Shown here: in pieces, positions 1 to 64,000 of the stretch | Position numbering within the stretch: the first letter of the stretch is position 1 | Layout of the letters: each line of letters opens with the position of its first letter | Origin: Tsuneonella troitsensis | Lineage (GTDB): Bacteria > Pseudomonadota > Alphaproteobacteria > Sphingomonadales > Sphingomonadaceae | Length of the DNA: 64,000 nt | Assembly: GCF_001441535.1 (NCBI RefSeq) | Contig: NZ_LMAU01000002.1 | Location: 558,001-622,000 of the forward strand | Direction of reading: 5' to 3' | The notes under the pieces: generated by a model | What the model was told of the DNA's origin: nothing | Database searches by the model: none | The model's input: the letters and a program-made list of their open reading frames with translations, nothing else | Position numbers and translations under genes: made by a program

Positions 1-2
1 AT

Positions 3-332
3 GACACGGTCTTCAACGAGGCCACGGGAAAGCAGGAGGCCGTTCCGGTCTTCGCGGTGCAAGGTGACCGACGTCGGGCCATGGAAGGACGTTTGAAGGA
101 GCTTGCCTACAAGAGCAGCCTTCTCGTGGCACCGGACGGCAAGCACGGCATCGAAGCCCAGCGCCGACTAGCCAAGGCCCTGCAGGACAGTGTGGGCATC
201 TTGAAGCGCCAGCAAGAAGACGCGGCGATCCACGCAGAAGCCAAGGTGCAGGCCGCAGCCAACGAACGGAAACGGCGCGTTGACGGACTGGCCGACCAGC
301 TTGCGCGCTTCTCTCGCAATGAGGTGCTGTGA
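3..332 (+). CDS. Partial phage-like protein, C-terminal part
   Basis: The frame is open from the left edge, so the gene starts before the window; the internal GTG at 57 is not needed as a start. The visible 109 residues are charged, with a helical alanine/arginine/glutamate-rich stretch near QAAANERKRR that may form a coiled coil. I do not recognise the family. The stop overlaps the next start (ATGA at 332), so it is translationally coupled to two small genes, a layout typical of phage early regions. Confidence 0.6.
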   Translation, partial: DTVFNEATGKQEAVPVFAVQGDRRRAMEGRLKELAYKSSLLVAPDGKHGIEAQRRLAKALQDSVGILKRQQEDAAIHAEAKVQAAANERKRRVDGLADQLARFSRNEVL

Positions 333-499
333 TGAGGGGTCGCAAGCCTCGCGTCATCTCCGCGCTACGCGATGACCGGGATGAACCCTACGTCGATCCC
401 CACGACCCCAAGTCGCCGGGGTTTGCCGAACGTAACCGGGTGACCCGTTACGAGATCATGCCCGGTATCTTTCGCGAGGACATCGGGGGGCTGGCCTGA
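332..499 (+). CDS. Small phage-like hypothetical protein (55 aa)
   Basis: This short ORF begins MRGRKPRVIS and ends REDIGGLA. Its ATG overlaps the upstream stop by one base and its stop overlaps the next ATG by one base, so three consecutive genes are tightly coupled. The protein is basic at the N-terminus, then acidic and proline-rich (DEPYVDPHDPKSPG). There is no recognised domain and no membrane segment. The coupling on both sides is the main evidence that it is translated. Confidence 0.5.
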   Translation: MRGRKPRVISALRDDRDEPYVDPHDPKSPGFAERNRVTRYEIMPGIFREDIGGLA

Positions 500-672
500 T
501 GGCCTCGGTCGCCCCACGCGGCTCCTACCGCGATGCAGTCTTCGCCAAGTGCCGGGAGTGCATCTACGACCCGGACCAGCCGGGGACGTGGCGTCAGCAG
601 GTTAGCGAGTGCGCCAGCGCGAACTGTCCGCTTCATGCCCTGCGACCCAAGCCTATCGGCAAGAAGGTCTAG
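499..672 (+). CDS. Small phage-like zinc-ribbon type protein (57 aa)
   Basis: The protein begins MASVAPRGSYRDAV and contains a CREC pair, then a tryptophan-containing linker (GTWRQQV), then CASANC and a histidine two residues later (PLH). Four cysteines spaced as two pairs suggest one structural zinc site. Small proteins of this kind occur next to DNA-metabolism genes in phages. The start is fixed by the overlap with the preceding stop at 499. The product is inferred; the cysteine pattern is seen. Confidence 0.5.
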   Translation: MASVAPRGSYRDAVFAKCRECIYDPDQPGTWRQQVSECASANCPLHALRPKPIGKKV

Positions 673-1067
673 GATTGCCGCTAAATCGCACCATCCTGAC
701 TCGCAGAGCGCCCAAGTGGCACCTCGGGGCACCCTCGTGCCCCTGACGCATCTCTGCGCGCTCCTGCAGCCGATTTTCACCCTTAAACTGCAAACCCTAG
801 CGGCCACGCTGGGTATCCTATGGATGCCCCGCAAGGCCCGTTAGATTTTGCTCAAAAAATCCGAAGCGGTATGGCGCTACGGACAGGCCCGGCATCCCCC
901 CATGGGGGCCGTCGGGACGTCGAAGGTGCCCCGCTGGGTAACATCGCAGCCTCTTATCCTTGGGCTGTGGTGTCCCAGCGGGGCATCCCCCCACCTTTCG
1001 CGGGCGGGGTCGACGCATGAGCACTAAGATGAGAATGGGACATTGGTATTGCGGGAGGATCAATCAC
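673..1067. other. Non-coding stretch with strong inverted repeats
   Basis: I see no convincing gene in this 395-bp stretch. It holds a 12-bp palindrome of C and G runs around 894-905 and, at 925-987, a long imperfect inverted repeat whose core arms of 11 bp match perfectly (928-938 with 974-984). The sequence GGCATCCCCCCA occurs at both inverted-repeat regions. It could be a small structured RNA or an element control region. Confidence 0.45.
925..987. repeat. Long inverted repeat, arms 925-938 and 974-987
   Basis: The inner 11 bp of each arm (GCCCCGCTGGG and its complement) are perfect. Outward the pairing continues with an A-T pair, one G-T position and a G-C pair. The 35-base loop contains CTTATCCTTGGGC. 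With no T-run after it, it does not look like a simple factor-independent terminator. Confidence 0.55.
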
Positions 1068-1403
1068 ATGGGTTCCCTAAAGACCCTAGCAGCAGCCGGT
1101 TTGTCAGCAGGAGCAAGCGTGCTTCTTGCTGGATGCGATAGGCTGCCCGGCTGCGAAGAATACGGCTCCGAGTTCTCTTGCTCATTTGTGGTCGAGGAGG
1201 CCGAATACGAGGTTTGGTACTGGCGCAATCTAGAGCAAGACCGCCCCGAGGATGATACGCCCATAGGCCGCGCTGTGGGGCTCCGAATGTGCAGAGACAA
1301 CGCGCAGGCCTTCGCATCAGCAATCGGCGAAGCATTCAACGAGAGAGCCTACATTTGCGTGCTATTGGAGGAAGGTCGCAAGGAGAAGCATCGCTTGCTC
1401 TAA
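1068..1403 (+). CDS. Small predicted lipoprotein (111 aa)
   Basis: The start ATG at 1068 is chosen because a strong ribosome-binding site (GGGAGGA) lies about 10 bases upstream and the protein then opens with a signal peptide and lipobox (SVLLAGC), so Cys22 should be lipidated. The open frame extends upstream to 960 but those residues look non-coding. The mature part is cysteine-rich (CDRLPGCEEYGSEFSC, MCRDNAQ, YICVLL), suggesting disulfides. No family is recognised. It sits inside the island, so it may be a cargo gene such as a surface or exclusion protein, but nothing proves that. Confidence 0.5.
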   Translation: MGSLKTLAAAGLSAGASVLLAGCDRLPGCEEYGSEFSCSFVVEEAEYEVWYWRNLEQDRPEDDTPIGRAVGLRMCRDNAQAFASAIGEAFNERAYICVLLEEGRKEKHRLL

Positions 1404-1435
1404 GCACCACGGCCAAGGAGCACGAAAACGGTCGG

Positions 1436-1522
1436 TTTCGATACACCCTTTCAACCTGTATCGAAAAATAGCTTGACCGGGATTCCGATGTAGCGATATA
1501 TCCGAGCCACCATTCCGATACA
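1436..1522. promoter_or_regulatory. Resolvase-type recombination/operator sites upstream of the recombinase
   Basis: A perfect 10-bp inverted repeat (TTTCGATACA at 1436-1445, complement at 1457-1466) separated by 11 bases makes a 31-bp site of the size bound by a serine resolvase dimer. A second weaker inverted pair lies at 1484-1505 and a further half-site ATTCCGATACA at 1512-1522 adjoins the ribosome-binding site. Tn3-family res sites also lie upstream of the recombinase gene and repress it. The function here is inferred from spacing and position. Confidence 0.5.
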
Positions 1523-1531
1523 GGAGGCCTC

Positions 1532-2110
1532 ATGGCTCGCACCTTCGCTTACTGCCGCGTCAGCACTGCCGATCAGACAAACGATAACCAGCTTCGCGAG
1601 ATCGAGGCCGCTGGCTTCACCGTCGATCACAAGCGGTCAATCACGGAAACAGTCTCTGGCTCCACTGCCGCTATGCAGCGCCCGGGTTTCGCGCGCCTAG
1701 TTGACCGACTGGAGGACGGAGACGTTCTCGTAGTCACTAAGCTGGACCGGCTTGGCCGCAACGCGATGGACGTTCGGTCGACGGTGGAGCGGCTCGCTTC
1801 CGACGGGGTGCGGGTCCACTGCCTCGCTCTGGGGGGTATCGACCTCACCAGCCCAGCGGGCAAAATGACTATGGGCGTCATCTGCGCTGTGGCAGAGTTC
1901 GAACGCGACCTGTTGATTGAGCGGACCCAAGCGGGTCTATCCCGAGCGAAGGCCGAAGGAACAGCGCTGGGCCGTCCCCCAGTGCTTACGAACGAGCAAC
2001 AGGCCGAAGTGCTGGCGAAGCGGGCCGAAGGTGTGTCCCTTGGTGCACTTGCGAAGACGTACGGAGTGAGCCGCGCTGCTATTCAGCGGGTGGAGAAGCG
2101 GGCCGCGTGA
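1532..2110 (+). CDS. Serine site-specific recombinase, resolvase/invertase family
   Basis: This 192-residue protein has the small serine recombinase layout. The N-terminal catalytic domain contains YCRVSTADQ with the nucleophile Ser11 and Arg9, then the KLDRLGRN motif around residues 70-77, then the helix with the ERT(Q/K) signature, and a C-terminal helix-turn-helix (VSLGALAKTYGVSRAAIQRV) that binds the crossover site. A strong AGGAGG at 1522-1527 fixes the ATG at 1532. It resolves or inverts DNA between paired sites; candidate sites lie just upstream. It converges with the RT gene, and the two coding ends overlap by 32 bp, which suggests that the pair was juxtaposed by transfer. Confidence 0.9.
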   Translation: MARTFAYCRVSTADQTNDNQLREIEAAGFTVDHKRSITETVSGSTAAMQRPGFARLVDRLEDGDVLVVTKLDRLGRNAMDVRSTVERLASDGVRVHCLALGGIDLTSPAGKMTMGVICAVAEFERDLLIERTQAGLSRAKAEGTALGRPPVLTNEQQAEVLAKRAEGVSLGALAKTYGVSRAAIQRVEKRAA

Positions 2111-3370
2111 GTTCAGGCTTGCGCTCGCTTCGCCCTGCTTTTTTCGGAAGGATCGTATCTCTCTCGATACCGATAAAATCGAACTGCTTCGCCGAGAGGT
2201 TCGCTAATCGATCTCGCCCGAATAGCTCACGCAATATCGAGGCTTGGGCAACCGTGGCAGCCTGCTTCAATGCAGTTTTCAGGTCGTCGCAGTTGCGAGC
2301 TTCCGCATACGCGTGGATATATCCATTCACGATTGATTGGAAGTATTGCCCCATCCCTGTGAGGCGGACCTTTTTCTCCTGTAGATAGTCCAGGTCGCCA
2401 GCGACCCTCACGCGGTTTACGCAATCGCCGATGCAGTTGGCAGAGACACGTAACTGGTGTTTTCCTATGGGCGACCTGCTGATCTCCATCCCAAGAAATG
2501 GAGCGGGTTCACCGGGCAGGATAATGGCTGTCTTCGACCCGGCTGCGTTTGGCGCTCCGAGGGCAAGACCTATCTCACCTAGTGCATCGGAGATCCGTTC
2601 ATGAAAATCGAGTGCAGCCGCCTCTGAATCGAAAAATGCGACGATATCGTCTACGTAGCGAACAATCGGGACCTTCGTCTTCACCATCGCTCGGTCGAAA
2701 TCGCGGAGGTATGCCCCTGCGAACAGCGGAGATAGCGGCATCCCCTGTCGAACTCCTATCCCCCTACGGATGCCGCTCGCGCTCACGATCGAGCGCCAGT
2801 TCCTGTCGAAACCTTCCGAAATCTCCGTCTGCAAGAACGCGTTGAGATAGGGTAACAGCGACGGCTGACGAACAACCCGCCCCAGACACCGAGACAACTC
2901 CTCCCGCCGAATGTTGTCGAAGAACTGCTGGATGTCCGTCTTGTAGACATACGGGTGCTCGTCTCGAGCATTACAAGCGAACCTACGTGCGCCCTGAACC
3001 CCGCGAGCGGCTCCCTCGGCGATTCCGAAGGACACAGGATTGTCGAGGCCCATTGGGCGTAGCTTGTCCTTCAGCGTCCGCAGGAGCGCGAACTGTATAA
3101 GACGGTCGGACATCGTCGGGACGCAAATGATACGGTATTTTTCAGAGTCTGGCTTCTTCTTCGCGACGGCCAGCAACCCGTCACTCTTGAAACGGCCTCG
3201 CTCTCCAAAAAGACGGGAGCGTATTTCTCGTATCTCGCGCTTACGGTTCGCTTCGAACTTGTCAGCAGAGACCCTATCTACACCGAAGCAAGAGCGACGC
3301 AGCTTCTTGAGTTTTCAACCCAAACCACGGACAGATTTTCAGCCGAAACAGCGCGTTCGAATGCGTTCAT
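2079..3370 (-). CDS. Reverse transcriptase, frame broken near the N-terminus
   Basis: The intact part (2079-3176, 365 aa from a TTG) has the RT core: TDIQQFFDN with Asp81, RQGMPLSP at 143-150, YVDD at 174-177 and LGMEISR. Upstream in the same frame the protein continues (GVDRVSADKFEANRKREI, then LFGERGRFKSDG) like the N-terminus of group II-like and defence RTs, but a TGA at 3315-3317 blocks it. The other frame supplies a good start at 3370 (MNAFERAVSAENLSVVWVE) and joins this one exactly if the run of four A at 3312-3315 had five. There is no maturase X or HNH domain, and the motif ends in SP rather than the SQ of diversity-generating RTs. It is either an orphan or anti-phage RT, or a pseudogene. 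Confidence 0.8.
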
Positions 3371-3395
3371 AGCTACCGCCGGCTCCCCATGGAAA

Positions 3396-4100
3396 TTACC
3401 ACACCGGCGGCACGTAGGAGGGCCAAGCAACCCGCACCGGGAAGCTGGCTTTCGCCCTGGAGCCGAGGCCGTTGCCGCCCGCCTGAACGACGATGCGGGC
3501 ACCGATCTCGACGCGAACGGGCAATCCAATCGAGTAGACCGGAAGGCCGCCTGCCAAGGCTATACACGCAACCAACCCGAACAGCCAGCGGAACAAACCG
3601 TGAACAGGTTCGTTTCCGCCGCCGCTTGGGCGATTGGGCGCGGCGGACGCATTGCTCGCCTCGCGAGGCCGCCCCGCGATCCCAGCTCCCCGAAGATTGT
3701 CCGGTGCCCTGTTGGGGCGTTGGATAATACAGAGCACTGACTTCTCCTTTTCACCAGCTGAGGGCCAAGCAACCCGCACCGGGAAGCTGGCTTTCGCCCT
3801 GGAGCCGAGGCCGTTGCCGCCCGCCTGAACGACGATGCGGGCACCGATCTCGAAGGAAACCGTCAAAACACCTTCGGGAAGCGAGGCCGAAAGGATCTCG
3901 CTGCCACCTGTATCTATACAGGAATCCAGCCAAGGTGGGAAGCAAGGCCCATAGCTCGTGGGCACTGCGTTGGGGAAAACGAAGCGCGGAAACTTGGCGG
4001 GCGATTTCGCGTGGAAGCCATAGTGGCTGTCGCAGACTAGGAGGACCTCGCAATCGGACCCCACATATGGACCCCACAGAGGAGCCCATCCGACTGGCAA
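3396..4100 (-). CDS. Hypothetical protein with two identical in-frame repeats, upstream of the RT
   Basis: This 234-residue open frame starts at a TTG and ends 25 bases before the RT start, on the same strand. The 94-bp direct repeat lies in frame (342 bp = 114 codons apart), so EIGARIVVQAGGNGLGSRAK appears twice. A hydrophobic stretch (LFRWLFGLVACIALAGGL) before the second copy could span the membrane. No family is recognised, the start codon is weak, and competing frames exist on both strands, so it may be a degraded or chimeric gene. Confidence 0.35.
   Translation of the reverse strand: MPVGWAPLWGPYVGSDCEVLLVCDSHYGFHAKSPAKFPRFVFPNAVPTSYGPCFPPWLDSCIDTGGSEILSASLPEGVLTVSFEIGARIVVQAGGNGLGSRAKASFPVRVAWPSAGEKEKSVLCIIQRPNRAPDNLRGAGIAGRPREASNASAAPNRPSGGGNEPVHGLFRWLFGLVACIALAGGLPVYSIGLPVRVEIGARIVVQAGGNGLGSRAKASFPVRVAWPSYVPPVW
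3418..3511. repeat. 94-bp direct repeat, copy 1
   Basis: Base-for-base identical to 3760-3853, at an offset of 342 bp. It lies inside the ORF upstream of the RT and keeps its frame. Complete identity suggests a recent duplication or ongoing gene conversion. Confidence 0.9.
3760..3853. repeat. 94-bp direct repeat, copy 2
   Basis: Identical to 3418-3511. The 248 bp between the copies encode a proline/arginine/serine-rich segment and a possible membrane helix. Recombination between the copies would delete 342 bp and preserve the reading frame. Confidence 0.9.
4056..4078. repeat. Tandem GGACCCCACA pair near the tRNA junction
   Basis: GGACCCCACA occurs at 4056-4065 and again at 4069-4078, a 13-bp period, about 50 bp from the 3' end of tRNA-Gln. 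Short direct repeats in this position resemble arm-type sites of integrative elements. The match is by eye and the role is inferred. Confidence 0.35.
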
Positions 4101-4123
4101 GTTCTTGAATTATAATGAACTTG
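4098..4123. other. 7-bp inverted repeat between the island and tRNA-Gln
   Basis: CAAGTTC at 4098-4104 pairs with GAACTTG at 4117-4123 across a 12-base AT-rich loop. It lies just downstream of the tRNA-Gln 3' end, so it could help end tRNA transcription or belong to the attachment region. There is no T-run. Confidence 0.3.
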
Positions 4124-4129
4124 TTGAAC

Positions 4130-4204
4130 TGGCTGGGGCGGCAGGATTCGAACCTGCGAATGCCGGTACCAAAAACCGGTGCCTTACCACTTGGCGACGC
4201 CCCA
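4130..4204 (-). tRNA. tRNA-Gln (anticodon TTG)
   Basis: Read on the minus strand, the gene gives a 7-bp acceptor stem (TGGGGCG with CGCCCCA), a D arm, an anticodon stem CCGGT/ACCGG around the loop TTTTGGT (anticodon TTG), a T arm GCAGG-TTCGAAT-CCTGC, and an encoded GCCA end. The length is 75 bases including CCA. The accessory island begins directly beyond its 3' end. Confidence 0.95.
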
Positions 4205-4251
4205 TCAGCGCGCCGCCCCTATAGCGGCGATTGCGCGATAGGAAAGACCCC

Positions 4252-5232
4252 CTAGCCCGCAATCCGATCGAGTCGCGCGCGGACGGCTTCGGCCTGCGCC
4301 ATGATGTTGGCGACAAGCTCCTTGCAGGTCGGGATGTCGTGGACCAGCGCCTGGCTCTGGCCGCTCGACCAGATGCCGCCATCCATGTCGCCCTTGGCAT
4401 AGACGAGCTCGCGGCCGCGCGCGCCGGCCATCAGGTGCTTGACCTCGTCAAAGGTCGTGCTCGGGTTGCGCTGGATCGCGGCGACTTCTTCCGACACCGC
4501 ATTACGCGCCACCCGCGCGGTGTTGCGGAACGGGCGGCCGACCAGCACCGTATCGAGTTCGCTGTTCTCGACGATCTGCTTCTTCACGTTGGGGTGGATC
4601 GCGGCCTCCTGCGTCGCGCAGAACCGCGTGCCCATGTTGACGGCATCGGCACCAAGCGCGAGCGCGGCGACGAGGCTGCGCCCGTCGGCCATCCCGCCGC
4701 TCGCAACGATCGGCACGTCCGGCAAGGCATCGACCGTCGCGGGCAGCAGTACCACCAGGCCCACGTCATCCTCGCCCGGGTGGCCGGCACATTCGAAACC
4801 GTCGATCGAGATGACGTCCACACCCTTGCGCACCGCGCTTTCGGAGTGCCGCACGCTGGTGCACTTGTGGATGACCTTGACGCCGGCTTCCTTGAACGCA
4901 GGCAAATGATCGGTCGGTGCGCGTCCGGCGGTTTCCACGATCTTGAGCCCGCTTTCGATGATCGCCTCGCGGTATTCGTCGTAGGGGATCGGGTTGATCG
5001 AGGGCAGCAGCGTCAGGTTCACGCCGAACGGCTTGCTGGTCAGCGATCGGACCTTGTCGATCTCTTCCTTCAGCGCCGCGCCGCTGGGAAACATGTGCGC
5101 GGTGATAAAGCCGAGCGCGCCCGCCTCCGCGACGGCGGCCACGAGTTCGCCATAGCCCACCCCCGTCATCCCGCCCATGAGGATCGGAGTTTCGACCTCG
5201 AACATCTCTGTGATCCGCGTCTTGAATGCCAT
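4252..5232 (-). CDS. Nitronate monooxygenase (2-nitropropane dioxygenase family)
   Basis: This 326-residue flavin TIM-barrel enzyme oxidises alkyl nitronates such as propionate 3-nitronate; related proteins are also annotated as enoyl reductase-like. Visible motifs are LMGGMTGVGYGELVAAV near the N-terminus, ECAGHPG at 147-153, ASGGMADG at 177-184 and GTRF at 201-204, which hold FMN. There is no signal peptide, so it is cytosolic. It is transcribed alone, and a 16-bp palindrome 21-36 bp upstream of its ATG matches one in front of the acyl-CoA dehydrogenase operon at 42.6 kb. This suggests shared control and a role tied to acyl-CoA catabolism. Confidence 0.88.
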   Translation of the reverse strand: MAFKTRITEMFEVETPILMGGMTGVGYGELVAAVAEAGALGFITAHMFPSGAALKEEIDKVRSLTSKPFGVNLTLLPSINPIPYDEYREAIIESGLKIVETAGRAPTDHLPAFKEAGVKVIHKCTSVRHSESAVRKGVDVISIDGFECAGHPGEDDVGLVVLLPATVDALPDVPIVASGGMADGRSLVAALALGADAVNMGTRFCATQEAAIHPNVKKQIVENSELDTVLVGRPFRNTARVARNAVSEEVAAIQRNPSTTFDEVKHLMAGARGRELVYAKGDMDGGIWSSGQSQALVHDIPTCKELVANIMAQAEAVRARLDRIAG

Positions 5233-5252
5233 GTCGCCGCTCTCCCGCTTAC

Positions 5253-5268
5253 TTTACGTTTGCGTCAA
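5253..5268. promoter_or_regulatory. Candidate LiuR-like operator of nitronate monooxygenase
   Basis: TTTACGTTTGCGTCAA lies 21-36 bp upstream of the start codon. It resembles the TTnACGTnnACGTnAA palindrome known for the MerR-family regulator LiuR, which controls branched-chain amino-acid and acyl-CoA catabolism. The same core in the opposite orientation occurs at 42636-42651. Confidence 0.5.
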
Positions 5269-5510
5269 CCTGCCGCGCGTGCCGCAAGCTGGCAAGCGAA
5301 ATGCACATGCTCTAGATCGGGCGCGCATTCGGAGAATTCAGGGGGATTTGAACGAGGAGGATTTTGCGGAAATTGCGGCTAACCCGGATACCGCCGAACG
5401 AAGAGTATATTTTTTCGGGAAACTGCGCCATTCGGACGGATGTTTGGACCAGCGCCCGGCAACAGACAAGCCCGCGAATTTACGGTCGATCTTCCGGCTG
5501 GGTTACGACG

Positions 5511-5540
5511 CGGCAGTGCCCGATCCCGCAGGCACTGCCG
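5511..5540 (-). terminator. Hairpin downstream of the amidohydrolase gene
   Basis: CGGCAGTGCC at 5511-5520 pairs perfectly with 5531-5540 over a 10-base loop, about 22 bases past the stop codon at 5562. There is no T-run, so it may be a rho-assisted end or an RNA-stabilising hairpin rather than a classical terminator. Confidence 0.4.
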
Positions 5541-5561
5541 TTAGTCGATTCGCGGTCGCTA

Positions 5562-8500
5562 TCAGTGCCGATGCGCCGGTTCGCTGGGTTTTCCAGCAGC
5601 CCAATCGCTGCTTCCCTCCCACCAGTATGGCGCGCGGCGGCGATCGCCGGTCACCTGTTCGTTCAACGTCGCCGCATCGTAGAGCCGCCCGCCGAGCATC
5701 ACGCGCGACACCTTTTCGGTGTTGCGAATATTCTCGAGCGGATTGGCGTCTAGAACGACCAGATCGGCAAGCTTCCCGGCTTCCAGAGTTCCGAGATCGC
5801 GGGCCATGCCAAGCGTCTTGGCAGGCATGAACGTCGCGGCCTGCAAGGCCTGCAACGGCGTCCATCCACCCTTCACGAAGCTCCACATTTCCCAGTGAGC
5901 GCCGATGCCATCCTGCTGGCCATGCGCGCCGATATTCACCTGGATACCGCGATCGGCCAGCTTGCGCGCCTCGCGTGCCGCCCACGTATCGGCGTAGTCA
6001 TCTTCGGGCGCAATTTCGCGCCGAGCGCCTGCTGCTGCCAGCGTGCCCGGGGGAATGTGCGCCATGAGCAACGGGTGTTCCCACAGGTTCGTACGGGCTC
6101 GCCAATAGGGGTCGGCACCGGGCCCGCCATAAGCCACCACGAGCGTCGGCGTGTAGTTCACCCCCGTCTGCGACCAGAACTGCAGGACATCCTTATAGAA
6201 GACGCTTCCGGGGACGTTGTGTTCGACCGTGGCATTTCCGTCCTGGATCAGGCTCATGTCCATGTTGAACAGCGATCCGCCCTCCGGAACGACCAGCATG
6301 TTTTCCGCCTGGGCGGCGCTGACGACCATCTGGCGCTGCTCGCGCCGCGGCTGGTTGTAGTTCTTCACGCTCATCGCGCCCTGCGCCTTCAGACGGCGGA
6401 CGTGGGCCAGCGCGTCGTCGAGCTTGCCGATCTCGGCGAAGCGGCCTGCAGCCTTGGCGCCATAGACGATCTCGCCGGTCGAGAAGATGCGCGGCGCAAG
6501 GATCAGTCCGGCTCGCTGCATTTCGCTCGCGGCGAATATCTCGATCGCGCTGCTGGACGGATCGTGGATCGTGGTCGTGCCCAGCGCGAGATTGGCCATC
6601 GCCGACCAATTCTGCTGCGGCACCAGGCCGTTCACGCCTTGCGGTCCGTGCGCGTGCGCGTCGATGAACCCGGGAACGATCGTCTTTCCGCTGAGGTCGA
6701 CGGCGGGCACGCCTGCAGGGACAACGACGTCTGCTCGCGGTCCGACTGCGGTGATGCGATCTCCGCTCACGAGGATGACGCCGTCCTCGATGATCCCGCC
6801 ATCTTCACCGCGCATCGTGACAATCCTCGCGCCGGTCAACGCGACTGTCCCCGCCGTGTGGTCCGCGCGCACCGTCCGGGACAGGTCGAGGCCGGCATCC
6901 GGATACTTGTATTCGCCGTTGAAAAGGCTCCCGGTGTCGGCGCTGTAAAGGACCGGCCCGATGCTCCAGTGCGCGCGGCGCCCGCCGTCAGAGAAATGGA
7001 TGAAGTCGCCGCCGCCCTGGCTGAGGCGGACAGCGGGCAGCGCGCCCTTGTCGGTCGCCGCGGTTACGTCCTGCGAACCGGGCAGCAGCGGCATCAGGTG
7101 CGCTTCGTAGTTCTGCCGGAAAGCGACGTACTGACCGTCCGGCGAGACCTCGAAACCGCTCGTCAGGTCGCCCGAGGCATGGGTACGCCGGGCTTCTCCG
7201 GAGAGATCGGTGCTGAACAGCTGCAACTTGTCACCCGACCGGCCGCTCATGAACACCCTGTCGGAACTTGCGCCGAACTGCGGATTACCACCGCCGCGCT
7301 CGACCAGCTGTGGTTTGCCGCCGCCCGAGGGGACCATGTAGGTGCCCCCTTCGCGGTTCCAGCGATCGGCGGTGAGCCCGCCTCCCGATCCCGCCTCGAA
7401 CACGATGATCTTGCCATCGGGGGACAGGCGCGGACTGGAATAATGCCCCGGTTCGGTCGTTACCGGGCGCGCCGTGCCGCCGCTGGCGGGCACCGTCATG
7501 ACCCGGCCCAGTTCCTGGTCGGTCCAATCGACGAACACGATCGAGTTTCCGTCGCGAGACCAGCTGGGCCAGGCTTCGAACCGATCGGCGGCCGTGCGGG
7601 TAAGCCGCCGGGGCTCTCCACCGTTGGCCGACTTGACCCACAGCTTGCCCAGCGATTCGAACACGACCTGGCGCCCGTCGGGAGAGACCTGGGCCCACCG
7701 CACCATCTTGGTCTGGAAGGTGTCGCGCGCGACCTCGATTTCCGGATGAAGCGATTGCGCGACAGTGCGGTCGTCCGCGATCGAGAACGGAATGTCGCGC
7801 GCCTCTCCGCCGCGTACCGGGACTCGCCGGATCTTTCCGCCGCTCCACAGCACGATCTCGTTGCTGTCCGCGGTCCAGTCCATGTTCGGATAGACGCCCG
7901 TGACGGCCCACGTCTCCTGCATGTCCTGGTCGGGCAGGTCCATCAGCTTGCGTTCGTTGCCGCTCGCCAGATCGCGCACATACAGCTTGGACTTGGCCCG
8001 CTCGCGGCGAACGAAAGCCAGGTATTTCCCGTCAGGTGAAGGATTGGGCCGCACCGCGCCGCCGTTCCCGCCGGTCACGCGGCGCGTCTCGCCCGTCTCC
8101 AGTTCGTAGCGCTCGATCGCGAACAGGCCGCGATTGGAATCCTGGGCATACTGGAACGTTGCGCCCGGCGTGATGTCGCGGCTGAAATAAATGTGCTTGC
8201 CATCGGGCGCGAAGGTCGGCTCGCCCAGTTCCTTCTGGTGCCGTTCGTCCACGCGCTTGATCAGCTGGACGCCGCTGCCCCCGTCGACATGATATAGCCA
8301 CACCTCGCCGGTCCCCAGCGACCTGGCGGTGGTGAAATGCTTCTTCGCCACGATGTAGCGGCCGTCGGGGCTCCAGCTAGGCTGGTTGAGGAGGCGGAAG
8401 TCTTCCTTCGTCAGCTGCTTCCTGTCCGAGCCATCGGCGCGCATGATCCAGATATTGTCGCCGCCGCCCCGGTCCGAAACGAATGCGATCCGGGTGCCGT

Positions 8501-8876
8501 CCGGCGACCAGCGCGGCTGCTGATCGTAAGCCATGCCTTCGGCGATACGGGTCGGTGTTCCGCCCGAAATCGGCATGACGTAGATATCGCCGAGCATGTC
8601 GAACGCGATGCGCGTGCCGTCGGGCGACACGTCCACGTTCATCCACGTGCCTTCGCTCGTGTCGATCGACACCTTGCGCAAGGTGAGCCCTTGCGGTGCG
8701 TCCACGCTCCAGGCCGAAGCGGCTTTCGCAGCGGCGGGATCCGCACCCGAATTCGCCGGCGGTTGATGCTGGGAGGCCGCTTCGCTCGGCGAGGCTTCGA
8801 CCGGCGGTGCCTCCTGCGCGGAAACAATGGCGGAACCCGCCAGCAAGACGCAAACGAACGGAAGCTTCGACAGCAT
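5562..8876 (-). CDS. Secreted TolB-like beta-propeller/amidohydrolase fusion protein
   Basis: This large exported protein (1104 aa) starts with a signal peptide (MLSKLPFVCVLLAGSAIVSA) and an alanine/proline linker. The first half is a chain of WD40-like PD40 repeats (SPDGTRIAF, SPDGRYIVAKK, SPDGKIIVFE and others), as in TolB and DPP-IV-type proteins. The second half is a metal-dependent amidohydrolase: the metal-binding HxH appears in GFIDAHAHGP, followed by TVEHN, NIGAHGQ and a C-terminal KLADLVVLDANPLENI segment typical of imidazolonepropionase/prolidase-like hydrolases. It probably degrades peptides or modified amino acids in the periplasm; the substrate is unknown. It is monocistronic. 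Confidence 0.88.
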   Translation of the reverse strand: MLSKLPFVCVLLAGSAIVSAQEAPPVEASPSEAASQHQPPANSGADPAAAKAASAWSVDAPQGLTLRKVSIDTSEGTWMNVDVSPDGTRIAFDMLGDIYVMPISGGTPTRIAEGMAYDQQPRWSPDGTRIAFVSDRGGGDNIWIMRADGSDRKQLTKEDFRLLNQPSWSPDGRYIVAKKHFTTARSLGTGEVWLYHVDGGSGVQLIKRVDERHQKELGEPTFAPDGKHIYFSRDITPGATFQYAQDSNRGLFAIERYELETGETRRVTGGNGGAVRPNPSPDGKYLAFVRRERAKSKLYVRDLASGNERKLMDLPDQDMQETWAVTGVYPNMDWTADSNEIVLWSGGKIRRVPVRGGEARDIPFSIADDRTVAQSLHPEIEVARDTFQTKMVRWAQVSPDGRQVVFESLGKLWVKSANGGEPRRLTRTAADRFEAWPSWSRDGNSIVFVDWTDQELGRVMTVPASGGTARPVTTEPGHYSSPRLSPDGKIIVFEAGSGGGLTADRWNREGGTYMVPSGGGKPQLVERGGGNPQFGASSDRVFMSGRSGDKLQLFSTDLSGEARRTHASGDLTSGFEVSPDGQYVAFRQNYEAHLMPLLPGSQDVTAATDKGALPAVRLSQGGGDFIHFSDGGRRAHWSIGPVLYSADTGSLFNGEYKYPDAGLDLSRTVRADHTAGTVALTGARIVTMRGEDGGIIEDGVILVSGDRITAVGPRADVVVPAGVPAVDLSGKTIVPGFIDAHAHGPQGVNGLVPQQNWSAMANLALGTTTIHDPSSSAIEIFAASEMQRAGLILAPRIFSTGEIVYGAKAAGRFAEIGKLDDALAHVRRLKAQGAMSVKNYNQPRREQRQMVVSAAQAENMLVVPEGGSLFNMDMSLIQDGNATVEHNVPGSVFYKDVLQFWSQTGVNYTPTLVVAYGGPGADPYWRARTNLWEHPLLMAHIPPGTLAAAGARREIAPEDDYADTWAAREARKLADRGIQVNIGAHGQQDGIGAHWEMWSFVKGGWTPLQALQAATFMPAKTLGMARDLGTLEAGKLADLVVLDANPLENIRNTEKVSRVMLGGRLYDAATLNEQVTGDRRRAPYWWEGSSDWAAGKPSEPAHRH

Positions 8877-9056
8877 TCAGACTCTCTCGATGTGGCGGAG
8901 GGCGCCCCCCCTGTGTCCCTTGACCGGAGGGATGGCGGAACGAGAGTTCGAACGCAAGGTGCTCCGACCTGCCTGTGTTTAGGTCTTCGGGGGAGTGGCG
9001 AACGACACCATTTGGTGTGGATGCGCGTGACTCGCATTCAATGATCGGAAGGTGGC

Positions 9057-9147
9057 TGGCGGAGCGGGAGGGATTCGAACCCTCGATACGCTTTTGACGT
9101 ATACTCACTTTCCAGGCGAGCGCCTTCGACCACTCGGCCACCGCTCC
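9057..9147 (-). tRNA. tRNA-Ser (anticodon GGA)
   Basis: On the minus strand the gene shows the acceptor stem GGAGCGG/CCGCTCC, the D arm TGGCCGAGTGG, an anticodon arm with loop CTGGAAA (anticodon GGA), the long class II variable arm TATACGTCAAAAGCGTAT, and a T arm ending in an encoded GCCA. The length of 91 bases and the long variable arm fit tRNA-Ser. Confidence 0.95.
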
Positions 9148-9223
9148 GCATGCACTGGAAGCGCGCCCCTAGCCATGTGTGCCGATGGTGACAAGCGTGC
9201 CACGACCAATCATATGCCGCCCA

Positions 9224-9625
9224 ATGAAACGCACGTTCGGAGCGCCGCCATCCCCTGCCGAATTCGAAGCGATGGCGTTTGCCGCGCTGGAACGGCTCCC
9301 GGCCGAATTTGCAGCCCACATCGGCGATGTCGTGATGAGCGTGGAGGAATTCGCCGACGAGGAAACGCTGGCGCAAATGGGCATCCAGGATCCGTTCGAG
9401 CTGACCGGATTGTTCGAGGGTATCGGCATGACCGATCAGTCGATTTCGGACAGCGGGCAGATGCCTAACCGGGTGCGCCTGTTTCGCCAGCCTATCCTCG
9501 ACGAATGGGTGGCAGACGGACACGATCTCGAACACCTGATCGCGCACGTGGTGATCCACGAAATCGGCCATCACTTCGGCTTGAGCGATGACGACATGCA
9601 TGCTCTCGAGAATGCCGCGGACTGA
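9224..9625 (+). CDS. Zincin-like metallopeptidase family protein (DUF1025 type)
   Basis: The 133-residue protein contains the zinc-protease motif HEIGH at 112-116 (in VVIHEIGHHFGLSDDDMH), with the third ligand probably in the trailing acidic histidine segment. Length and layout fit the small PF06262 family found next to housekeeping genes; its substrate is not established. I chose the ATG at 9224 (MKRTFGAPPSPAEFEAMA) because family members start in this way. An upstream in-frame ATG at 9179 would add 15 unlikely residues that begin just past the tRNA. It lies divergent from tRNA-Ser. Confidence 0.82.
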   Translation: MKRTFGAPPSPAEFEAMAFAALERLPAEFAAHIGDVVMSVEEFADEETLAQMGIQDPFELTGLFEGIGMTDQSISDSGQMPNRVRLFRQPILDEWVADGHDLEHLIAHVVIHEIGHHFGLSDDDMHALENAAD

Positions 9626-9662
9626 CCCTTGCTTTGCGCCCAGCGCGTGGCACAACGCTTGG

Positions 9663-10580
9663 ATGATCAAACATTTCGCCCTCGTCGCCGCCCTTGCCGC
9701 TTCACCAGTTGGCGCCCAGCAGGAAGCCCCTGTTCCACCCTCGCCCGGCGAGATCGTGGCCGCCGCCGCGGCCGGCGAATGGATGCGGATTGCGCCTCAG
9801 GACTTGCTGGTCATGGACCTCGCGCCCGACCGCGACGGGAAAGCGCGACGGGTTGTCATCCAGCTCATGCCGCCACCGTTCAGCCAACCGTGGATCGCGA
9901 ACATTCGCACTTTGGCGAAGGCAGGATGGTGGAACGGCCTCGCGATCGTGCGGACCCAGGACAACTACGTCGTCCAGTGGGGCGATCCCGACGCCGAGGA
10001 TGCGGCGAGAGCCAGGGCGCTGCCGCAAGGTCTATCGAGAACAAATGAGGCGGATTACGTAACGACCCGAAAATCGGGTGATGCAACATGGTTCGAATGG
10101 GCCAACGGTCCTTACGCCAATCACCATGGCTTTTACCGCGGATGGCCGATCGGCTGGATGGCCGAAGCAAAGTGGCCGGTCCACTGCTACGGCTCGGTCG
10201 GTGTCGGTAGAAACATGCCGCCAGACGCCGGCTCGGGCGCCGAACTCTACACGGTCATCGGTCATGCGCCGCGCCACCTAGACCGCAACATCGCGCTGGT
10301 GGGACGAGTGATCGAGGGGATCGAGCACCTGTCCACTTTGCCCCGCGGCACGGAAGCGCTGGGGTTCTACGGGACGCCCGATGAGCGAACGCCGATAGTA
10401 TCGATCCGTCTGGGCAGCGACATCGCGGATTTGCCCCCCTACGAATACCTGTCTACCGACAGCACGACTTTCACCCGCTATGCCGATGCGAGGGCCAACC
10501 GCAGAGACCCCTTCTTCATCGTTCCGGCGGGCGGCGCGGACATATGCAACATACCCGTGCCCGTTCGCCGGGCTCCCTAG
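9663..10580 (+). CDS. Periplasmic cyclophilin-type peptidylprolyl isomerase
   Basis: This 305-residue protein starts with a signal peptide (MIKHFALVAALAASPVGAQQ), so the ATG at 9663 is preferred over an upstream one at 9588 inside the previous gene. The body has cyclophilin-like segments: NGLAIVRTQDNYVVQWGDPD near the start of the fold, ELYTVIGHAPRHLDRNIALVGRV near the end, and GTPDERTPI. It would catalyse cis-trans proline isomerisation of exported proteins. The active-site residues of standard cyclophilins are poorly conserved, so activity is uncertain. It converges with trmL and the two ends overlap by 4 bp. Confidence 0.78.
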   Translation: MIKHFALVAALAASPVGAQQEAPVPPSPGEIVAAAAAGEWMRIAPQDLLVMDLAPDRDGKARRVVIQLMPPPFSQPWIANIRTLAKAGWWNGLAIVRTQDNYVVQWGDPDAEDAARARALPQGLSRTNEADYVTTRKSGDATWFEWANGPYANHHGFYRGWPIGWMAEAKWPVHCYGSVGVGRNMPPDAGSGAELYTVIGHAPRHLDRNIALVGRVIEGIEHLSTLPRGTEALGFYGTPDERTPIVSIRLGSDIADLPPYEYLSTDSTTFTRYADARANRRDPFFIVPAGGADICNIPVPVRRAP

Positions 10581-11029
10581 GCGCCAAGCCCACCGGTCTG
10601 GCGGAGCGCCTCGCCGACCGAGAGCGCGGCGGATGTCGCAAGGTTCATGGATCGCACGGCAGGCCGCATGGGAATGCGGAGCTTCTCATGGCTTGCATCG
10701 CGGACCATATCGGGCACGCCCGCACTTTCCTTGCCGAACAGCAGGACGTCGTCCTGAGAGAACGCGAAGTCGTAGAGCGATTGCGTTGCTTTGGTAGTGA
10801 ACAGCACCAGACGGGCATTGCCGACGGTCCCGGCGAACGCATCCCAACCGGCGTGGCGCGCTACGTCGACATGATCGATGTAATCCATCGCGGTCCGGCG
10901 CACCCGCCGGTCATCCCACTCGAAGCCCATCGGCTCGATCAGGTCGACAGCGACGCCCATGCACGCGCCCAGCCGCAAGACCGCGCCGACGTTTCCGGCG
11001 ATTTCGGGTTCGTAGAGAGCCAGTCGCAT
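10577..11029 (-). CDS. trmL: tRNA (cytidine(34)-2'-O)-methyltransferase
   Basis: The protein (150 aa) is a SPOUT/TrmD-fold methyltransferase that methylates the wobble ribose of tRNA-Leu. It has the three family motifs: an N-terminal LYEPEIAGNVGAVLRL, LLFGKESAGVPD in the middle and the C-terminal IPMRPAVRSMNLATSAALSVGEALRQ that builds the knotted SAM site. The length equals the usual minimal TrmL. It lies 18 bases downstream of the VOC gene on the same strand, which itself overlaps rsh, so the three genes may be cotranscribed. Confidence 0.92.
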   Translation of the reverse strand: MRLALYEPEIAGNVGAVLRLGACMGVAVDLIEPMGFEWDDRRVRRTAMDYIDHVDVARHAGWDAFAGTVGNARLVLFTTKATQSLYDFAFSQDDVLLFGKESAGVPDMVRDASHEKLRIPMRPAVRSMNLATSAALSVGEALRQTGGLGA

Positions 11030-11046
11030 TGCGCTTGAGCGGACCT

Positions 11047-11418
11047 TCAGAGTCGCTGCATCAGCTCGATGCGATTGCCGAATGGATCGGCAATATCGCC
11101 GCGCTCGTATCCGTCGATCGGTTTGCCGTTGGCAAACGCGACGCCCGCGGCTGCGAGGCGCATTCTCGTCGCCTCCAGATCACGCACGAGGAATGCCGGA
11201 TGCGCCTTGGACGCGGGCCTGAAATCCGCATCCACGCCGAGGTGTATCGACACCCCGCCGCCCTCGAACCAGCAGCCGCCTCGCGCCGCGAGGTCGGCAG
11301 GCTTGGGAACTTCGGCTAGCCCGAGAACGCCGGCATAGAACGCGCGCGCACGATCCTCGCCTCCCGCAGGCATCGCCATCTGGACGTGGTCCAGCCCCTC
11401 GATCAGGCAATCGATCAC
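11047..11418 (-). CDS. VOC-superfamily (glyoxalase/dioxygenase-fold) protein
   Basis: The 123-residue protein starts at a GTG (11416-11418) that overlaps the stop of rsh in the form GTGA, so translation is coupled. It begins IEGLDHVQMAMP, with a histidine at the usual first metal position, contains GVSIHLGVD and ends DPFGNRIELMQ, all typical of the paired beta-alpha-beta-beta-beta VOC fold. Members include glyoxalases, antibiotic-binding proteins and ring-cleavage enzymes; the substrate is unknown. Coupling to rsh is notable but proves no shared function. Confidence 0.8.
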   Translation of the reverse strand: MIDCLIEGLDHVQMAMPAGGEDRARAFYAGVLGLAEVPKPADLAARGGCWFEGGGVSIHLGVDADFRPASKAHPAFLVRDLEATRMRLAAAGVAFANGKPIDGYERGDIADPFGNRIELMQRL

Positions 11419-13505
11419 AGGCGCTCGGCCTGGGCGACGGCGTCGCTGGCGCGCAGGGCGCTGAGGATGCGGGTGAGGTGCGCAAGGTCCGCGACATCGA
11501 GCTCGACGTCGTAGGTCGTGAACGGGTGATCGTTCTGCGTCTGGTCGAGCGCAACGACGTTGGCATGATTCTGCGCGAAGAGCCCGGCCATTTCGGCCAG
11601 TGTGCCCGGCCGGTCGTAAAGCGTCACCCGCAGCCGCCCGACCGCGCCCTGGCTTCGCTTGCCCCAATTGAGGTCGATCCAGTCCGCGTCGATCCCGCTC
11701 GCAAGTTCCAGGCAGTCGATCGTATGGACCTCCACCGGTGCATCGGTCTTGCGAAGGCCGACGATCCGATCGCCCGGGACCGGGTGGCAGCAATCGGCGA
11801 GGTGGAATCCGACCCCCGGGGTAAGGCCGCGGATCGAGATGGCCTTTTCCTGCCGTGGAACTTCGTCCGTCTCTCCGAGGTCGGAGGTGCTGCCGGGAAC
11901 CAGAGCCTCCATCACCGCGCGGTCGCCCAGCTTGTTGGCGCCGACCTGATACATCAACTCGTCTTCGTCCTCGAGATCGAGCCGCTTGACCGCTTCGCGG
12001 ATCGCCTTCTTGCCGATCTTGGCGGGCAGCCGCGCGGCGATCTCGTCGAACAGCTTTCGGCCCAAGGTTGCGACTTCGTCGCGCTCCTTCAGGCGCACGG
12101 CACGACGGATCGATGCGCGCGCCTTGCCCGTGGTTACGAAGCCGAGCCAGCTCATTTGCGGTTCGGCGTTCTTGCCCTTGATGATCTCGACGACGTCACC
12201 GTTGTTGAGCACCGTCCGCAGCGGCATGTGTCGGCCGTTGATCTTCGCGCCGACCGTCTGCGCGCCGAGATCGGTGTGCACCGCGAAGGCGAAATCCACC
12301 GGCGTCGCCCCCTTCGGCAGCTGGAACAGTGCACCCTTGGGCGTGAAGGCAAAAATCCGGTCCTGGTAGATCGCGAGACGGGTATGCTCGAGCAGTTCTT
12401 CGGCATCGTGACTGGCATTGACGATTTCGATCAGGTCTCGCAGCCAGCCGACTTGCCCGTCCGGTCGTTCGCCCTGCTTGTAGGCCCAATGCGCGGCAAG
12501 GCCGAATTCGTTGGTCCGATGCATCTGCTTCGTGCGGATCTGCACCTCCACCCGCATCGAATTCTCGTAGATCAGGCTTGTGTGCAGCGACCGGTAACCG
12601 TTGGTTTTGGGCGTCGAGATGTAATCCTTGAACTTGCCGGGGATGAATTGCCAGGTCGTGTGCAGCACGCCGAGCGCGCGATAGCAGTCGGCGTCGTTCT
12701 GGGCGATCACGCGGAACGCCATGATGTCGGTCACCTGCTCGAAACTGACATGGCGCTCGGCCATCTTGCGCCAGATCGAATAGGGGTGCTTTTCCCGTCC
12801 GGAGACCTCGACGGTCAAGCCCGCCGCGGCAAGCGCCTGCTTGATTGCCAAAGCGATCGCATCGACCTGTCCGCCGTCGGCAGAGCGTATCTGCGCGAGG
12901 CGGCCGGTGATCGTGCCGTAAGCTTCGGGCTCAATCTGCTCGAATGCGAGCATCTGCATCTCGCGCATGTACTCGTACATCCCAACCCGCTCGGCGAGCG
13001 GTGCGTAGATATCCATCGTTTCGCGGGCGATGCGCTGGCGCTTTTCTGGCGACTTTATGAAGTGCAGCGTGCGCATGTTGTGCAGCCGGTCACCCAACTT
13101 CACCAAGAGCACCCGGATATCCTCGCTCATGGCTAGAAGGAACTTGCGCAGGTTTTCCGCCGCACGCTCGTTCTCGGGCATCGCCTCGATCTTCGACAGC
13201 TTGGTGACGCCGTCGACCAGCCGCGCGACATCGGGGCCGAAAAGCTCTTCCACCTCCTCGATGGTCGCCAGCGTGTCCTCGACCGTGTCGTGGAGCAGCG
13301 CGGTGATGATCGTTTCCTGATCCAGCTTCAGGTCGGTCATCAGGCCCGCAACCTCGACCGGGTGGCTGAAATAGGGGTCGCCGCTCGCCCGCTTCTGCGT
13401 GCCATGCTTCTGGACCGTATAAACGTAGGCGCGGTTGAGCAGCGCCTCGTCGGCGTCCGGGTCGTATTCCTTGACCCGTTCCACTAGTTCGTACTGTCGC
13501 AGCAT
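11415..13505 (-). CDS. rsh: Bifunctional (p)ppGpp synthetase/hydrolase, RelA/SpoT homologue
   Basis: The 696-residue protein carries the full long-RSH layout. The N-terminal HD hydrolase has His48 and His72-Asp73 in LLHDTVEDT, the synthetase has TNGYRSLHTSLI, then come a TGS domain (FAFTPKGALFQLPKGATPVD), a helical part and a C-terminal ACT domain. The intact HDTVEDT motif suggests that it can both make and degrade the alarmone, as expected for the only RSH of an alphaproteobacterium. The start MLRQYELVERV at 13505 is preferred over an ATG 17 codons upstream. A perfect inverted repeat (13562-13582) lies in the divergent promoter shared with cydA. Confidence 0.95.
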   Translation of the reverse strand: MLRQYELVERVKEYDPDADEALLNRAYVYTVQKHGTQKRASGDPYFSHPVEVAGLMTDLKLDQETIITALLHDTVEDTLATIEEVEELFGPDVARLVDGVTKLSKIEAMPENERAAENLRKFLLAMSEDIRVLLVKLGDRLHNMRTLHFIKSPEKRQRIARETMDIYAPLAERVGMYEYMREMQMLAFEQIEPEAYGTITGRLAQIRSADGGQVDAIALAIKQALAAAGLTVEVSGREKHPYSIWRKMAERHVSFEQVTDIMAFRVIAQNDADCYRALGVLHTTWQFIPGKFKDYISTPKTNGYRSLHTSLIYENSMRVEVQIRTKQMHRTNEFGLAAHWAYKQGERPDGQVGWLRDLIEIVNASHDAEELLEHTRLAIYQDRIFAFTPKGALFQLPKGATPVDFAFAVHTDLGAQTVGAKINGRHMPLRTVLNNGDVVEIIKGKNAEPQMSWLGFVTTGKARASIRRAVRLKERDEVATLGRKLFDEIAARLPAKIGKKAIREAVKRLDLEDEDELMYQVGANKLGDRAVMEALVPGSTSDLGETDEVPRQEKAISIRGLTPGVGFHLADCCHPVPGDRIVGLRKTDAPVEVHTIDCLELASGIDADWIDLNWGKRSQGAVGRLRVTLYDRPGTLAEMAGLFAQNHANVVALDQTQNDHPFTTYDVELDVADLAHLTRILSALRASDAVAQAERL

Positions 13506-13561
13506 CTTGCCGCCACGATGTGCGGATTGTTCGGCGCGCGGCAAGTCTTTTCGCAATTGCA

Positions 13562-13582
13562 GCGTTGCATTCCTTGCAACGC
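13562..13582. promoter_or_regulatory. Inverted repeat in the rsh/cydA divergent promoter region
   Basis: GCGTTGCA at 13562-13569 and its perfect complement at 13575-13582 are separated by 5 bases. It lies 56 bp upstream of cydA and 57 bp from the rsh start, so it could bind a regulator of either gene. No FNR-type TTGAT-N4-ATCAA site was found here. Confidence 0.35.
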
Positions 13583-13637
13583 AGTGTGTGGAAACGCGGA
13601 TTGAGCGAAGCCCGACGACACGCCATACCTGCCGATC

Positions 13638-15074
13638 ATGCCGGACCTCGACGCGCTGCTTCTAGCCCGAATCCAGTTTGCCTTCACGGTGAGCTTCCAC
13701 TTCATCTTCCCGGCGTTCTCGATCGGCCTGGCAAGCTATCTGATGGTGCTCGAGGGGCTGTGGTTGAAGACCGGACAGCAGCGTTATCTCGACCTGTTCA
13801 AGTTCTGGCTGAAGATCTTCGCCGTCGCCTTCGCGATGGGCGTGGTGAGCGGGATCGTCATGTCCTACCAGTTCGGCACGAACTGGGCCGTATTCTCCGA
13901 CAAGGCCGGGCCAGTCATCGGACCTCTGATGGCCTATGAAGTGCTGACCGCATTCTTCCTGGAGGCGGGATTCCTGGGCGTCATGCTGTTCGGGATGAAG
14001 AAGGTCGGCAAGCGCCTGCACTTTGCCGCGACCTGCATGGTGGCACTCGGCACCTTCATCAGCGCGTTCTGGATTCTGTCGGTCAACAGCTGGATGCACA
14101 CGCCCACGGGGTATGAGATCGCCGCCAACGGCCAGTTCCTGCCGGGGCCGAGCTGGTGGGACATCGTCTTCAACCCCAGCTTTCCCTATCGCCTGCTCCA
14201 CACGATCACTGCGGCATACCTGACGACTGCATTCGTCGTCGGCGGGGTAGGTGCATGGCACCTGCTCAAGGATCGCACCCAGCCGCACGCGCGCACGATG
14301 TTCTCGATGGCGATGTGGATGGCGGCGCTGGTTGCCCCGTTGCAGATCGTTCTGGGCGACCTCCACGGCCTCAACACGCTCGAACACCAGCCGGCCAAGG
14401 TCATGGCGATGGAGGGGCATTACCAGAGCCATCCGGACGGCGCACCGCTGATCCTGTTCGGCATCCCCGACAGCGAAGCGGGCACGGTGCGTTACGCGAT
14501 AGAAATTCCCAAGGCGTCGAGCCTGATCCTCAAGCACGATCCGGATGCACCGCTCGACGGCCTCGATACCATACCGCCCGAAGACCACCCGCCTGTCGGA
14601 ATCGTCTTCTGGTCGTTCCGCATCATGGTGGGCATCGGCATGGCGATGCTCGCACTCGGCATGTGGAGCCTGTTCGCGCGTTGGCGCGGCAGGCTCTACG
14701 AGTCGAAAGGCCTGCACCGCGCCGCACTTGTCATGGCGCCATCCGGCTTCGTCGCGGTCCTTGCCGGCTGGATCACGACGGAGGTCGGTCGACAGCCCTG
14801 GACCATCCACGGCCTGCTCCGCACCGCCGACAGCGCCAGCCCGCTCGATGCCCCCGCCGTCGCGACTTCGCTGGCCGCTTTCGTGGTTGTGTACTTCGCC
14901 GTGTTCGGCGCGGGCGTGTGGTACATCCTGCGTCTTATGGCGGATGGAGTGCAGACCGGCGAAAGCGGACCGTCGAGCGGAGTGGCCGGACCGATCAGGG
15001 CGGCGGGCATCACACCCGCCGCGCAAGGGATGGACGCAGGCGATCCGCGCGAAGCGACGGAGACCGAGCGATGA
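13638..15074 (+). CDS. cydA: Cytochrome bd-type ubiquinol oxidase subunit I
   Basis: This integral membrane subunit (478 aa) oxidises ubiquinol and carries the haems of cytochrome bd. The N-terminus RIQFAFTVSFHFIFPAFSIGLASYL contains the conserved first haem-ligand histidine, and about nine hydrophobic helices follow. The quinol-binding loop is short and the next genes are cydB and a DUF2474 peptide, which together point to the cyanide-insensitive CIO subtype rather than E. coli CydAB. Its stop overlaps the cydB start (ATGA). It lets the cell respire at low oxygen or when haem-copper oxidases are inhibited. Confidence 0.94.
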   Translation: MPDLDALLLARIQFAFTVSFHFIFPAFSIGLASYLMVLEGLWLKTGQQRYLDLFKFWLKIFAVAFAMGVVSGIVMSYQFGTNWAVFSDKAGPVIGPLMAYEVLTAFFLEAGFLGVMLFGMKKVGKRLHFAATCMVALGTFISAFWILSVNSWMHTPTGYEIAANGQFLPGPSWWDIVFNPSFPYRLLHTITAAYLTTAFVVGGVGAWHLLKDRTQPHARTMFSMAMWMAALVAPLQIVLGDLHGLNTLEHQPAKVMAMEGHYQSHPDGAPLILFGIPDSEAGTVRYAIEIPKASSLILKHDPDAPLDGLDTIPPEDHPPVGIVFWSFRIMVGIGMAMLALGMWSLFARWRGRLYESKGLHRAALVMAPSGFVAVLAGWITTEVGRQPWTIHGLLRTADSASPLDAPAVATSLAAFVVVYFAVFGAGVWYILRLMADGVQTGESGPSSGVAGPIRAAGITPAAQGMDAGDPREATETER

Positions 15075-16069
15075 TCGACCTGCCGCTCGTCTGGGCGTTC
15101 CTGATCGCCTTTTCGGTGTTCATGTACGTCGTCATGGACGGATTCGATCTTGGCATCGGGGTCCTGTTTCCAACCTTCGCGGTGGGCGGCGAGCGGGATT
15201 CGGCGATGAATTCCATCGCGCCGGTGTGGGATGGAAACGAGACCTGGCTTGTGCTGGGCGGCGGCGGCCTGTTTGCCGCGTTTCCGCTTGCCTATGCGAT
15301 CGTCATGCCCGCGACCTACCCGTTGATCATTGCGATGCTGCTGGGGCTGGTGTTTCGCGGGGTCGCGTTCGAATTTCGCTGGCGCGACTCGGCACACCGC
15401 GGCTTCTGGGATCTCGCGTTCGCAGGCGGCTCGCTTGTAGCCGCGCTTTCGCAGGGGATGATCTTGGGCGCCTTGCTTCAGGGTATCGCGGTCGAGGATC
15501 GTGCCTATGCGGGTAGCTGGTGGGACTGGCTGACGCCCTATACCCTTCTCACCGGCCTCGGCACTGTCGCCGGTTATGCCCTGCTCGGCAGCACCTGGCT
15601 CGTCTGGAAGCTCGAGGGAGCCGCGCAGGACCATGCGCGACGGATGGCGGTCCGCGCCGCCTGGGCGACGATCGCGCTGATGGGCGCGGTGAGCCTCTAC
15701 AACGTGGTATTGCGGCCCGAATACGCCGAACGCTGGCTGTCCATGCCCGATCTGCTCTGGGCAGCGCCGATCCCGTTCGTGACGGGGCTACTCGCCATCG
15801 CGCTGCTCCGCGCCCTAGCCCAAGGCCGCGAAGCAGCGCCGTTCGGCTGTTCACTGGGTCTGTTTCTCACGGGCATGGCGGGGCTGGGAGTGACCATCTT
15901 TCCGCACATCGTGCCGCCATCGGTCACGATCTGGGATGCCGCCGCGCCCGAACGGAGCCAGTCGTTCATGCTGATCGGCGTCGCCATCACGATGCCTCTG
16001 ATCCTCGCCTACACCGCATGGGCGTACTGGGTATTCCGCGGTAAGGTCGACCAGGACGGTTACCATTGA
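15071..16069 (+). CDS. cydB: Cytochrome bd-type ubiquinol oxidase subunit II
   Basis: The 332-residue subunit opens with the family signature VWAFLIAFSVFMYVVMDGFD, followed by DGNETWLVLGGGGLFAAFP, and has eight or more membrane segments. It pairs with CydA to form the oxidase. The ATG at 15071 overlaps the cydA stop by one base pair step (ATGA) and its own stop overlaps the TTG start of the small DUF2474 gene, so the three subunits are translationally coupled. Confidence 0.95.
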   Translation: MIDLPLVWAFLIAFSVFMYVVMDGFDLGIGVLFPTFAVGGERDSAMNSIAPVWDGNETWLVLGGGGLFAAFPLAYAIVMPATYPLIIAMLLGLVFRGVAFEFRWRDSAHRGFWDLAFAGGSLVAALSQGMILGALLQGIAVEDRAYAGSWWDWLTPYTLLTGLGTVAGYALLGSTWLVWKLEGAAQDHARRMAVRAAWATIALMGAVSLYNVVLRPEYAERWLSMPDLLWAAPIPFVTGLLAIALLRALAQGREAAPFGCSLGLFLTGMAGLGVTIFPHIVPPSVTIWDAAAPERSQSFMLIGVAITMPLILAYTAWAYWVFRGKVDQDGYH

Positions 16070-16182
16070 CCGAGCCATCGCTCATCAAACGCCTCGCGTG
16101 GATGGTCGCCATCTGGATAGCCAGCGTCGCAGCACTAGGGTTGGTGGCGATGGCGATCCGATACTGGCTGGTTCCATCCTGA
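16066..16182 (+). CDS. DUF2474-type small subunit of cytochrome bd oxidase (38 aa)
   Basis: This short gene starts with TTG overlapping the cydB stop (TTGA). The peptide is basic at the N-terminus (TEPSLIKRLAW) followed by a single membrane helix (MVAIWIASVAALGLVAMAI) and a short RYWLVPS tail. Small one-helix proteins of this kind (DUF2474, comparable in position to CydX) follow cydB in cyanide-insensitive oxidase operons and are thought to stabilise the complex. Position, overlap and pattern all support it. Confidence 0.85.
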   Translation: MTEPSLIKRLAWMVAIWIASVAALGLVAMAIRYWLVPS

Positions 16183-16203
16183 GGACATACCTCGCGGGCG
16201 CTT

Positions 16204-16262
16204 GGCAGCCTCGCTGACGCACGTTATGAGAACGTTCACAAGATAACGATCGAGAGGCTGCC
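16204..16262 (+). promoter_or_regulatory. 9-bp inverted repeat enclosing an operator and covering the GH16 ribosome-binding site
   Basis: GGCAGCCTC at 16204-16212 is perfectly complementary to 16254-16262, which ends one base before the GTG start. In mRNA the helix would include the GAGAGG ribosome-binding site and could hide it. The loop contains the LacI-type palindrome at 16227-16240. Confidence 0.45.
16227..16240. promoter_or_regulatory. LacI-family operator upstream of the GH16 gene
   Basis: TGAGAACGTTCACA fits the LacI/GalR-family pattern TGnnAnCGnTnnCA at every fixed position. Similar sites (TGACAACGTTGTCA) precede sugar-utilisation genes in Caulobacter and sphingomonads. No LacI-family gene lies in the window, so the regulator would be encoded elsewhere. 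Confidence 0.55.
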
Positions 16263-16263
16263 C

Positions 16264-17118
16264 GTGAGACTGACCGTTCTGCCGTTCGCCCTTCCCGCCG
16301 CCCTGGCGCTCAGCGGTTGCGCGACGATCGCTCCCGCCGACGATGCACCCACAACGGGGCGGACGCTCCTGTTTGCCGACGAGTTCGATGGTACGTCGCT
16401 CGACCGCAGCAAGTGGCAGGTCATCGGACCCGACTTCTGGGTCAACAACGAGCAGCAGGCCTATGTCGATCGGCCCGACGTTCTCGAGGTTCGAAACGGG
16501 TCCCTGGTCCTCACCCCGCGCTACGCGCCCGGTGTGGACACGATTGAGCGGCGCAAGGCGGACTTCATCGCCGGACGGATCGAGAGCAAGGGCAAGTTCG
16601 ACTTTACCTATGGCCGCGCCGAAGCGCGCATACGGATGCCCGACGCGGTCGGGGTCTGGCCGGCCTTTTGGCTCCTGGGCAACGGACCGTGGCCGTCCAC
16701 CGGCGAAATCGACATCATGGAATATGTCGGTGAAAAGGACTGGATCGGCGTGGCGATGCACGGCCCGAAATATTCGGGGGAAACGCCGTTTGTCGATCGT
16801 TTCTATTTCCCGCCCGGGGAGGATGCGACCGGCTGGCACGTCTATGCCGCCGAATGGAAGAAGGACTCTGTCGAATTCTACATCGACGACCGCCTCACAT
16901 ACCGCGTCACGCGGCCGATGGTCGAACACTACGGAAATTGGGTGTTCGACAATCCCGAACACGTGATCGTCAATTTCGCGCTCGGCGGCGCCTACCCGGT
17001 GAAGAACAACACCGCCAAGCAGCCCTATCCTGGCCTCCCACTCGCGACCGCCGAACGCATCAAGCGCGGCGAACTGTCGATGGAGGTCGATTGGGTGCGG
17101 GTTTACGCGCCCCGTTAG
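16264..17118 (+). CDS. Glycoside hydrolase family 16 lipoprotein (beta-glucanase-like)
   Basis: The 284-residue enzyme starts at a GTG, has a lipobox ending at Cys19 (ALALSGC) and then the GH16 jelly-roll. The catalytic motif GEIDIMEYVG gives Glu148 as nucleophile, Asp150 and Glu153 as acid/base, and tryptophans in VWPAFWLLG and the downstream GWHVYAAEW line the substrate cleft. It should cleave beta-1,3 or mixed-linkage glucans such as laminarin at the cell surface or in the periplasm; the exact glycan cannot be read from sequence. A LacI-type operator and a possible RBS-masking hairpin lie upstream. Confidence 0.9.
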   Translation: MRLTVLPFALPAALALSGCATIAPADDAPTTGRTLLFADEFDGTSLDRSKWQVIGPDFWVNNEQQAYVDRPDVLEVRNGSLVLTPRYAPGVDTIERRKADFIAGRIESKGKFDFTYGRAEARIRMPDAVGVWPAFWLLGNGPWPSTGEIDIMEYVGEKDWIGVAMHGPKYSGETPFVDRFYFPPGEDATGWHVYAAEWKKDSVEFYIDDRLTYRVTRPMVEHYGNWVFDNPEHVIVNFALGGAYPVKNNTAKQPYPGLPLATAERIKRGELSMEVDWVRVYAPR

Positions 17119-17130
17119 CCGCCGGCGCGA

Positions 17131-17988
17131 TCAGGTCCAGACCGCTTCGGGCGGCAGGCTCATCAGGATCGCCTCGATGTTGCCGCCCGTCTTCAGGCCG
17201 AACAGGGTACCACGGTCGTAGACCAGATTGAATTCGGCATAGCGTCCGCGCCATTCGAGCTGGGTGCGCTTGTGCTCGGGCGTGAACTCCATGCCCATGC
17301 GCCTTCGCACAAGCTTAGGGTAGACGTCGAGAAAAGCCTTGCCGACGTCTTGCGTGAACGTGAAATTGCGCTCCCACGCCGCGTCGTCCGGGCATTCGAG
17401 GTGGTCGTAGAAAATCCCGCCGACGCCCCGGTGGACGCCGCGATGCGGAATGAAGAAATACTCGTCGGCCCACTTGGCGAAGCGTTCGTAGTAAGTCGGG
17501 TTGTGCGCCATGCAGGCCGCCCGGAATGCCGCATGGAATTCGGCGGTATCCTCTTCGTAGGGGATCGGCGGATTGAGATCCGCCCCGCCCCCGAACCACG
17601 TCTTGCCGGTCGTCAGGAACCTCGTGTTCATGTGGACGGCGGGCACGTGGGGATTGGCCATGTGCGCGACGAGACTGATTCCGGTGGCGGTAAAGCCGGG
17701 GTTGTCGTCGTCCGCACCGTGAATCGTCGCCGCGAAGCCGGGAGCGAAAGCGCCGTGGACGGTCGAGACGTTGACCCCGACCTTCTCGAACACCTTGCCC
17801 TTCATGACGCCGCGAACGCCTCCGCCGGGATTGTCGTTGCCGTCTTCCTCTCGGCTCCAAGGTGCATATTCGAAGCGCGCGTCCGATCCCGCCTCTTGTT
17901 CGATAGCCTCGAATGCGGCGCAGATCTGGTCGCGTAGCGACTCGAACCAATCCTTTGCGCGGGCGGTTTGGGGGGTCCAGTCAGTCAT
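17131..17988 (-). CDS. hemF: Oxygen-dependent coproporphyrinogen III oxidase
   Basis: This 285-residue cytosolic enzyme decarboxylates coproporphyrinogen III to protoporphyrinogen IX with oxygen. Conserved segments are clear: GGGVRGVMKGKVFEKVGVNV near the N-terminus, NPHVPAVHMNTR, FGGGADLNP, DEYFFIPHRGVHRGVGGIFYD and a C-terminal RYAEFNLVYDRGTLFGLKTGG. The ATG at 17988 gives the standard length; an upstream open frame to 18147 runs through the divergent pdeM gene. It converges with the GH16 gene, separated by 12 bases. Confidence 0.96.
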   Translation of the reverse strand: MTDWTPQTARAKDWFESLRDQICAAFEAIEQEAGSDARFEYAPWSREEDGNDNPGGGVRGVMKGKVFEKVGVNVSTVHGAFAPGFAATIHGADDDNPGFTATGISLVAHMANPHVPAVHMNTRFLTTGKTWFGGGADLNPPIPYEEDTAEFHAAFRAACMAHNPTYYERFAKWADEYFFIPHRGVHRGVGGIFYDHLECPDDAAWERNFTFTQDVGKAFLDVYPKLVRRRMGMEFTPEHKRTQLEWRGRYAEFNLVYDRGTLFGLKTGGNIEAILMSLPPEAVWT

Positions 17989-18035
17989 GTCCTGCCACCC
18001 TTGCCAAGCCCGATGCACCGGGGCAAGAGCAACCA

Positions 18036-18728
18036 ATGGTTCCCTTTTCGTTCGCAGGCCAGGAGTTTGCCCTGATTCAGGGGCGCGCACTTTATTGGCC
18101 GCGCGAGAACGCGCTTCTGGTGGCCGACCTGCACCTCGAAAAAGCAAGCTTCTTTGCGCGGCACGGACAGATGCTTCCCCCTTACGACAGCCGCGAGACG
18201 CTGGAGCGCCTTGCGCTGGCCATTCGCGAGACGGGTGCGCGCCGGGTCTATACCCTGGGCGACAACTTCCACGATTCGGCGGGCCCCTCCCGGCTCGAAC
18301 CGCACGCCGCGGGGATGCTGGCGGCCCTCACCCGTGCAACGGACTGGGTCTGGATCACGGGCAACCACGATTCTGCGATGGAAGCGACGGCGGGTGGTAC
18401 CCTTGCGGAAGAGCTGGAGATTGCAGGGCTGGTGTTGCGCCACAGGGCCACGCGGGGGGAGACGAGGCCGGAACTGTCTGGCCACTATCACCCCCGCCTC
18501 CACATTACCGTGCGCCAGCGGAGAATCCGACGCCCCTGCGCGGTGATCAGCACCGATGCCGACGGTGCCGGACGGATGATCCTGCCCGCTTACGGTGCGC
18601 TTACCGGCGGAATGGATGCGGCCGATCACGAGATTCTCAGGGTGTTACAGCCCGCGCGTGCGATCGACGCTCTCGTGCCTGCTGGTGGCAAGCTTGCCAC
18701 ATTTCCCCTGTGGCGTGCGGCCGCCTGA
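18036..18728 (+). CDS. pdeM: Ligase-associated DNA damage response endonuclease PdeM
   Basis: This 230-residue calcineurin-like metallophosphoesterase has all the metal-binding motifs: DLHLEK with Asp31 and His33, GDNFHD at 75-80, GNHD at 109-112 and GHYHP at 149-153. The family usually accompanies an Lhr-type helicase, an ATP-dependent DNA ligase and an MBL-fold exonuclease in a DNA-repair operon. None of these partners is adjacent here, where it lies divergent from hemF, so either the partners are elsewhere or the gene acts alone. The ATG at 18036 starts directly at the domain. Confidence 0.85.
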   Translation: MVPFSFAGQEFALIQGRALYWPRENALLVADLHLEKASFFARHGQMLPPYDSRETLERLALAIRETGARRVYTLGDNFHDSAGPSRLEPHAAGMLAALTRATDWVWITGNHDSAMEATAGGTLAEELEIAGLVLRHRATRGETRPELSGHYHPRLHITVRQRRIRRPCAVISTDADGAGRMILPAYGALTGGMDAADHEILRVLQPARAIDALVPAGGKLATFPLWRAAA

Positions 18729-18793
18729 ATCGGCCCCCTTCCTTCGCAGGCGATTCGTCCCTAAGTAGCGGCCCCTGACCAAAGGCAATTTCC

Positions 18794-18809
18794 AGGAGAA
18801 CGCCCCATA
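18794..18809 (+). promoter_or_regulatory. Ribosome-binding site and AUA start of infC
   Basis: AGGAGA is followed by 7 bases and ATA, then GCC CGT. This spacing is optimal for the ATA and 28 bases for the downstream ATG. It is the local evidence for a rare start codon and a possible autoregulatory site. Confidence 0.65.
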
Positions 18810-19349
18810 GCCCGTCCCCCCCGGCGCATGCTGGCCCCGCCCGTAAAGAGCGGCCCGCGCTACGATAGCATGATTCAATCCGACAAGGTTCGCGTCATCG
18901 ACGAGAACGGCGAGAACCTCGGGGTGATGTACACCCGCGAGGCTATCGAGCAGGCCAACGGAATCGGCCTCAACCTCGTCGAGATTTCTCCCAACGCCGA
19001 TCCGCCGGTCGCCAAGTTCCTCGACGTGGGCAAGCACCGCTACGAGGCGCAGAAAAAGGCGAACGCCGCGCGCAAAACGCAGAAGACGCAGGACATCAAA
19101 GAGATCAAGATGCGTCCGAACATCGACGATCACGATTACGATGTGAAGATGCGCAGCGTCGCCAAGTTCATCGGCGAAGGCGACAAGGTCAAGATGACCC
19201 TGCGGTTCCGGGGCCGCGAGATGGCGCACCAGGAACTGGGCATGAATCTGCTCAAACGCGTCCAGGACGATACGGCCGAGATCGCCAAGGTCGAGGCGTA
19301 TCCACGTCTCGAGGGCCGTCAGATGCTGATGGTCCTCTCGCCCAAGTGA
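18807..19349 (+). CDS. infC: Translation initiation factor IF-3, probable AUA start
   Basis: IF-3 binds the 30S subunit and checks start-codon pairing. The protein has the N-domain (GPRYDSMIQSDKVRVIDENG), the lysine-rich linker and the C-domain (KFIGEGDKVKMTLRFRGREM). The first ATG at 18828 would leave the ribosome-binding site AGGAGA (18794-18799) too far upstream. An ATA at 18807 lies 7 bases after it and adds ARPPRR, which matches the basic N-terminus of alphaproteobacterial IF-3. Non-AUG starts on infC are known (AUU in E. coli) and give autoregulation, because IF-3 rejects them. Confidence 0.92.
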   Translation: MARPPRRMLAPPVKSGPRYDSMIQSDKVRVIDENGENLGVMYTREAIEQANGIGLNLVEISPNADPPVAKFLDVGKHRYEAQKKANAARKTQKTQDIKEIKMRPNIDDHDYDVKMRSVAKFIGEGDKVKMTLRFRGREMAHQELGMNLLKRVQDDTAEIAKVEAYPRLEGRQMLMVLSPK

Positions 19350-19358
19350 CAACGAGCG

Positions 19359-19382
19359 ACGGCGGTTGATCGCAGCCGCCGT
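19359..19382 (+). terminator. Hairpin after infC
   Basis: ACGGCGG at 19359-19365 pairs with CCGCCGT at 19376-19382 over a 10-base loop, 10 bases past the infC stop. There is no T-run, so this is a weak terminator candidate. Confidence 0.35.
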
Positions 19383-19508
19383 TGCCGCGTCTCAAACTCC
19401 GACGGATCGACGAACGGCAGGCAGGATCGACGGATTGCCTGTCGATTGCATCGACTTATCGATAAGGACATGCTCCGGACAAGACTGTCTGGATGGAGCA
19501 CCAAACTG

Positions 19509-20645
19509 ATGCGATCTGCCCTGCTATGCGGACTCTCGGCCTGCGCGATTGTGATCGTTTGCACACCGGCAACAGCGCAGTCGCAACCCCCACAGACTGA
19601 GCAGGCGGGTAACTTCGCTCAGTTCGTGCCGCAGGACGATACGATATCGACGCGGCTGGATTTCACTTATTGGAACACCGCTCTGCGTTGGTTCGTACTG
19701 CGCATGGGCCGGTCCTTGCGCGAGTACGAACCACGGCCGGACACCCAGTTGGGTACACGCTTTTCTTACGGGCACGATTCGGCCTACCGACTTGAAGGCA
19801 ACCGGGTCGCATTTTCGCTTCTTCCGCCCGATGTGATCCAGTCGCTCACCGACTATCGGCGAGACCTTGAGCAACTTGCTGCCACTGTTCCAATAGCTCG
19901 GCTCAGCAGAAACGAGCAGCTTGCCTATTGGATGAATCTGCACAACGTGGCGGTTATCGAGCAGATTGCACTGGCATATCCGGTCAAGAAGCCGTCGCTG
20001 ATCCCGGTGGGCGACAGCGGCCTACCGCTGGACGAGTCCCCCTTCATTACCGTGGCCGGCGTTAAATTGAGCCCGAAGGATATTCGCACGAAGATTGTCT
20101 ATCCAAACTGGCGCGATCCAAAGGTGATCTACGGTTTTTGGCGCGGTGATATCGGCGGGCCATCTATCAGCCGCGAAGCATTCGCTTCCGATAACGTTGG
20201 GGCGCAACTGGATTTCCTAGCACTGGAGTTCGTCAACTCGCTCCGGGGAACCCAGAAGTCGGGCAACACCATGCTGGTCTCCAGCATTTATGACGAGGCC
20301 CGACCATTTTTCTTTCCGAACTGGCCCGCGGATCTACGAGCGCACATCGCCAAGCATGCGGAAGAGGACGTCGCTGCCATCCTTGCTAGTACGAGCGCGG
20401 TGGATGCGAGTGTGTCGGAAACCGATATCGCCGACCTATCGAAAGGTGAGCGTGAGCCGCAATTGACCAACTTGGTCAAGGGCGACCAGTATCAGAGTAC
20501 TTCGGTGGACCCAGCGATCGCACGCCTGCTTGCGGAGCGGAAAGACAAGATAGAGCGGGCCGTTCGGCAGAACGAACGCCAAGGCAAGGTGACGGTTCAG
20601 GCGGGGGAGGCCAACCCACCGCCACCGCCGGAAATCGTACGTTAG
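19509..20645 (+). CDS. Exported DUF547 domain protein
   Basis: This protein (378 aa from the ATG at 19509) has a signal peptide (MRSALLCGLSACAIVIVCTPATAQ) and a DUF547 core: FTYWNTALRWFV, RLSRNEQLAYWMNLHNVAVIEQIA and, further on, YGFWRGDIGGPSISREAF with conserved tryptophan and histidine residues. The family occurs in bacteria and plants and its biochemical role is unknown. GGAG lies 11 bases upstream of the chosen ATG; upstream in-frame ATGs at 19446 and 19470 remain possible. It is a single gene following infC. Confidence 0.75.
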   Translation: MRSALLCGLSACAIVIVCTPATAQSQPPQTEQAGNFAQFVPQDDTISTRLDFTYWNTALRWFVLRMGRSLREYEPRPDTQLGTRFSYGHDSAYRLEGNRVAFSLLPPDVIQSLTDYRRDLEQLAATVPIARLSRNEQLAYWMNLHNVAVIEQIALAYPVKKPSLIPVGDSGLPLDESPFITVAGVKLSPKDIRTKIVYPNWRDPKVIYGFWRGDIGGPSISREAFASDNVGAQLDFLALEFVNSLRGTQKSGNTMLVSSIYDEARPFFFPNWPADLRAHIAKHAEEDVAAILASTSAVDASVSETDIADLSKGEREPQLTNLVKGDQYQSTSVDPAIARLLAERKDKIERAVRQNERQGKVTVQAGEANPPPPPEIVR

Positions 20646-20663
20646 CTGCGAATATTCTGTCGC

Positions 20664-21293
20664 TCACTCCATCCGGAAATCGAGTAATGTGAACCTGGCG
20701 GGCGCGGTGGAATAGACGCCGTGCCCCCGGCCACCCTCCGCCCCGAACGTCATGCTGACGCTCTCCGTTTGCGAAAGTGCTGCGGTAAAGGCCTGAGGGT
20801 CGTTCGCAGCCGGACGATAGCCCACGCTGATCCAGCGGGGGTCGTCAAGCCGGGCGGTAAAGGTATGCACGCCTGGTCGCAGCGGCAGGATCGATGGTGA
20901 GTACCAGCGATAGGTGTCGTATCGCCCGCGTGCGGTCCAATTGTCTCCGGTGCGCTGAAACGCGAGGCCAAAATTTCCTGGGCGCCCGAATTCATGCGCC
21001 ACGAACTTCGTCTCTGGCGCCGCATCGATACGGTAACGCACAGTGATCTGCCGTGCGCCTTCGATCGGGCCCGTATTCAGGGTCACATAGTGAATGTGGC
21101 CGCGCCCCTCGGTAGGAAACTGAAACCATGGTCCCTGGGGTCCTTCCCGCAACGTACCGGAGATACCGACCGAGTAGTTCTTGCCCCGGATCACCGGCCC
21201 GATGCGCCACGCTTCGGCTGGCTGCGCCGCCGCGTAGGCTATGGGTGCGGCAATTGCAGCGAACAGAGCGAAGGGCGCTATATACTGCTTCAT
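20664..21293 (-). CDS. Exported protein of unknown function
   Basis: This 209-residue protein has a signal peptide (MKQYIAPFALFAAIAAPIAYAAAQ) and a beta-rich body (GPVIRGKNYSVGISGT, RQITVRYRIDAAPETKFV, GVHTFTARLDDPRWISVGY) ending in ARFTLLDFRME. The pattern resembles a jelly-roll or concanavalin-like carbohydrate-binding fold, but I cannot assign a family. The ATG at 21293 puts the signal peptide first; an upstream in-frame start at 21329 adds residues without a signal. It is divergent from the DASS transporter. Confidence 0.65.
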   Translation of the reverse strand: MKQYIAPFALFAAIAAPIAYAAAQPAEAWRIGPVIRGKNYSVGISGTLREGPQGPWFQFPTEGRGHIHYVTLNTGPIEGARQITVRYRIDAAPETKFVAHEFGRPGNFGLAFQRTGDNWTARGRYDTYRWYSPSILPLRPGVHTFTARLDDPRWISVGYRPAANDPQAFTAALSQTESVSMTFGAEGGRGHGVYSTAPARFTLLDFRME

Positions 21294-21396
21294 GGTGCCG
21301 ACATTGCCCCCCATCCGATTGCAACGCACTGAACCGCGCGGTTGCCTCCGCTTAAGGTTTCGCTAGACCCGGCGACAGGGGGAGAATGCCGCAACC

Positions 21397-22812
21397 ATGA
21401 CAACACGCCGCATCGGCCTGGTGGCCGGACTGGTCCTCTTCCTGCTCACCGTAGTCCTGCCTCCCCCCGGCGGCATGAGCCGCGAGGCGTGGACTGCCGC
21501 GGGCCTCGTCATGTGGATGGCCGCTTGGTGGATGACCGAGGCGATCCCGCTTTATGCTACGGCACTCCTGCCCTTTATCGTCCTGCCGCTCGCCGGAGTG
21601 GCCGACGCCAACAAGACCGCAGCCGCCTATTACTCTCCGATCATATTCATCTTCATCGGCGGCGCGTTCCTCGCGCTCGCGATCGAGCGAACGGGGCTTC
21701 ATAAGCGACTGGCGCTGTGGATCATGGGGATGACGGGGCCTAAATCGTGGCAGCTCCTGTTGGGGGTGATGTGCGCGACCGCGCTGCTCTCGATGATGAT
21801 CTCGAACACGTCTTCGGCCCTCATCATGATGCCAATGGCGGTGGCCATGCTCGCCGCCGGCGGCGTCAAGACGACCGACACCGGCGGTTTTGCCGGTGCG
21901 CTCCCGATGGGGATAGCGTTCGCTGCATCGATCGGCGGCCTCGGCACGATGATCGGTACGCCGACCAACGTGATCGGCGCGGGCCTGATCGAGCAGGCGC
22001 TGGGCGTGAAGATCAGCTTCCTTGAGTGGAGCCTGTTCGCCCTCCCGCTCGTTGCGATCGCCATTCCGCTCGCGGCATTTCTTATCGCGCGCGTGCAGCG
22101 GATTGCGGATTCTTCATTCGATCCGGTCGCCGCCCGCGCGTCGATCGCCACGGACGGCGGTGCCTGGTCGACTGCGGAGAGGCGCCTCATGGTGGTCGTC
22201 GTGCTCGCGATGCTCGCCTGGATCACCCAGCCATGGACCGAACCTCTCCTGCCGAAAGGCGGGCTGACCGATGGCACGATCGCAGCCGCCGCGGGCCTCG
22301 CCATGTTCCTGCTGCCGGACGGCACCGGGCGCCCGATGCTGACTTGGCCCGAAGCAAACCGAGCGCCGTGGGACGTCGTGCTGATGTTCGGCGGGGGCCT
22401 TGCGCTCGCCATGGGCATGACCGCCAGCGGCCTTGCCGAGTGGCTGGGCCAAGCTCTCCTGCCGTTGGCCAGCCTGCCGCCGTTCGTTCTGGTCCTGGTG
22501 GTAGTCGCTTTCATCATCGTGATCACCGAATTCGCAAGCAACATCGCCACGGCAAGCGGGATCATGCCGGTGGTCGCCGCGCTCGCCCCGTCGATGAGCG
22601 CGGACCCGCTGCTGATCGCCCTGCCTGCCGCGATCGCCGCAAGCTGGGGCTTCATGTTGCCAGCGGGCACGGGACCGAATGCGCTCGCCTGGGCGACCGG
22701 GCATATCACCCTAAAACGGATGATCGCCGCCGGGTTTTGGCTCGACGTATTGGGAGCACTGCTCATCGTGGGCGTCATCTGGACCATGCACACGGTGCTT
22801 GGTTACGGTTGA
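21397..22812 (+). CDS. DASS/SLC13 family anion:sodium symporter
   Basis: The 471-residue membrane protein has about 11 hydrophobic helices and the family hallmarks: WMTEAIPLYATALLPF, and the SNT motif in MMISNTSSALIMMPMAVAML with a second copy in ITEFASNIATASGIMPV, the paired hairpins that hold sodium and the substrate. Members take up dicarboxylates such as succinate, or sulfate. Which one is used here cannot be told. It lies upstream of the Cys/Met PLP enzyme, 143 bp away, but that gap holds its own structured leader, so cotranscription is uncertain. Confidence 0.88.
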   Translation: MTTRRIGLVAGLVLFLLTVVLPPPGGMSREAWTAAGLVMWMAAWWMTEAIPLYATALLPFIVLPLAGVADANKTAAAYYSPIIFIFIGGAFLALAIERTGLHKRLALWIMGMTGPKSWQLLLGVMCATALLSMMISNTSSALIMMPMAVAMLAAGGVKTTDTGGFAGALPMGIAFAASIGGLGTMIGTPTNVIGAGLIEQALGVKISFLEWSLFALPLVAIAIPLAAFLIARVQRIADSSFDPVAARASIATDGGAWSTAERRLMVVVVLAMLAWITQPWTEPLLPKGGLTDGTIAAAAGLAMFLLPDGTGRPMLTWPEANRAPWDVVLMFGGGLALAMGMTASGLAEWLGQALLPLASLPPFVLVLVVVAFIIVITEFASNIATASGIMPVVAALAPSMSADPLLIALPAAIAASWGFMLPAGTGPNALAWATGHITLKRMIAAGFWLDVLGALLIVGVIWTMHTVLGYG

Positions 22813-22854
22813 AATCATCTTCGCCACGCGGTAACGGCCCGCCCGTCCGGCGAG

Positions 22855-22955
22855 CCGGCGGAGATGCGTCCTGCGGAGGTTAGGGCGCGAGCGCCCCGGC
22901 TTCTCGTCCCATCGGCTCCCGCCTCCCTGGGAGCGTTTGGAAAACGAGGCAGACC
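22855..22955 (+). promoter_or_regulatory. Structured 5' leader of the Cys/Met PLP enzyme, possible riboswitch
   Basis: The leader contains two clean hairpins: GGGCG/CGCCC at 22883-22896 and GCTCCC/GGGAGC at 22915-22934. GCCTC in the second loop (22921-22925) is complementary to the GAGGC at 22946-22950 just before the start codon, so two exclusive folds could open or close the ribosome-binding site. I could not match it to a named SAM or SAH riboswitch. Confidence 0.35.
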
Positions 22956-24260
22956 ATGTCCGATACCCGCAAGCCGTCCGAAGGCCGCAAGCCCAAGCCC
23001 ACCCTTACCCGCATCGGCAACCGCGAACTGTCGCCGGCCACACTGATGATGGGCGCAGGCTACGATCCGCAGCTTTCGGAAGGCAGCCTCAAGCCGCCGA
23101 TGTTCCTGACCAGCACGTTCGCGTTCGAGAACGCGGCAGCGGGCAAGCACCATTTCGAGGGCATCACCGGCAAGCGTCCCGGCGGTACCGAGGGCCTCGT
23201 TTATTCGCGGTTCAACGGGCCGAACCAGCAAATCCTGGAAGAACGCCTGGCGATCTGGGACGGCGCAGAGGAATCGCTGTGCTTCTCGAGCGGCATGACC
23301 GCGATCTGCGTGCTGATGCTGGCATTGTGCTCGAGCGGCGACGTGATCGTCCACTCGGGCCCGCTTTATGCCGCAAGCGAAGGCTTCGTTGCCAAGCACA
23401 TGAGCCGCTTCGGGGTGACTTACATCGATTTCCCGGCAGGCGCGGGTCGCGACGAGCTCGACGCGGTCATGGCCAAGGCCAAGGCCCAGGCTGAGGCGAA
23501 CGGCGGCAAGGTCGCGATGATCTATCTGGAAAGCCCCGCCAACCCGACCAATGCGCTAGTCGACGTTGAGGCGGTGCGCGATGCGCGCAACGCTCTGCTC
23601 GGCACCGAATGTCCAATCGCGATCGACAACACGTTCCTCGGTCCGCTCTGGTCGAAGCCGATCGACCACGGCGCGGATCTCATCGTTTATTCGCTGACCA
23701 AGTACGTCGGCGGCCACTCCGACCTCGTCGCCGGCAGCGTGTCCGGCGCGACGAAGTGGCTGACGCCCGTGCGGATGCTGCGCAACACGATGGGCGGCAT
23801 CGCCGATCCCAACACCGCCTGGATGCTCGTGCGCAGCCTCGAGACGGTCGAACTGCGCATGAGCCGTGCGGGCGAGAACGCGGCGAAGGTCTGCGAGTAC
23901 CTCGCGAGCCACCCCAAGGTGGACGGCCTCGGCTACCTCGGCATGATCGACGATCCGCGCCAGCAGGACATATACCTACGCCACTGCACCGGCGCGGGCA
24001 GCACGTTCTCGCTGTTCATCAAGGGCGGAGAAGCCGAGTGCTTCCGCTTCCTCGACGCGCTGACCATCGCCAAGCTGGCGGTCAGCCTGGGCGGTACCGA
24101 GACGCTCGCCAGCCACCCCGCCTCGATGACGCACCTGTCGGTCCCCGACGCCCGCAAGAGCGCGCTGGGGATCACCGACAACCTGGTGCGGATCAGCATC
24201 GGGATCGAGGACGCCGACGACCTGATCGCGGACTTCGCGCAGGCGCTCGACGCGGTTTGA
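22956..24260 (+). CDS. Cys/Met metabolism PLP-dependent enzyme (cystathionine gamma-synthase/methionine gamma-lyase type)
   Basis: This 434-residue fold-type I enzyme binds PLP through Lys249 in YSLTKYVGGHSD, with SSGMTAI at 111-117 and DNTFLGP at 224-230 forming the cofactor pocket. It carries a variant N-terminus (a lysine-rich tail, then LSPATLMMGAGYDP) and an insert FEGITGKRPGGTEG seen in the long cystathionine gamma-synthase-like subgroup. It should catalyse gamma-replacement or gamma-elimination in methionine or homocysteine metabolism; the direction cannot be decided from sequence. A structured leader RNA precedes it, which would suit control by a sulfur metabolite. Confidence 0.85.
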   Translation: MSDTRKPSEGRKPKPTLTRIGNRELSPATLMMGAGYDPQLSEGSLKPPMFLTSTFAFENAAAGKHHFEGITGKRPGGTEGLVYSRFNGPNQQILEERLAIWDGAEESLCFSSGMTAICVLMLALCSSGDVIVHSGPLYAASEGFVAKHMSRFGVTYIDFPAGAGRDELDAVMAKAKAQAEANGGKVAMIYLESPANPTNALVDVEAVRDARNALLGTECPIAIDNTFLGPLWSKPIDHGADLIVYSLTKYVGGHSDLVAGSVSGATKWLTPVRMLRNTMGGIADPNTAWMLVRSLETVELRMSRAGENAAKVCEYLASHPKVDGLGYLGMIDDPRQQDIYLRHCTGAGSTFSLFIKGGEAECFRFLDALTIAKLAVSLGGTETLASHPASMTHLSVPDARKSALGITDNLVRISIGIEDADDLIADFAQALDAV

Positions 24261-24287
24261 GCCTTACCGAAGCCGGTCGAGGAGGGG

Positions 24288-24818
24288 TCAGCGGTGACCG
24301 AGTTGCCGCTCGAACTCCTCGACCGCTTCGACGCCCTTTTCCGCTTGAATTTTGAGTTTGGTCAGCGAGCTCGCGACCGCTTGCGACGACTTCGCGATTT
24401 CGGCGTCCAACTGACGGCGGTTCATCCCGGGAGCATGGTGAATCGTGTTCACGATAGTGAGGCGGCACGAACCGCTCGAGATCGGCTCGATTGCATAAGC
24501 TTCGTGTGAGCCCGTCCGCAGACCGATCTGAGGCACGATCGAGGCGCTATAGGCATAGGATCGGCCAGGCACCGCTTCGGTTACCGTGAAGAGGTAGTTC
24601 ATATCTGGCGTAAGGTCGTACCAAAGGCGGTATGTCAGCGGATCGCCTGATATCTCGCGGATTTCGCTGCCCCGTGCACGCAGTTGATGACGTTCGTCAC
24701 CGAAATCGAGGAGCGCGTAAACATCGTCCGCCGCCTTCTCGATTTCGATTGAAACGGACATTTGGATGGGTTCATCGGGAACTGTGGCATCCCCCTTCCG
24801 CTTAAACAATCCGAACAC
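24288..24818 (-). CDS. SRPBCC (START-like) family protein
   Basis: The 176-residue protein opens MFGLFKRKGDATVP, then shows the helix-grip pattern: SVSIEIEKAADDVYALLDF, LTYRLWYDLTPDMNYLFTV, GRSYAYSASIVPQIG, TIVNTIHHAPGMNR and a long C-terminal helix. SRPBCC proteins bind hydrophobic ligands or act as polyketide cyclases; no catalytic set is evident. There is no signal peptide. It is followed downstream by the convergent PLP gene end, with 27 bases between the stops. Confidence 0.75.
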   Translation of the reverse strand: MFGLFKRKGDATVPDEPIQMSVSIEIEKAADDVYALLDFGDERHQLRARGSEIREISGDPLTYRLWYDLTPDMNYLFTVTEAVPGRSYAYSASIVPQIGLRTGSHEAYAIEPISSGSCRLTIVNTIHHAPGMNRRQLDAEIAKSSQAVASSLTKLKIQAEKGVEAVEEFERQLGHR

Positions 24819-24886
24819 TTCGTCTCTTCCTGGCCCTTCAAGCCAGAATATGTTCGACGGATTGCCAAAGGGTTAGCCTGCCCCCG

Positions 24887-25420
24887 CTAGCCCTTCCACT
24901 CGCGCCGTTCCTCGGCCTGGCGGAGGACTTCGTAGGCGATCTGGATCTTCTGGAATTCGGCCGCCGCGGCCTTGTCGCCGGGCGCGACGTCGGGGTGAAC
25001 CTTCTTCGCGAGTTCGCGATAAGCCTTCTTGATAGTGGTAAAATCGGCGTCCGATTCCAAGTCCAGGGCCTCGAGCGCGCGCATCTCGTCAGCCGAGCGG
25101 CTGCCGTCGCCGCTGCCGGCCCAGCCGTAGTGCGAGGCTTCGGCATAACCGGCATTGTCGCGCTGCTCGTTCGCCGCCCGCTCCGCCGCTTCTTCCTTCG
25201 ACAGCCCTTCGAAATAATCCCACTTCGAATTATATTCGGCGGCGTGCTTTTGGCAGAAATGCCACCGTTCGGGGCTGTTCGGACTTTTGGGTGCGGGACA
25301 GTTGCCCGGATCGTCGCAGCCGTGCCGATCGCACAGGCGCACGGTCGTTGCTTCGCGCGACGAGCCGTAGCCACGCCAGCGGGGAAAGCCCCAATCGACC
25401 GATCTGCGCGCGCCAACCAT
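24887..25420 (-). CDS. J-domain protein with an N-terminal Cys/His cluster
   Basis: This 177-residue protein has its J domain at the C-terminus ([21 protein letters not shown] onward), with HPD at 142-144, so it should stimulate a DnaK-type chaperone. The N-terminal half carries Cys30, His33, Cys35, Cys41, Cys56 and His59, a possible zinc-binding module ([22 protein letters not shown]). This arrangement, with the J domain last, recurs in alphaproteobacterial DnaJ-like proteins of unknown client. It lies 68 bases from the SRPBCC gene on the same strand. Confidence 0.85.
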
Positions 25421-25511
25421 GCCTGGCTACCTAGGTGGCTTGCGGAGAGAATGAAAGCCAAGGGAACGGTTCCTTAGGAACTTTGTTGCACTGCAATATG
25501 AAAGTCCCTAA

Positions 25512-25706
25512 ATGAAACCCGTCATGCCGAAGCCGAGCCCTCAATTGATCATGTCCGCCTCAGCGAGCGCGCTCGCGCTGGTGGCGCTTGCGTTGAACGC
25601 GTCGTCGATTGGCGGGCATCGGAGCGACCATGGGTCGCCCGTGCCGACGGTGGTGGGGATAGACCTGCCGGACTTCCCCACGCTTCCCACTTTGCTTCCG
25701 CGCTAA
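25512..25706 (+). CDS. Possible small exported peptide (64 aa)
   Basis: An ATG follows a moderately purine-rich leader. The product has one hydrophobic segment (LIMSASASALALVALALNAS) followed by a short polar, proline-rich tail ending FPTLPTLLPR. It overlaps the stop of pal (antisense) by 4 bases. There is no family match that I know of, and the codon pattern is ambiguous. Confidence 0.35.
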   Translation: MKPVMPKPSPQLIMSASASALALVALALNASSIGGHRSDHGSPVPTVVGIDLPDFPTLPTLLPR

Positions 25707-26218
25707 TTAACGACGACCGAGACCGCGCGGCGGTTCTGCGCCCAGGCCTGCTCGTTCGAACCCAGAGCGATGGGGCGTTCCTTGCCATAACTGACGACAC
25801 TGATCCGACTGGCGGCGACGCCCAGCGAGGTCAGATAGTTCTTCGCCGCGTTCGCACGCCGCTCACCCAGGGCCAAGTTGTATTCGCGCGTGCCGCGCTC
25901 GTCGGCGTGACCCTCGATAGTGATCGAGACCTGCGGATACTGGCCGAGATATTGCGCCTGCGTCTGAAGCGCGGCTGCATCGGTGCTGTCGACGTTGTAG
26001 CGATCGGTTTCGAAGTAGATCACATTCTGGCCGTTAACGCCCTGCTCGAAATGCGCCTGGCTTCCCGGTTGCGCGATGCCGCCGCTCATGTTGTCGCCCG
26101 GCGTGCTGGTCATCGTCGGCTGGGGTTCGGGCGGCAGCGAAGCCGGCGGCTCCTTCTTGCAGGCCGACAGCGCAGCGGTGCCCGCGAGCAACGCGGTGAC
26201 AAGGATGCGGCGGTTCAT
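25703..26218 (-). CDS. pal: Peptidoglycan-associated lipoprotein
   Basis: The 171-residue outer-membrane lipoprotein has a lipobox ending at Cys20 (TAALSAC) and a C-terminal OmpA-like domain (NVIYFETDRYNV, then EGHADERGTREYNLALGERRA), which binds meso-diaminopimelate in peptidoglycan. It is the last gene of the tol-pal operon, 55 bases after tolB, and links outer membrane and cell wall during division. The start at 26218 is set by the signal peptide; the open frame continues upstream without coding character. Confidence 0.96.
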   Translation of the reverse strand: MNRRILVTALLAGTAALSACKKEPPASLPPEPQPTMTSTPGDNMSGGIAQPGSQAHFEQGVNGQNVIYFETDRYNVDSTDAAALQTQAQYLGQYPQVSITIEGHADERGTREYNLALGERRANAAKNYLTSLGVAASRISVVSYGKERPIALGSNEQAWAQNRRAVSVVVN

Positions 26219-26273
26219 ATCAACTCTCCTAGATAGCCTTAAGCGGTGCGACCCACCTGAAACCCGAATGCAT

Positions 26274-27650
26274 TCACGGCAGGATGGGTCCCCATGCGGG
26301 GTCCGATCCATCGGCCGGCGTCGCCAGTCGGCGCTCGTTCTTTCCCGTCAGATCGATCTGGTAGAGGCCCGTTCGGCCCGAATTGCGCTCGGTCCGGAAG
26401 AACTGGATCACGCGGCCGTTGGGCGCCCAGGTCGGCGCCTCGTCCTGCCAACCGTTGGTGAGCGTGCGCACCCCGCCGCCCGAAGGCGACATGACCGAGA
26501 TATTGAACGTGCTGGCGTTGGTGAACGCGATCTGGTCGCCGCGCGGGCTCCATTCGGGCGTGGCGCAGCGCCCGCCTCCGAAACTGATGCGGCGCTGGTT
26601 CGATCCGTCGGCGTTCATGACATAGCACTGCTGACCACCGGACCGGTCGCTTTCGAACACGATCTGACGTCCGTCGGGCGAAAACGAACCGCCGATGTCG
26701 ATGCCGGGCGTATCGGTCAGCCGTGTGCTCGCACCGCCCTCGGCCGAAACGCGATAGATGTCGGTGTTGCCGTTGACCGCCATGGAATAGAGCACCCAGC
26801 GTCCGTCCGGCGACCAGCGCGGCGCGAACGTGGGGTTACGGCTCTGCGTGATCAGCGTCTGGCGCCCGGTCCCGATATCGTAGCTGTAGATGCGCGGATT
26901 CCCGTCGACGTAGCTGAGATAGAGCAGCTTGCGGTAATCCGGCGAGTAACGCGGGGTCAGCGCGGTGGCGCGTCCATTGGTGATAAAGCGGTGGTTCGCC
27001 CCGTCCGAATCCATGATCGCGAGGCGCTTGACCCGATTATCCTTCGGTCCGGTTTCGGCGATGTATGCGATCCGGCTGTCGAAGAACGGACTCTCGCCCG
27101 ACAGCCGCGAATAGACCAGGTCGGCGCACTTGTGCGCGGCGCGGCGCCAGTCGACCGGCGGCACCACCCAGCCAGCGCGCGCCAGTTCCTTCTGCAAAGC
27201 GACGTCGTAGAGATAGCAGCCGACCGTGAGCCGTCCGTCCTCCCCGCCGCGCACGTATCCCTTGACCAGCATCTCGCTTCCGCGGCTCGTCCAGGTGGCC
27301 CAGGCCGGGTTGGTGATCTCGGGATAGCTCGGGACCGGGAGTGAGCCGGGACCGGTCGGTTTGAACAGGCCGTTGTTGCGCAGGTCGTTGAACACCACCT
27401 GCGCCAGCTCGCGCCCGAGTGCTGCCGTGCCGGCCGAATTCGCCGCGGTCGGCGCATTGCGGTCGGTAGCAAAGGCCGGGATCGCGATCCCGAGATCCTC
27501 GAGATTGCCTTCGAAACTAACCGACCCCGACAAGCCCTCTTCTTCGGTGGTTTCGACCGGGACGGTTTCGGGCGGCTTCTGCCCCAGGTCCTGCGCCGCC
27601 GCTGGGATCGCGGTCGAAAGCAAAAGCAGGGCGAGGAATGTCTTGGTCAT
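26274..27650 (-). CDS. tolB: Tol-Pal system beta-propeller protein
   Basis: The 458-residue periplasmic protein has a signal peptide (MTKTFLALLLLSTAIPAAAQ), an N-terminal TolB domain and then a six-bladed propeller whose blades carry repeats such as YSPDYRKLLYLSY, WSPDGRWVLYSM and FSPDGRQIVFES. It binds Pal and TolA. Its start overlaps the tolA stop (ATGA at 27647-27650), which fixes the ATG at 27650 and implies coupled translation. Confidence 0.96.
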   Translation of the reverse strand: MTKTFLALLLLSTAIPAAAQDLGQKPPETVPVETTEEEGLSGSVSFEGNLEDLGIAIPAFATDRNAPTAANSAGTAALGRELAQVVFNDLRNNGLFKPTGPGSLPVPSYPEITNPAWATWTSRGSEMLVKGYVRGGEDGRLTVGCYLYDVALQKELARAGWVVPPVDWRRAAHKCADLVYSRLSGESPFFDSRIAYIAETGPKDNRVKRLAIMDSDGANHRFITNGRATALTPRYSPDYRKLLYLSYVDGNPRIYSYDIGTGRQTLITQSRNPTFAPRWSPDGRWVLYSMAVNGNTDIYRVSAEGGASTRLTDTPGIDIGGSFSPDGRQIVFESDRSGGQQCYVMNADGSNQRRISFGGGRCATPEWSPRGDQIAFTNASTFNISVMSPSGGGVRTLTNGWQDEAPTWAPNGRVIQFFRTERNSGRTGLYQIDLTGKNERRLATPADGSDPAWGPILP

Positions 27651-28504
27651 TGCGATAGCTTCCAATCGAAACTGAATGGGCTGACGAGCTTCCATGCCTC
27701 GTAGTATTCTTCCGGCAAATCGAACGGGGCCGCGAGTTGCACGGCGCGGATCGCCTGCTCGGCGTGGCGACCGGCTTGCGCGCGGTTCACGTCATTGATC
27801 CCTGTCTGGCGGATCAGTTCGGGTCTTCCGGCCAAGCTACCGTCGGGATTGAGGCGGAACCGCAGATAGGTCGTGATCTCGTTCACGTCCGGTCCGTCGG
27901 GAGGCGACCACTTCGGCTTGATCTCTCGCGCGATAGCCTGGACCAGCGACGCCTTGGCGCTCGCGCCGATCTGGCTGGCGGGAACGCGGGTTTCGCGGGT
28001 CGTCGTGCTGTCTCCGGCTCCGGGCAGGAAGTCGGCTCCGATACGGCTACCGCCCGCAGGCCTCGGCGCCGCGCGCTCGCGGCTCGCAGGGGCATCGGGA
28101 CGGCGACGGGCTTCGCTCGCCGCGCGTGCCGGCTGGGGCCGCGGCGATTGCGTGGCCCGCGCCGCAGGACGCGGCGTCGGCGGCTCGGGTCGCGGTGCTG
28201 CGGTCGCGCGCGGGACAGGTCGCGGCGTGGGAGGTTCAGGCAACGGCTGGACTGCAGATTCGACTGCCGCCGCCGGTTCCGGCGCAAGGGTGGGCGCGAT
28301 CGCCGCTGCGCTTTCGGAAACCGGATCGGGCGCGGTTGCTTCGAGCCCGACGTCGGTGGCAAGATTGACCGTCATCTTTTCGACCGGCGGCACGGCTTCG
28401 CGGTTCGTCGACTGGACCAGGAACGCCGCGCCCAGCCCTATATGCAGCACCACAGCGATGCCGAGACCGATGCGCTCTTCGCGTCTGAGGTTCTCGAAAA
28501 CCAT
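27647..28504 (-). CDS. tolA: Cell envelope integrity protein TolA (TonB-like)
   Basis: This 285-residue protein has one N-terminal membrane helix (residues about 14-31, LGIAVVLHIGLGAAFLVQS), a long proline/arginine/alanine-rich periplasmic spacer, and a C-terminal TonB-like domain (AIAREIKPKWSPPDGPDVNEI). It transmits proton-motive force from TolQR to TolB-Pal. The spacer is proline-rich rather than the long alanine/lysine helix of E. coli TolA, which is usual in sphingomonads. It lies between tolR and tolB. Confidence 0.88.
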   Translation of the reverse strand: MVFENLRREERIGLGIAVVLHIGLGAAFLVQSTNREAVPPVEKMTVNLATDVGLEATAPDPVSESAAAIAPTLAPEPAAAVESAVQPLPEPPTPRPVPRATAAPRPEPPTPRPAARATQSPRPQPARAASEARRRPDAPASRERAAPRPAGGSRIGADFLPGAGDSTTTRETRVPASQIGASAKASLVQAIAREIKPKWSPPDGPDVNEITTYLRFRLNPDGSLAGRPELIRQTGINDVNRAQAGRHAEQAIRAVQLAAPFDLPEEYYEAWKLVSPFSFDWKLSQ

Positions 28505-28514
28505 CGTAATCGGG

Positions 28515-28957
<443 letters not shown>

Positions 28958-28958
<1 letters not shown>

Positions 28959-29668
28959 CAGAGCGTCTCGATCTCGCGGCTGAGGCTCGCATGAAACCGG
29001 TCGGCGAAGCGATGGAGACGCGATTCTACCGAGTTCACCGCGTGGCCGAACCGGTTGTAAGCGATCACGGCGGGAATCGCCGCGAACAGGCCGATCGCCG
29101 TCGCGAACAGCGCTTCTGAAATGCCGGGAGCGACCACCGCGAGCGACGAATTCTGCTGCTGCCCGATTTGGAAGAAGCTGTTCATGATGCCCCAGACGGT
29201 GCCGAACAGACCCACGAAGGGCGCGACCGACCCCACCGTCGCGAGGAAATTGAGCCGGTTGGACAATTCGTCCGCCTCGGTGGCGATCTGGCCGTGCATC
29301 GCGCCTGCGAGACGCTGACGCAGCCCGTCGCGATCGGCGACGCGGCCGCCCTTCACCGATGCTCGCCATTCGCGCATGGCGGCAGCGGCCACGCGCGCGC
29401 TGGCGATGTCCTTCTTGCCCCGCTCCTTCATCAGCGTCTCGAAGCTGTCGGCCTCCCAGAAATCCGTCTCGTATTCGCGGCACCGACGCCGCACGGCGGC
29501 GATGCGCATCGAGAACCCGACGATGATCATCCAGACCCAGACGCTGGCGAGAAGCAGTCCCAGCATCACCGCTTGGACGACGATGTCGGCATCGAGGAAC
29601 AGGCGCAGCGGATCGAGCCGTCCGGGAAGCTCCGGCGTGGCGGCGGCAAGGAAAAGCAGGTCGGTCAT
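28958..29668 (-). CDS. tolQ: Tol-Pal system ExbB/MotA-type subunit TolQ
   Basis: This 236-residue inner-membrane protein has three helices: one near residues 20-50 (VVQAVMLGLLLASVWVWMIIV) and a pair in the second half (FLATVGSVAPFVGLFGTVWGIM and SEALFATAIGLFAAIPAVIAYN), the ExbB/MotA channel signature. The ATG at 29668 overlaps the ybgC stop (ATGA) and puts the start at MTDLLFLAAATPELPG; the open frame upstream lies inside ybgC. Confidence 0.95.
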
Positions 29669-30132
29669 TCGGTTCCTTCTGCGAACTGGGTGAAAGCCGC
29701 GCGCCACGCGGCCGGCTGGCGGCGCGGTCGGCCCTGCGGATCGATGAATCCTACCCTGACGGTCTGTTCAGCAATCAGTTCATCATCGCGCATTGCCCGC
29801 TGATGAATCCGCACGCTGGCCGCGCCCAATTCTAGGCAGCGGCTTTCGATCACCACCGTGTCGTCCAGCCGTGCGGGACGCGCGTAACGAATGTGGAGAT
29901 CGGCGACCGCATAGGCGCCTTCTCCTCCTTCCACCGCAACGCGCTGGTCGATCCCCAGCATCCGCACCAGATCGCTGCGCGCACGCTCGAACCAGCGCAG
30001 GTAGTTGGCGTGATAGACGATACCCGACAAGTCCGTGTCTTCGTAGTACGCGCGCACCGCGAACAGGTGGCGCGACCCGTCGATCACTCCGCCTGGAGGG
30101 TTGGGGGCCGGCGATGAAGGGTTGGCAGTCAT
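29665..30132 (-). CDS. ybgC: Tol-Pal-associated acyl-CoA thioesterase YbgC
   Basis: The 155-residue hot-dog thioesterase has the catalytic-loop pattern YYEDTDLSGIVYHANYLRWFERAR with the active-site Asp. It hydrolyses short or 4-hydroxybenzoyl-type acyl-CoA esters and is the first gene of the tol-pal operon in most alphaproteobacteria. The N-terminal TANPSSPAPNPPGG tail is probably disordered. The start ATG at 30132 is the furthest upstream in frame. Confidence 0.93.
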   Translation of the reverse strand: MTANPSSPAPNPPGGVIDGSRHLFAVRAYYEDTDLSGIVYHANYLRWFERARSDLVRMLGIDQRVAVEGGEGAYAVADLHIRYARPARLDDTVVIESRCLELGAASVRIHQRAMRDDELIAEQTVRVGFIDPQGRPRRQPAAWRAAFTQFAEGTE

Positions 30133-30196
30133 GCGAGGCGGCGCTTAGCGGACGGGCGACTCGCGTGGCAAGCGCAGTGGGATCAAACCGGGAAAT

Positions 30197-30571
30197 TCAT
30201 CCGATCATCCTCCCCAGCGGGCGGCCGCCGAAGATGTGCGCATGGAGGTGCGGTATCTCCTGCCCGCCGTGCAGGCCGACATTGTAAAGCACCCGGTAAC
30301 CCGGTTCGACCAGCCCCGCATCGCGTGCGATCTGCCCGACCGCACGGGCAAATCCCGCGATCTCCGCATCCGACGCCTGGGCCGAAAAGTCGTCCCAGCT
30401 CACATAGCTGCCCTTGGGGATCACCAGGATGTGAACCGGCGCCTGGGGCGCGATGTCGTCGAACGCCAGCGCCCACTCGTCCTCGTAGACCTTCTTCGAA
30501 GGCAATTCGCCGCGCAGTATCCGGGCGAAGATGTTGGCGTCGTCATAGGGCAGCGTGGGATCGATCGGCAT
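30197..30571 (-). CDS. HIT-family nucleotide hydrolase (HinT-like)
   Basis: The 124-residue protein has the histidine triad HLHAH at 108-112 (followed by IFGGRPLG) and the family N-terminus (NIFARILRGELPSKKVYED). HinT-type enzymes cleave AMP-lysine and other adenosine phosphoramidates; the cellular role is uncertain. The start overlaps the stop of hisE (positions 30571), so it is cotranscribed at the end of the histidine cluster, an arrangement conserved in related genomes. Confidence 0.92.
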   Translation of the reverse strand: MPIDPTLPYDDANIFARILRGELPSKKVYEDEWALAFDDIAPQAPVHILVIPKGSYVSWDDFSAQASDAEIAGFARAVGQIARDAGLVEPGYRVLYNVGLHGGQEIPHLHAHIFGGRPLGRMIG

Positions 30572-30888
30572 CAGGTGCTCCGGCTGGCTTTTTCGTCGTG
30601 GCCCGAAGTGCCTTCCCGCCGGTCGAGCTCCGCGAGGACGTCGGCAAGCGGCACATTCTTCGCCGCCAAAAGGACGAGAAGATGGAACAGCAGGTCGGCC
30701 GCTTCGCCAGTCAATTCGTCGTTAGTGCCGGCCAGCGCGGCGGTAACAGTCTCGATCGCTTCCTCGCCCACCTTGCGTGCAATCACCGGAAGCCCGCGCG
30801 CCTTGAGGTGAGCGACGTAGCTGTCCGCAGCATCACCGGTCGTGAGCCGCCCTGCGATCGTCTGTTCGAGCCGGGAGAGAGTATCCAT
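30571..30888 (-). CDS. hisE: Phosphoribosyl-ATP pyrophosphatase
   Basis: The 105-residue protein performs the second step of histidine biosynthesis, converting phosphoribosyl-ATP to phosphoribosyl-AMP. The MazG-like fold is recognisable: KVGEEAIETVTAALAGTNDELTGEAADLLFHLLVLL holds the metal-binding glutamates and aspartate. It is a separate gene, not fused to hisI, as usual in alphaproteobacteria. It is 271 bp downstream of hisF on the same strand. Confidence 0.95.
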   Translation of the reverse strand: MDTLSRLEQTIAGRLTTGDAADSYVAHLKARGLPVIARKVGEEAIETVTAALAGTNDELTGEAADLLFHLLVLLAAKNVPLADVLAELDRREGTSGHDEKASRST

Positions 30889-31159
30889 TCCGTCCGCATT
30901 GGCGGTTACGGCCCGTGCCGGTCAAGTGCCCGTCAATCGCGTCGCCCTCGCGAGGACTGGCGACCGATTATGACACCCAACACTCCCAAGCCGAAAAGGG
31001 GGAGATTCGACGGTTCTGCAAACCCTTCGTTTGCCGCCAGCGCGGGGCTGGACGAAACCATCAGGCAAAGAATGAATGAAGCGCGGACCACGCATTTCGT
31101 CAGCACTCTCAATCGCTTGCGAGCAACCGATCAATTTGCCGCGTCCCGCGTCGGGACGG

Positions 31160-31918
31160 TCAGGCGCGCGCCGGAAGTCCCGCTGCGCGCAAGGCTTCGT
31201 GGGCTTCCGCGATGGTGTGCGTGCCGAAATGGAAGATCGACGCAGCAAGGACGGCGCTCGCGTGGCCCTCGGTTACACCCTCCACCAAGTGTTGGAGCGT
31301 ACCCACCCCGCCACTCGCGATCACCGGAACGCTGACCGCGTCGGCGATCTCGCGCGTCAGAGCCAGGTCATATCCGCCCTGCGTGCCGTCTCCGTCCATC
31401 GAGGTGACGAGCAGTTCGCCGGCGCCGAGTTCCGCCAGCTTCACCGCGTGCTCGAACGCGTCTAGGTGCGTCGGCTTGCGCCCCCCGTGGGTAAAGATCT
31501 GCCAGCCCGCCCCGCTGCGCCGCGCATCGATGCTGGCGACGACGCACTGGCTGCCGAACCGGGCGGCGATCTCGCCCACCAGTTCGGGCCGCGCCACCGC
31601 CGCCGAATTGACCGCGATCTTGTCCGCCCCGGCTAGCAGCAGCGCGCGCGCATCCTCCACCGAACGCACCCCGCCGCCGACCGTAAGCGGCATGAAACAG
31701 ACCTCGGCCGTCCGTCGCACCACGTCGAGCAGCGTCCCGCGCCCTTCGTGGCTGGCGGAAATGTCGAGGAAGCACAGCTCGTCGGCCCCGGCCCGGTCGT
31801 AGGCCTGCGCCTGCTCGACCGGATCGCCGGCATCCTTCAGGTCGACGAAGTTCACGCCCTTCACCACGCGCCCGTCGCGCACGTCAAGGCAGGGGATGAC
31901 GCGGATGCGGACGGTCAT
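31160..31918 (-). CDS. hisF: Imidazole glycerol phosphate synthase cyclase subunit
   Basis: This 252-residue TIM barrel starts [24 protein letters not shown] with the catalytic Asp11-type residue and has [28 protein letters not shown] and [16 protein letters not shown] as phosphate-binding loops. It joins ammonia from HisH to PRFAR, giving IGP and AICAR. It overlaps hisA by 4 bases (ATGA), so hisA-hisF are coupled. Confidence 0.97.
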
Positions 31919-32643
31919 GCCCGCCCCGCCATCGCGATCGCCGCGACGAGATCGAGCCGCCCTTCGTACAGCGCTCGTCCCGTGATCACGCCTTCGATCC
32001 CTTCGTTCGCATGAAGCGACAGGATGTGGATGTCGTCGAGTCCCTTCACCCCGCCGCTGGCGATCACCGGAATGTCCACCCGGCGCGCGAGGTCGAGTGT
32101 CGCGTCGATGTTCACACCCTTCAGTAGCCCGTCCCGGCCGATGTCGGTGAAAAGCAGGCTCGCGACCCCGGCGTCTTCGAACCGGCGGGCCAGGTCCGCC
32201 ACCGGAACGTCGGACACGTCCGCCCAGCCTTCGGTCGCGACCATGCCGTCTTTCGCATCGACCGCGACAACGATGCCGCCGGGAAATTCTCGGGCCATGT
32301 CCTTCACGAATTCAGGGTCCTTGAGCGCGGCCGAACCCATCACCACGCGAGCCACGCCAAGATCGAACCAGCCCTCGACCGCCTCACGGTTGCGGATACC
32401 GCCGCCGAGTTGGACGTATCCGGGGAACGCGGCGATGATGCCTTCGACGGCGGTACGGTTTTCAGCCCGACCGGCGAACGAACCGTCCAGGTCCACCACA
32501 TGGAGGTGCTCGGCACCCGCCTCGGCGAACAACAGCGCCTGCGCGGCGGGATCGTCGCCGTAAACGGTGGCGCGTGCCATGTCGCCTTCGGCCAGCCGGA
32601 CGACTTCGCCGCCCTTGAGGTCGATCGCCGGGAAAACGATCAC
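31915..32643 (-). CDS. hisA: Phosphoribosylformimino-5-aminoimidazole carboxamide ribotide isomerase
   Basis: The 242-residue TIM barrel isomerises ProFAR to PRFAR. The start GTG at 32643 is preferred because it overlaps the hisH stop as GTGA and gives [17 protein letters not shown]; another GTG 9 bases upstream is possible. The second catalytic region ([13 protein letters not shown]) and [13 protein letters not shown] are present. It lies between hisH and hisF. Confidence 0.96.
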
Positions 32644-33269
32644 GGCTTCCACTCGAGGAAGCGCGCGAGCAAACCCAGCCCGTAGGCCTGGCTCTTTTCG
32701 GGATGGAATTGCACGCCCAGGATATTGTCGCGCGCGACCGCCGCGACCAGGCCGCCACCGTGATCGGTCATCGCGGCCACATCGCGCCCTTCGGCGACCG
32801 CGAAATGATACGAGTGGAGGAAATAGGCCTCGCCCTGCTCGACCAGTTGCGCGCCGTCGCGATGCGGCATGGGCATCACGTCGTTCCAGCCCATGTGCGG
32901 CACCTTGATCGCCGGATCCGTGCTTTCGATTGCCCGCACTTCGCCCGCAATCCAGCCAAGCCCCTTGGTGGTGCCGTGCTCCTTTCCACGCGTGGCGAGG
33001 AGTTGCATTCCGACGCAGATGCCGAGGAACGGCACGCCCGCGTGGATCACCCGATCCTCCAGTGCTTCGACAAGGCCCGGTATCGCCTTCAGACCGTTCG
33101 CGCAGGCCTTGAACGATCCGACGCCCGGCAGCACGATGCGCCGTGCGCCGCGGACGATCGCCGGATCGGCGGTCACATGGACGTGACCCGCTCCAGCCGC
33201 CTGCAGCGCATTGTGGACCGAGTGAAGGTTGCCCGCGCCGTAATCGATCAGGGCGATAGCTTCCGCCAT
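32640..33269 (-). CDS. hisH: Imidazole glycerol phosphate synthase glutaminase subunit
   Basis: The 209-residue class I glutamine amidotransferase has the nucleophile elbow GICVGMQLL with the catalytic cysteine, and the C-terminal His and Glu in GVQFHPEKSQ. It supplies ammonia to HisF. The ATG at 33269 begins MAEAIALIDYGAGNLHSV, the standard start; it lies two bases downstream of the hisB stop. Confidence 0.97.
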   Translation of the reverse strand: MAEAIALIDYGAGNLHSVHNALQAAGAGHVHVTADPAIVRGARRIVLPGVGSFKACANGLKAIPGLVEALEDRVIHAGVPFLGICVGMQLLATRGKEHGTTKGLGWIAGEVRAIESTDPAIKVPHMGWNDVMPMPHRDGAQLVEQGEAYFLHSYHFAVAEGRDVAAMTDHGGGLVAAVARDNILGVQFHPEKSQAYGLGLLARFLEWKP

Positions 33270-33271
33270 CG

Positions 33272-33865
33272 TCAGCCGCCCAGCTGGCCCTTGGTGCTCG
33301 GCACCGCCCCGCCCTTGCGCGGATCGAGTTCGACCGCGTGGCGCATAGCCCGCGCGAAGCCCTTGTAGATGCTTTCGCATATGTGGTGGTTGTTGGTGCC
33401 GTACAGCAGCTCGACGTGAAGCGTAATGCCGCAGGCCTGCGCGACCGAATGGAACCAGTGCTCGATCAGCTCGGTATCCCACTCGCCCAGCTTTTCCTGG
33501 CTGAAACCGGCGCGCCAGACGAGGTAGGGCCGACCCGAAATGTCGAGCGCGACGCGCGAGAGGGTCTCGTCCATCGGCGAATAGGCCTGACCGTACCGGC
33601 CGATGCCGCCCTTGTCCCCGAGTGCCTGGGCGAGCGCCTGTCCGAGCGCGATCGCGCTGTCCTCGGTCGTATGGTGCTGATCGACGTGAAGGTCGCCGAC
33701 GACCCTCATCGTCACGTCGATCAGCGAATGGCGGCTGAACTGCTCGACCATGTGATCCAGGAACCCGATCCCGGTCGACACGACATAGGTGCCGGTCCCG
33801 TCAAGATCGACCTCGACCTCGATGGACGTTTCGGTGGTCTTTCGTTCGATCCGGCCGGTGCGCAT
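33272..33865 (-). CDS. hisB: Imidazoleglycerol-phosphate dehydratase
   Basis: This 197-residue enzyme dehydrates IGP. The manganese-binding motifs are intact: [33 protein letters not shown], and [19 protein letters not shown] near the end. It is the monofunctional form without the phosphatase domain. It is the first gene of the hisBHAF run and is divergent from sspB. The start [13 protein letters not shown] at 33865 is the usual one. Confidence 0.97.
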
Positions 33866-33963
33866 GGGCTGCGGCCTATACGCGCCGATGGGCCGGGTGC
33901 AAGCATTCGTGCCGCCGCTTTCCGGCTTGACCGGACGGCGCGGCGCCGCCACCTGTGCCGGCG

Positions 33964-34479
33964 ATGACCGACGAGACGCCCGACAGCCTGATCCCTTACG
34001 ACGAAATCGTGCAGGAGGCCCTGCGCGCAGTGGTGGGCCGCGTGCTCGGAGAGGTCGAAGCGGGCGGCGGAACCCTTCCCGGCAGCCACCACTTCTACAT
34101 CACCTTCAAGACCGGTGCGCCGGGGGTGCAAATCCCGTCGCACCTGCGCGAAAGATTCACCGACGAGATGACGATCGTCCTGCAGAACAAGTTCTGGGAC
34201 CTGAAGGTCGACGAGGACGGCTTCAGCGTCGGACTCACGTTCAACCAGATACCCGCAAAGCTCGAGATTCCGTTCGGCGCGATCACCGCCTTCGTCGATC
34301 CGGCGGTTGATTTTGGCCTTCAGTTCCAGGCAACCGTGGCCGACATGGCGCCCGAGGCGCACGATCATGCCGAGAACGACGGATCGGGCGAGCCAGGGGA
34401 ACGCGGCCCTCACCCGGCCGTTACCGAAAGCGACGACGGATCGAACGTCGTAACGGTCGATTTCGGTCGCAAGAAATAA
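33964..34479 (+). CDS. sspB: SspB-type ClpXP adaptor
   Basis: The 171-residue protein has the SspB substrate-binding core ([56 protein letters not shown]) and an acidic disordered tail that ends in a short conserved segment ([10 protein letters not shown]) for ClpX docking. It delivers ssrA-tagged and, in Caulobacter relatives, cell-cycle substrates to ClpXP. The start ATG at 33964 is chosen over one three codons upstream. Confidence 0.92.
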
Positions 34480-34514
34480 CCCGGCGGCCATTGCCGCTAC
34501 AAAAAGGGGGCGGC

Positions 34515-34961
34515 GTGGCGAAGAAGCCAACCAATCGCAGGATACCGTATCAGGAAAAGCCCGAGGCAGGCGGCGGGATATCCGACGCGGGCGGCAAGGC
34601 AGTCTCTGCCATGACGGGCAAGTCGAGCGAAGTCCCCGGCCCCAGCAGCAACCCCGCGACCAATCTCATCATCCAGGACATCGCCATCCGCGCCGGTGGT
34701 CGGCTCGTGCGGCACACTGTCGAGAAGGGATTGCTGCGGGGTCGCTATGGCGGCGACGGGGCGAAGGCGATCGTCGAGAATCGCTCGCTGATGCATACGA
34801 TGGTGACATCGGTCCTCGCCCGATATGCCACCAGATCGCTGCCGGGCGCGCTGCTCGTAGGGACGGGGCTAGTCGCCAAGACCCTGTTCGATCGCAGCCA
34901 GTCGAAGCGCACCGCCCGGCGCAGCGGCGACCGTTCGCTAAAGAAGATGGCGAAGGATTGA
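34515..34961 (+). CDS. Conserved hypothetical protein, basic
   Basis: This 148-residue protein starts at a GTG preceded by AAAAAGGGGGC, a strong ribosome-binding site. It is basic with a low-complexity N-terminus, then a helical segment (AIRAGGRLVRHTVEKGLL) and a short hydrophobic stretch (ARYATRSLPGALLVGTGLV) before a lysine/arginine tail. No family is recognised. It follows sspB by 35 bases and precedes gmk by 45, all on the same strand, so it is probably cotranscribed. Confidence 0.65.
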   Translation: MAKKPTNRRIPYQEKPEAGGGISDAGGKAVSAMTGKSSEVPGPSSNPATNLIIQDIAIRAGGRLVRHTVEKGLLRGRYGGDGAKAIVENRSLMHTMVTSVLARYATRSLPGALLVGTGLVAKTLFDRSQSKRTARRSGDRSLKKMAKD

Positions 34962-35006
34962 AGCGCAAGGCTTGATTCGACGGGGCCGCCCGGCGCAAGA
35001 GCGCGC

Positions 35007-35657
35007 ATGGCCACGTCCGACATCCAATCCCCCGCCTTCAAGCGCCGCGGGCTCATGTTCGTGCTCTCCTCGCCGTCGGGCGCGGGCAAGACCACGATCA
35101 GCCGCATGCTCCTGGCAGCGGAGCCGACGCTCAAGCTTTCGGTCAGCGTCACCACTCGCCCGCCGCGTCCGGGTGAAATCGACGGGGTGCACTATCACTT
35201 CTGCACCGATGCCGATTTCGATCGCATGGTCGAAGAAGACGATTTCTACGAGTGGGCGCACGTCTTCGGCCACCGCTACGGCACGCCCAAGGGGCATATC
35301 CGCTCCGGCCTGAAGGACGGGCAGGACTTCCTGTTCGATATCGACTGGCAGGGCACCCAGCAGCTTATCCAGAAGGACAAGCAGGACGTGGTCCCGGTCT
35401 TCATCCTGCCCCCTAGCATCGAGGAACTGCGTCGCCGGCTCGAGCACCGCGCCCAGGACAGCGCGCAGGTGATCGAGGCGCGCATGGAGCGGGCGCGCGC
35501 GGAAATCAGCCACTGGGATGCCTACGACTACGTCGTTATCAACGACGAGGTCGACGCGTGCTTCACGTCGGTCTGCGGAATTCTCCAGACCGAGCGGATC
35601 AAGCGCCGCCGCCAGACGGGCCTGATCGATTTCGTGCGCGAACTGATGGGCGGCTGA
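35007..35657 (+). CDS. gmk: Guanylate kinase
   Basis: The 216-residue enzyme phosphorylates GMP to GDP. The P-loop SPSGAGKT is at 22-29, the GMP-binding segment VTTRPPRPGEIDGVHYHF follows, and the lid contains RRRLEHRAQDSAQVIEAR. It is essential for nucleotide supply and is a typical housekeeping neighbour. The tail RIKRRRQTGLIDFVREL is normal for the family. Confidence 0.97.
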   Translation: MATSDIQSPAFKRRGLMFVLSSPSGAGKTTISRMLLAAEPTLKLSVSVTTRPPRPGEIDGVHYHFCTDADFDRMVEEDDFYEWAHVFGHRYGTPKGHIRSGLKDGQDFLFDIDWQGTQQLIQKDKQDVVPVFILPPSIEELRRRLEHRAQDSAQVIEARMERARAEISHWDAYDYVVINDEVDACFTSVCGILQTERIKRRRQTGLIDFVRELMGG

Positions 35658-35741
35658 CCGGACCGCCAAATTAAGCGCCGAGGTCTTTGCTTTCGCGATC
35701 AATCCGTTAGGGTACGCCCCCTGACCCCGGGGAGATCACCG

Positions 35742-37877
35742 TTGAAGCTTGTATCCACTTTTGCCATCGCCGTTGCGATGACCGTTGCCACGCCCGCTTT
35801 CGCCCAGACCGCTACCCCTGCGCCCGCGCCCGCCGGTGACGCACAGGCCGCGCAAGACGATCCGTTCATCTGGCTCGAGGAGGCGCGCAGCGAAGAAGCG
35901 CTGTCCTGGGTCCGCGCGCAGAACGAGCGGGTCGAGCAGACGCTCGGAAAGGATCCGCGTTTCGCCCAGCTGCAGGCAGAGGCGCTGACGATCCTCGATG
36001 CCAAGGACCGCATCCCGGGCGTGTCATTCACCCCTTATGGGCTCACCAACTTCTGGCAGGATGCGACCAACCCGCGCGGGCTGGTCCGAGTGACCACGCT
36101 CGATAGCTATCGCAGCGACAACCCCACCTGGGAAACCATCCTCGACATCGACGCGCTGGCCAAGGCCGAGGGGCGCGAGTGGGTGTACAAGGGCATGACC
36201 TGCCTGCCGCCCGCCGAGACGCGGTGCCTCGTCGCCCTGTCGGACGGCGGCAAGGACGCGACCGAACTGCGCGAGTTCGACGTGACCACTCGCAGTTTCG
36301 TAAAGGACGGTTTCTTCCTGCCTGAAAGCCAGGGCGGTGCGCAGTGGGTCGATGCCGACACCCTGCTCGTCAGCCGCGATTTCGGCGGCGGCACCGTGAC
36401 CGAGAGCTTCTATCCCTTCACCACCCGCGAATGGAAGCGCGGCACGCCGCTGGCCGACGCGCCGGCAATCTTCCGCGGCGATGCGAAGGACGTCTCTTCG
36501 GGCGCCTACCTGATCCGCGATTCGGAAGGCACGATCCACGGCCGCGGGGCACGCCGGGGCGTCTCGTTCTTCGAGAGCGAGAACTTCGTCTGGCACAATG
36601 GCGAATGGCTGAAGCTCGACATGCCGAAGAAGGCGAGCTTCGGCGGGATCGTCGATGGCCGCATCCTGTTCAGCACGAACGAGGAATGGCGGATCGGAAA
36701 CACGGTCTATGCACCGGACTCGATCCTTTCGGCCGACCTGGCGGAATTCAAGGCGAATCCCGACAAGGCCGCCAAGACGCTGGTGTGGGCACCGGGACCG
36801 AAGCAGACATCCCAGGGGAGCGCGATCACCAAGGATGCGCTCTATGTGAGCCTGCTGGACAACGTGCGCGGGCGGGTGCTGCGGTTCAATTTCGACGGCG
36901 GCAAGTGGACCTCCACGCCCGTCGCCCTGCCGCAGAACGCCACCGTCGGCATCGCAGCGGCGTCGGACACGACGGGCGAGGTGATGTTCTCCTCCACCGA
37001 CTTCCTTTCGCCTTCGCAGCTCTGGTATTCGAACGGAACGGGCGCGCCCGCCGTGCTCAAGACCAGCCCCGAACGGTTCGACGCCACCGGCCTCAAGATC
37101 TCGCAGTTCGAAGCGACCAGCAAGGACGGGACCAAGATCCCCTACTTCGTCGTCGCCAAGGACGGCGTGAAGCTCGACGGGAACACGCCGACGCTGCTTT
37201 ACGGCTACGGCGGGTTCCAGGTGCCGCAGCTTCCCGGCTATTCGGGCACGCTCGGCAAGCTGTGGCTCGAAAAGGGCGGCGCATACGTGCTGGGCAACAT
37301 GCGCGGCGGCGGCGAGTTCGGGCCCGAATGGCACCAGACCGCGATGGGCGCGAACAAGCAGCGCACCTGGGACGATTTCATCGCCATCGGCGACGACGTG
37401 GTGAAGCGCGGCCTGACCAACCCGAAGCGGCTCGGCATCCAGGGCGGCAGCCAGGGCGGCCTGCTCGTGGGAACGGCGTTCACCCAGCGGCCCGACCTGT
37501 TCAACGCGGCGATCGTGGCGATCCCGCTGTTCGACATGCTGCGCCTGCACCTGATCGGCCGCGGAGCATCGTGGGTCGGCGAATACGGCGACCCGCGGAT
37601 CCCCGAACAGCGCGCCTGGATCGAGGGATACTCGCCCTACCAGAAGCTGGTGAAGGGCAAGGAATTCCCGACCCCGTTCTACTGGGCCAGCACGGCCGAC
37701 GACCGCACCCACCCGGCCCACGCCCGCAAGGCCGCCGCCCGGATGAGCGCCAACGGCCAGCCCTATTACTATTATGAAGACATGACCGGCGGCCACTCGG
37801 GCGGAGTCGACAACGCACAGCGCGCCAAGCTGCAGGCGTACCAGTACGTCTACCTGATGCAGCAACTCATGGATTGA
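35742..37877 (+). CDS. Prolyl oligopeptidase family serine peptidase (S9A)
   Basis: This 711-residue enzyme has a signal peptide (KLVSTFAIAVAMTVATPAFAQ), an N-terminal propeller, and a C-terminal alpha/beta hydrolase. The nucleophile is Ser570 in GIQGGSQGGLLVG; the Asp lies in STADDRTHPAHARK and the His in GGHSGGVDN. It cleaves short proline-containing peptides in the periplasm. The start is TTG with GGGGAG upstream; no nearer ATG fits the signal peptide. It stands alone, 84 bp after gmk. Confidence 0.92.
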   Translation: MKLVSTFAIAVAMTVATPAFAQTATPAPAPAGDAQAAQDDPFIWLEEARSEEALSWVRAQNERVEQTLGKDPRFAQLQAEALTILDAKDRIPGVSFTPYGLTNFWQDATNPRGLVRVTTLDSYRSDNPTWETILDIDALAKAEGREWVYKGMTCLPPAETRCLVALSDGGKDATELREFDVTTRSFVKDGFFLPESQGGAQWVDADTLLVSRDFGGGTVTESFYPFTTREWKRGTPLADAPAIFRGDAKDVSSGAYLIRDSEGTIHGRGARRGVSFFESENFVWHNGEWLKLDMPKKASFGGIVDGRILFSTNEEWRIGNTVYAPDSILSADLAEFKANPDKAAKTLVWAPGPKQTSQGSAITKDALYVSLLDNVRGRVLRFNFDGGKWTSTPVALPQNATVGIAAASDTTGEVMFSSTDFLSPSQLWYSNGTGAPAVLKTSPERFDATGLKISQFEATSKDGTKIPYFVVAKDGVKLDGNTPTLLYGYGGFQVPQLPGYSGTLGKLWLEKGGAYVLGNMRGGGEFGPEWHQTAMGANKQRTWDDFIAIGDDVVKRGLTNPKRLGIQGGSQGGLLVGTAFTQRPDLFNAAIVAIPLFDMLRLHLIGRGASWVGEYGDPRIPEQRAWIEGYSPYQKLVKGKEFPTPFYWASTADDRTHPAHARKAAARMSANGQPYYYYEDMTGGHSGGVDNAQRAKLQAYQYVYLMQQLMD

Positions 37878-37890
37878 TGCCGATGAGAGT

Positions 37891-37924
37891 GTCCGCTTTC
37901 GTGCCGTGGGGTGCGAAAGCGGAC
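37891..37924. terminator. 11-bp perfect inverted repeat after the prolyl oligopeptidase gene
   Basis: GTCCGCTTTCG at 37891-37901 pairs with 37914-37924 around a 12-base loop, 13 bases past the stop. It has no T-run. A related sequence (CCAAAGCAGACAT) follows at about 37939-37951. It may be a terminator or a member of a dispersed intergenic repeat family. Confidence 0.45.
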
Positions 37925-38108
37925 TGTCGGCAAACGACCCCAAAGCAGACATCGGGCGAAGCTTCGAAATTCGTCCACATTGCGCCCTCTAAACGACCAG
38001 TGCGGCTCGCTGGCCAATCGCCTGAAATCGGCTGAGAGCGCAACTCGCGGCTTGCTCCGATCCCGCACCGCCTCCACAAGCGTCCTCGTAACGATAGGGA
38101 GAGAGAAA

Positions 38109-38504
38109 TTGCTGTTCCACACGATGATAGGCTCCAATGACATCGAGCGATCGCGGCGGTTCTACGACGCGGTCTTGGGTGTTCTGGGGGTGCCAGAGCC
38201 GATGATTAACATTGCGGGAAGCGGACATACGCGCCTCTTCTACCCGAACCAGGGCGGAACCAACTTCATCGTCACCCAGCCGATCAACGATGAACCTGCC
38301 ACCGTGGCGAACGGGAGCACCGTCGCTTTCTCGTGCAATTCGCCCGAGCAAGTTCAGCAATTTCATGATGTAGCTGTAGCCAACGGCGGAACGTCGATCG
38401 AAGACGCTCCTGGCCCGCGAGAATCCGCGATGGGTACGATACACCTGACTTATGTCCGCGATCCCGACGGCAACAAGCTTTGCGGGATTCACATCCCTGG
38501 ATAA
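38109..38504 (+). CDS. VOC-superfamily protein
   Basis: This 131-residue protein starts at a TTG preceded by GGGAGAGAG. It has LLFHTMIGSNDIERSRRFYDAVLGVLG at the N-terminus and YVRDPDGNKLCGIHI at the end, with the paired VOC fold and plausible metal ligands. It is typical of glyoxalase/bleomycin-resistance-like proteins of unknown substrate. It stands alone. An upstream open frame to 37911 looks non-coding. Confidence 0.75.
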   Translation: MLFHTMIGSNDIERSRRFYDAVLGVLGVPEPMINIAGSGHTRLFYPNQGGTNFIVTQPINDEPATVANGSTVAFSCNSPEQVQQFHDVAVANGGTSIEDAPGPRESAMGTIHLTYVRDPDGNKLCGIHIPG

Positions 38505-38827
38505 GGTTTTTCGTCCCTCGCTGGACAGGCGGACCCAGACGTTCGATTTTGCAATCGTGGACGACCGTATCGGGTCATGATCTGCCGATCTTGATTGCCC
38601 GACCGAACGGCTGCTTTCGGTTCTCGTCGCATGGAACCTGTAGTTGCGCAATCTGCCCAGCAATCGCCGCTCGGGGTGGACTCGGCCGATCTCCGCTTCC
38701 CACCCTGATTGCGGACAATCAATCGCTCAGGATCGTTTCCTGAAAACCTGCCGATCGCCGACAGGTTTCCCACCTCGCCCGCGAAACCACTTTCCTACAG
38801 ACGATCTACTGTGCCCTACCCTCGCGG
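38505..38827. other. Intergenic region without a supported gene
   Basis: These 323 bases show no convincing coding frame on either strand. There is a 7-bp inverted pair (AAACCTG / CAGGTTT) separated by 11 bases around 38743-38767, just upstream of the HTH gene. Confidence 0.45.
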
Positions 38828-39292
38828 ATGCCGCAGCCCGCGCATCGCATCCGCCGCAAGCCGGGGTTTTTTCATCCGGTGCCGCTCCGCGCGCGGCGCG
38901 ACGGGTGGACGGTGGTGCGGCAGTGCGCGTTTCTCGCCCAGCTTTACTTGACCGGATCGGTCGCGGCAGCCGCGCGCGCCGTGGGCATGACGCGCGAAAG
39001 CGCGCATCGGCTGCGCAGGCGCGATGGGGCAGACAGCTTCGCGCATCAGTGGGACCGCGTTCTCACGCCGCCCGGTCGTGGACACGTAAATGCCGCCGGG
39101 CCCGCAAAGCGGAAAGTCACGCTTGGAGAACTCAACCGCCGGTTCGAGCAAGGGCTGGTCGCACCCGTGATCCACTGCGGGCGCATCACCGCGATCCGCA
39201 AAAAAGCCGACAATTCCGCGCTTCTGGAATACTTGCGCCGCACGAAAGCGATCGCGGCAAGGGTCGAGCGAGGCGACCCGGGCACATGGTGA
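38828..39292 (+). CDS. Putative DNA-binding protein with a central HTH (154 aa)
   Basis: The protein begins PQPAHRIRRKPGFFHPVPLR and contains FLAQLYLTGSVAAAARAVGMTRESAHRLRRR, a good helix-turn-helix of the kind in replication initiators and orphan regulators. It is strongly basic at both ends (KKADNSALLEYLRRTKAIAARV). It is not a standard transcription factor of known family. It is convergent with the SDR gene, 68 bases away, and could regulate the acyl-CoA cluster, but this is only proximity. Confidence 0.6.
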   Translation: MPQPAHRIRRKPGFFHPVPLRARRDGWTVVRQCAFLAQLYLTGSVAAAARAVGMTRESAHRLRRRDGADSFAHQWDRVLTPPGRGHVNAAGPAKRKVTLGELNRRFEQGLVAPVIHCGRITAIRKKADNSALLEYLRRTKAIAARVERGDPGTW

Positions 39293-39360
39293 CCGGGTTT
39301 GAAAAAACAGACCGAAAGCGTGACACAGGAAGCCGCATACGGCGGCCCGTGTCACTCCGC

Positions 39361-40158
39361 TCAGGCAGGCTCGGCGAAGTGCGTCGGCAGGTGCGCGTTG
39401 ACGATCCCGCCGTCGACCGTGACCGTTTCGCCGACGGTGTAATCGCCCGCGCGGCTCGCGAGATAGACGGCGGTGCCGCCCATGTCCCACTTGTCGCCCA
39501 CACGCTTGTTGGGAATGCCCGCCGCCGAACGATCGGCGTGATCGCGCGCGGCCTTGTTCATGTTCGAAGGGAACGCGCCCGGCGCCAGCGAGGTGACGTA
39601 AATGTGATCCTTCACCAGCCGCGCGGCCATCCGCCGGGTCAGGTGTATCAGCGCGGCCTTCGACGCCTGGTAGCTGTAGGTCTCCCACGGGTTGACCCGC
39701 TGCCCGTCGACCGAGGTGATGTTTATCACCTTGGCCGGGTGCGCCTGGCTCGCCGCGGCCTTGAGCAGACCGTGCAGCTTCTGGGTCAGGAAGAACGGCG
39801 TCTTGACATTGAGGTCCATGACCTTGTCCCAGCCCTCTTCGGGGAAATCCTCGAAGTCGTTGCCCCACGCCGCGCCGGCATTGTTGACGAGGATGTCGAG
39901 CTTGCTTTCCTTCGCGGAAATCTCGCGAACCAGTTCCTCGATTCCGGCCATGGTCGATATATCGCCCTGGATCGGGATGACCTTGTCGCCGAGCTCCGCT
40001 GCCGCTTCGTGCAATTCCCCGCCCTTGCGCGCGGTGATGTAGACGCGGTCGATTCCGGCCGCGAGGAAGCCCTCGACGATCATCCGTCCGATTCCGCGGC
40101 TGCCGCCGGTTACCAGTGCCACGCGGCCCTTGAGGCCGAACATCTCTTCGAGGGTCAT
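39361..40158 (-). CDS. Short-chain dehydrogenase/reductase
   Basis: The 265-residue enzyme has the NAD(P) motif TGGSRGIG at 17-24, NNAG around residue 95 and the catalytic YSYQASK. It resembles 3-oxoacyl-ACP or 3-hydroxyacyl-CoA reductases of degradation clusters. The ATG at 40158 is the first in-frame methionine after the palindromic repeats. It lies downstream of two acyl-CoA dehydrogenases on the same strand, separated from them by a 136-bp repeat-bearing gap. Confidence 0.88.
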   Translation of the reverse strand: MTLEEMFGLKGRVALVTGGSRGIGRMIVEGFLAAGIDRVYITARKGGELHEAAAELGDKVIPIQGDISTMAGIEELVREISAKESKLDILVNNAGAAWGNDFEDFPEEGWDKVMDLNVKTPFFLTQKLHGLLKAAASQAHPAKVINITSVDGQRVNPWETYSYQASKAALIHLTRRMAARLVKDHIYVTSLAPGAFPSNMNKAARDHADRSAAGIPNKRVGDKWDMGGTAVYLASRAGDYTVGETVTVDGGIVNAHLPTHFAEPA

Positions 40159-40173
40159 TTCTCTCTCCTGTCG

Positions 40174-40285
40174 CCCCTCCCGCCTGCGGGAGGGGAGCGA
40201 GACTTGGCAGCTTGCCTGCCTAGTCGCAGCGGGGTGGGCCTCACGGCCCACTCCCACCCCCAACCCCTCCCGCAAGCGGGAGGGG
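40174..40285. repeat. Composite palindromic intergenic repeat
   Basis: Two near-identical hairpins, arms CCCCTCCCGC and GCGGGAGGGG, lie at 40174-40195 and 40264-40285. Between them a third hairpin (GTGGGCC/GGCCCAC, 40234-40251) completes a roughly symmetrical unit of 112 bp. A related copy is at 45634-45655. The architecture resembles REP/BIME or MITE-like elements of sphingomonads. Confidence 0.65.
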
Positions 40286-40293
40286 AGCCTGAA

Positions 40294-41433
40294 TCAATAC
40301 CCGCTCAGCCGCGCGACGCGGTCGGCGTGGTAGTACACGTCGCCCATGAACTCCGCGAGCGCGCGGTCGCGCTTCATGTAGAGGCCGATGTCGTATTCGT
40401 CGGTCATGCCGATGCCGCCGTGCATCTGCACGCCTTCCTTCACCGAAAGACCGGCAGCCTTGCCGACCTTGGCCTTGGCGACCGAGGCCATCAGGCTGGC
40501 GTGTTCGCTGCCTCCATCGAGCAACTGCTGCGCCTTGATCGTCGCCGCGCGGGCAATCTCAACTTCGGAATAGAGGTGCGCGGCGCGGTGCTGAAGCGAC
40601 TGGAATTCGCCGATCAGCTTGCCGAACTGCTTGCGCTGTTTGAGGTAATCGACCGTCATGTCCATCGCCCCGCGCGCAACGCCGACGCCTTCGGCCGCCG
40701 CGCCGACGCGGCCTGCGTCAAGCACCTTGTCGAGAACCGCGCGGCCGCCGTCGACTTCGCCGATCACCGCATCGCCGTCGAGTTCCACCCCGTCGAGCGT
40801 CAGTTGGCTGGCCATCGAACTGTCGACCAGCCGGACCGAGTTGTGGCCAAGGCCGGCGGCATCCCGGGGCACCGCGAACAGGGTCACCCCGTCCTCGTCG
40901 CTGTCCGCTCCGGCGGTGCGGGCGGCGACGACGATCATGTCGGCGCTGGCGCCGTGGACCACGAAGTCCTTCTTGCCGGTCAGCCGGAAACCGTTGCCCG
41001 ACCGTTCGGCGCGCGTGGCAATCCGTTCGGGGCGGTGCTTGGCCCCTTCGTCGATCGCCACCGCGAACACGCTGTCGCCCGACACGAGGCCGGGGAGCCA
41101 GCGCCCCCTCGCCTCGTCGCTGGCGTGCGCCAGTGCGCTGGCCGCCATGACCGAACTGGTCAGGAACGGCGAGGGTGTGAGGTTGCGGCCGATCTCCTCG
41201 AGCACGATCCCGGCCTCGACATGACCCATGCCGAGTCCGCCGTCCGCCTCGGGCACGAGCAGGCCGGTGAAGCCCATCTCGGCCATCTGCTTCCACAGCG
41301 CGTGCCCGAAACCGTCCTTGCACTCGCGGTCGCGCCAGTGACGCAGCTGTTTGCCGATCGCGCCTTCCTCGCCCATGAACTGGGCTGCGGTCTCGGCCAG
41401 CATTGCCTGGTCTTCGTTATGATACAGCGGCAT
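40294..41433 (-). CDS. Acyl-CoA dehydrogenase (379 aa)
   Basis: This FAD-dependent enzyme introduces a double bond into an acyl-CoA thioester. The helical N-domain (EDQAMLAETAAQFM) is followed by the beta domain (GNGFRLTGKKDFVVHGASAD) and the C-terminal FAD region (QRKQFGKLIGEFQSLQHRAAHLYS, then VQMHGGIGMTDEYDIGLYMKR). With the adjacent 393-aa dehydrogenase, four bases upstream, it forms a pair like the heteromeric FadE enzymes used for sterol-side-chain or branched acyl substrates. That pairing is an inference. Confidence 0.92.
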   Translation of the reverse strand: MPLYHNEDQAMLAETAAQFMGEEGAIGKQLRHWRDRECKDGFGHALWKQMAEMGFTGLLVPEADGGLGMGHVEAGIVLEEIGRNLTPSPFLTSSVMAASALAHASDEARGRWLPGLVSGDSVFAVAIDEGAKHRPERIATRAERSGNGFRLTGKKDFVVHGASADMIVVAARTAGADSDEDGVTLFAVPRDAAGLGHNSVRLVDSSMASQLTLDGVELDGDAVIGEVDGGRAVLDKVLDAGRVGAAAEGVGVARGAMDMTVDYLKQRKQFGKLIGEFQSLQHRAAHLYSEVEIARAATIKAQQLLDGGSEHASLMASVAKAKVGKAAGLSVKEGVQMHGGIGMTDEYDIGLYMKRDRALAEFMGDVYYHADRVARLSGY

Positions 41434-41437
41434 CGGC

Positions 41438-42619
41438 TCAGGCTCCGGGCAGGTCGAGAATGCGTTTGGCGACGACGTTCAGCATGACTTCGCTGGTGCC
41501 GCCTTCGATCGAGTTGGCCTTGGTCCGCAGCCATTCGCGCGCCCTTGCGCCGCCGCGGGTTTCCTCGCTGTCCCACTCCAGCGCGGTCGAGCCGCCGGCG
41601 GCCATGAACATTTCGTGGCGGCGCTTGTTAAGCTCGGTTCCGGCGTACTTCATCATGTTGGGCTGCGCGGGGTGCGCCTTGCCGACCTTGATCTCGTCGA
41701 GGAACTTTTCGCCCATGGCGGCATATGCCAGCGCGTCGACATCGAACATCGCCAGTTCGGCGCGCAGGAGGGGATCGAGTTCCCCGGAAGCGCGCTTCAT
41801 CGCCGCGCCGATCGCGCTGGTGCGCGCACCGCCGTCCGCGCCCGAGATCATCTCGCGCTCGTGGCCCAGCAGATACTTGGCGACATCCCACCCGCGATTG
41901 ACCTCGCCGACCTGCGCCGGGATGCCCTCACCGTACGACTTGGGCACCTTCACGTCGTCGAAGAACGTCTCGCAGAACGGGCTGTTGCCGCTGATCAGCA
42001 GGATCGGCTTGGTCGAGACGCCAGCCGATTCCATGTCGAACAGCATGAAGGTGATGCCCTGATACTTGTTCGCCTTGTCTGTGCGGACGAGGCAGAAGAT
42101 CCAGTCCGCCTTGTCGGCGTAGCTTGTCCAGATCTTCTGGCCGTTGACGACCCAGTGGTCGCCCTGGTCGTCGCCGAAGGTCTGCAGGGAGACGAGGTCG
42201 GATCCGCTGCCCGGCTCGCTGTAGCCCTGACACCAGCGGATTTCGCCGCGGGCGATCTGGTTGAGGAAGTGCTTCTTCTGCCCCTCGGTACCGAAGTGCA
42301 GCAGCGCGGGGCCGAGCATCCAGATGCCGAAGCTCGACAGCGGCGGACGGGCGGAAATGCGCGCCATTTCCTCGCGTAGGACCTTGGCCTCGGCAGGCGA
42401 CAGGCCGGCGCCGCCGTATTCCTTCGGCCACGAGGGAACGGTATAGCCCTTGTCGCGGCACGCCTCGAACCAGGCCTTCTGCGCGTCGCTTTTGAACGTG
42501 GCGCGGCGGCCGCCCCAATAGACGTCCTCCTCGCTCTGCACGGGTTCGCGCATTTCGGGGGGGCAGTTCGCTTCGAGCCAAGCGCGGGTTTCCGAGCGGA
42601 AGGCGTCAAGATCGGCCAT
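41438..42619 (-). CDS. Acyl-CoA dehydrogenase (393 aa)
   Basis: The enzyme has an ACAD fold with LRKAL-type helices at the N-terminus (AFRSETRAWLEANCPPEM), WCQGYSEPGSGSDLVSLQT at the substrate/FAD site and a C-terminal SNSIEGGTSEVMLN-like region (TKANSIEGGTSEVMLNVVAK). It is the first gene of the minus-strand operon 41438 > 40294 > 39361. The palindromic operator candidate at 42636-42651 sits 17-32 bp upstream of its ATG. Confidence 0.93.
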   Translation of the reverse strand: MADLDAFRSETRAWLEANCPPEMREPVQSEEDVYWGGRRATFKSDAQKAWFEACRDKGYTVPSWPKEYGGAGLSPAEAKVLREEMARISARPPLSSFGIWMLGPALLHFGTEGQKKHFLNQIARGEIRWCQGYSEPGSGSDLVSLQTFGDDQGDHWVVNGQKIWTSYADKADWIFCLVRTDKANKYQGITFMLFDMESAGVSTKPILLISGNSPFCETFFDDVKVPKSYGEGIPAQVGEVNRGWDVAKYLLGHEREMISGADGGARTSAIGAAMKRASGELDPLLRAELAMFDVDALAYAAMGEKFLDEIKVGKAHPAQPNMMKYAGTELNKRRHEMFMAAGGSTALEWDSEETRGGARAREWLRTKANSIEGGTSEVMLNVVAKRILDLPGA

Positions 42620-42635
42620 CGGGAGTCTCCTCTTC

Positions 42636-42651
42636 TTGACGCTTACGTTAA
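42636..42651. promoter_or_regulatory. Candidate LiuR-like operator of the acyl-CoA dehydrogenase operon
   Basis: TTGACGCTTACGTTAA lies 17-32 bp upstream of the start codon at 42619. Its complement, TTAACGTAAGCGTCAA, differs at only a few positions from TTTACGTTTGCGTCAA upstream of the nitronate monooxygenase gene (5253-5268). Confidence 0.5.
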
Positions 42652-42709
42652 GGCCGATTCGCGACCCGGGGCAAGGCCCGATTGGGCATTACGCCTTGCC
42701 GTAGCGTCA

Positions 42710-42729
42710 GCGCGTCGACGTTGACGCGC
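42710..42729. promoter_or_regulatory. Inverted repeat in the divergent promoter of the MFS gene
   Basis: GCGCGTC at 42710-42716 and GACGCGC at 42723-42729 are perfect complements over a 6-base spacer. It lies about 105 bp upstream of the MFS start and could be an operator of either divergent unit. Confidence 0.35.
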
Positions 42730-42832
42730 CTGTGCCCGGCTCTACCATACCCGGCTTACGAGTTTCCTCGGGGAGAGGTATGCGATTCGACAATACCCCT
42801 GTCCCGAAAGGGCAGTTCAGGAGGCGCGGAAA

Positions 42833-44278
42833 TTGACCCGCGTGCCCGTGCGCATCAAGCTCGCCTACGGCATGGGCGCGATGGCCTATGGGGTCAAAGA
42901 CAACGGTTTTTCCGTATTCCTTCTGATCTTCTACAACCAGGTCATCGGCCTGCCCGCCAATCTCGTCGGGCTTGCGGTGATGATCGCGCTGATCATCGAT
43001 GCGTTTATCGACCCGGTCATCGGCCATCTGTCGGACCGCACCGACACCCGTTGGGGTCGGCGACACCCCTGGCTCTACGCTTCGGTCATTCCCGTGGCGT
43101 TGTCGTGGTTCCTGCTCTGGCATCCACCGGCCCTCGAAAACCAGACCCTGGTGCTGCTGTACCTCATCGGTTCGGCCATTCTGGTACGCTCGGCAATCGC
43201 AATGAGCGAGGTGCCCTCGATCGCGCTGCTGCCGGAACTGACGCGCGATTATCGCGAGCGGACCGACGTGCTGCGGTACCGCTTCCTGTTCGGATGGATC
43301 GGTGGCCTGGCGCTGTTATGGCTTGCCTACGCGGTTTTCCTTGCCCCCACCGCTGACCAGCCCGCAGGACTGCTGCGGCGCGAGGGATACGACGCCTATG
43401 CCTTGACCGGAGCGGCCATTATGGTTGTCGCGATCCTGATAGCGGCGATCGGCACCCACAAGCGAATGGCGCGACCGCCAGCGAAACTGCCCGAGCGGAA
43501 GCCCTTGAAAGCGGAGTTGAGGGCAATCTTTGGCACCCTTCGGAACCGCGCTTTCCTGACACTCATGGCCGCCGGGGTCTTCGCCTACGCGAACCAGGGA
43601 CTGAACTTCGCGACGAGCACCTACATGCAGGGATACGTCTGGGAATTCCCTGCGTGGGCGTTTTCGGCTTGGCCGGTTACGCTGCTGGTCGGGGTCGTGT
43701 TTGCATTTCTGGCAGCGCCGGTCGTTTCCCGGCGGTTCGGCAAGAAGCATGGCGCAGCGCTGACGGCGGGACTTGCCGTACTCGTCGGTATGGCCCCCTA
43801 CGTGCTGAGACTCCTCGGCATATTTCCGGAAAATGGCGATCCTCTCACCATTCCGCTGTTCTTCGCATTCGTGACGGCCGCGACCGGCTTGGGCATCTGC
43901 CCCATGATCCTGACAGGCTCGATGCTGGCCGACGTCATCGAGGACTCCGAAATGCGCACCGGATATCGGGAGGAAGGCCTGTTTTTCGCGGGCAACCTGT
44001 TCATGCAGAAGTGCGTGACGGGTATCGGCACTTTCGCCGCAGGCAGCCTGATCACAATGGTCGGCTTTCCGCAGAACGCCGTCCCGGGAGCGGTCGACCC
44101 TGCGGTGATCGACCGGCTCATCCTCGTCTTCGTCATATTGACGGCGTTATTCGTCACCGCCGCGATCACAATGTTCCTGCGCTACCCACTGGGCGAGGAC
44201 GATCACAACAGCCGCATCGCCACGCTAGCCGCTCGCGAGAACGGGTTGGCGGCTCAATCACCATCGGGGCTTGGCTAG
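42833..44278 (+). CDS. MFS transporter of the glycoside-pentoside-hexuronide type
   Basis: This 481-residue membrane protein has about twelve helices and the GPH-family signature near the N-terminus: [15 protein letters not shown], then [25 protein letters not shown]. It would import sugars or other small organic molecules with a cation. The start is TTG at 42833 with AGGAGG 8 bases upstream. It opens the plus-strand unit that continues with a dehydrogenase, so its substrate may be the precursor degraded by the cluster. Confidence 0.85.
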
Positions 44279-44330
44279 CCAGCCCCGCTCTGTCACCACA
44301 ACATCGATTGCAAGGAAGGACGTAACCGCC

Positions 44331-45623
44331 ATGGATTTCGAACCCACCGAACGGCAGAAGCACTGGCGAGACCGTGTGCGCCATTTCATTGACAGCCACG
44401 TTCGCCCGCGCAACGACGAGTACAAGGCGGCTCATGCGAAGGATCGCTGGGGCGTCAATCCCGTGGTCGAGGAAGAAAAGGCGCGGGCCAAGGCGCAGGG
44501 CATCTGGAACCTGTTCATGCCCCCCCAGGCGGGCCGCCCACATGTAGACGACACTTTCGAATTCGACGGTCCGGGCCTCACCAACCTCGAATATGCGCTT
44601 TGCGCCGAGGAAATGGGCCGCGTTGGCTGGGCGAGCGAGGTGTTCAATTGCTCTGCCCCCGATACCGGCAACATGGAGGTGTTCCACCGCTACGGCACGC
44701 GCGAGCAGAAGGACGAATGGCTCAAGCCGCTGATGGAGGGTGAAATCCGCTCAGCCTTCCTGATGACAGAGCCAGCCGTCGCCAGTTCGGATGCCACCAA
44801 CATCGAAACCCGCATCGTGCGCGACGGGGATCATTACGTCATCAACGGACGCAAGTGGTGGTCGAGCGGCGCGGGCGACCCTCGGTGCAAGATCGCGATC
44901 TGCATGGGCAAGACCGACTTCGAGGCCAAGCGTCACCAGCAGCAATCGCAGGTGCTCGTCCCGCTCGATGCAGAGGGCGTCGAGATCAAGCGGTTCCTGC
45001 CGGTATTCGGCTATGACGATTCGCCGCACGGCCACATGGAAATCGTGCTCAACAACGTTCGCGTGCCAGTTTCGAACATGATCCTGGGCGAAGGGCGCGG
45101 CTTCGAGATCGCGCAGGGCCGCCTCGGGCCGGGCCGCATCCACCACTGCATGCGCACGATCGGCGTCGCCGAGGAAGCACTCGCCAAGATGTGCCGCCGC
45201 CTCCAGACGCGCGAAGCGTTCGGCAAGCCGATCTACCAGCATTCCGTGTGGGAAGAGCGGATCGCGCGCGCGCGGATCGACATCGACATGACGCGCCTGC
45301 TCTGCCTCAAGGCGGCCGACATGATGGACAAGGTCGGCAACAAGGCGGCCGCGCAGGAGATCGCGATGATCAAGGTGCAGGCGCCGAACATGGCGCTCAA
45401 GATCATCGACGATGCCATCCAAGCGCATGGTGCGGCCGGCGTCAGCGACGACTTCGGCTTGGCCAACGCCTATGCTCACCAGCGTACCCTGCGGTTGGCG
45501 GACGGTCCGGACGAGGTGCACGCGCGCGCCATCGCCCGGATGGAATTCGCTCGCCATGCGCCGAATATCAGCGCTTCCGGAGATGCTGAATTCAGCTCCG
45601 GCGACATGGCAGCTACGCGATAA
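44331..45623 (+). CDS. Acyl-CoA dehydrogenase, ACAD10/11-like (430 aa)
   Basis: The 430-residue protein resembles the dehydrogenase half of animal ACAD10/11: [20 protein letters not shown] followed by CMGKTD is the clearest match, along with the usual [20 protein letters not shown] and [18 protein letters not shown] segments. In ACAD11 this half works with a phosphotransferase half on 4-hydroxyacyl-CoA. Here an APH-like phosphotransferase lies two genes downstream. The ATG at 44331 is preceded by AAGGAAGG; the upstream ATG at 44271 overlaps the MFS stop. Confidence 0.88.
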
Positions 45624-45633
45624 ATCGACGCCA

Positions 45634-45655
45634 CCCCTCCCGCTTGCGGGAGGGG
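45634..45655. repeat. Palindromic intergenic repeat, third copy
   Basis: The arms CCCCTCCCGC and GCGGGAGGGG surround a two-base loop, as at 40174-40195 and 40264-40285; the flank TCGGGGGTG also matches the other copies in reverse. A degenerate half (CACGGGAGGGG) follows near 45698-45707, ahead of the ADH start. Confidence 0.65.
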
Positions 45656-45721
45656 TCGGGGGTGAAGCACTAGCCAAGATACTGACCTGTCCCGAACACG
45701 GGAGGGGTACCGGAGAGAAGA

Positions 45722-46810
45722 ATGAAAGCCGCCGTACTTGTCGCCCCGAACCAGCCGTTGCAGGTCGAGGACATTTCCATTGCCAAGCCCGGTCCGCACG
45801 AGGTGCTGATCCGCACCGCGGCGTGCGGCCTGTGCCATTCGGACCTGCACTTCATCGAAGGCACCTATCCCCACGCCCTCCCCGCGGTGCCGGGACACGA
45901 GGCGGCGGGTGTGGTCGAGGCTGTGGGCAGCGAGGTCCGCACCGTGAAACCGGGCGACCATGTGGTGTCCTGCCTCAGCGCATTCTGCGGCCATTGCGAA
46001 TTCTGCGTCACCGGCCGGATGGCGCTGTGCCTGGGTGCCGATACGCGGCGGGCGCAAGGCGATCCGGCCCGGCTGTCGCGCCCCGACGGGAGTCCGGTCG
46101 CCCAGATGCTCAACCTGTCGGCGTTCGCCGAACAGATGCTGATTCACGAGCACGCCTGCGTGCGGATCGATCCCGAAATGCCGCTCGATCGGGCCGCCGT
46201 GATAGGCTGCGCGGTGACGACGGGCGCGGGGACGATTTTCAATGCCTGCAAGCTGGTGCCGGGCGAAACGGTGGCGGTGATCGGGTGCGGCGGCGTGGGC
46301 CTTGCGGCGATCAACGCGGCCAAGATCGCCGGCGCCGGCCAGATCATCGCCTGCGATCCGATCGCCTCCAAGTGCGAACTCGCCAAGGTGCTCGGCGCAA
46401 CCCACACCGTCGACGCACTCGCCGAAGATGCCGCGCAGCAGGTCATCGAGCTGTCGAAGGGCGGCGTCCATCACGCGATCGAGGCGGTCGGGCGGCAGGC
46501 TTCGGCCGATCTCGCCTGTAAGGTCCTGCGCCGCGGCGGGACCGCCACGATCCTCGGCATGATGCCGCTCGACTGCAAGGTGGGCCTCGGCGCGCTCGAC
46601 CTGCTCGGCGGCAAGAAGCTGCAGGGGGCGATCATGGGCATGAACCGCTTCCCGGTCGATCTGCCGCGCCTCGTCGATTTCTACATGCGCGGGCTGCTGG
46701 ATCTCGACACGATCATCGCCGAGCGGATACCGCTATCGGCGATCAACGAAGGGTTCGAGAAGATGAAGGGCGGCGACAGTGCGCGCAGCGTGATCGTGTT
46801 CGACCAATGA
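45722..46810 (+). CDS. Zinc-dependent alcohol dehydrogenase
   Basis: The 362-residue MDR-family enzyme has catalytic-zinc residues in CGLCHSDLHF and GHEAAGVVE, a structural zinc region (CGHCEFCVTGRMALC) and the Rossmann motif VIGCGGVGLAAINAAK. It oxidises an alcohol or hydroxyacyl compound with NAD(P). It lies between the ACAD11-like gene and the phosphotransferase and overlaps the latter by 4 bases (ATGA), so the pair is translationally coupled. Confidence 0.92.
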   Translation: MKAAVLVAPNQPLQVEDISIAKPGPHEVLIRTAACGLCHSDLHFIEGTYPHALPAVPGHEAAGVVEAVGSEVRTVKPGDHVVSCLSAFCGHCEFCVTGRMALCLGADTRRAQGDPARLSRPDGSPVAQMLNLSAFAEQMLIHEHACVRIDPEMPLDRAAVIGCAVTTGAGTIFNACKLVPGETVAVIGCGGVGLAAINAAKIAGAGQIIACDPIASKCELAKVLGATHTVDALAEDAAQQVIELSKGGVHHAIEAVGRQASADLACKVLRRGGTATILGMMPLDCKVGLGALDLLGGKKLQGAIMGMNRFPVDLPRLVDFYMRGLLDLDTIIAERIPLSAINEGFEKMKGGDSARSVIVFDQ

Positions 46811-47892
46811 GCGATCAGCCCGCAGTCCAGGACGCCCAGGCAGCTTTCACCGGCACGATCGAACCGTCCGAGGCCGATCGGCTCGACGAGGCCAAGCTCA
46901 CGGCATGGATGGAGGCCAACGTCGAGGGCTTCCGCGGACCGCTGACCCAGGGCAAGTTCAAGGGCGGGCAATCGAACCCGACCTACAAGCTGTCCACGCC
47001 GACGAAGAACTACGTCCTGCGCCGCAAGCCGTTCGGCAAGCTGCTGCCGAGCGCACACGCGGTCGACCGCGAGTTCAAGGTCCAATCGGGCCTCCACAAG
47101 GCCGGCTTCCCTGTCGCGCGGCAATACGGGCTGTGCACCGACGACGATGTGGTCGGCTCGTGGTTCTACGTCATGGACATGGTCGACGGGCGCACGATCT
47201 GGGACGGCGCTATGCCGGGCGCTTCAGCGGATGAACGCCGCGCGGTCTATTTCGCGATGACCGACACCCTGGCGTCCCTCCACAACGTGGATCTGAGCGA
47301 GGCCGGGCTCGAGGATTACGGCAAGCCCGGCAACTATTTCGGCCGGCAGGTCGACCGCTGGACCAAGCAGTACCGGCTGTCCGAGACCGAGCACATGCCC
47401 GCGATGGAAAAGCTGATCGAGTATCTTCCGGCGACCCTGCCCGAACAGACCCGCACCAGCGTGGTCCACGGCGATTACCGCATCGACAACATGATCTTCG
47501 CGCACGACCGGGCCGAAGTGCTCGCCGTGCTCGACTGGGAGTTGTCGACGCTCGGCGACCCGTTGGCGGACTTCACCTATTTCTGCATGGCCTGGGTTAC
47601 CGAAAACGGCGGACGATCAGGCGTCATGGATCTCGATCGTGCGGACCTCGGCATCCCGGAGCTCGACGAAGTGGTCGAACGCTATTGCGCGGCGACCGGG
47701 CGCAGCGACGTGCCCGACATGAACTGGTACTTCGCCTACAACCACTTCCGGCTGGCAGGCATCCTGCAGGGCATCAAGAAGCGGGTGATCGACGGGACCG
47801 CCAGTTCGGCGCACGCCAAGGCGATGAGCGCGCGGGTCGATCCGCTGGCGCAGAGAGCCTGGAGCTTTGCCGAGAAAGCCGGCGCCCGCTAG
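46807..47892 (+). CDS. APH-fold phosphotransferase (ACAD10/11 N-domain-like)
   Basis: The 361-residue protein has a kinase-like fold: GGQSNPTYKLSTPTKNYVLRRKP for nucleotide binding, VHGDYRIDNMIF for the catalytic loop and VLDWELSTLGDPLADF for metal binding. These are the signatures of the aminoglycoside-phosphotransferase family and of the ACAD10/11 N-terminal domain, which phosphorylates 4-hydroxyacyl-CoA so that a dehydrogenase can eliminate phosphate. The stop overlaps that of the convergent S8 autotransporter. Confidence 0.88.
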   Translation: MSDQPAVQDAQAAFTGTIEPSEADRLDEAKLTAWMEANVEGFRGPLTQGKFKGGQSNPTYKLSTPTKNYVLRRKPFGKLLPSAHAVDREFKVQSGLHKAGFPVARQYGLCTDDDVVGSWFYVMDMVDGRTIWDGAMPGASADERRAVYFAMTDTLASLHNVDLSEAGLEDYGKPGNYFGRQVDRWTKQYRLSETEHMPAMEKLIEYLPATLPEQTRTSVVHGDYRIDNMIFAHDRAEVLAVLDWELSTLGDPLADFTYFCMAWVTENGGRSGVMDLDRADLGIPELDEVVERYCAATGRSDVPDMNWYFAYNHFRLAGILQGIKKRVIDGTASSAHAKAMSARVDPLAQRAWSFAEKAGAR

Positions 47893-50276
47893 AACCCGCG
47901 CGACCAGCGCAGCGCCACGCCCTTGTCGTCGGGCGTCGCTGCCAGGTGCCCCGGGTCGCGGCGATAAAACAGGCTCGCCATGGCGCTACCGCCGAACAGC
48001 CGCCCGGCCCACGCGATCTCTCCATCGAGCTCGTTGCCGCCCGGTGCCAGCGAAACGAATCGCGTCCCGTAAGTGGGCGTCAACGTCGCGTAGTCGTATC
48101 CGACCGGCAGATTGAGTGCGAGCCCGCCGCTTTCGACCCGCAAAGGCTGCGAAAGGCGCACTCCGAAACTATCGTCGCGAGCGAATACGCCTTCGCGCGA
48201 GACGTTGAGCGACCAGGATCGACTGACGAAATTCGACCCCGCGCCGATCGTCCCGACGCGGTCGGCACGGGTCCAGCCCTGCCGCAGCGCACCGCCGAGA
48301 CGCCAGTCGTCGGAGAACCGCCAGGTGGCGCTGGCGTCGGCGAACAGCGTCCGCGCTCCGCCCCCGCCCAGCGCCTCATGGAAATAGGAGCCAAGCACGG
48401 TGCGATCCTCGTCGAGCCAGCTCAGCCCGACCGCGGTCTCGAAAGCGCCGAACTTGCGGTCGACCGATAAGGCGAAGGTCGAAAGACCCTTCGTTTCGCG
48501 GCGGCGGCCCAGCGCACCGTGGGCCACCCGCAACGTACCGAGCCACGCCTCGCCGCGCTCCGCGCTCGCCGACACGCCCCAGGGACCGAGTTGCTGGCGA
48601 AATGCGAAAGCTGCGTCGGCTCCCTTGGTGAAGCCGAGATCGCCACGCGCTTCGCCGGCGATCAGGAAGGCCGGACGATCGTGCCCCTGTAGTTGCGCGA
48701 CCAGACCGTCGGCACTTTCGCGAAACCCGAATGCCACCTGGCGGCCGGGCGAAAGCCGCAGCGCCGCACGGCCGGCCAGGACGCGGGCGGCCTCTGCATC
48801 TGCGCGGTTCAAAAGCAGCCGACTTGTCCCAAAGCTCCCGCCAACAGCCCGATCGGCGATCGAGAAAGAAAGGCTCATGGCCTCGGACGGCCGGACGTCG
48901 ACCCGGCGCGAAGCATCGTCCAAGGCACCGTGCAAGCGCGGGGCGATGCCCGCACGCTGCATTCTGCCGCCCAGATCGGTTCCGTAGGCGCGACCGTATG
49001 AATCGAGAATGATCGCCTGCACCGATGTGCCGGCAAGCGCGTCTCCCATCGGGGTCGAGGCAATCGCCGTGTCGTCATTCAACGGGACCGAGACCGCCCC
49101 ACCCGCCAGCGTCGTCGCGCCGCGCGGAGCAAAGGCCGCAGCGATATCGAGAATGCCCCGGCCGTAGGTGGTATCGGTTCCCGCTGCCCCCGCATCCCGC
49201 GCGCTGGACAGCAGAATGTCCACGATCTGCGTGCCCGAAAGATTGGGAAACGCCTGTTTCAGCAGCGCGACCGCACCCGCGATCTGCGGTGCCGAAAAGC
49301 TGGTGCCGGAAATGACCGTGACGAAACTGCCGCTCGGCGTTTCCTCGACCTTGAGAACGCCGTTCTCGTACACGCAGCACACCCGCTCGCCGAGGGCGGA
49401 CAGGTAAAAGCTCGCTTGCGATCCCGCCTTGTTGCTGAACGCGGAAAACTGTCCCGCGTCGTTCACCGAGCCGGCGATGATGACGTTGGAGCCGCCAGCG
49501 TTGCGAACACCGGTGGCAAATGGATTGGGCTGGTTCGGGTCGACGTCCGCGTCGCTGCCGTCGCCTTCGTTGCCCGCGGCGACGACCACCACGGTACCTG
49601 CTGCAGCGGCCCGTTGGACGGCGGCTACCAGGGCCGACCCTGGAGCAGAGCCGCCCAGGGACAGATTGATCACGGTCGCGCCTGCCGAAACCGCACGATC
49701 GACGCCAGCGGCGATATCGCGGTCCGAAAATACGCAGCCGTCGGTGGTGGACGGAGAGTTGTTCGTGCAGCTGCCCGGTCGATCTGCCCGCAGGGCGACG
49801 ATGGTCGCATTGTAGGCGATGCCCACGATCCCGGTATTGTTACGTGCGGCCGCCGCGATCATCGCAACGTTCGTGCCGTGATCGTCGACCGCCTCGACCG
49901 TGCCGTTGCCGGCGACGTCCGCGCTGGCCGGATCGATCCTGCCGGCAAATTCCGGACTGTCGGTGTCGATCCCGGTATCGATCACCGCGATCTTGACCCC
50001 GGAGCCGGTCGCGCCCTGTGCCCAGGCGGTCGGCGCGTTGTGGTAGCCGGGCCCGTCCGACCGGCGGAACTCCGCGGTGTCGAACGACGCAGGCGAAACC
50101 GGAGGAGGCGTGGGCGTGGGAGTGGGCGTGGGAGTTGGCGTTGGCGTGGGGACCGGCGCCGGGGTGCTGATCACTCCGCCGCCGCCGCCTCCACCGCCAC
50201 CGCCGCAGCCCGATAGGGCCAGGAGGGCGGCGAGCGCGCAGCCGATCTTCCAGTCAGTCCGTTCTCGACGTTCCAT
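47889..50276 (-). CDS. S8 (subtilisin-like) serine peptidase, autotransporter lipoprotein
   Basis: This 795-residue protein has a lipobox (LLALSGC, Cys24), a run of ten glycines, then a proline-threonine linker before the S8 domain. The catalytic Asp100 (VIDTGID), His133 (DDHGTNVAM) and the serine in GTSFSAPQIAG are present. The C-terminal half forms a beta-barrel ending VALRWSRGF, as in autotransporters. It is probably surface-anchored and may process surface proteins. It is convergent with the phosphotransferase gene, sharing 4 bases. Confidence 0.9.
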   Translation of the reverse strand: MERRERTDWKIGCALAALLALSGCGGGGGGGGGGVISTPAPVPTPTPTPTPTPTPTPPPVSPASFDTAEFRRSDGPGYHNAPTAWAQGATGSGVKIAVIDTGIDTDSPEFAGRIDPASADVAGNGTVEAVDDHGTNVAMIAAAARNNTGIVGIAYNATIVALRADRPGSCTNNSPSTTDGCVFSDRDIAAGVDRAVSAGATVINLSLGGSAPGSALVAAVQRAAAAGTVVVVAAGNEGDGSDADVDPNQPNPFATGVRNAGGSNVIIAGSVNDAGQFSAFSNKAGSQASFYLSALGERVCCVYENGVLKVEETPSGSFVTVISGTSFSAPQIAGAVALLKQAFPNLSGTQIVDILLSSARDAGAAGTDTTYGRGILDIAAAFAPRGATTLAGGAVSVPLNDDTAIASTPMGDALAGTSVQAIILDSYGRAYGTDLGGRMQRAGIAPRLHGALDDASRRVDVRPSEAMSLSFSIADRAVGGSFGTSRLLLNRADAEAARVLAGRAALRLSPGRQVAFGFRESADGLVAQLQGHDRPAFLIAGEARGDLGFTKGADAAFAFRQQLGPWGVSASAERGEAWLGTLRVAHGALGRRRETKGLSTFALSVDRKFGAFETAVGLSWLDEDRTVLGSYFHEALGGGGARTLFADASATWRFSDDWRLGGALRQGWTRADRVGTIGAGSNFVSRSWSLNVSREGVFARDDSFGVRLSQPLRVESGGLALNLPVGYDYATLTPTYGTRFVSLAPGGNELDGEIAWAGRLFGGSAMASLFYRRDPGHLAATPDDKGVALRWSRGF

Positions 50277-50440
50277 CACTGTGCGCAGCGTCCCCGAATT
50301 TCCGGGCACCTTGCACCAAGATGTTGAAGACTGCCTGAACGCGGCACACCGGCACCAGTGCGAAACGTCAAGGCAGCTTGCTCCGCCAACCACGCGCCGC
50401 TAGCGCCTCCACAGCCAATTCCAGTCCGGAGCCTTATGCC

Positions 50441-51280
50441 ATGTCAGCCGATCTCCAAGCAGCCGTCGAAGCCGCATGGGAGCGCCGGACCGAGGTTACA
50501 CCGGCGAGCACCGAAGTTCGCGAGGCGGTCGAGGCGACCCTCGAACTGCTCGACACCGGCAAGGCGCGCGTCGCTGAGCCGGACGGATCGGGCGGATGGC
50601 GCGTCAACGAATGGCTGAAGAAAGCGGTGCTGCTCAGCTTCCGGCTGGCCGACAATGCGGTGATCGAAGGCGGCAGCGCCAGCGCGCCGGCCTACGACAA
50701 GGTTCCGTTGAAGTTCACCGGCTGGGGCGACAATCGCTTCCGCGAAGCGGGTTTCCGCGTCGTGCCCGGCGCGGTGGTGCGCCGCGGCAGCTTCATCGAC
50801 AAGGGCGTGGTCGTCATGCCCAGCTTCGTGAACATCGGTGCCTATGTCGGCGAGGGATCGATGGTCGATACCTGGGTCACCGTCGGTAGCTGCGCCCAGA
50901 TCGGCAAGCACGTCCACCTTTCGGGCGGCGTGGGTATCGGCGGGGTGCTGGAGCCGCTGCAGGCCGGGCCGGTCGTCATCGAAGACGGCTGCTTCATCGG
51001 CGCCCGGTCCGAAGTCGTCGAGGGCGTGCGGGTTTGCGAGGGAGCGGTCCTGTCGATGGGCGTGTTCATCGGCGCCTCCACCAAGATCGTCGACCGCCAG
51101 ACCGGAGAAATCCATATTGGGCGGGTGCCGCCCTATTCGGTGGTCGTTCCCGGCTCGCTCCCCGGCAGGCCCTTGCCCGATGGCAGCCCCGGCCCCAGCC
51201 TCTACTGCGCGGTCATCGTCAAGACGGTCGACGCGCAAACCCGCGCCAAGACCGGGATCAACGATCTTCTGCGTGACTAG
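50441..51280 (+). CDS. dapD: 2,3,4,5-tetrahydropyridine-2,6-dicarboxylate N-succinyltransferase
   Basis: The 279-residue enzyme belongs to the left-handed beta-helix acyltransferases and performs a step of the succinylase branch of lysine/diaminopimelate synthesis. Visible segments are [20 protein letters not shown], the hexapeptide region [40 protein letters not shown] and [17 protein letters not shown]. The ATG at 50441 gives the usual start ([16 protein letters not shown]). It is divergent from the S8 gene. Confidence 0.96.
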
Positions 51281-51335
51281 GAACCGGCGCTTGGGCTATT
51301 CGTAGTGCGAGGACATCTGGAAGGGAGCCACATCG

Positions 51336-51650
51336 ATGCACCAGCACGGCGACGAAGTTCACGCCACCCAAACCGAAGCGAGCGGCGGCTCGAAGGAAGG
51401 CGTGGTACGCTGGGTCCTGATTATCGGGCTCCTGTTGGCAGTGGGCTTCCTCACGATCATCTGGGTCACCGGCGCCGCAGTGCAGGACGACGGCCCGGAT
51501 AGCGAAACGAGTGTCAGCAACACGATCGCGGCTGAACAGGACGCACAGGTCGATCGCGGCGAGCCGATCGCGCCCGCGATGGAAGGTCCCCAGCCCGCAG
51601 CGACGCCGGGCGACGCGCCTGCGGGCGATCCCGTCAACGACGCGCAGTAA
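51336..51650 (+). CDS. Small single-helix membrane protein of unknown function
   Basis: This 104-residue protein has a polar N-terminus (MHQHGDEVHATQTEASGGSKEGV), one membrane helix (VRWVLIIGLLLAVGFLTIIWVTG) and an acidic, proline/alanine-rich tail, which I predict to lie outside. The RBS GGAAGGGAG precedes the ATG. It lies 55 bp after dapD and 2 bp before the DUF2945 gene, so the three may be cotranscribed. No family is recognised. Confidence 0.65.
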   Translation: MHQHGDEVHATQTEASGGSKEGVVRWVLIIGLLLAVGFLTIIWVTGAAVQDDGPDSETSVSNTIAAEQDAQVDRGEPIAPAMEGPQPAATPGDAPAGDPVNDAQ

Positions 51651-51652
51651 TC

Positions 51653-51877
51653 GTGGCGGACGGTCGCTCGTTCCGGAAGGGCGCGCAAGTGTCCTGGAAG
51701 TGGGGCGAGGGAACCGCGCACGGCAAGGTGGCGGAGCGGTTCGAGCGGCGCGTTCAGCGAACGATCAAAGGCTCCAGGATCGTCCGCAACGGGACGGCTG
51801 CGGATCCTGCCTACCTGATCGAACAGGAAGACGGCGGGAAGGTTTTGAAGCTCGGATCGGAAATCGCCTCGCGTTGA
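51653..51877 (+). CDS. DUF2945 (hypervirulence-associated TUDOR-type) protein
   Basis: The 74-residue protein starts with GTG two bases after the preceding stop. Its pattern, SFRKGAQVSWKWGEGTAHGKV and AYLIEQEDGGKVLKLGSE, fits the small DUF2945 family, named for a TUDOR-like fold; function is unknown. It is tightly packed with its upstream neighbour. Confidence 0.75.
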   Translation: MADGRSFRKGAQVSWKWGEGTAHGKVAERFERRVQRTIKGSRIVRNGTAADPAYLIEQEDGGKVLKLGSEIASR

Positions 51878-51904
51878 TCCGAGCTTCGGGCGGCGCTGCT
51901 GGCG

Positions 51905-53158
51905 CTAAAAAGCGGTGGGATTCTCGATCGGCGGATCGGTCCGGTGCGCGGTCGCATAGGCCTCGGCAGCCCGCAGCACCCGCTCGATATTGCCGCCGGC
52001 GATCTTCTGCAGATCCGCCCGCGAATATCCGCGGCGCGCAAGCTCGGCAAACAGCGCGGGATAGCCTGCGGCGTCCTCCGCCCCGACCGGGCCGGTTTCC
52101 ATCCCATCGTAGTCGCCGCCGATCCCGATGTGATCGACACCCGCAACCTTGCGGACGTGGTCGATGTGGTCGGCCCAATCCGACACGGTGGCGAGCACTT
52201 CGGGATTCGCGCTGCGCCATGCTTCCATGCCCGCGACGACCGCCTGCGGGTTGCCCCGCCACAGCGATTCCAGCCGCGCTTTCTCGGCAGCTTGCGACGC
52301 GCCCCACTGGCGCCGCTTCTCGCTGAGAAAGTCGGGATAGCCCACGACCATTACGATGCCGCCGTTCGACTTGAGGCGGGTCAGCACGCCGTCGGGCACG
52401 TTGCGGGCGTGGCCGTTGACCGCGCGCGCACCCGAGTGGCTGAACATCACCGGCACTTCTGTGAGGTCCAGCGTGTCGTTCATCGCGTCTTCGCTGACGT
52501 GGCTCAGGTCGACGAGCATGCCGAGCCGGTTCATTTCGCGGATGACGTCCTTGCCGAAGTCGGTCAGGCCGCCGTGGGCGGGCACGTCGGTCGCACTGTC
52601 GGCCCAGGGAGTGTTCTTCGAGTGCGTCAGCGTCATGTATCGCGCACCAAGCGCGTGCATCTGGCGCAGCACCGCGAGGCTCGAGCCGATCGAGTGCCCC
52701 CCTTCCATGCCGATGAGCGATGCCACCCTTCCCGCCTTCATGGCACGCTCCGCGCCGTCGGCGGTGGTGACCAGTTCGAGCCTGTCGGGATGCCGGGCGA
52801 TGATCCGCTTCATCACGTCGATCTGTTCCAGAGTGGCCTGCACGGCCTGCTGCTCGGTCAGGTTGGCGCTGATGTAGACCGACCAGAACTGCGCGCCGAG
52901 ACGACCCTGCGCGATACGCGCCAGGTCCGTGTGCATTGCCCCGATGTTCTTCGCAGGCTCGGCGGTGTCGGTGGTGTCGGCGAAATCGAAGCCGGCGATC
53001 ATGTTGCGATATCGGCTGCGGAGCTGCTCGGGCAGGTCGTTGTGTCCGTCCCAGACCGGCGTCGCCTTGAGTGCGGCTTCGGCGGTCTGCTCCGGGGTTT
53101 GCGCGGTTGCAGTGGTAGCGAGGCAAAGCGCACCGAGCGCAAGAACGGTCAATCGCAT
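51905..53158 (-). CDS. Membrane dipeptidase family M19 (renal dipeptidase-like)
   Basis: The 417-residue protein has a signal peptide (MRLTVLALGALCLATTATAQ), the metal-binding HND at 39-41 (VWDGHNDLP), and the later SHSGARAVNGHARN and GVDHIGIGGDYDGM motifs of M19 peptidases. It removes dipeptides, or possibly D-residue-containing peptides, in the periplasm. It is a single gene. Confidence 0.93.
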   Translation of the reverse strand: MRLTVLALGALCLATTATAQTPEQTAEAALKATPVWDGHNDLPEQLRSRYRNMIAGFDFADTTDTAEPAKNIGAMHTDLARIAQGRLGAQFWSVYISANLTEQQAVQATLEQIDVMKRIIARHPDRLELVTTADGAERAMKAGRVASLIGMEGGHSIGSSLAVLRQMHALGARYMTLTHSKNTPWADSATDVPAHGGLTDFGKDVIREMNRLGMLVDLSHVSEDAMNDTLDLTEVPVMFSHSGARAVNGHARNVPDGVLTRLKSNGGIVMVVGYPDFLSEKRRQWGASQAAEKARLESLWRGNPQAVVAGMEAWRSANPEVLATVSDWADHIDHVRKVAGVDHIGIGGDYDGMETGPVGAEDAAGYPALFAELARRGYSRADLQKIAGGNIERVLRAAEAYATAHRTDPPIENPTAF

Positions 53159-53365
53159 CGATCGGCTCCTGGATTTAGGGCGAACGCGACCGCGATCACC
53201 GTTTTGGCAAGACTACGTATCGCCTTGCCATTGGGCTGCAAATTCATTTTCGGACGAGAGCCATGCTCCATCCGTAAGAGGCAATGTCAATCTGACCCTG
53301 TGCGGAAACGATCGCGTGCGTTAGGGGCTGGCGATGCGGCAAAACGCGATCCAATTGTTTCCAGC

Positions 53366-53773
53366 ATGATCCGGACCGGTTTCCGCTGGCTGCTTGCCAT
53401 CTTCTATGCGGTCGCCGGGTATTTCCATCTCGCGGCACCCGCGCCATTTCTCACTATAACGCCCGCGTGGGTTCCGATGCCGGAAAGCGTTGTGGCGGCG
53501 ACCGGGATCGCCGAACTGGCGGGAGCGGCAGGGCTGCTGCAATCGCGGTGGCCCGAGCTTCGGCGAGCGGCCGGTATCGGGCTGGCACTCTATGCGCTGT
53601 GCGTCTGGCCCGCCAACTTCCAGCATATGGTGCTGGACATGGACCGAGCGGATGGCGGCCTGGGGCTAGGTTACCACATTTCCCGGCTTGCCTTTCAGCC
53701 GGTGCTGATATGGCTGGCGCTGTGGGCGGGCGAAGCGACCGACTGGCCGTTCGCCCGCCCAGCAGGCAAGTGA
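53366..53773 (+). CDS. DoxX-like membrane protein
   Basis: The 135-residue protein has four hydrophobic helices starting with RWLLAIFYAVAGYFHL and PFLTITPAWVPMPESVVAATG, and AGAAGLLQSRWPELRRAAGIGLALYALCVWPANF, which fit the DoxX/DUF2177-type family of small respiratory-associated membrane proteins. The function is uncertain. The ATG at 53366 is the first methionine that gives a membrane N-terminus; frame continuity upstream is an antisense shadow of the dipeptidase. Confidence 0.7.
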   Translation: MIRTGFRWLLAIFYAVAGYFHLAAPAPFLTITPAWVPMPESVVAATGIAELAGAAGLLQSRWPELRRAAGIGLALYALCVWPANFQHMVLDMDRADGGLGLGYHISRLAFQPVLIWLALWAGEATDWPFARPAGK

Positions 53774-53783
53774 TCCCGAAGGA

Positions 53784-54035
53784 TCAGCTCATGTGCTTGG
53801 AAACGGCACCGGTCATCTTGAACATCGAAATCTGTTCGCTGCCGATCACCTTGCCCAGGGTGGCGTCGGGATTGATCATGCGCTTATCCTTCGAATCCTG
53901 AAGGCCGTTCTTCTTGATGTAGTCCCACACCTTGGAGGTGACCTGTGCACGGGTCATCGGACCCTTGCCGACGACGGATTCCAGGTCTCCCGTCAGGTTC
54001 ACGGGCTTCTGCAGAGCGTTATTCTTGCCAGCCAT
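53784..54035 (-). CDS. SWIB/MDM2-domain protein
   Basis: The 83-residue protein is almost entirely one SWIB domain (GPMTRAQVTSKVWDYIKKNGLQDSKDKRMINPD). The fold is best known from eukaryotic chromatin-remodelling complexes and from Chlamydia, and is common in alphaproteobacteria and Bdellovibrio as a small free-standing protein of unknown function. It may bind DNA or topoisomerase. It converges with the DoxX gene; 257 bp separate it from the S41 start. Confidence 0.88.
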   Translation of the reverse strand: MAGKNNALQKPVNLTGDLESVVGKGPMTRAQVTSKVWDYIKKNGLQDSKDKRMINPDATLGKVIGSEQISMFKMTGAVSKHMS

Positions 54036-54292
54036 GATTAGTGGTCCTTTCCTGCTTGGCTATGGAGGCGATCCTAGGCGCTCCACCGCCTTACTGCGAG
54101 GGCGCAAGGCCCCGGGAGCCGAGTTTTCGACAGGCGCGAGAGGTATTTCGGCCTAAATCGCCGAATTATTGGGCGTTGTCGGCAAGATTCGTTTGCCCAA
54201 GTGCCGTTGCAACGGCATTTTGCACTGATACGGTCGTGGTGGGGATCGGGCCGAATAGAAGCATAATCGATGGATCAGGAAGGTATTTCACC

Positions 54293-55738
54293 ATGAGCAT
54301 GGGTCGCACTTCGCTCTCGATAGTCCTCGCAGCCTCCCTTGCCTCTTGCGGGGGCGGGGGCAGCAGTGGCGGCGGAAATTTCGGCAACGCTCCGACGCCG
54401 ACGCCGACGCCTTCGCCAACTCCGACGCCAACCACCAGCGCTTGCGCCCTTTCGGCACGCCAGGATTTCGCGAAGGCGGTCATCGACGAGTGGTACCTGT
54501 TCCCTTCGCTCGTCGACAGTTCGGTCAACAAGGCGAGCTATTCGACCGTCCAGGGCTACATCGATGCGCTGGTCGCGCCGGCCCGCGCGCAGTCGCGTGA
54601 TCGCTTCTTCACCTACATCACCTCGATTGCCGAGGAGAACGCATTCTTCAATTCCGGCTCCAGCGCCGGCTTCGGCGTTCGACTCGTTTACGATACGACG
54701 CAGAACCGCGTTTTCGTGGCCGAAGCCTTCGAGAATGCCCCCGCCCTTGCCGCGGGCATCGATCGCGGAACCGAGATTGTCGCAATCGGCACGAGCTCGA
54801 GCAACCTGCAGACGGTCAATAATCTGATGGCTTCGGGCGGACCGCAGGCGGTGGTGAATGCGCTCGGCCCCAACACGGCGGGCGTCTCGCGCGTGCTGCG
54901 CATCAACAACGGCGGGACCGTTAGCGAAGTTACCGTCGCCAAGACCGAGTTCGCGCTCGATCCGGTTTCGAACCGGTACGGCGCAAAGGTGCTGAACGAC
55001 GGCGGAAAGCTGGTCGGCTACATCAACCTGCGCACCTTTATCGATACCGCGGATGCGGATCTCCGCGCGGCGTTCGCCAACTTCAAGTCGCAAGGCGTGA
55101 CGGAAGTGATCGTCGACGTGCGATACAATGGCGGCGGGCTCGTGCGCATCGCCGAACTGTTCGGTGACCTTCTCTCGGCCAACCGGGTCGGGCAGGTGTT
55201 CAGCCGGACGACGTTCCGCGACAGCAAGGCCGCAAACAATACGACCAAGACTTTCGCCGCCCAGACCCAGGCCATCGCGGCGACGAAGATAGCATTTATC
55301 GGCTATTCCGGCACCGCTTCGGCAAGCGAACTGGTGGCAAACGCGTTCATTCCGTACCTGGGCACGAACACGGCCCTTATCGGCGGCAACACTTTCGGAA
55401 AACCGGTCGGGCAAATCGCATTCGACAGGGCGGAGTGCGACGACCGGATGCGGGTGACCGCGTTCCAGACCGAGAACCGCGACGGCCAGGGCAACTATTA
55501 CACCGGCCTGGCCAGCGTTTTCCCCCGCACGTGCGCGGCACCCGACGACATCTTCCGGCAATTGGGAGATCCGCAGGAGGCGGCGATCAAGGCTGCACTC
55601 GATTTCCTGGGTGGCCGGACCTGCACGCCGATCGCATCGTCCGGTGGTATCGGGACTCAATCGACCGGTCAGCGCCGCGAGCCGATCAGGCCCGAACAAC
55701 CCACCGCAGCGCAGCGCGAGATGCCCGGCGCCTTCTAG
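54293..55738 (+). CDS. S41 (C-terminal processing) peptidase lipoprotein
   Basis: This 481-residue protein has a signal peptide with lipobox (ASLASC, Cys19) followed by a glycine/serine stretch and a proline-threonine linker. The tail-specific protease domain includes a PDZ-like part (AFENAPALAAGIDRGTEIVAI) and VDVRYNGGG with the catalytic Ser in GYSGTASASELVANAF. It probably cleaves unstructured C-termini in the periplasm or on the outer membrane. AGGAAGG lies before the ATG at 54293. The same lipobox-glycine-PT architecture is seen in the S8 protein at 48-50 kb. Confidence 0.88.
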   Translation: MSMGRTSLSIVLAASLASCGGGGSSGGGNFGNAPTPTPTPSPTPTPTTSACALSARQDFAKAVIDEWYLFPSLVDSSVNKASYSTVQGYIDALVAPARAQSRDRFFTYITSIAEENAFFNSGSSAGFGVRLVYDTTQNRVFVAEAFENAPALAAGIDRGTEIVAIGTSSSNLQTVNNLMASGGPQAVVNALGPNTAGVSRVLRINNGGTVSEVTVAKTEFALDPVSNRYGAKVLNDGGKLVGYINLRTFIDTADADLRAAFANFKSQGVTEVIVDVRYNGGGLVRIAELFGDLLSANRVGQVFSRTTFRDSKAANNTTKTFAAQTQAIAATKIAFIGYSGTASASELVANAFIPYLGTNTALIGGNTFGKPVGQIAFDRAECDDRMRVTAFQTENRDGQGNYYTGLASVFPRTCAAPDDIFRQLGDPQEAAIKAALDFLGGRTCTPIASSGGIGTQSTGQRREPIRPEQPTAAQREMPGAF

Positions 55739-55749
55739 GTTCCGGCGCT

Positions 55750-56349
55750 CTAGCTTTGTGCAGGATCGCGCGCGAGCGATCCGATCAATAGTCGTTCGGC
55801 ACGATCGCGCGCACTTCCTTCGGGCAGGCCGAGGGAGCGCGCAAGCGCCGGGCCCATGAGCGCGTTGCCGAGCGCCAGCAGCACGAGGGTCAGCGTCGTT
55901 TCGTGCAGCGCCAGGACGCCGCTGTGGGTGTCGGCTTCCTCCGGCGCGATTTCGTCGATCAGCTCGTGAATCGTCTCTACGATCGGGTCGAGCGCGTCTT
56001 CGTTGCCGGTGAGCAGCATCCAGCTGGCCAGTGCGCCCGCGCCTTCCTTGTCGAAGGCGTCGAAGGTCAGGTCGACCACTTCGCGCGGCGAACCCAGCCC
56101 CGCCCGGCTCGCGCGGACCGCTTCCTTGATCGTCTCGCAGACCGTTTCGGCGAGGTGCTGCGCCAGCGCCTTCTGCAGGCCCGATGCCGAGCCGAAATGG
56201 TGGAGCAGGTTCGCATGGGTGCGCCCGATACGCCCAGCCACCGCTTTCAGCGTGACCGCCTGGGGTCCTGTCTCGATCAAGAGGTGGCGCGCCGCCTCGA
56301 GAGCGGCCGTACGCGATTCTTCAGGCTTAAGGCGCTTGCGGGTGGCCAT
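55750..56349 (-). CDS. TetR-family transcriptional regulator
   Basis: The 199-residue regulator starts MATRKRLKPEESR and has the N-terminal HTH (AVTLKAVAGRIGRTHANLLHHF). A six-helix ligand-binding domain follows. It is divergent from the predicted metal-dependent hydrolase, with the two operator-like repeats between them, so it probably represses both genes. The second methionine of the frame (56349) is preferred over 56355 because the basic start matches family members. Confidence 0.88.
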   Translation of the reverse strand: MATRKRLKPEESRTAALEAARHLLIETGPQAVTLKAVAGRIGRTHANLLHHFGSASGLQKALAQHLAETVCETIKEAVRASRAGLGSPREVVDLTFDAFDKEGAGALASWMLLTGNEDALDPIVETIHELIDEIAPEEADTHSGVLALHETTLTLVLLALGNALMGPALARSLGLPEGSARDRAERLLIGSLARDPAQS

Positions 56350-56410
56350 CGTCATTGCGACTAGTCCGCCGAGGCGCGTGGAACAAGCTGCCAAAGTCGA
56401 AGGCCATTAT

Positions 56411-56452
56411 TGACACTGATGTCAGTTGACCGTACTTACATTGATGTCAGTT
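56411..56452. promoter_or_regulatory. Duplicated TetR operators
   Basis: The 15-bp sequence ACAYTGATGTCAGTT occurs at 56413-56427 and 56438-56452 (offset 25 bp). The first copy contains a perfect palindrome (TGACA-CTGA-TGTCA, 56411-56424); the second has one changed base in each of the corresponding positions. They sit just before the hydrolase start at 56468, and the spacing of about 2.5 helical turns suits two TetR dimers. Confidence 0.7.
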
Positions 56453-56467
56453 AAAGGACCTGATTCG

Positions 56468-57349
56468 ATGAATGCTCCTGCCAAGTTCGATCTCGCTCCC
56501 GCTGCTCGTTCCACCGCTACGCCGGACGATCTGGAGATCGTGATCCGCGACCGCCGCTTCCTTCGCGGCCAGAAGGCGAAGCGCTGGTGGCTGAACGGAG
56601 ACCCGATCGCCACCGCATGGTTCAACGCGCTGAGCGCGACCTTCCCGCGCGGCGAAGCCTTCTTCATCGAATCCGTCCGCGCCTTCCGCGACGGGGCCGA
56701 TCCCAAGCTTGCCGGCGAGATCCGCGCGTTCATCCGCCAGGAAATCAACCACACGCGTGAGCATATCGTGCTCAACAAGCTGGCCGAAGACAGCGGCTAC
56801 GATATCGCGTTCATCGACCGCCGCGTCGAGGAGCTGCTCGCGCTGCTCAAGGATCGCCCCGCCTACCTCAATCTCGCGGCGACGATGGCGCTGGAGCACT
56901 TTACCGCGATGTTCGGCCAGGAACTGCTCGCCAACCCCGCGCACCTGAAGGGTGCCGAGGGCGACCTGGGCGACATCTGGCGCTGGCATTCGGTCGAGGA
57001 GATCGAGCACAAGGGCGTCGCCTACGACACTTGGCTGCACGCCACGCGCGACTGGAGCCGCTGGCGGCGCTGGAAGGTGAAGAGCCTGATCATGCTGATC
57101 GTCACCAAGCGCTTTATCGGCAACCGCGTGAAGGACATGAAGGACCTGCTGGCCCAGGACGGCCCGACCGGCTGGAAGGTGACCGCGCGGATCTGGGCAT
57201 ACCTGCTCGTCCGCCCCGGCTTCCTGCGGCGCATAGCCCTGCCGTGGATGGCGTTCTTCCTGCCCGGCTTCCATCCCTGGAACGAGGACGATCGCCACCT
57301 CATCAGCAAGCACGAGGGCGAATTCGCGGACGCGCTGCTGCCGTCCTGA
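56468..57349 (+). CDS. Predicted metal-dependent hydrolase (PF10118 type)
   Basis: This 293-residue cytosolic protein shows the family pattern: WWLNGDPIATAWFNALSATFPRGEAFFI, then conserved histidines and glutamates (FIRQEINHTREHIVLN, TMALEHFTAMFG, HSVEEIEHKGVAYD) of a ferritin-like diiron helical bundle. The activity is unknown; neighbours elsewhere suggest fatty-acid or lipid modification. It lies directly after the TetR operators, so it is the likely target. A strong terminator follows. Confidence 0.82.
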   Translation: MNAPAKFDLAPAARSTATPDDLEIVIRDRRFLRGQKAKRWWLNGDPIATAWFNALSATFPRGEAFFIESVRAFRDGADPKLAGEIRAFIRQEINHTREHIVLNKLAEDSGYDIAFIDRRVEELLALLKDRPAYLNLAATMALEHFTAMFGQELLANPAHLKGAEGDLGDIWRWHSVEEIEHKGVAYDTWLHATRDWSRWRRWKVKSLIMLIVTKRFIGNRVKDMKDLLAQDGPTGWKVTARIWAYLLVRPGFLRRIALPWMAFFLPGFHPWNEDDRHLISKHEGEFADALLPS

Positions 57350-57370
57350 TCGCCCTGTCGCGGAACCAAG

Positions 57371-57405
57371 AAGCGCCGCTCCGGTCCAGCCGGGGCGGCG
57401 CTTTT
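57371..57405 (+). terminator. Factor-independent terminator (bidirectional)
   Basis: AAGCGCCGCTCCGG (57371-57384) pairs with 57390-57403 over TCCAG, with one G-T pair, and ends in TTTT (57402-57405). It lies 21 bases past the hydrolase stop and also upstream of the convergent GNAT stop, so it can end transcription from both sides. Confidence 0.8.
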
Positions 57406-57409
57406 CGAT

Positions 57410-57943
57410 TCATGCGGCTCGCATGACCGGGTCGGATTGCTCGTCGAGATCGAGCGCGTATTCCACGGACTGCACCTCGGCACCGCGCGCGCAGCTATGC
57501 CGTGCACGCACCTTGCCGGTCGGCACGAAGCCCAGCTTGCGGAGCACGCGCCCCGACGCGGGGTTGTCGACAAAGTGCCCCGCGCTCAGACGGCGGTGGC
57601 CGAGCAGGCGCGCAATCTCGATCACGCCCCGGCCGGCCTCGGTCGCGAAGCCCTGTCCCCAGAACGGCCGCGCGATCCAGTAGCCGATCTCGAAGTCTTC
57701 GCCGTCGCGGCCCAGACCTGCACACCCGATAGCCTTGCCGGTGTCGGGCCGCACGAGCAGGAAACTGGGGCAGCACAGGTCCTGCCCCCGCGAGACGAAT
57801 TCGCGCGCCTCTTCGGGTCCATAGGGCCAGGGCGCGCGGGCGAGGTTCATCACCACGCCCTCGTCCGCGATTCCGCCCAGAACCGCTTCCCAGTCTTCGG
57901 GCCAAGCGGGCCGCAGGAACAGCCTCTCCGTCCGATGAAACAC
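57410..57943 (-). CDS. GNAT-family N-acetyltransferase
   Basis: The 177-residue enzyme uses a GTG start at 57943 preceded by AGGAGATGG. It has the RimJ/RimL-like pattern (TERLFLRPAWPEDWEAVLGG, then EIGYWIARPFWGQGFATEAGRGV with the acetyl-CoA loop, and NPASGRVLRKLGF). It may acetylate ribosomal proteins, other N-termini or small amines. It stands alone, convergent with the hydrolase. Confidence 0.87.
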   Translation of the reverse strand: MFHRTERLFLRPAWPEDWEAVLGGIADEGVVMNLARAPWPYGPEEAREFVSRGQDLCCPSFLLVRPDTGKAIGCAGLGRDGEDFEIGYWIARPFWGQGFATEAGRGVIEIARLLGHRRLSAGHFVDNPASGRVLRKLGFVPTGKVRARHSCARGAEVQSVEYALDLDEQSDPVMRAA

Positions 57944-58037
57944 GTGCCATCTCCTCTTTGTCCGCCCGCTAGCCGCGGCGCGTGACACTCTCGTTGCGCC
58001 GCCCCTTCGGGTCGACGATCGGTGAGGGAGATACGAC

Positions 58038-58149
58038 AAGAGGGAGACGGGCCCCCTGATTTCTCAGGATGGCCCCATCTCCCTCTTCGTGCCGGATTTT
58101 ACCTCCGGCGGGGGACCATCCAGAGGACGGCCCCTTTTTCGGGTCGTCC
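58038..58149. ncRNA. Structured spacer after rpmA, candidate small RNA or complex terminator
   Basis: Three hairpins lie in a row: arms AAGAGGGAGA at 58038-58047 and 58078-58087 with inner pairs CCTGA/TCAGG, then GCCGGA/TCCGGC at 58091-58109, then a 9-bp stem at 58125-58149. On the minus strand they follow the rpmA stop (58152) directly. No T-run is seen, so the strand and role are open. Confidence 0.4.
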
Positions 58150-58151
58150 GA

Positions 58152-58421
58152 TTATTCCGCGGCCATCGCCTGCATGTCGACCGAGACGTACTTGCGACCG
58201 AGTTTGCCGGCGTGGAATCGCACGCGACCTTCGACGAGCGCGAACAGGGTGTGATCCTTGCCCATGCCGACGCCGCTGCCCGGGTAGAACTTCGTCCCCC
58301 GCTGGCGCACGATGATGTTGCCCGGAATCACTTCCTGGCTGCCGAACTTCTTGACGCCGAGGCGACGGCCCGCGCTGTCGCGGCCGTTGCGGGACGAACC
58401 GCCTGCTTTTTTATGTGCCAT
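58152..58421 (-). CDS. rpmA: 50S ribosomal protein L27
   Basis: The 89-residue protein has the usual [20 protein letters not shown] start, [24 protein letters not shown] and a typical C-terminus. The N-terminal tail reaches the peptidyl transferase centre. It lies 17 bp after rplU on the same strand, the conserved order. Confidence 0.98.
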
Positions 58422-58438
58422 TGTTTCGTCCTACCTTC

Positions 58439-58942
58439 TTACTTGTCGGTCTTCTTGGCGGCCGGCTTCTTGGCCGGGGCCTTCTTGTCGGCAGCGGGCT
58501 TCGCGTTGGCCTTGGGCGCCGCAGCCTTCTTCGGAGCGGCGGCTTCCTTCTTCGGCGCTTCGGCCTTGGGAGCAGCTTCCGCCTTCGGAGCTTCCGTCTT
58601 CGGAGCGGCGTCCGCCTTCGGCGCGGCCTTCTTCTCGGCCTTGCTGTCGCCGACCGAAACGATGCGCAGCAGAGTCATCTGCTGGCGGTGACCCGCCTTG
58701 CGACGATAGTTGTGCCGGCGGCGCTTCTTGAAGACGATGACCTTTTCGCTCTTCGCCTGGGCGATGATCTCTGCCGAGACGACGGTCTTGGCCGCGTCGG
58801 CGATCTTGTCGCCTTCGCCGGCGAGGAGAACGTCGCCCAGCGTGATCGTGTCGCCGGCGTCACCCGCCAGCTTCTCGACCGCGATCTTGTCTCCGGCGGC
58901 AACCCGGTATTGTTTGCCGCCCGTACGCACTACTGCGAACAT
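58439..58942 (-). CDS. rplU: 50S ribosomal protein L21 with a long Lys/Ala/Pro tail
   Basis: The first 103 residues are a standard L21 ([39 protein letters not shown]), followed by some 60 residues built of [14 protein letters not shown]-type repeats. The extension, rich in lysine, alanine and proline, is characteristic of sphingomonads and may bind rRNA or be disordered. It is cotranscribed with rpmA. Confidence 0.97.
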
Positions 58943-59146
58943 CGGTTCTTCACTTCCGCTTTACGTGTGTGGCCACCCGTCTAAAGGCGGCGAAACCGGA
59001 ACGCCCGTGAGGGGTCCCGGAAAGATGGGTGCCGTTAGGGGAACGATCCCGCCAAGTCAACGCCCCAGTAGGAAATGCGGCACGGTTTGCAGGTTCGACC
59101 CGTGCAGATGGTTTCGCGACGCAGTTCGCGTGCTAAAGGCTCTTCG

Positions 59147-59644
59147 GTGAAAATTCTACGCGCGGTTCCCGTCCTTTCGATCGCCCTGACCCTGGGCGCA
59201 TGTGCCACGTCGGGCGACTACCCCTCGCTGGCCCAACGCCCGGCCGAGCGCGTGGAAGGTACGTTCACTCCGGAGCAGGCTGCACCGGTTGCCCCCGTTC
59301 CGATCACCCCGACAGCCGATCTCGCCGCACGCCTGGCCGAGAATGCCCGGCAGGCCGAAGCGGCGCACCGCGAATTCGTATCTGCCGTCCCTTCGACCGA
59401 ACGACTGGCAAGCGGCGCCGGGGCGATCGGCACCGATAGCTGGGCAGCAGCCCAGGTAGCGCTGGCGAATCTCGATTCGATTCGCAGCCGGGTCGCCGTG
59501 AACCTTGCGGACCTCGATTCGCTGTGGGTCGATTCGACGATCGAGCCCGGCCCGCGCGAAGCGATCGGATCGGTGCGCAGCAACGTGGAGGCGCTCGTCG
59601 CGGAGGAAGACGCCGTGCTTGCCAGGCTACGCGGCCGGCTGTGA
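59147..59644 (+). CDS. Predicted lipoprotein (165 aa)
   Basis: The protein starts at GTG 59147 and has a lipobox (SIALTLGAC, Cys18). The mature part is helical (AARLAENARQAEAAHREFVSA; RSRVAVNLADLDSLWVDSTI). Its stop overlaps the start of the Fnr-type gene (GTGA), so the two genes are coupled. No family match is known to me; a role as an envelope stress or regulator partner is only inferred from coupling. Confidence 0.7.
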   Translation: MKILRAVPVLSIALTLGACATSGDYPSLAQRPAERVEGTFTPEQAAPVAPVPITPTADLAARLAENARQAEAAHREFVSAVPSTERLASGAGAIGTDSWAAAQVALANLDSIRSRVAVNLADLDSLWVDSTIEPGPREAIGSVRSNVEALVAEEDAVLARLRGRL

Positions 59645-60333
59645 CCGCGCTTGCCTGCAGCACCTGCGCCGTGCGCGACCGCGCAGCGTGCTCGGTGCTG
59701 GAGGATGAGGAAAGGGAAGCGCTCGCATCGGTCGGCCGCACCCGCACGCTCTCTCGCGGCGAAACCCTGTTCGCCGCAGGGGACGAATCCTCCGCCTGCG
59801 CGACGCTGATCAGCGGCGCGTTGAAGATCAGCGCTACTGATGCCGCGGGCGATGAGCGAATTCTCGCGCTCGTCCACCCCTCCGGTTTCGTGGGCGAGAT
59901 GTTTTCGCCCTTCGCCCATTACGATGTCGTTTCGCTGACCGACAGCACCCTGTGTGTTTTCGCCGGTGCCGAAATGGAACGCGCGATCAGCCGTTATCCC
60001 GCCTTGGCTACCGCCCTCTTGCGCCGCTCCCAGGAAGACCTGCACGCGGCGCGCGATCTGCTCGCACTTTCGGGCAAACGCGATGCGGCATCGAAGCTCG
60101 CCGCGCTGATCCTGGGCTTTGCCCACGGGGCAAGCGATTCGTCTTGCCATCCCTCGCCCATATTCGACCTTCCCCTTACGCGCGGGGAGATGGCGGGGAT
60201 GCTGGGGATTACCATCGAAACGGTCAGTCGCCGTCTGTCGGCATTCGAGCGCGACCGACTGATCCGGCGCGACGGAGCGCGCGGGATCGTGCTCAAGGAT
60301 CCCGCGCGCCTCGCCGCGCTGGCACAGCTCTAA
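59641..60333 (+). CDS. Fnr-type transcriptional regulator
   Basis: The 230-residue protein has an N-terminal cluster Cys6, Cys9, Cys17, with Cys53 further on, the pattern of FnrL-type oxygen sensors (CxxC-x7-C plus one more). A cyclic-nucleotide-type sensor domain follows, then a winged HTH with ETVSRRLSAF, the recognition helix of FNR proteins that reads TTGAT half-sites. It should hold a [4Fe-4S] cluster lost in oxygen and switch anaerobic genes. The GTG start at 59641 overlaps the stop of the lipoprotein gene. Confidence 0.88.
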   Translation: MTALACSTCAVRDRAACSVLEDEEREALASVGRTRTLSRGETLFAAGDESSACATLISGALKISATDAAGDERILALVHPSGFVGEMFSPFAHYDVVSLTDSTLCVFAGAEMERAISRYPALATALLRRSQEDLHAARDLLALSGKRDAASKLAALILGFAHGASDSSCHPSPIFDLPLTRGEMAGMLGITIETVSRRLSAFERDRLIRRDGARGIVLKDPARLAALAQL

Positions 60334-60336
60334 GGC

Positions 60337-60759
60337 TTACGTCAGGGCAATTATCGCGAGCACCGCGATGCCCCAGGCGAAGATCAGGACGGGCAGCATC
60401 AGGACCTGGACTACGGCTTCGCTCGCATTCAGGTGCCCCGTCCACGTCGCGATCCCTTTCTGGCGAAACCGGTCCCAGCCGAGCGGGGCGACCGGATTGT
60501 CGGGCCGCATTCGCGTCCAGATCGAAGGCACCGCAAAGAACATGCCGACGAAGATCGTGCAGATCACGAGTGGGATCACCAGGCCGGGGTTGGACAATCC
60601 CAGCGCCATGATCGCGATGAACCCGAGATACAGGCCTCCGGTCACGCCATAGACCACCGTCGGCAGTTCGAAGCTGCGGTCGACCGTCACCGGCTGCAGG
60701 AGTTCGGACCGGACCTCGGCGGCCTGGGCGACGATTTCGCGGGACAGATGCCTGGACAT
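60337..60759 (-). CDS. Small membrane protein (140 aa)
   Basis: This 140-residue protein has three hydrophobic segments (VVYGVTGGLYLGFIAIMALG, GLVIPLVICTIFVGMFFAV and a C-terminal EAVVQVLMLPVLIFAWGIAVLAIIAL) and a polar N-terminus. No family is recognised. It is convergent with the Fnr gene, 3 bp away. Confidence 0.7.
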   Translation of the reverse strand: MSRHLSREIVAQAAEVRSELLQPVTVDRSFELPTVVYGVTGGLYLGFIAIMALGLSNPGLVIPLVICTIFVGMFFAVPSIWTRMRPDNPVAPLGWDRFRQKGIATWTGHLNASEAVVQVLMLPVLIFAWGIAVLAIIALT

Positions 60760-60853
60760 GGAAAACGCTCCTTCGTTGGTGCGAAGGGTCTACGGTGTCC
60801 GGGGATATGGGGATTTGACCTCGATCAAACTCGGTCGGAATATTTCGGCGCGA

Positions 60854-61183
60854 TTACGAAAGCGGGTCGCCCGCGCCATCCGCGTCGAGAACGAGATATT
60901 GCCCCGTCACGCCCGGTGATCGCGCGAGATAGCTTTCGGCCTCCAGGATCGCGGCTTCGCCCTGTGCGGCAATTGCGTTGATTCGCACCGGCGCAAACTC
61001 GCGTGCCAGCCCCTGGACCGCGGCAAGGCGCCAGCCGCGGTGGGTGTGATCGGCCGGGCCAAAGGCGACCGTGACGTGATCGTTCGTTGTCGCGACATCG
61101 CGGATTCGCGGCAGCACCTGAGCATGAAAGTGTCCCGCCGCATCCAGTGGCGAATCGGGCAAGGGGCCGACACGAACCAGCAA
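60854..61183 (-). CDS. Conserved hypothetical, Rossmann-like (109 aa)
   Basis: The protein has a short Rossmann-like pattern (NDHVTVAFGPADHTHRGWRLAAVQGLAREFAPVRINAIA) and lies immediately after folB, three bases downstream, on the same strand. It resembles small SDR-fragment proteins found with folB in related bacteria. No catalytic site is evident. The start is not certain. Confidence 0.55.
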   Translation of the reverse strand: MLVRVGPLPDSPLDAAGHFHAQVLPRIRDVATTNDHVTVAFGPADHTHRGWRLAAVQGLAREFAPVRINAIAAQGEAAILEAESYLARSPGVTGQYLVLDADGAGDPLS

Positions 61184-61186
61184 CGG

Positions 61187-61558
61187 TCAGCGCCGCTCAC
61201 GAGTAAGAGTCACGCCGATCTTCTCATTCGCTTCCGCGATGGCCAGCTTCACGATCTTGACGGTGACCGCCGCGACCCGGTGATCCTGCACGAACAGCGT
61301 ATCGCAGATATGCTCCGCGACCGCTTCGATCAGCTTGAAGTGCACGCCGGGCGGCAGGGCCCCGGTCGCCGCGAACTTCAGGTCCATGTAGTTCTTGCTC
61401 GCCGAGAGATGCGTATCGGGTTCGTAGCGGTCGGCGGCCTTCAGGGTCGCCGCGATCGATATCCGCAGCGGCTGCGGCTTGCCCGTCTCTTCGGAATAGA
61501 TGCCGGTGAGGACATCGACTTCCAGGTCGTCGACTTCGAGGATCAGCGAATCGGCCAT
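61187..61558 (-). CDS. folB: Dihydroneopterin aldolase
   Basis: The 123-residue enzyme converts dihydroneopterin to hydroxymethyl-dihydropterin in folate synthesis. Its pattern fits FolB: LEVDVLTGIYSEETGKPQPLRISIAATL near the N-terminus and LIEAVAEHICDTLFVQDHRVAAVTVKIVKL further on, forming an oligomeric T-fold barrel. It lies ten bases downstream of the SAM methyltransferase on the same strand. Confidence 0.92.
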   Translation of the reverse strand: MADSLILEVDDLEVDVLTGIYSEETGKPQPLRISIAATLKAADRYEPDTHLSASKNYMDLKFAATGALPPGVHFKLIEAVAEHICDTLFVQDHRVAAVTVKIVKLAIAEANEKIGVTLTRERR

Positions 61559-61568
61559 GTGAGCGCCC

Positions 61569-62459
61569 TTACCCCGGATTCGACCAGCGCGCGAAAATCG
61601 CGGTGGGGAGCAGTCGCCCGCCCTCGCCTTCCTCGCGCATGGCTAGGTCGCCATGCTCGATCGTTCCGGGGAGGTCAGCGAACACTTCAGCGAGGAGCCC
61701 GCCCAGCGCCAGGCTGCTCATGCGCACGGCATAGACCGTGAGGAACAGGAAGCGGCTGTCGGCATCGAGCAGCCGGCGGCAATCGGATACCAGGCCCGGC
61801 AGCCCATCCTCTAGCCGCCAGACCTCGCCATCCGGACCGCGGCCGAACTTGGGCGGATCCAAGATGATCCCGTCGTAGCGCCTTTCGCGGCGCACTTCGC
61901 GCGCGGTGAACTTGGCGGCGTCGTCGACCAGCCAGCGGACCGGGCGCTCGGTCGTATCCGACACCGCGGCGTTCTCGCGCGCCTGGGCGACCGACTTTTT
62001 GCTCGCGTCGACGTGCGTCACCGGACCGCATTCGGAAAGCGCCAGAGTGCCGACGCCCGTATAACCGAACAGGTTGAGCGTCTGCGCGTCTGCCTTGCCG
62101 GCGAGCTGACCGCGCATCCATTCCCAGACCGGCGCCATGTCGGGAAAGAAGCCGAGGTGGCGGAATGGCGTGCATTGGGCCGTGAACCGGACGTCGTTCC
62201 ACGCCAGTGGCCAGCCAGCGGGCGGCACCGGCGCGTCGAACTGCCAGCGGCCTCCGCCGTCCTCGTCGCTTCCGGGGACGAACTCCCCGGCCGCCTGCCA
62301 ATCCGGCAAACGCGGCGACCACATCGCCTGGGGTTCGGGTCGAATGAACCGGTAGGGGCCGTATCGTTCGAGCTTGCGGCCATTCCCGCTGTCGACGAGG
62401 CCGTAGTCGGCCCATGCTTCGCCCGCCAGCAACAGCGGGGTATCGACGAGCGTGGCCAT
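61569..62459 (-). CDS. Class I SAM-dependent methyltransferase
   Basis: The 296-residue protein has LNLFGYTGVGTLALSECGPVTHVDASKKSV for SAM binding and ILDPPKFGRGPDGEVWRLE as the catalytic (N/D)PP-type motif of RNA methyltransferases such as RlmI/RlmK. It probably modifies rRNA, but the exact base is unknown. The ATG at 62459 overlaps the thrC stop (TGATG), indicating coupled translation. Confidence 0.88.
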   Translation of the reverse strand: MATLVDTPLLLAGEAWADYGLVDSGNGRKLERYGPYRFIRPEPQAMWSPRLPDWQAAGEFVPGSDEDGGGRWQFDAPVPPAGWPLAWNDVRFTAQCTPFRHLGFFPDMAPVWEWMRGQLAGKADAQTLNLFGYTGVGTLALSECGPVTHVDASKKSVAQARENAAVSDTTERPVRWLVDDAAKFTAREVRRERRYDGIILDPPKFGRGPDGEVWRLEDGLPGLVSDCRRLLDADSRFLFLTVYAVRMSSLALGGLLAEVFADLPGTIEHGDLAMREEGEGGRLLPTAIFARWSNPG

Positions 62460-63859
62460 CAGGCGACCGGAGTGGCGCGTTCGGCGATCCAGTCGCGAAC
62501 GGCCTCGTAAGTGCCGGCTAACTCGTGGTAGCGTTCCTCGCGCGCAAACAGGTCGCCGACGCGCGAGGGCAGCGGCGGCCGCTGGCCCGTGGCGCGCTCC
62601 ACCGCATCGCGGAACTTGCCCGGATGCGCCGTCGCCAGCGTGACGACCGGCACGGCGGCCGGGATTCCGCTCGACCGCGCGGCATGGAGGCCGATCGCGC
62701 TGTGCGGATCGATCGTCTGACCGCAATCCTCGTGCGTGCGCCGCATCGTGGCGGTCATCTCGTCGGGCTCGACCCGCGCGCTGGTGAACAGCGCGGCGGC
62801 GCCTTGGAGCTGGGCGTTGGTCAGCCGCATCGCTTTCGACGATTCGAAGCCGCGCATCTGTTCGGCCATCGCCGCGCCGTCCCGTCCGCCCAGATCGAAC
62901 AGCAGTCGCTCGAAGTTGGACGATACCTGGATGTCCATGCTGGGCGCGGCGGTCGGAGTGACCGATCCGGCGGAGTAGTCGCCCGACGAGAGCGCCCGGT
63001 GCAGGATGTCGTTCACGTTGGTGGCCACGATGAGCCGCTCGACCCGCAGTCCCATCCGCGCTGCCACATAGCCCGCGAACACGTCCCCGAAATTCCCGGT
63101 CGGCACGCTGAAGGCGACCTTCCGATCGGGCGAACCCAATTGCAGCGCCGCCGCGAAGTAATAGACGACCTGCGCCATCAGCCGCGCCCAGTTGATCGAA
63201 TTGACCGCACTGATCCGGAAACGCCCGGTCATGTTCGGGTCGCCGAACATCCGCTTCACGATGGCCTGCGCATCGTCGAACGAACCGTCGATTGCGATGT
63301 TGTGCACGTTGGGCGCGAGGACGGTCGTCATCTGCCGCCGCTGTACGTCGCTGACCCTTCCCTGCGGGTGCAGCATGAATATCTCGACGCCCTCACGACC
63401 CGCCACCGCGTCGATCGCCGCACTGCCGGTATCGCCGCTGGTTGCGCCGACGATGGTCAGGTTGCCGCCGGAGCGACCGAGGAATTCCTCGAACAGCAGA
63501 CCGAGCAGCTGGAGCGCCACGTCCTTGAACGCGAGTGTGGGGCCGTGGAACAGCTCGAGCAGCCAATGCTGCTGGTCGAGCTGGACGAGCGGGGTGACCG
63601 CGTCGTGCGCGAAACGGCCATAAGCCGCGCGGGTCAGTTCCAGCAGGCGGTCCGGCGTAACGCTGTCGCCGACGAAGGGGGCCATGATGCACGCAGCCAG
63701 CTCGGCATAGGGGAGCCCGCGCATCGCCGCGATCTCGTCATGGCTGAAACTCGGCCACTCGCGCGGCAGGTAAAGGCCGCCGTCACTGGCCAGGCCGGCC
63801 AGCGTCACGCCTTCGAAATCGAGGACCGGTGCGGCACCGCGGGTGGAGACGTATTCCAT
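62459..63859 (-). CDS. thrC: Threonine synthase
   Basis: This 466-residue PLP enzyme converts O-phosphohomoserine to threonine. The Schiff-base lysine is Lys112 in HGPTLAFKDVALQLLG; GATSGDTGSAAIDAV binds phosphate and cofactor. It is the long bacterial form, typical of alphaproteobacteria. The start MEYVSTRGAAPVLDFEGV is standard. It is followed in operon order by the methyltransferase and folB, and preceded by surf1. Confidence 0.97.
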   Translation of the reverse strand: MEYVSTRGAAPVLDFEGVTLAGLASDGGLYLPREWPSFSHDEIAAMRGLPYAELAACIMAPFVGDSVTPDRLLELTRAAYGRFAHDAVTPLVQLDQQHWLLELFHGPTLAFKDVALQLLGLLFEEFLGRSGGNLTIVGATSGDTGSAAIDAVAGREGVEIFMLHPQGRVSDVQRRQMTTVLAPNVHNIAIDGSFDDAQAIVKRMFGDPNMTGRFRISAVNSINWARLMAQVVYYFAAALQLGSPDRKVAFSVPTGNFGDVFAGYVAARMGLRVERLIVATNVNDILHRALSSGDYSAGSVTPTAAPSMDIQVSSNFERLLFDLGGRDGAAMAEQMRGFESSKAMRLTNAQLQGAAALFTSARVEPDEMTATMRRTHEDCGQTIDPHSAIGLHAARSSGIPAAVPVVTLATAHPGKFRDAVERATGQRPPLPSRVGDLFAREERYHELAGTYEAVRDWIAERATPVA

Positions 63860-63909
63860 CGTGGCAGGCGGTTAGCGGGGCGAATGGCGAGCGGCAAGCA
63901 AGCGCCGCT

Positions 63910-64000
63910 TTACGCCGCCGTAGCCCGCCACTTCTTCCGGACGGCCAGGATATATATGACGAGCGCCGTCAGCGCGAACAGGAACCACTGGACCGCATAG
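63910..64000 (-). CDS. surf1: SURF1 family cytochrome oxidase assembly protein, 3' end only
   Basis: Only the last 29 residues and the stop are inside the window (YAVQWFLFALTALVIYILAV then RKKWRATAA). The pattern, a tyrosine-alanine start of the last membrane helix followed by a short basic tail, is the C-terminus of SURF1, which assists haem delivery to cytochrome c oxidase. It lies upstream of thrC on the same strand, as in related genomes. The gene continues past the right edge. Confidence 0.75.
   Translation of the reverse strand, partial: YAVQWFLFALTALVIYILAVRKKWRATAA

What the first reader, a model, noticed from the sequence alone, without database searches (positions are those of the whole stretch)
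2079..3370. Orphan reverse transcriptase with a one-base frame break at a run of A
The RT core (YVDD, QGMPLSP) is intact, but the N-terminal part that group II-like and defence RTs carry is split over two frames. The upstream frame begins with a plausible start (MNAFERAVSAENLS), and adding one A to the four-A run at 3312-3315 joins it to the rest without loss. This could be a recent mutation, an assembly error, or a slippage site that controls RT level. It sits in an island next to a recombinase and lacks maturase and diversity-generating RT features, so an anti-phage role is possible.
Basis: partly seen in the sequence, partly recalled or inferred. Interest (0 to 1): 0.75.

Follow-up and report, generated by a model that had tools for sequence, protein, structure and literature searches.

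The report
Reverse transcriptase with repeat-flanked endless-gene template
A bacterial reverse transcriptase sits behind a short stretch of DNA bounded by two copies of the same sequence, whose reading frame never stops when the stretch is repeated end to end, which suggests that the enzyme may copy it into a long repetitive gene for a membrane protein, possibly against phages.

Summary
The frame break is real; eight sphingomonad relatives are intact, so slippage control is unlikely. The important part lies upstream and was missed: two direct repeats (R1 3866-3760, R2 3524-3418; 94-bp identical core) around a 235-bp insert, then a hairpin. The same layout precedes the RT in 29 loci of this family: repeats 54-171 bp, units 291-441 bp. 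In 29 of 29 the unit length is divisible by three; in 28 of 29 one sense frame is stop-free round the whole unit; in 29 of 29 that frame is the most hydrophobic sense frame. None of 190 background windows and none of 15 control RT loci has such repeats. Eight more loci keep one repeat without the insert, like a solo LTR. Best reading: the RT copies a terminally redundant RNA, jumps from R1 to R2 and makes a concatemer encoding a never-ending membrane protein. It would work like DRT2 neo, with a group II-like RT and another device. No RNA, cDNA or phenotype was measured, and the window's own RT frame is broken.

The parts
2079..3314 (-). RT core frame, 411 aa stop to stop (group II-like RT, YVDD)
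3278..3370 (-). N-terminal RT piece in another frame (ATG at 3370), frame-broken in this copy
3376..3410 (-). hairpin between R2 and the RT start (arms CCGCCGGT and GCCGGCGG); the stop of the repeat ORF (3398-3396) lies in its loop
   Evidence: sequence; pair counts on 9 sphingomonad sequences
3418..3524 (-). direct repeat R2 (107 bp, 95.3% to R1; last 94 bp identical)
3525..3759 (-). insert between the repeats, encoding a hydrophobic segment (19-residue hydropathy peak 2.02)
3760..3866 (-). direct repeat R1 (unit R1 + insert = 342 bp = 114 codons)
3396..3737 (-). ORF of the genomic copy: GTG 3737-3735, hydrophobic segment, R2, stop 3398-3396; 113 aa
3744..3749 (-). Shine-Dalgarno-like AAGGAG, 6 nt before the GTG
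1532..2110 (+). serine recombinase, convergent neighbour; found near the RT in 5 of 42 loci, so not counted as part of the system

Best explanation
A two-part locus: a template RNA with long terminal direct repeats (R1-insert-R2, then a hairpin) and a group II-like RT encoded just downstream. The RT would copy the RNA starting at the R2 side. On reaching R1 the end of the nascent cDNA, complementary to R, would pair again with R2 and copying would go on, as in strand transfer between retroviral R regions (recalled). The product would be a concatemer (R-insert)n. Made double-stranded and transcribed, it would encode a stop-less ORF, because the unit is a multiple of three and one frame is open all round; most units bring their own start site and each a hydrophobic segment. 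The long repetitive membrane protein would harm the cell, most likely on phage infection. Shown here: layout, conservation, divisibility by three, the open hydrophobic frame, start sites in 22 of 29 loci, the hairpin in sphingomonads, single-R loci. Inferred: that the sense RNA is the template, the jump, the concatemer, its expression, toxicity and phage trigger. In the window genome the RT frame is broken while the unit is intact, so this copy may be silent.
For: 29 of 29 units divisible by three, 28 of 29 open all round in one sense frame, 29 of 29 with that frame the most hydrophobic of the three sense frames; the idea was noted and 23 of the 29 loci were fetched afterwards. 13 RT clusters at 50% identity. 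In AT-rich units 0-3 of 500 shuffles have any open frame. The leader after R1 is stop-free (0 of 304 codons) while the same frame past R2 stops within 26 codons in 22 of 22 loci examined. 0 of 190 background windows and 0 of 15 control RT loci have such repeats. Single-R loci 8, with the left flank of R1 in 6. Hairpin pairs 97.2% formed, slid controls at most 65.6%. No constant protein partner among crude neighbour ORFs of 42 loci.
Against: No RNA, cDNA, protein or phenotype was measured. Codon-position counts show little third-position excess. In GC-rich units an open frame is not rare by chance (up to 142 of 500 shuffles), and antisense frames are open in 4 units. L043 has a stop in its unit and L045 a stop in R2. 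A. soli and window RTs are frame-broken. Seven of 29 loci have no start site that I named after R1, and some named sites rest on four bases. Promoter scans are at chance. Only 6 of 19 post-R2 regions fold more than 2 SD below shuffles. The G2L4-like locus L024 has the repeats but a unit of 376 bp, not a multiple of three. L041 and L006 lack the repeats. Unlike DRT2, all R-insert and insert-R junctions already exist in the genome.
Confidence: 0.58

Rival explanations
1. An ordinary membrane-protein gene with a duplicated segment, translated from inside or upstream of R1 in the genomic copy and kept uniform by gene conversion. Its translation opens the hairpin and so controls the RT, or it is only a neighbour.
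For: R1-insert-R2 is open in the genomic copy; in the window the frame is open 81 codons upstream of R1; the ORF stop lies in the hairpin loop before the RT start.
Against: In L033, L048, L061 and L022 the frame closes at the left edge of R1, and few R1 copies have an in-frame start with a Shine-Dalgarno-like site, while most have one after R1. A gene that starts in the insert puts no demand on the frame of R1. It does not explain near-identical DNA of the two repeats.
Confidence: 0.2
2. DNA-level recombination: RecA or a recombinase uses R1 and R2 to delete or circularise the unit, and the circle or an expanded array is what is expressed; the RT is secondary.
For: Single-R loci look like R1-R2 recombination products; a serine recombinase is near in 5 of 42 loci.
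Against: The RT is constant by the way loci were collected, but the upstream DNA was found strongly only in the same 3 of 298 genomes as the RT; the recombinase is not constant; only one repeat pair was reported upstream of the RT in each family locus, no expanded arrays.
Confidence: 0.08
3. The RNA itself is circularised or read repeatedly, and the repeats serve RNA folding; the RT makes a different product.
For: The hairpin with compensatory changes shows selection on sense RNA.
Against: No circularising RNA found by Rfam in the window; the RT would have no role in the open frame.
Confidence: 0.07
4. The first reader's slippage site controlling RT level, without any special template.
For: Two RT frames overlap in the window.
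Against: The eight sphingomonad relatives are intact; the other broken copy, L021, breaks elsewhere.
Confidence: 0.03

Closest known systems
DRT2 (RT + ncRNA, neo)
   Same: Reading proposed here: template unit divisible by three, open all round, hydrophobic bias, poorly conserved protein (PMC12039810 and PMC11100668, passages)
   Different: RT scores 32 bits for Drt2 against a cut-off of 390; fold TMq 0.48; template bounded by 54-171 bp direct repeats, not short ACA motifs; unit 291-441 against 111-129 nt; ORF in RT sense, neo antisense to its ncRNA; junctions pre-exist in the genome
DRT10 / UG17
   Same: Second-best PADLOC model (104 bits); repeat synthesis on an ncRNA (PMC12632851, outline and passages)
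   Different: A real UG17 scores 439 bits; DRT10 ncRNA is 137 nt with 9-nt repeat product and a SLATT partner; no constant partner seen here
G2L4 RT
   Same: Best PDB relative by sequence profile, TMq 0.60-0.66; one G2L4-like locus, L024, has 132-bp direct repeats upstream
   Different: Window RT has YVDD, not YIDD; G2L4 is described as a repair RT; PMC12337344 has no hit for direct repeat (term search); L024 unit is 376 bp and not open
Group II intron RT
   Same: Fold (GsI-IIC TMq 0.63-0.67) and NCBIfam group_II_RT_mat match of 106 bits
   Different: Below that model's cut-off of 300; no intron RNA in the window; no maturase domain found by Pfam
Retroviral / LTR terminal repeats (recalled)
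   Same: Terminal redundancy that would allow R-to-R strand transfer; single-repeat deletion products
   Different: No integrase or transposition seen; the insert holds a short membrane ORF; the RT lies outside the repeats

Membership tests
DRT2 | RT belongs to the Drt2 family | tested here: not met
   NCBIfam NF041746 32 bits, cut-off 390
DRT2 | template length divisible by three and stop-free in one frame | tested here: met
   29 of 29 and 28 of 29
DRT2 | template of about 111-129 nt bounded by ACA motifs | tested here: not met
   units 291-441 bp bounded by long direct repeats; ACA motifs not searched
DRT2 | phage-triggered concatemeric cDNA and toxic Neo | not testable with these tools
   needs cells
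DRT10 / UG17 | UG17 RT | tested here: not met
   104 bits against 439 for a real UG17; no curated cut-off in PADLOC output
DRT10 / UG17 | adjacent SLATT gene | tested here: inconclusive
   no constant neighbour cluster in 42 loci; neighbours were not scanned for SLATT
G2L4 | YIDD in place of YADD | tested here: not met
   YVDD; YIDD as feature from PMC4244168 (passages)
Mobile group II intron | intron RNA domains around the RT | tested here: not met
   Rfam gathering search of the window: two tRNAs only
Mobile group II intron | maturase domain | tested here: not met
   Pfam: RVT_1 only; group_II_RT_mat 106 of 300 bits
Diversity-generating retroelement | template and variable repeats that differ at adenines | tested here: not met
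   R1 and R2 are identical in many loci, other differences not adenine-specific by eye
Retron | retron-type RT and msr-msd RNA | tested here: not met
   no Rfam match; retron St85 model 43 bits, cut-off 235

The most novel reading that the evidence does not exclude
A second, independent invention of genes written by a reverse transcriptase: a group II-like RT lineage that builds a never-ending membrane-protein gene from an RNA with long terminal direct repeats, by retrovirus-like R-to-R strand transfer, leaving single-R scars where the system is lost. The direct-repeat template may extend to some G2L4-like RTs, now regarded as repair enzymes.
Probability: 0.5. Interest if true: 0.95.

Novelty: new variant of a known kind. 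Interest (0 to 1): 0.85.

Why it matters
DRT2 showed that bacteria can assemble a gene by reverse transcription. If this reading is right, the trick arose again in another RT lineage, with a device like the terminal repeats of retroviruses and a product with a membrane segment. It gives a simple genomic search rule (RT preceded by long direct repeats, unit a multiple of three, open all round) and a simple test: RT-dependent insert-R-insert DNA, which does not exist in the genome.

Tried and rejected
Slippage control of the RT: rejected, relatives intact. Group II intron, retron, DGR, DRT2 and UG17 membership: rejected on scores or anatomy. Assembly artefact: rejected, the layout is in records titled complete (plasmids L007, L020, L021, L022; chromosome L061). 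Constant protein partner: none seen in crude ORFs of 42 loci; most neighbour clusters were judged by eye, not by library. tRNA as a regular insertion site: tRNAs in 5 of 30 loci. Promoter scans of two loci: chance. More G2L4 relatives: none at E 1e-40 in 299 genomes (where an empty answer shows little), only L024 itself in plasmids, none in viral contigs. Prevalence: with profile A6 only the own genome of 398 from the phylum. Viral contigs: none with the single protein, three with alignment A2, one at a contig end and two distant. E. coli: no match with one Acinetobacter query. Pfam on four repeat ORFs: no match above a curated cut-off. Own errors: one search took rows of an alignment file for eight loci and printed blanks for six, repeated. 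In the tree (quick method) seven UG17-profile loci (L074, L075, L080-L084) were translated on the wrong strand; two of them were dropped by the program; I use the tree only for the place of the window among sphingomonads. The 442 of L057 and 381 of L022 were BLAST edge effects; L057 ran at the wrong length. Notes say 41 loci for neighbours; the right number is 42.

Full report
Observation. The window holds an RT on the minus strand (2079-3314, 411 aa stop to stop). The N-terminal piece from the ATG at 3370 is in another frame. Searched apart, the two pieces match the two parts of one protein in L027. L027 and the seven other sphingomonad loci L028-L034 have open RT frames of 399-454 codons. 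The break is therefore a feature of this copy, by mutation or sequencing error. A. soli L021 has a break of its own near residue 86.

What was missed. Of 298 genomes of the family, three carry the RT: the window's own, G086 and G085. The same three are the only strong matches of the upstream 501 bp, at 100, 94 and 71% identity; twelve others gave short weak matches (24-44 bp, E 5e-5 or worse). This DNA holds two direct repeats: 107 bp at 95.3% with a 94-bp identical core in the window. In the core the two copies of one genome agree better with each other than with those of the other genomes.

Family. Acinetobacter plasmids and a P. aeruginosa replicon gave the same picture. At I noted that spacings were mostly multiples of three and one frame open. 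A scan of one genome for each of 84,980 species with alignment A2 then gave 44 loci. Of these 25 have the repeats, 8 have one R only, 1 (L041) has none found, 4 (L035, L038, L046, L063) end at a contig edge, and 6 (L065-L070) are distant relatives. Of the 25, 23 were new to the idea; L027 and L028 are the earlier genomes. With the window, L007, L021 and L022 the family set is 29. Left out: L020 (same layout as L007), L026 (partial RT match, repeats on the other side), L006 (no repeats upstream), L024 (G2L4-like, kept apart). Near-copies remain inside the 29 (for example L043/L052, L047/L049). By organism names (classes recalled) the set spans alpha-, beta- and gammaproteobacteria.

Tests. Repeats are 54-171 bp (the 54 of L036 is cut by the contig end) and 92.7-100% identical. 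In 29 of 29 the unit (291-441 bp) is divisible by three; in 28 of 29 one sense frame has no stop round the unit, the exception being L043 with one; in 29 of 29 this frame has the highest 19-residue hydropathy peak of the three sense frames, 1.47-3.03. The RTs of 28 of these (L049 was not clustered) form 13 clusters at 50% and 20 at 70% identity. Thirteen independent units would all be multiples of three by chance about once in 1.6 million. The frame is the one with fewest stops, so one search compared each unit with 500 mononucleotide shuffles, any of six frames: 0-3 in the AT-rich units, up to 142 in GC-rich ones. The evidence for the open frame thus comes mostly from AT-rich genomes. Antisense frames are also open in four units. 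L045 has a stop in R2 but not in R1.

Start sites. In 22 loci I named a start codon after R1 with a Shine-Dalgarno-like sequence, some of four bases only; seven were left out (L042, L043, L044, L045, L047, L049, L052). The leader from R1 to the start has no in-frame stop in 304 codons, against 10 and 30 in the other frames; being part of the open unit this is not independent of it. Past R2 the same frame ends within 26 codons in all 22. In L033, L048, L061 and L022 the frame closes at the left edge of R1; L036 has no DNA left of R1. A gene starting in the insert would put no demand on the frame of R1; a concatemer does.

Selection. Codon-position counts in 16 pairs (not independent) show little third-position excess. 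The protein is kept open and hydrophobic rather than conserved in sequence, as described for Neo (PMC12039810, passages).

RNA. After R2 a hairpin precedes the RT start. In nine sphingomonad sequences its 8 pairs are 97.2% formed (1 of 500 shuffles as high), two pairs change on both sides (73 of 500 as high), and slid controls give at most 65.6%. Four cells are G-U pairs on the sense strand, which would be mismatches on the other, so sense RNA is favoured. Stems of other sequence can be drawn at this place in other loci, but in only 6 of 19 sequences is the energy more than two standard deviations below shuffles. Promoter-like sites are at chance in the two loci scanned.

Loss. In eight loci a single R remains upstream of the RT (about 2 kb upstream in L058) and no repeat pair is found. 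In six, DNA left of R matches the left flank of R1 in a relative, as expected of R1-R2 recombination; L037 and L040 show no such match. With the broken RTs of the window and L021 this hints that keeping the whole system is costly.

Controls. None of 190 windows of 1,330 bp away from the RT and none of 15 other RT loci has a qualifying repeat. The 15 are 11 from the UG17-profile search, two presumed group II-type (L023, L025, not scanned), one UG4 (L066) and one retron (L001); four had under 700 bp upstream and are weaker controls.

Protein. PADLOC gives a generic RT model first (128 bits) and UG17 second (104); a real UG17 scores 439. The UG4 match in the tally is the distant member L066. AlphaFold2 of intact L027 with 29 rows: mean pLDDT 91.5. 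Foldseek: GsI-IIC TMq 0.63-0.67, G2L4 0.60-0.66, DRT2 0.48. One GsI-IIC entry in that list, 7k9y, is a template-switching complex, which suits the jump proposed here.

Neighbours. Of 430 crude ORFs around 42 loci, eight clusters occur in four or more loci: three are the repeat ORFs themselves, one is a serine recombinase (5 loci), the other four look general or mobile by eye. The system seems to be RT plus template alone.

Literature. Seven searches listed no paper that by title or abstract describes an RT with a direct-repeat-flanked template. Seen beyond listings: outline and passages of PMC12632851; passages of PMC8934634, PMC12337344, PMC4244168, PMC12039810 and PMC11100668; part 1 of 2 of PMC13213688, whose table of DRT1-9 names only DRT2 as gene-making. 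Subscription journals are mostly not held, so a description elsewhere is possible.

Conclusion. The layout and its frame are very unlikely to be chance. That the RT makes a concatemer is an inference from the frame of R1 and by analogy with DRT2; I put it at 0.58.

Noticed in passing
L024 (P. aeruginosa NZ_CP131792.1): repeats 4326-4457 and 4702-4833, RT 4902-6149: A G2L4-like RT (YIDD) also has two identical 132-bp direct repeats upstream, unit 376 bp, not a multiple of three and not open. G2L4 is studied as a repair RT; a template RNA may have been overlooked.
   Followed up: partly
L042, L043/L052, L044, L045, L007: R1 and R2 differ by 2-5 nt at about the same place, some 35-55 nt into R, while the rest is nearly identical. 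A site with different roles in R1 and R2 is possible; unexplained.
   Followed up: no
L065, L068, L072; L037, L067: Distant relatives L065 and L068 have direct repeats flanking the whole RT (spacing 1761 and 1683), L072 one at 540; L037 and L067 have a downstream inverted copy of an upstream stretch.
   Followed up: no
L001 (G000:C4:273352-276966), 1387-2991: The window's genome has a second RT, fused to a trypsin-like protease: PADLOC RT-Protease_XI, 471 bits, a type XI retron.
   Followed up: yes
L021 4829-6053 (Acinetobacter soli plasmid): An independent RT frame break near residue 86 in a locus with intact repeats.
   Followed up: partly
L049 (MAG labelled Heimdallarchaeota): Template region nearly identical to Acinetobacter L047, so probably contamination of the MAG.
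   Followed up: no
L006 9954-10269 (Acetobacter plasmid): A perfect tandem array of 50-bp period downstream of the RT, in the gene annotated DNA damage-inducible protein.
   Followed up: no
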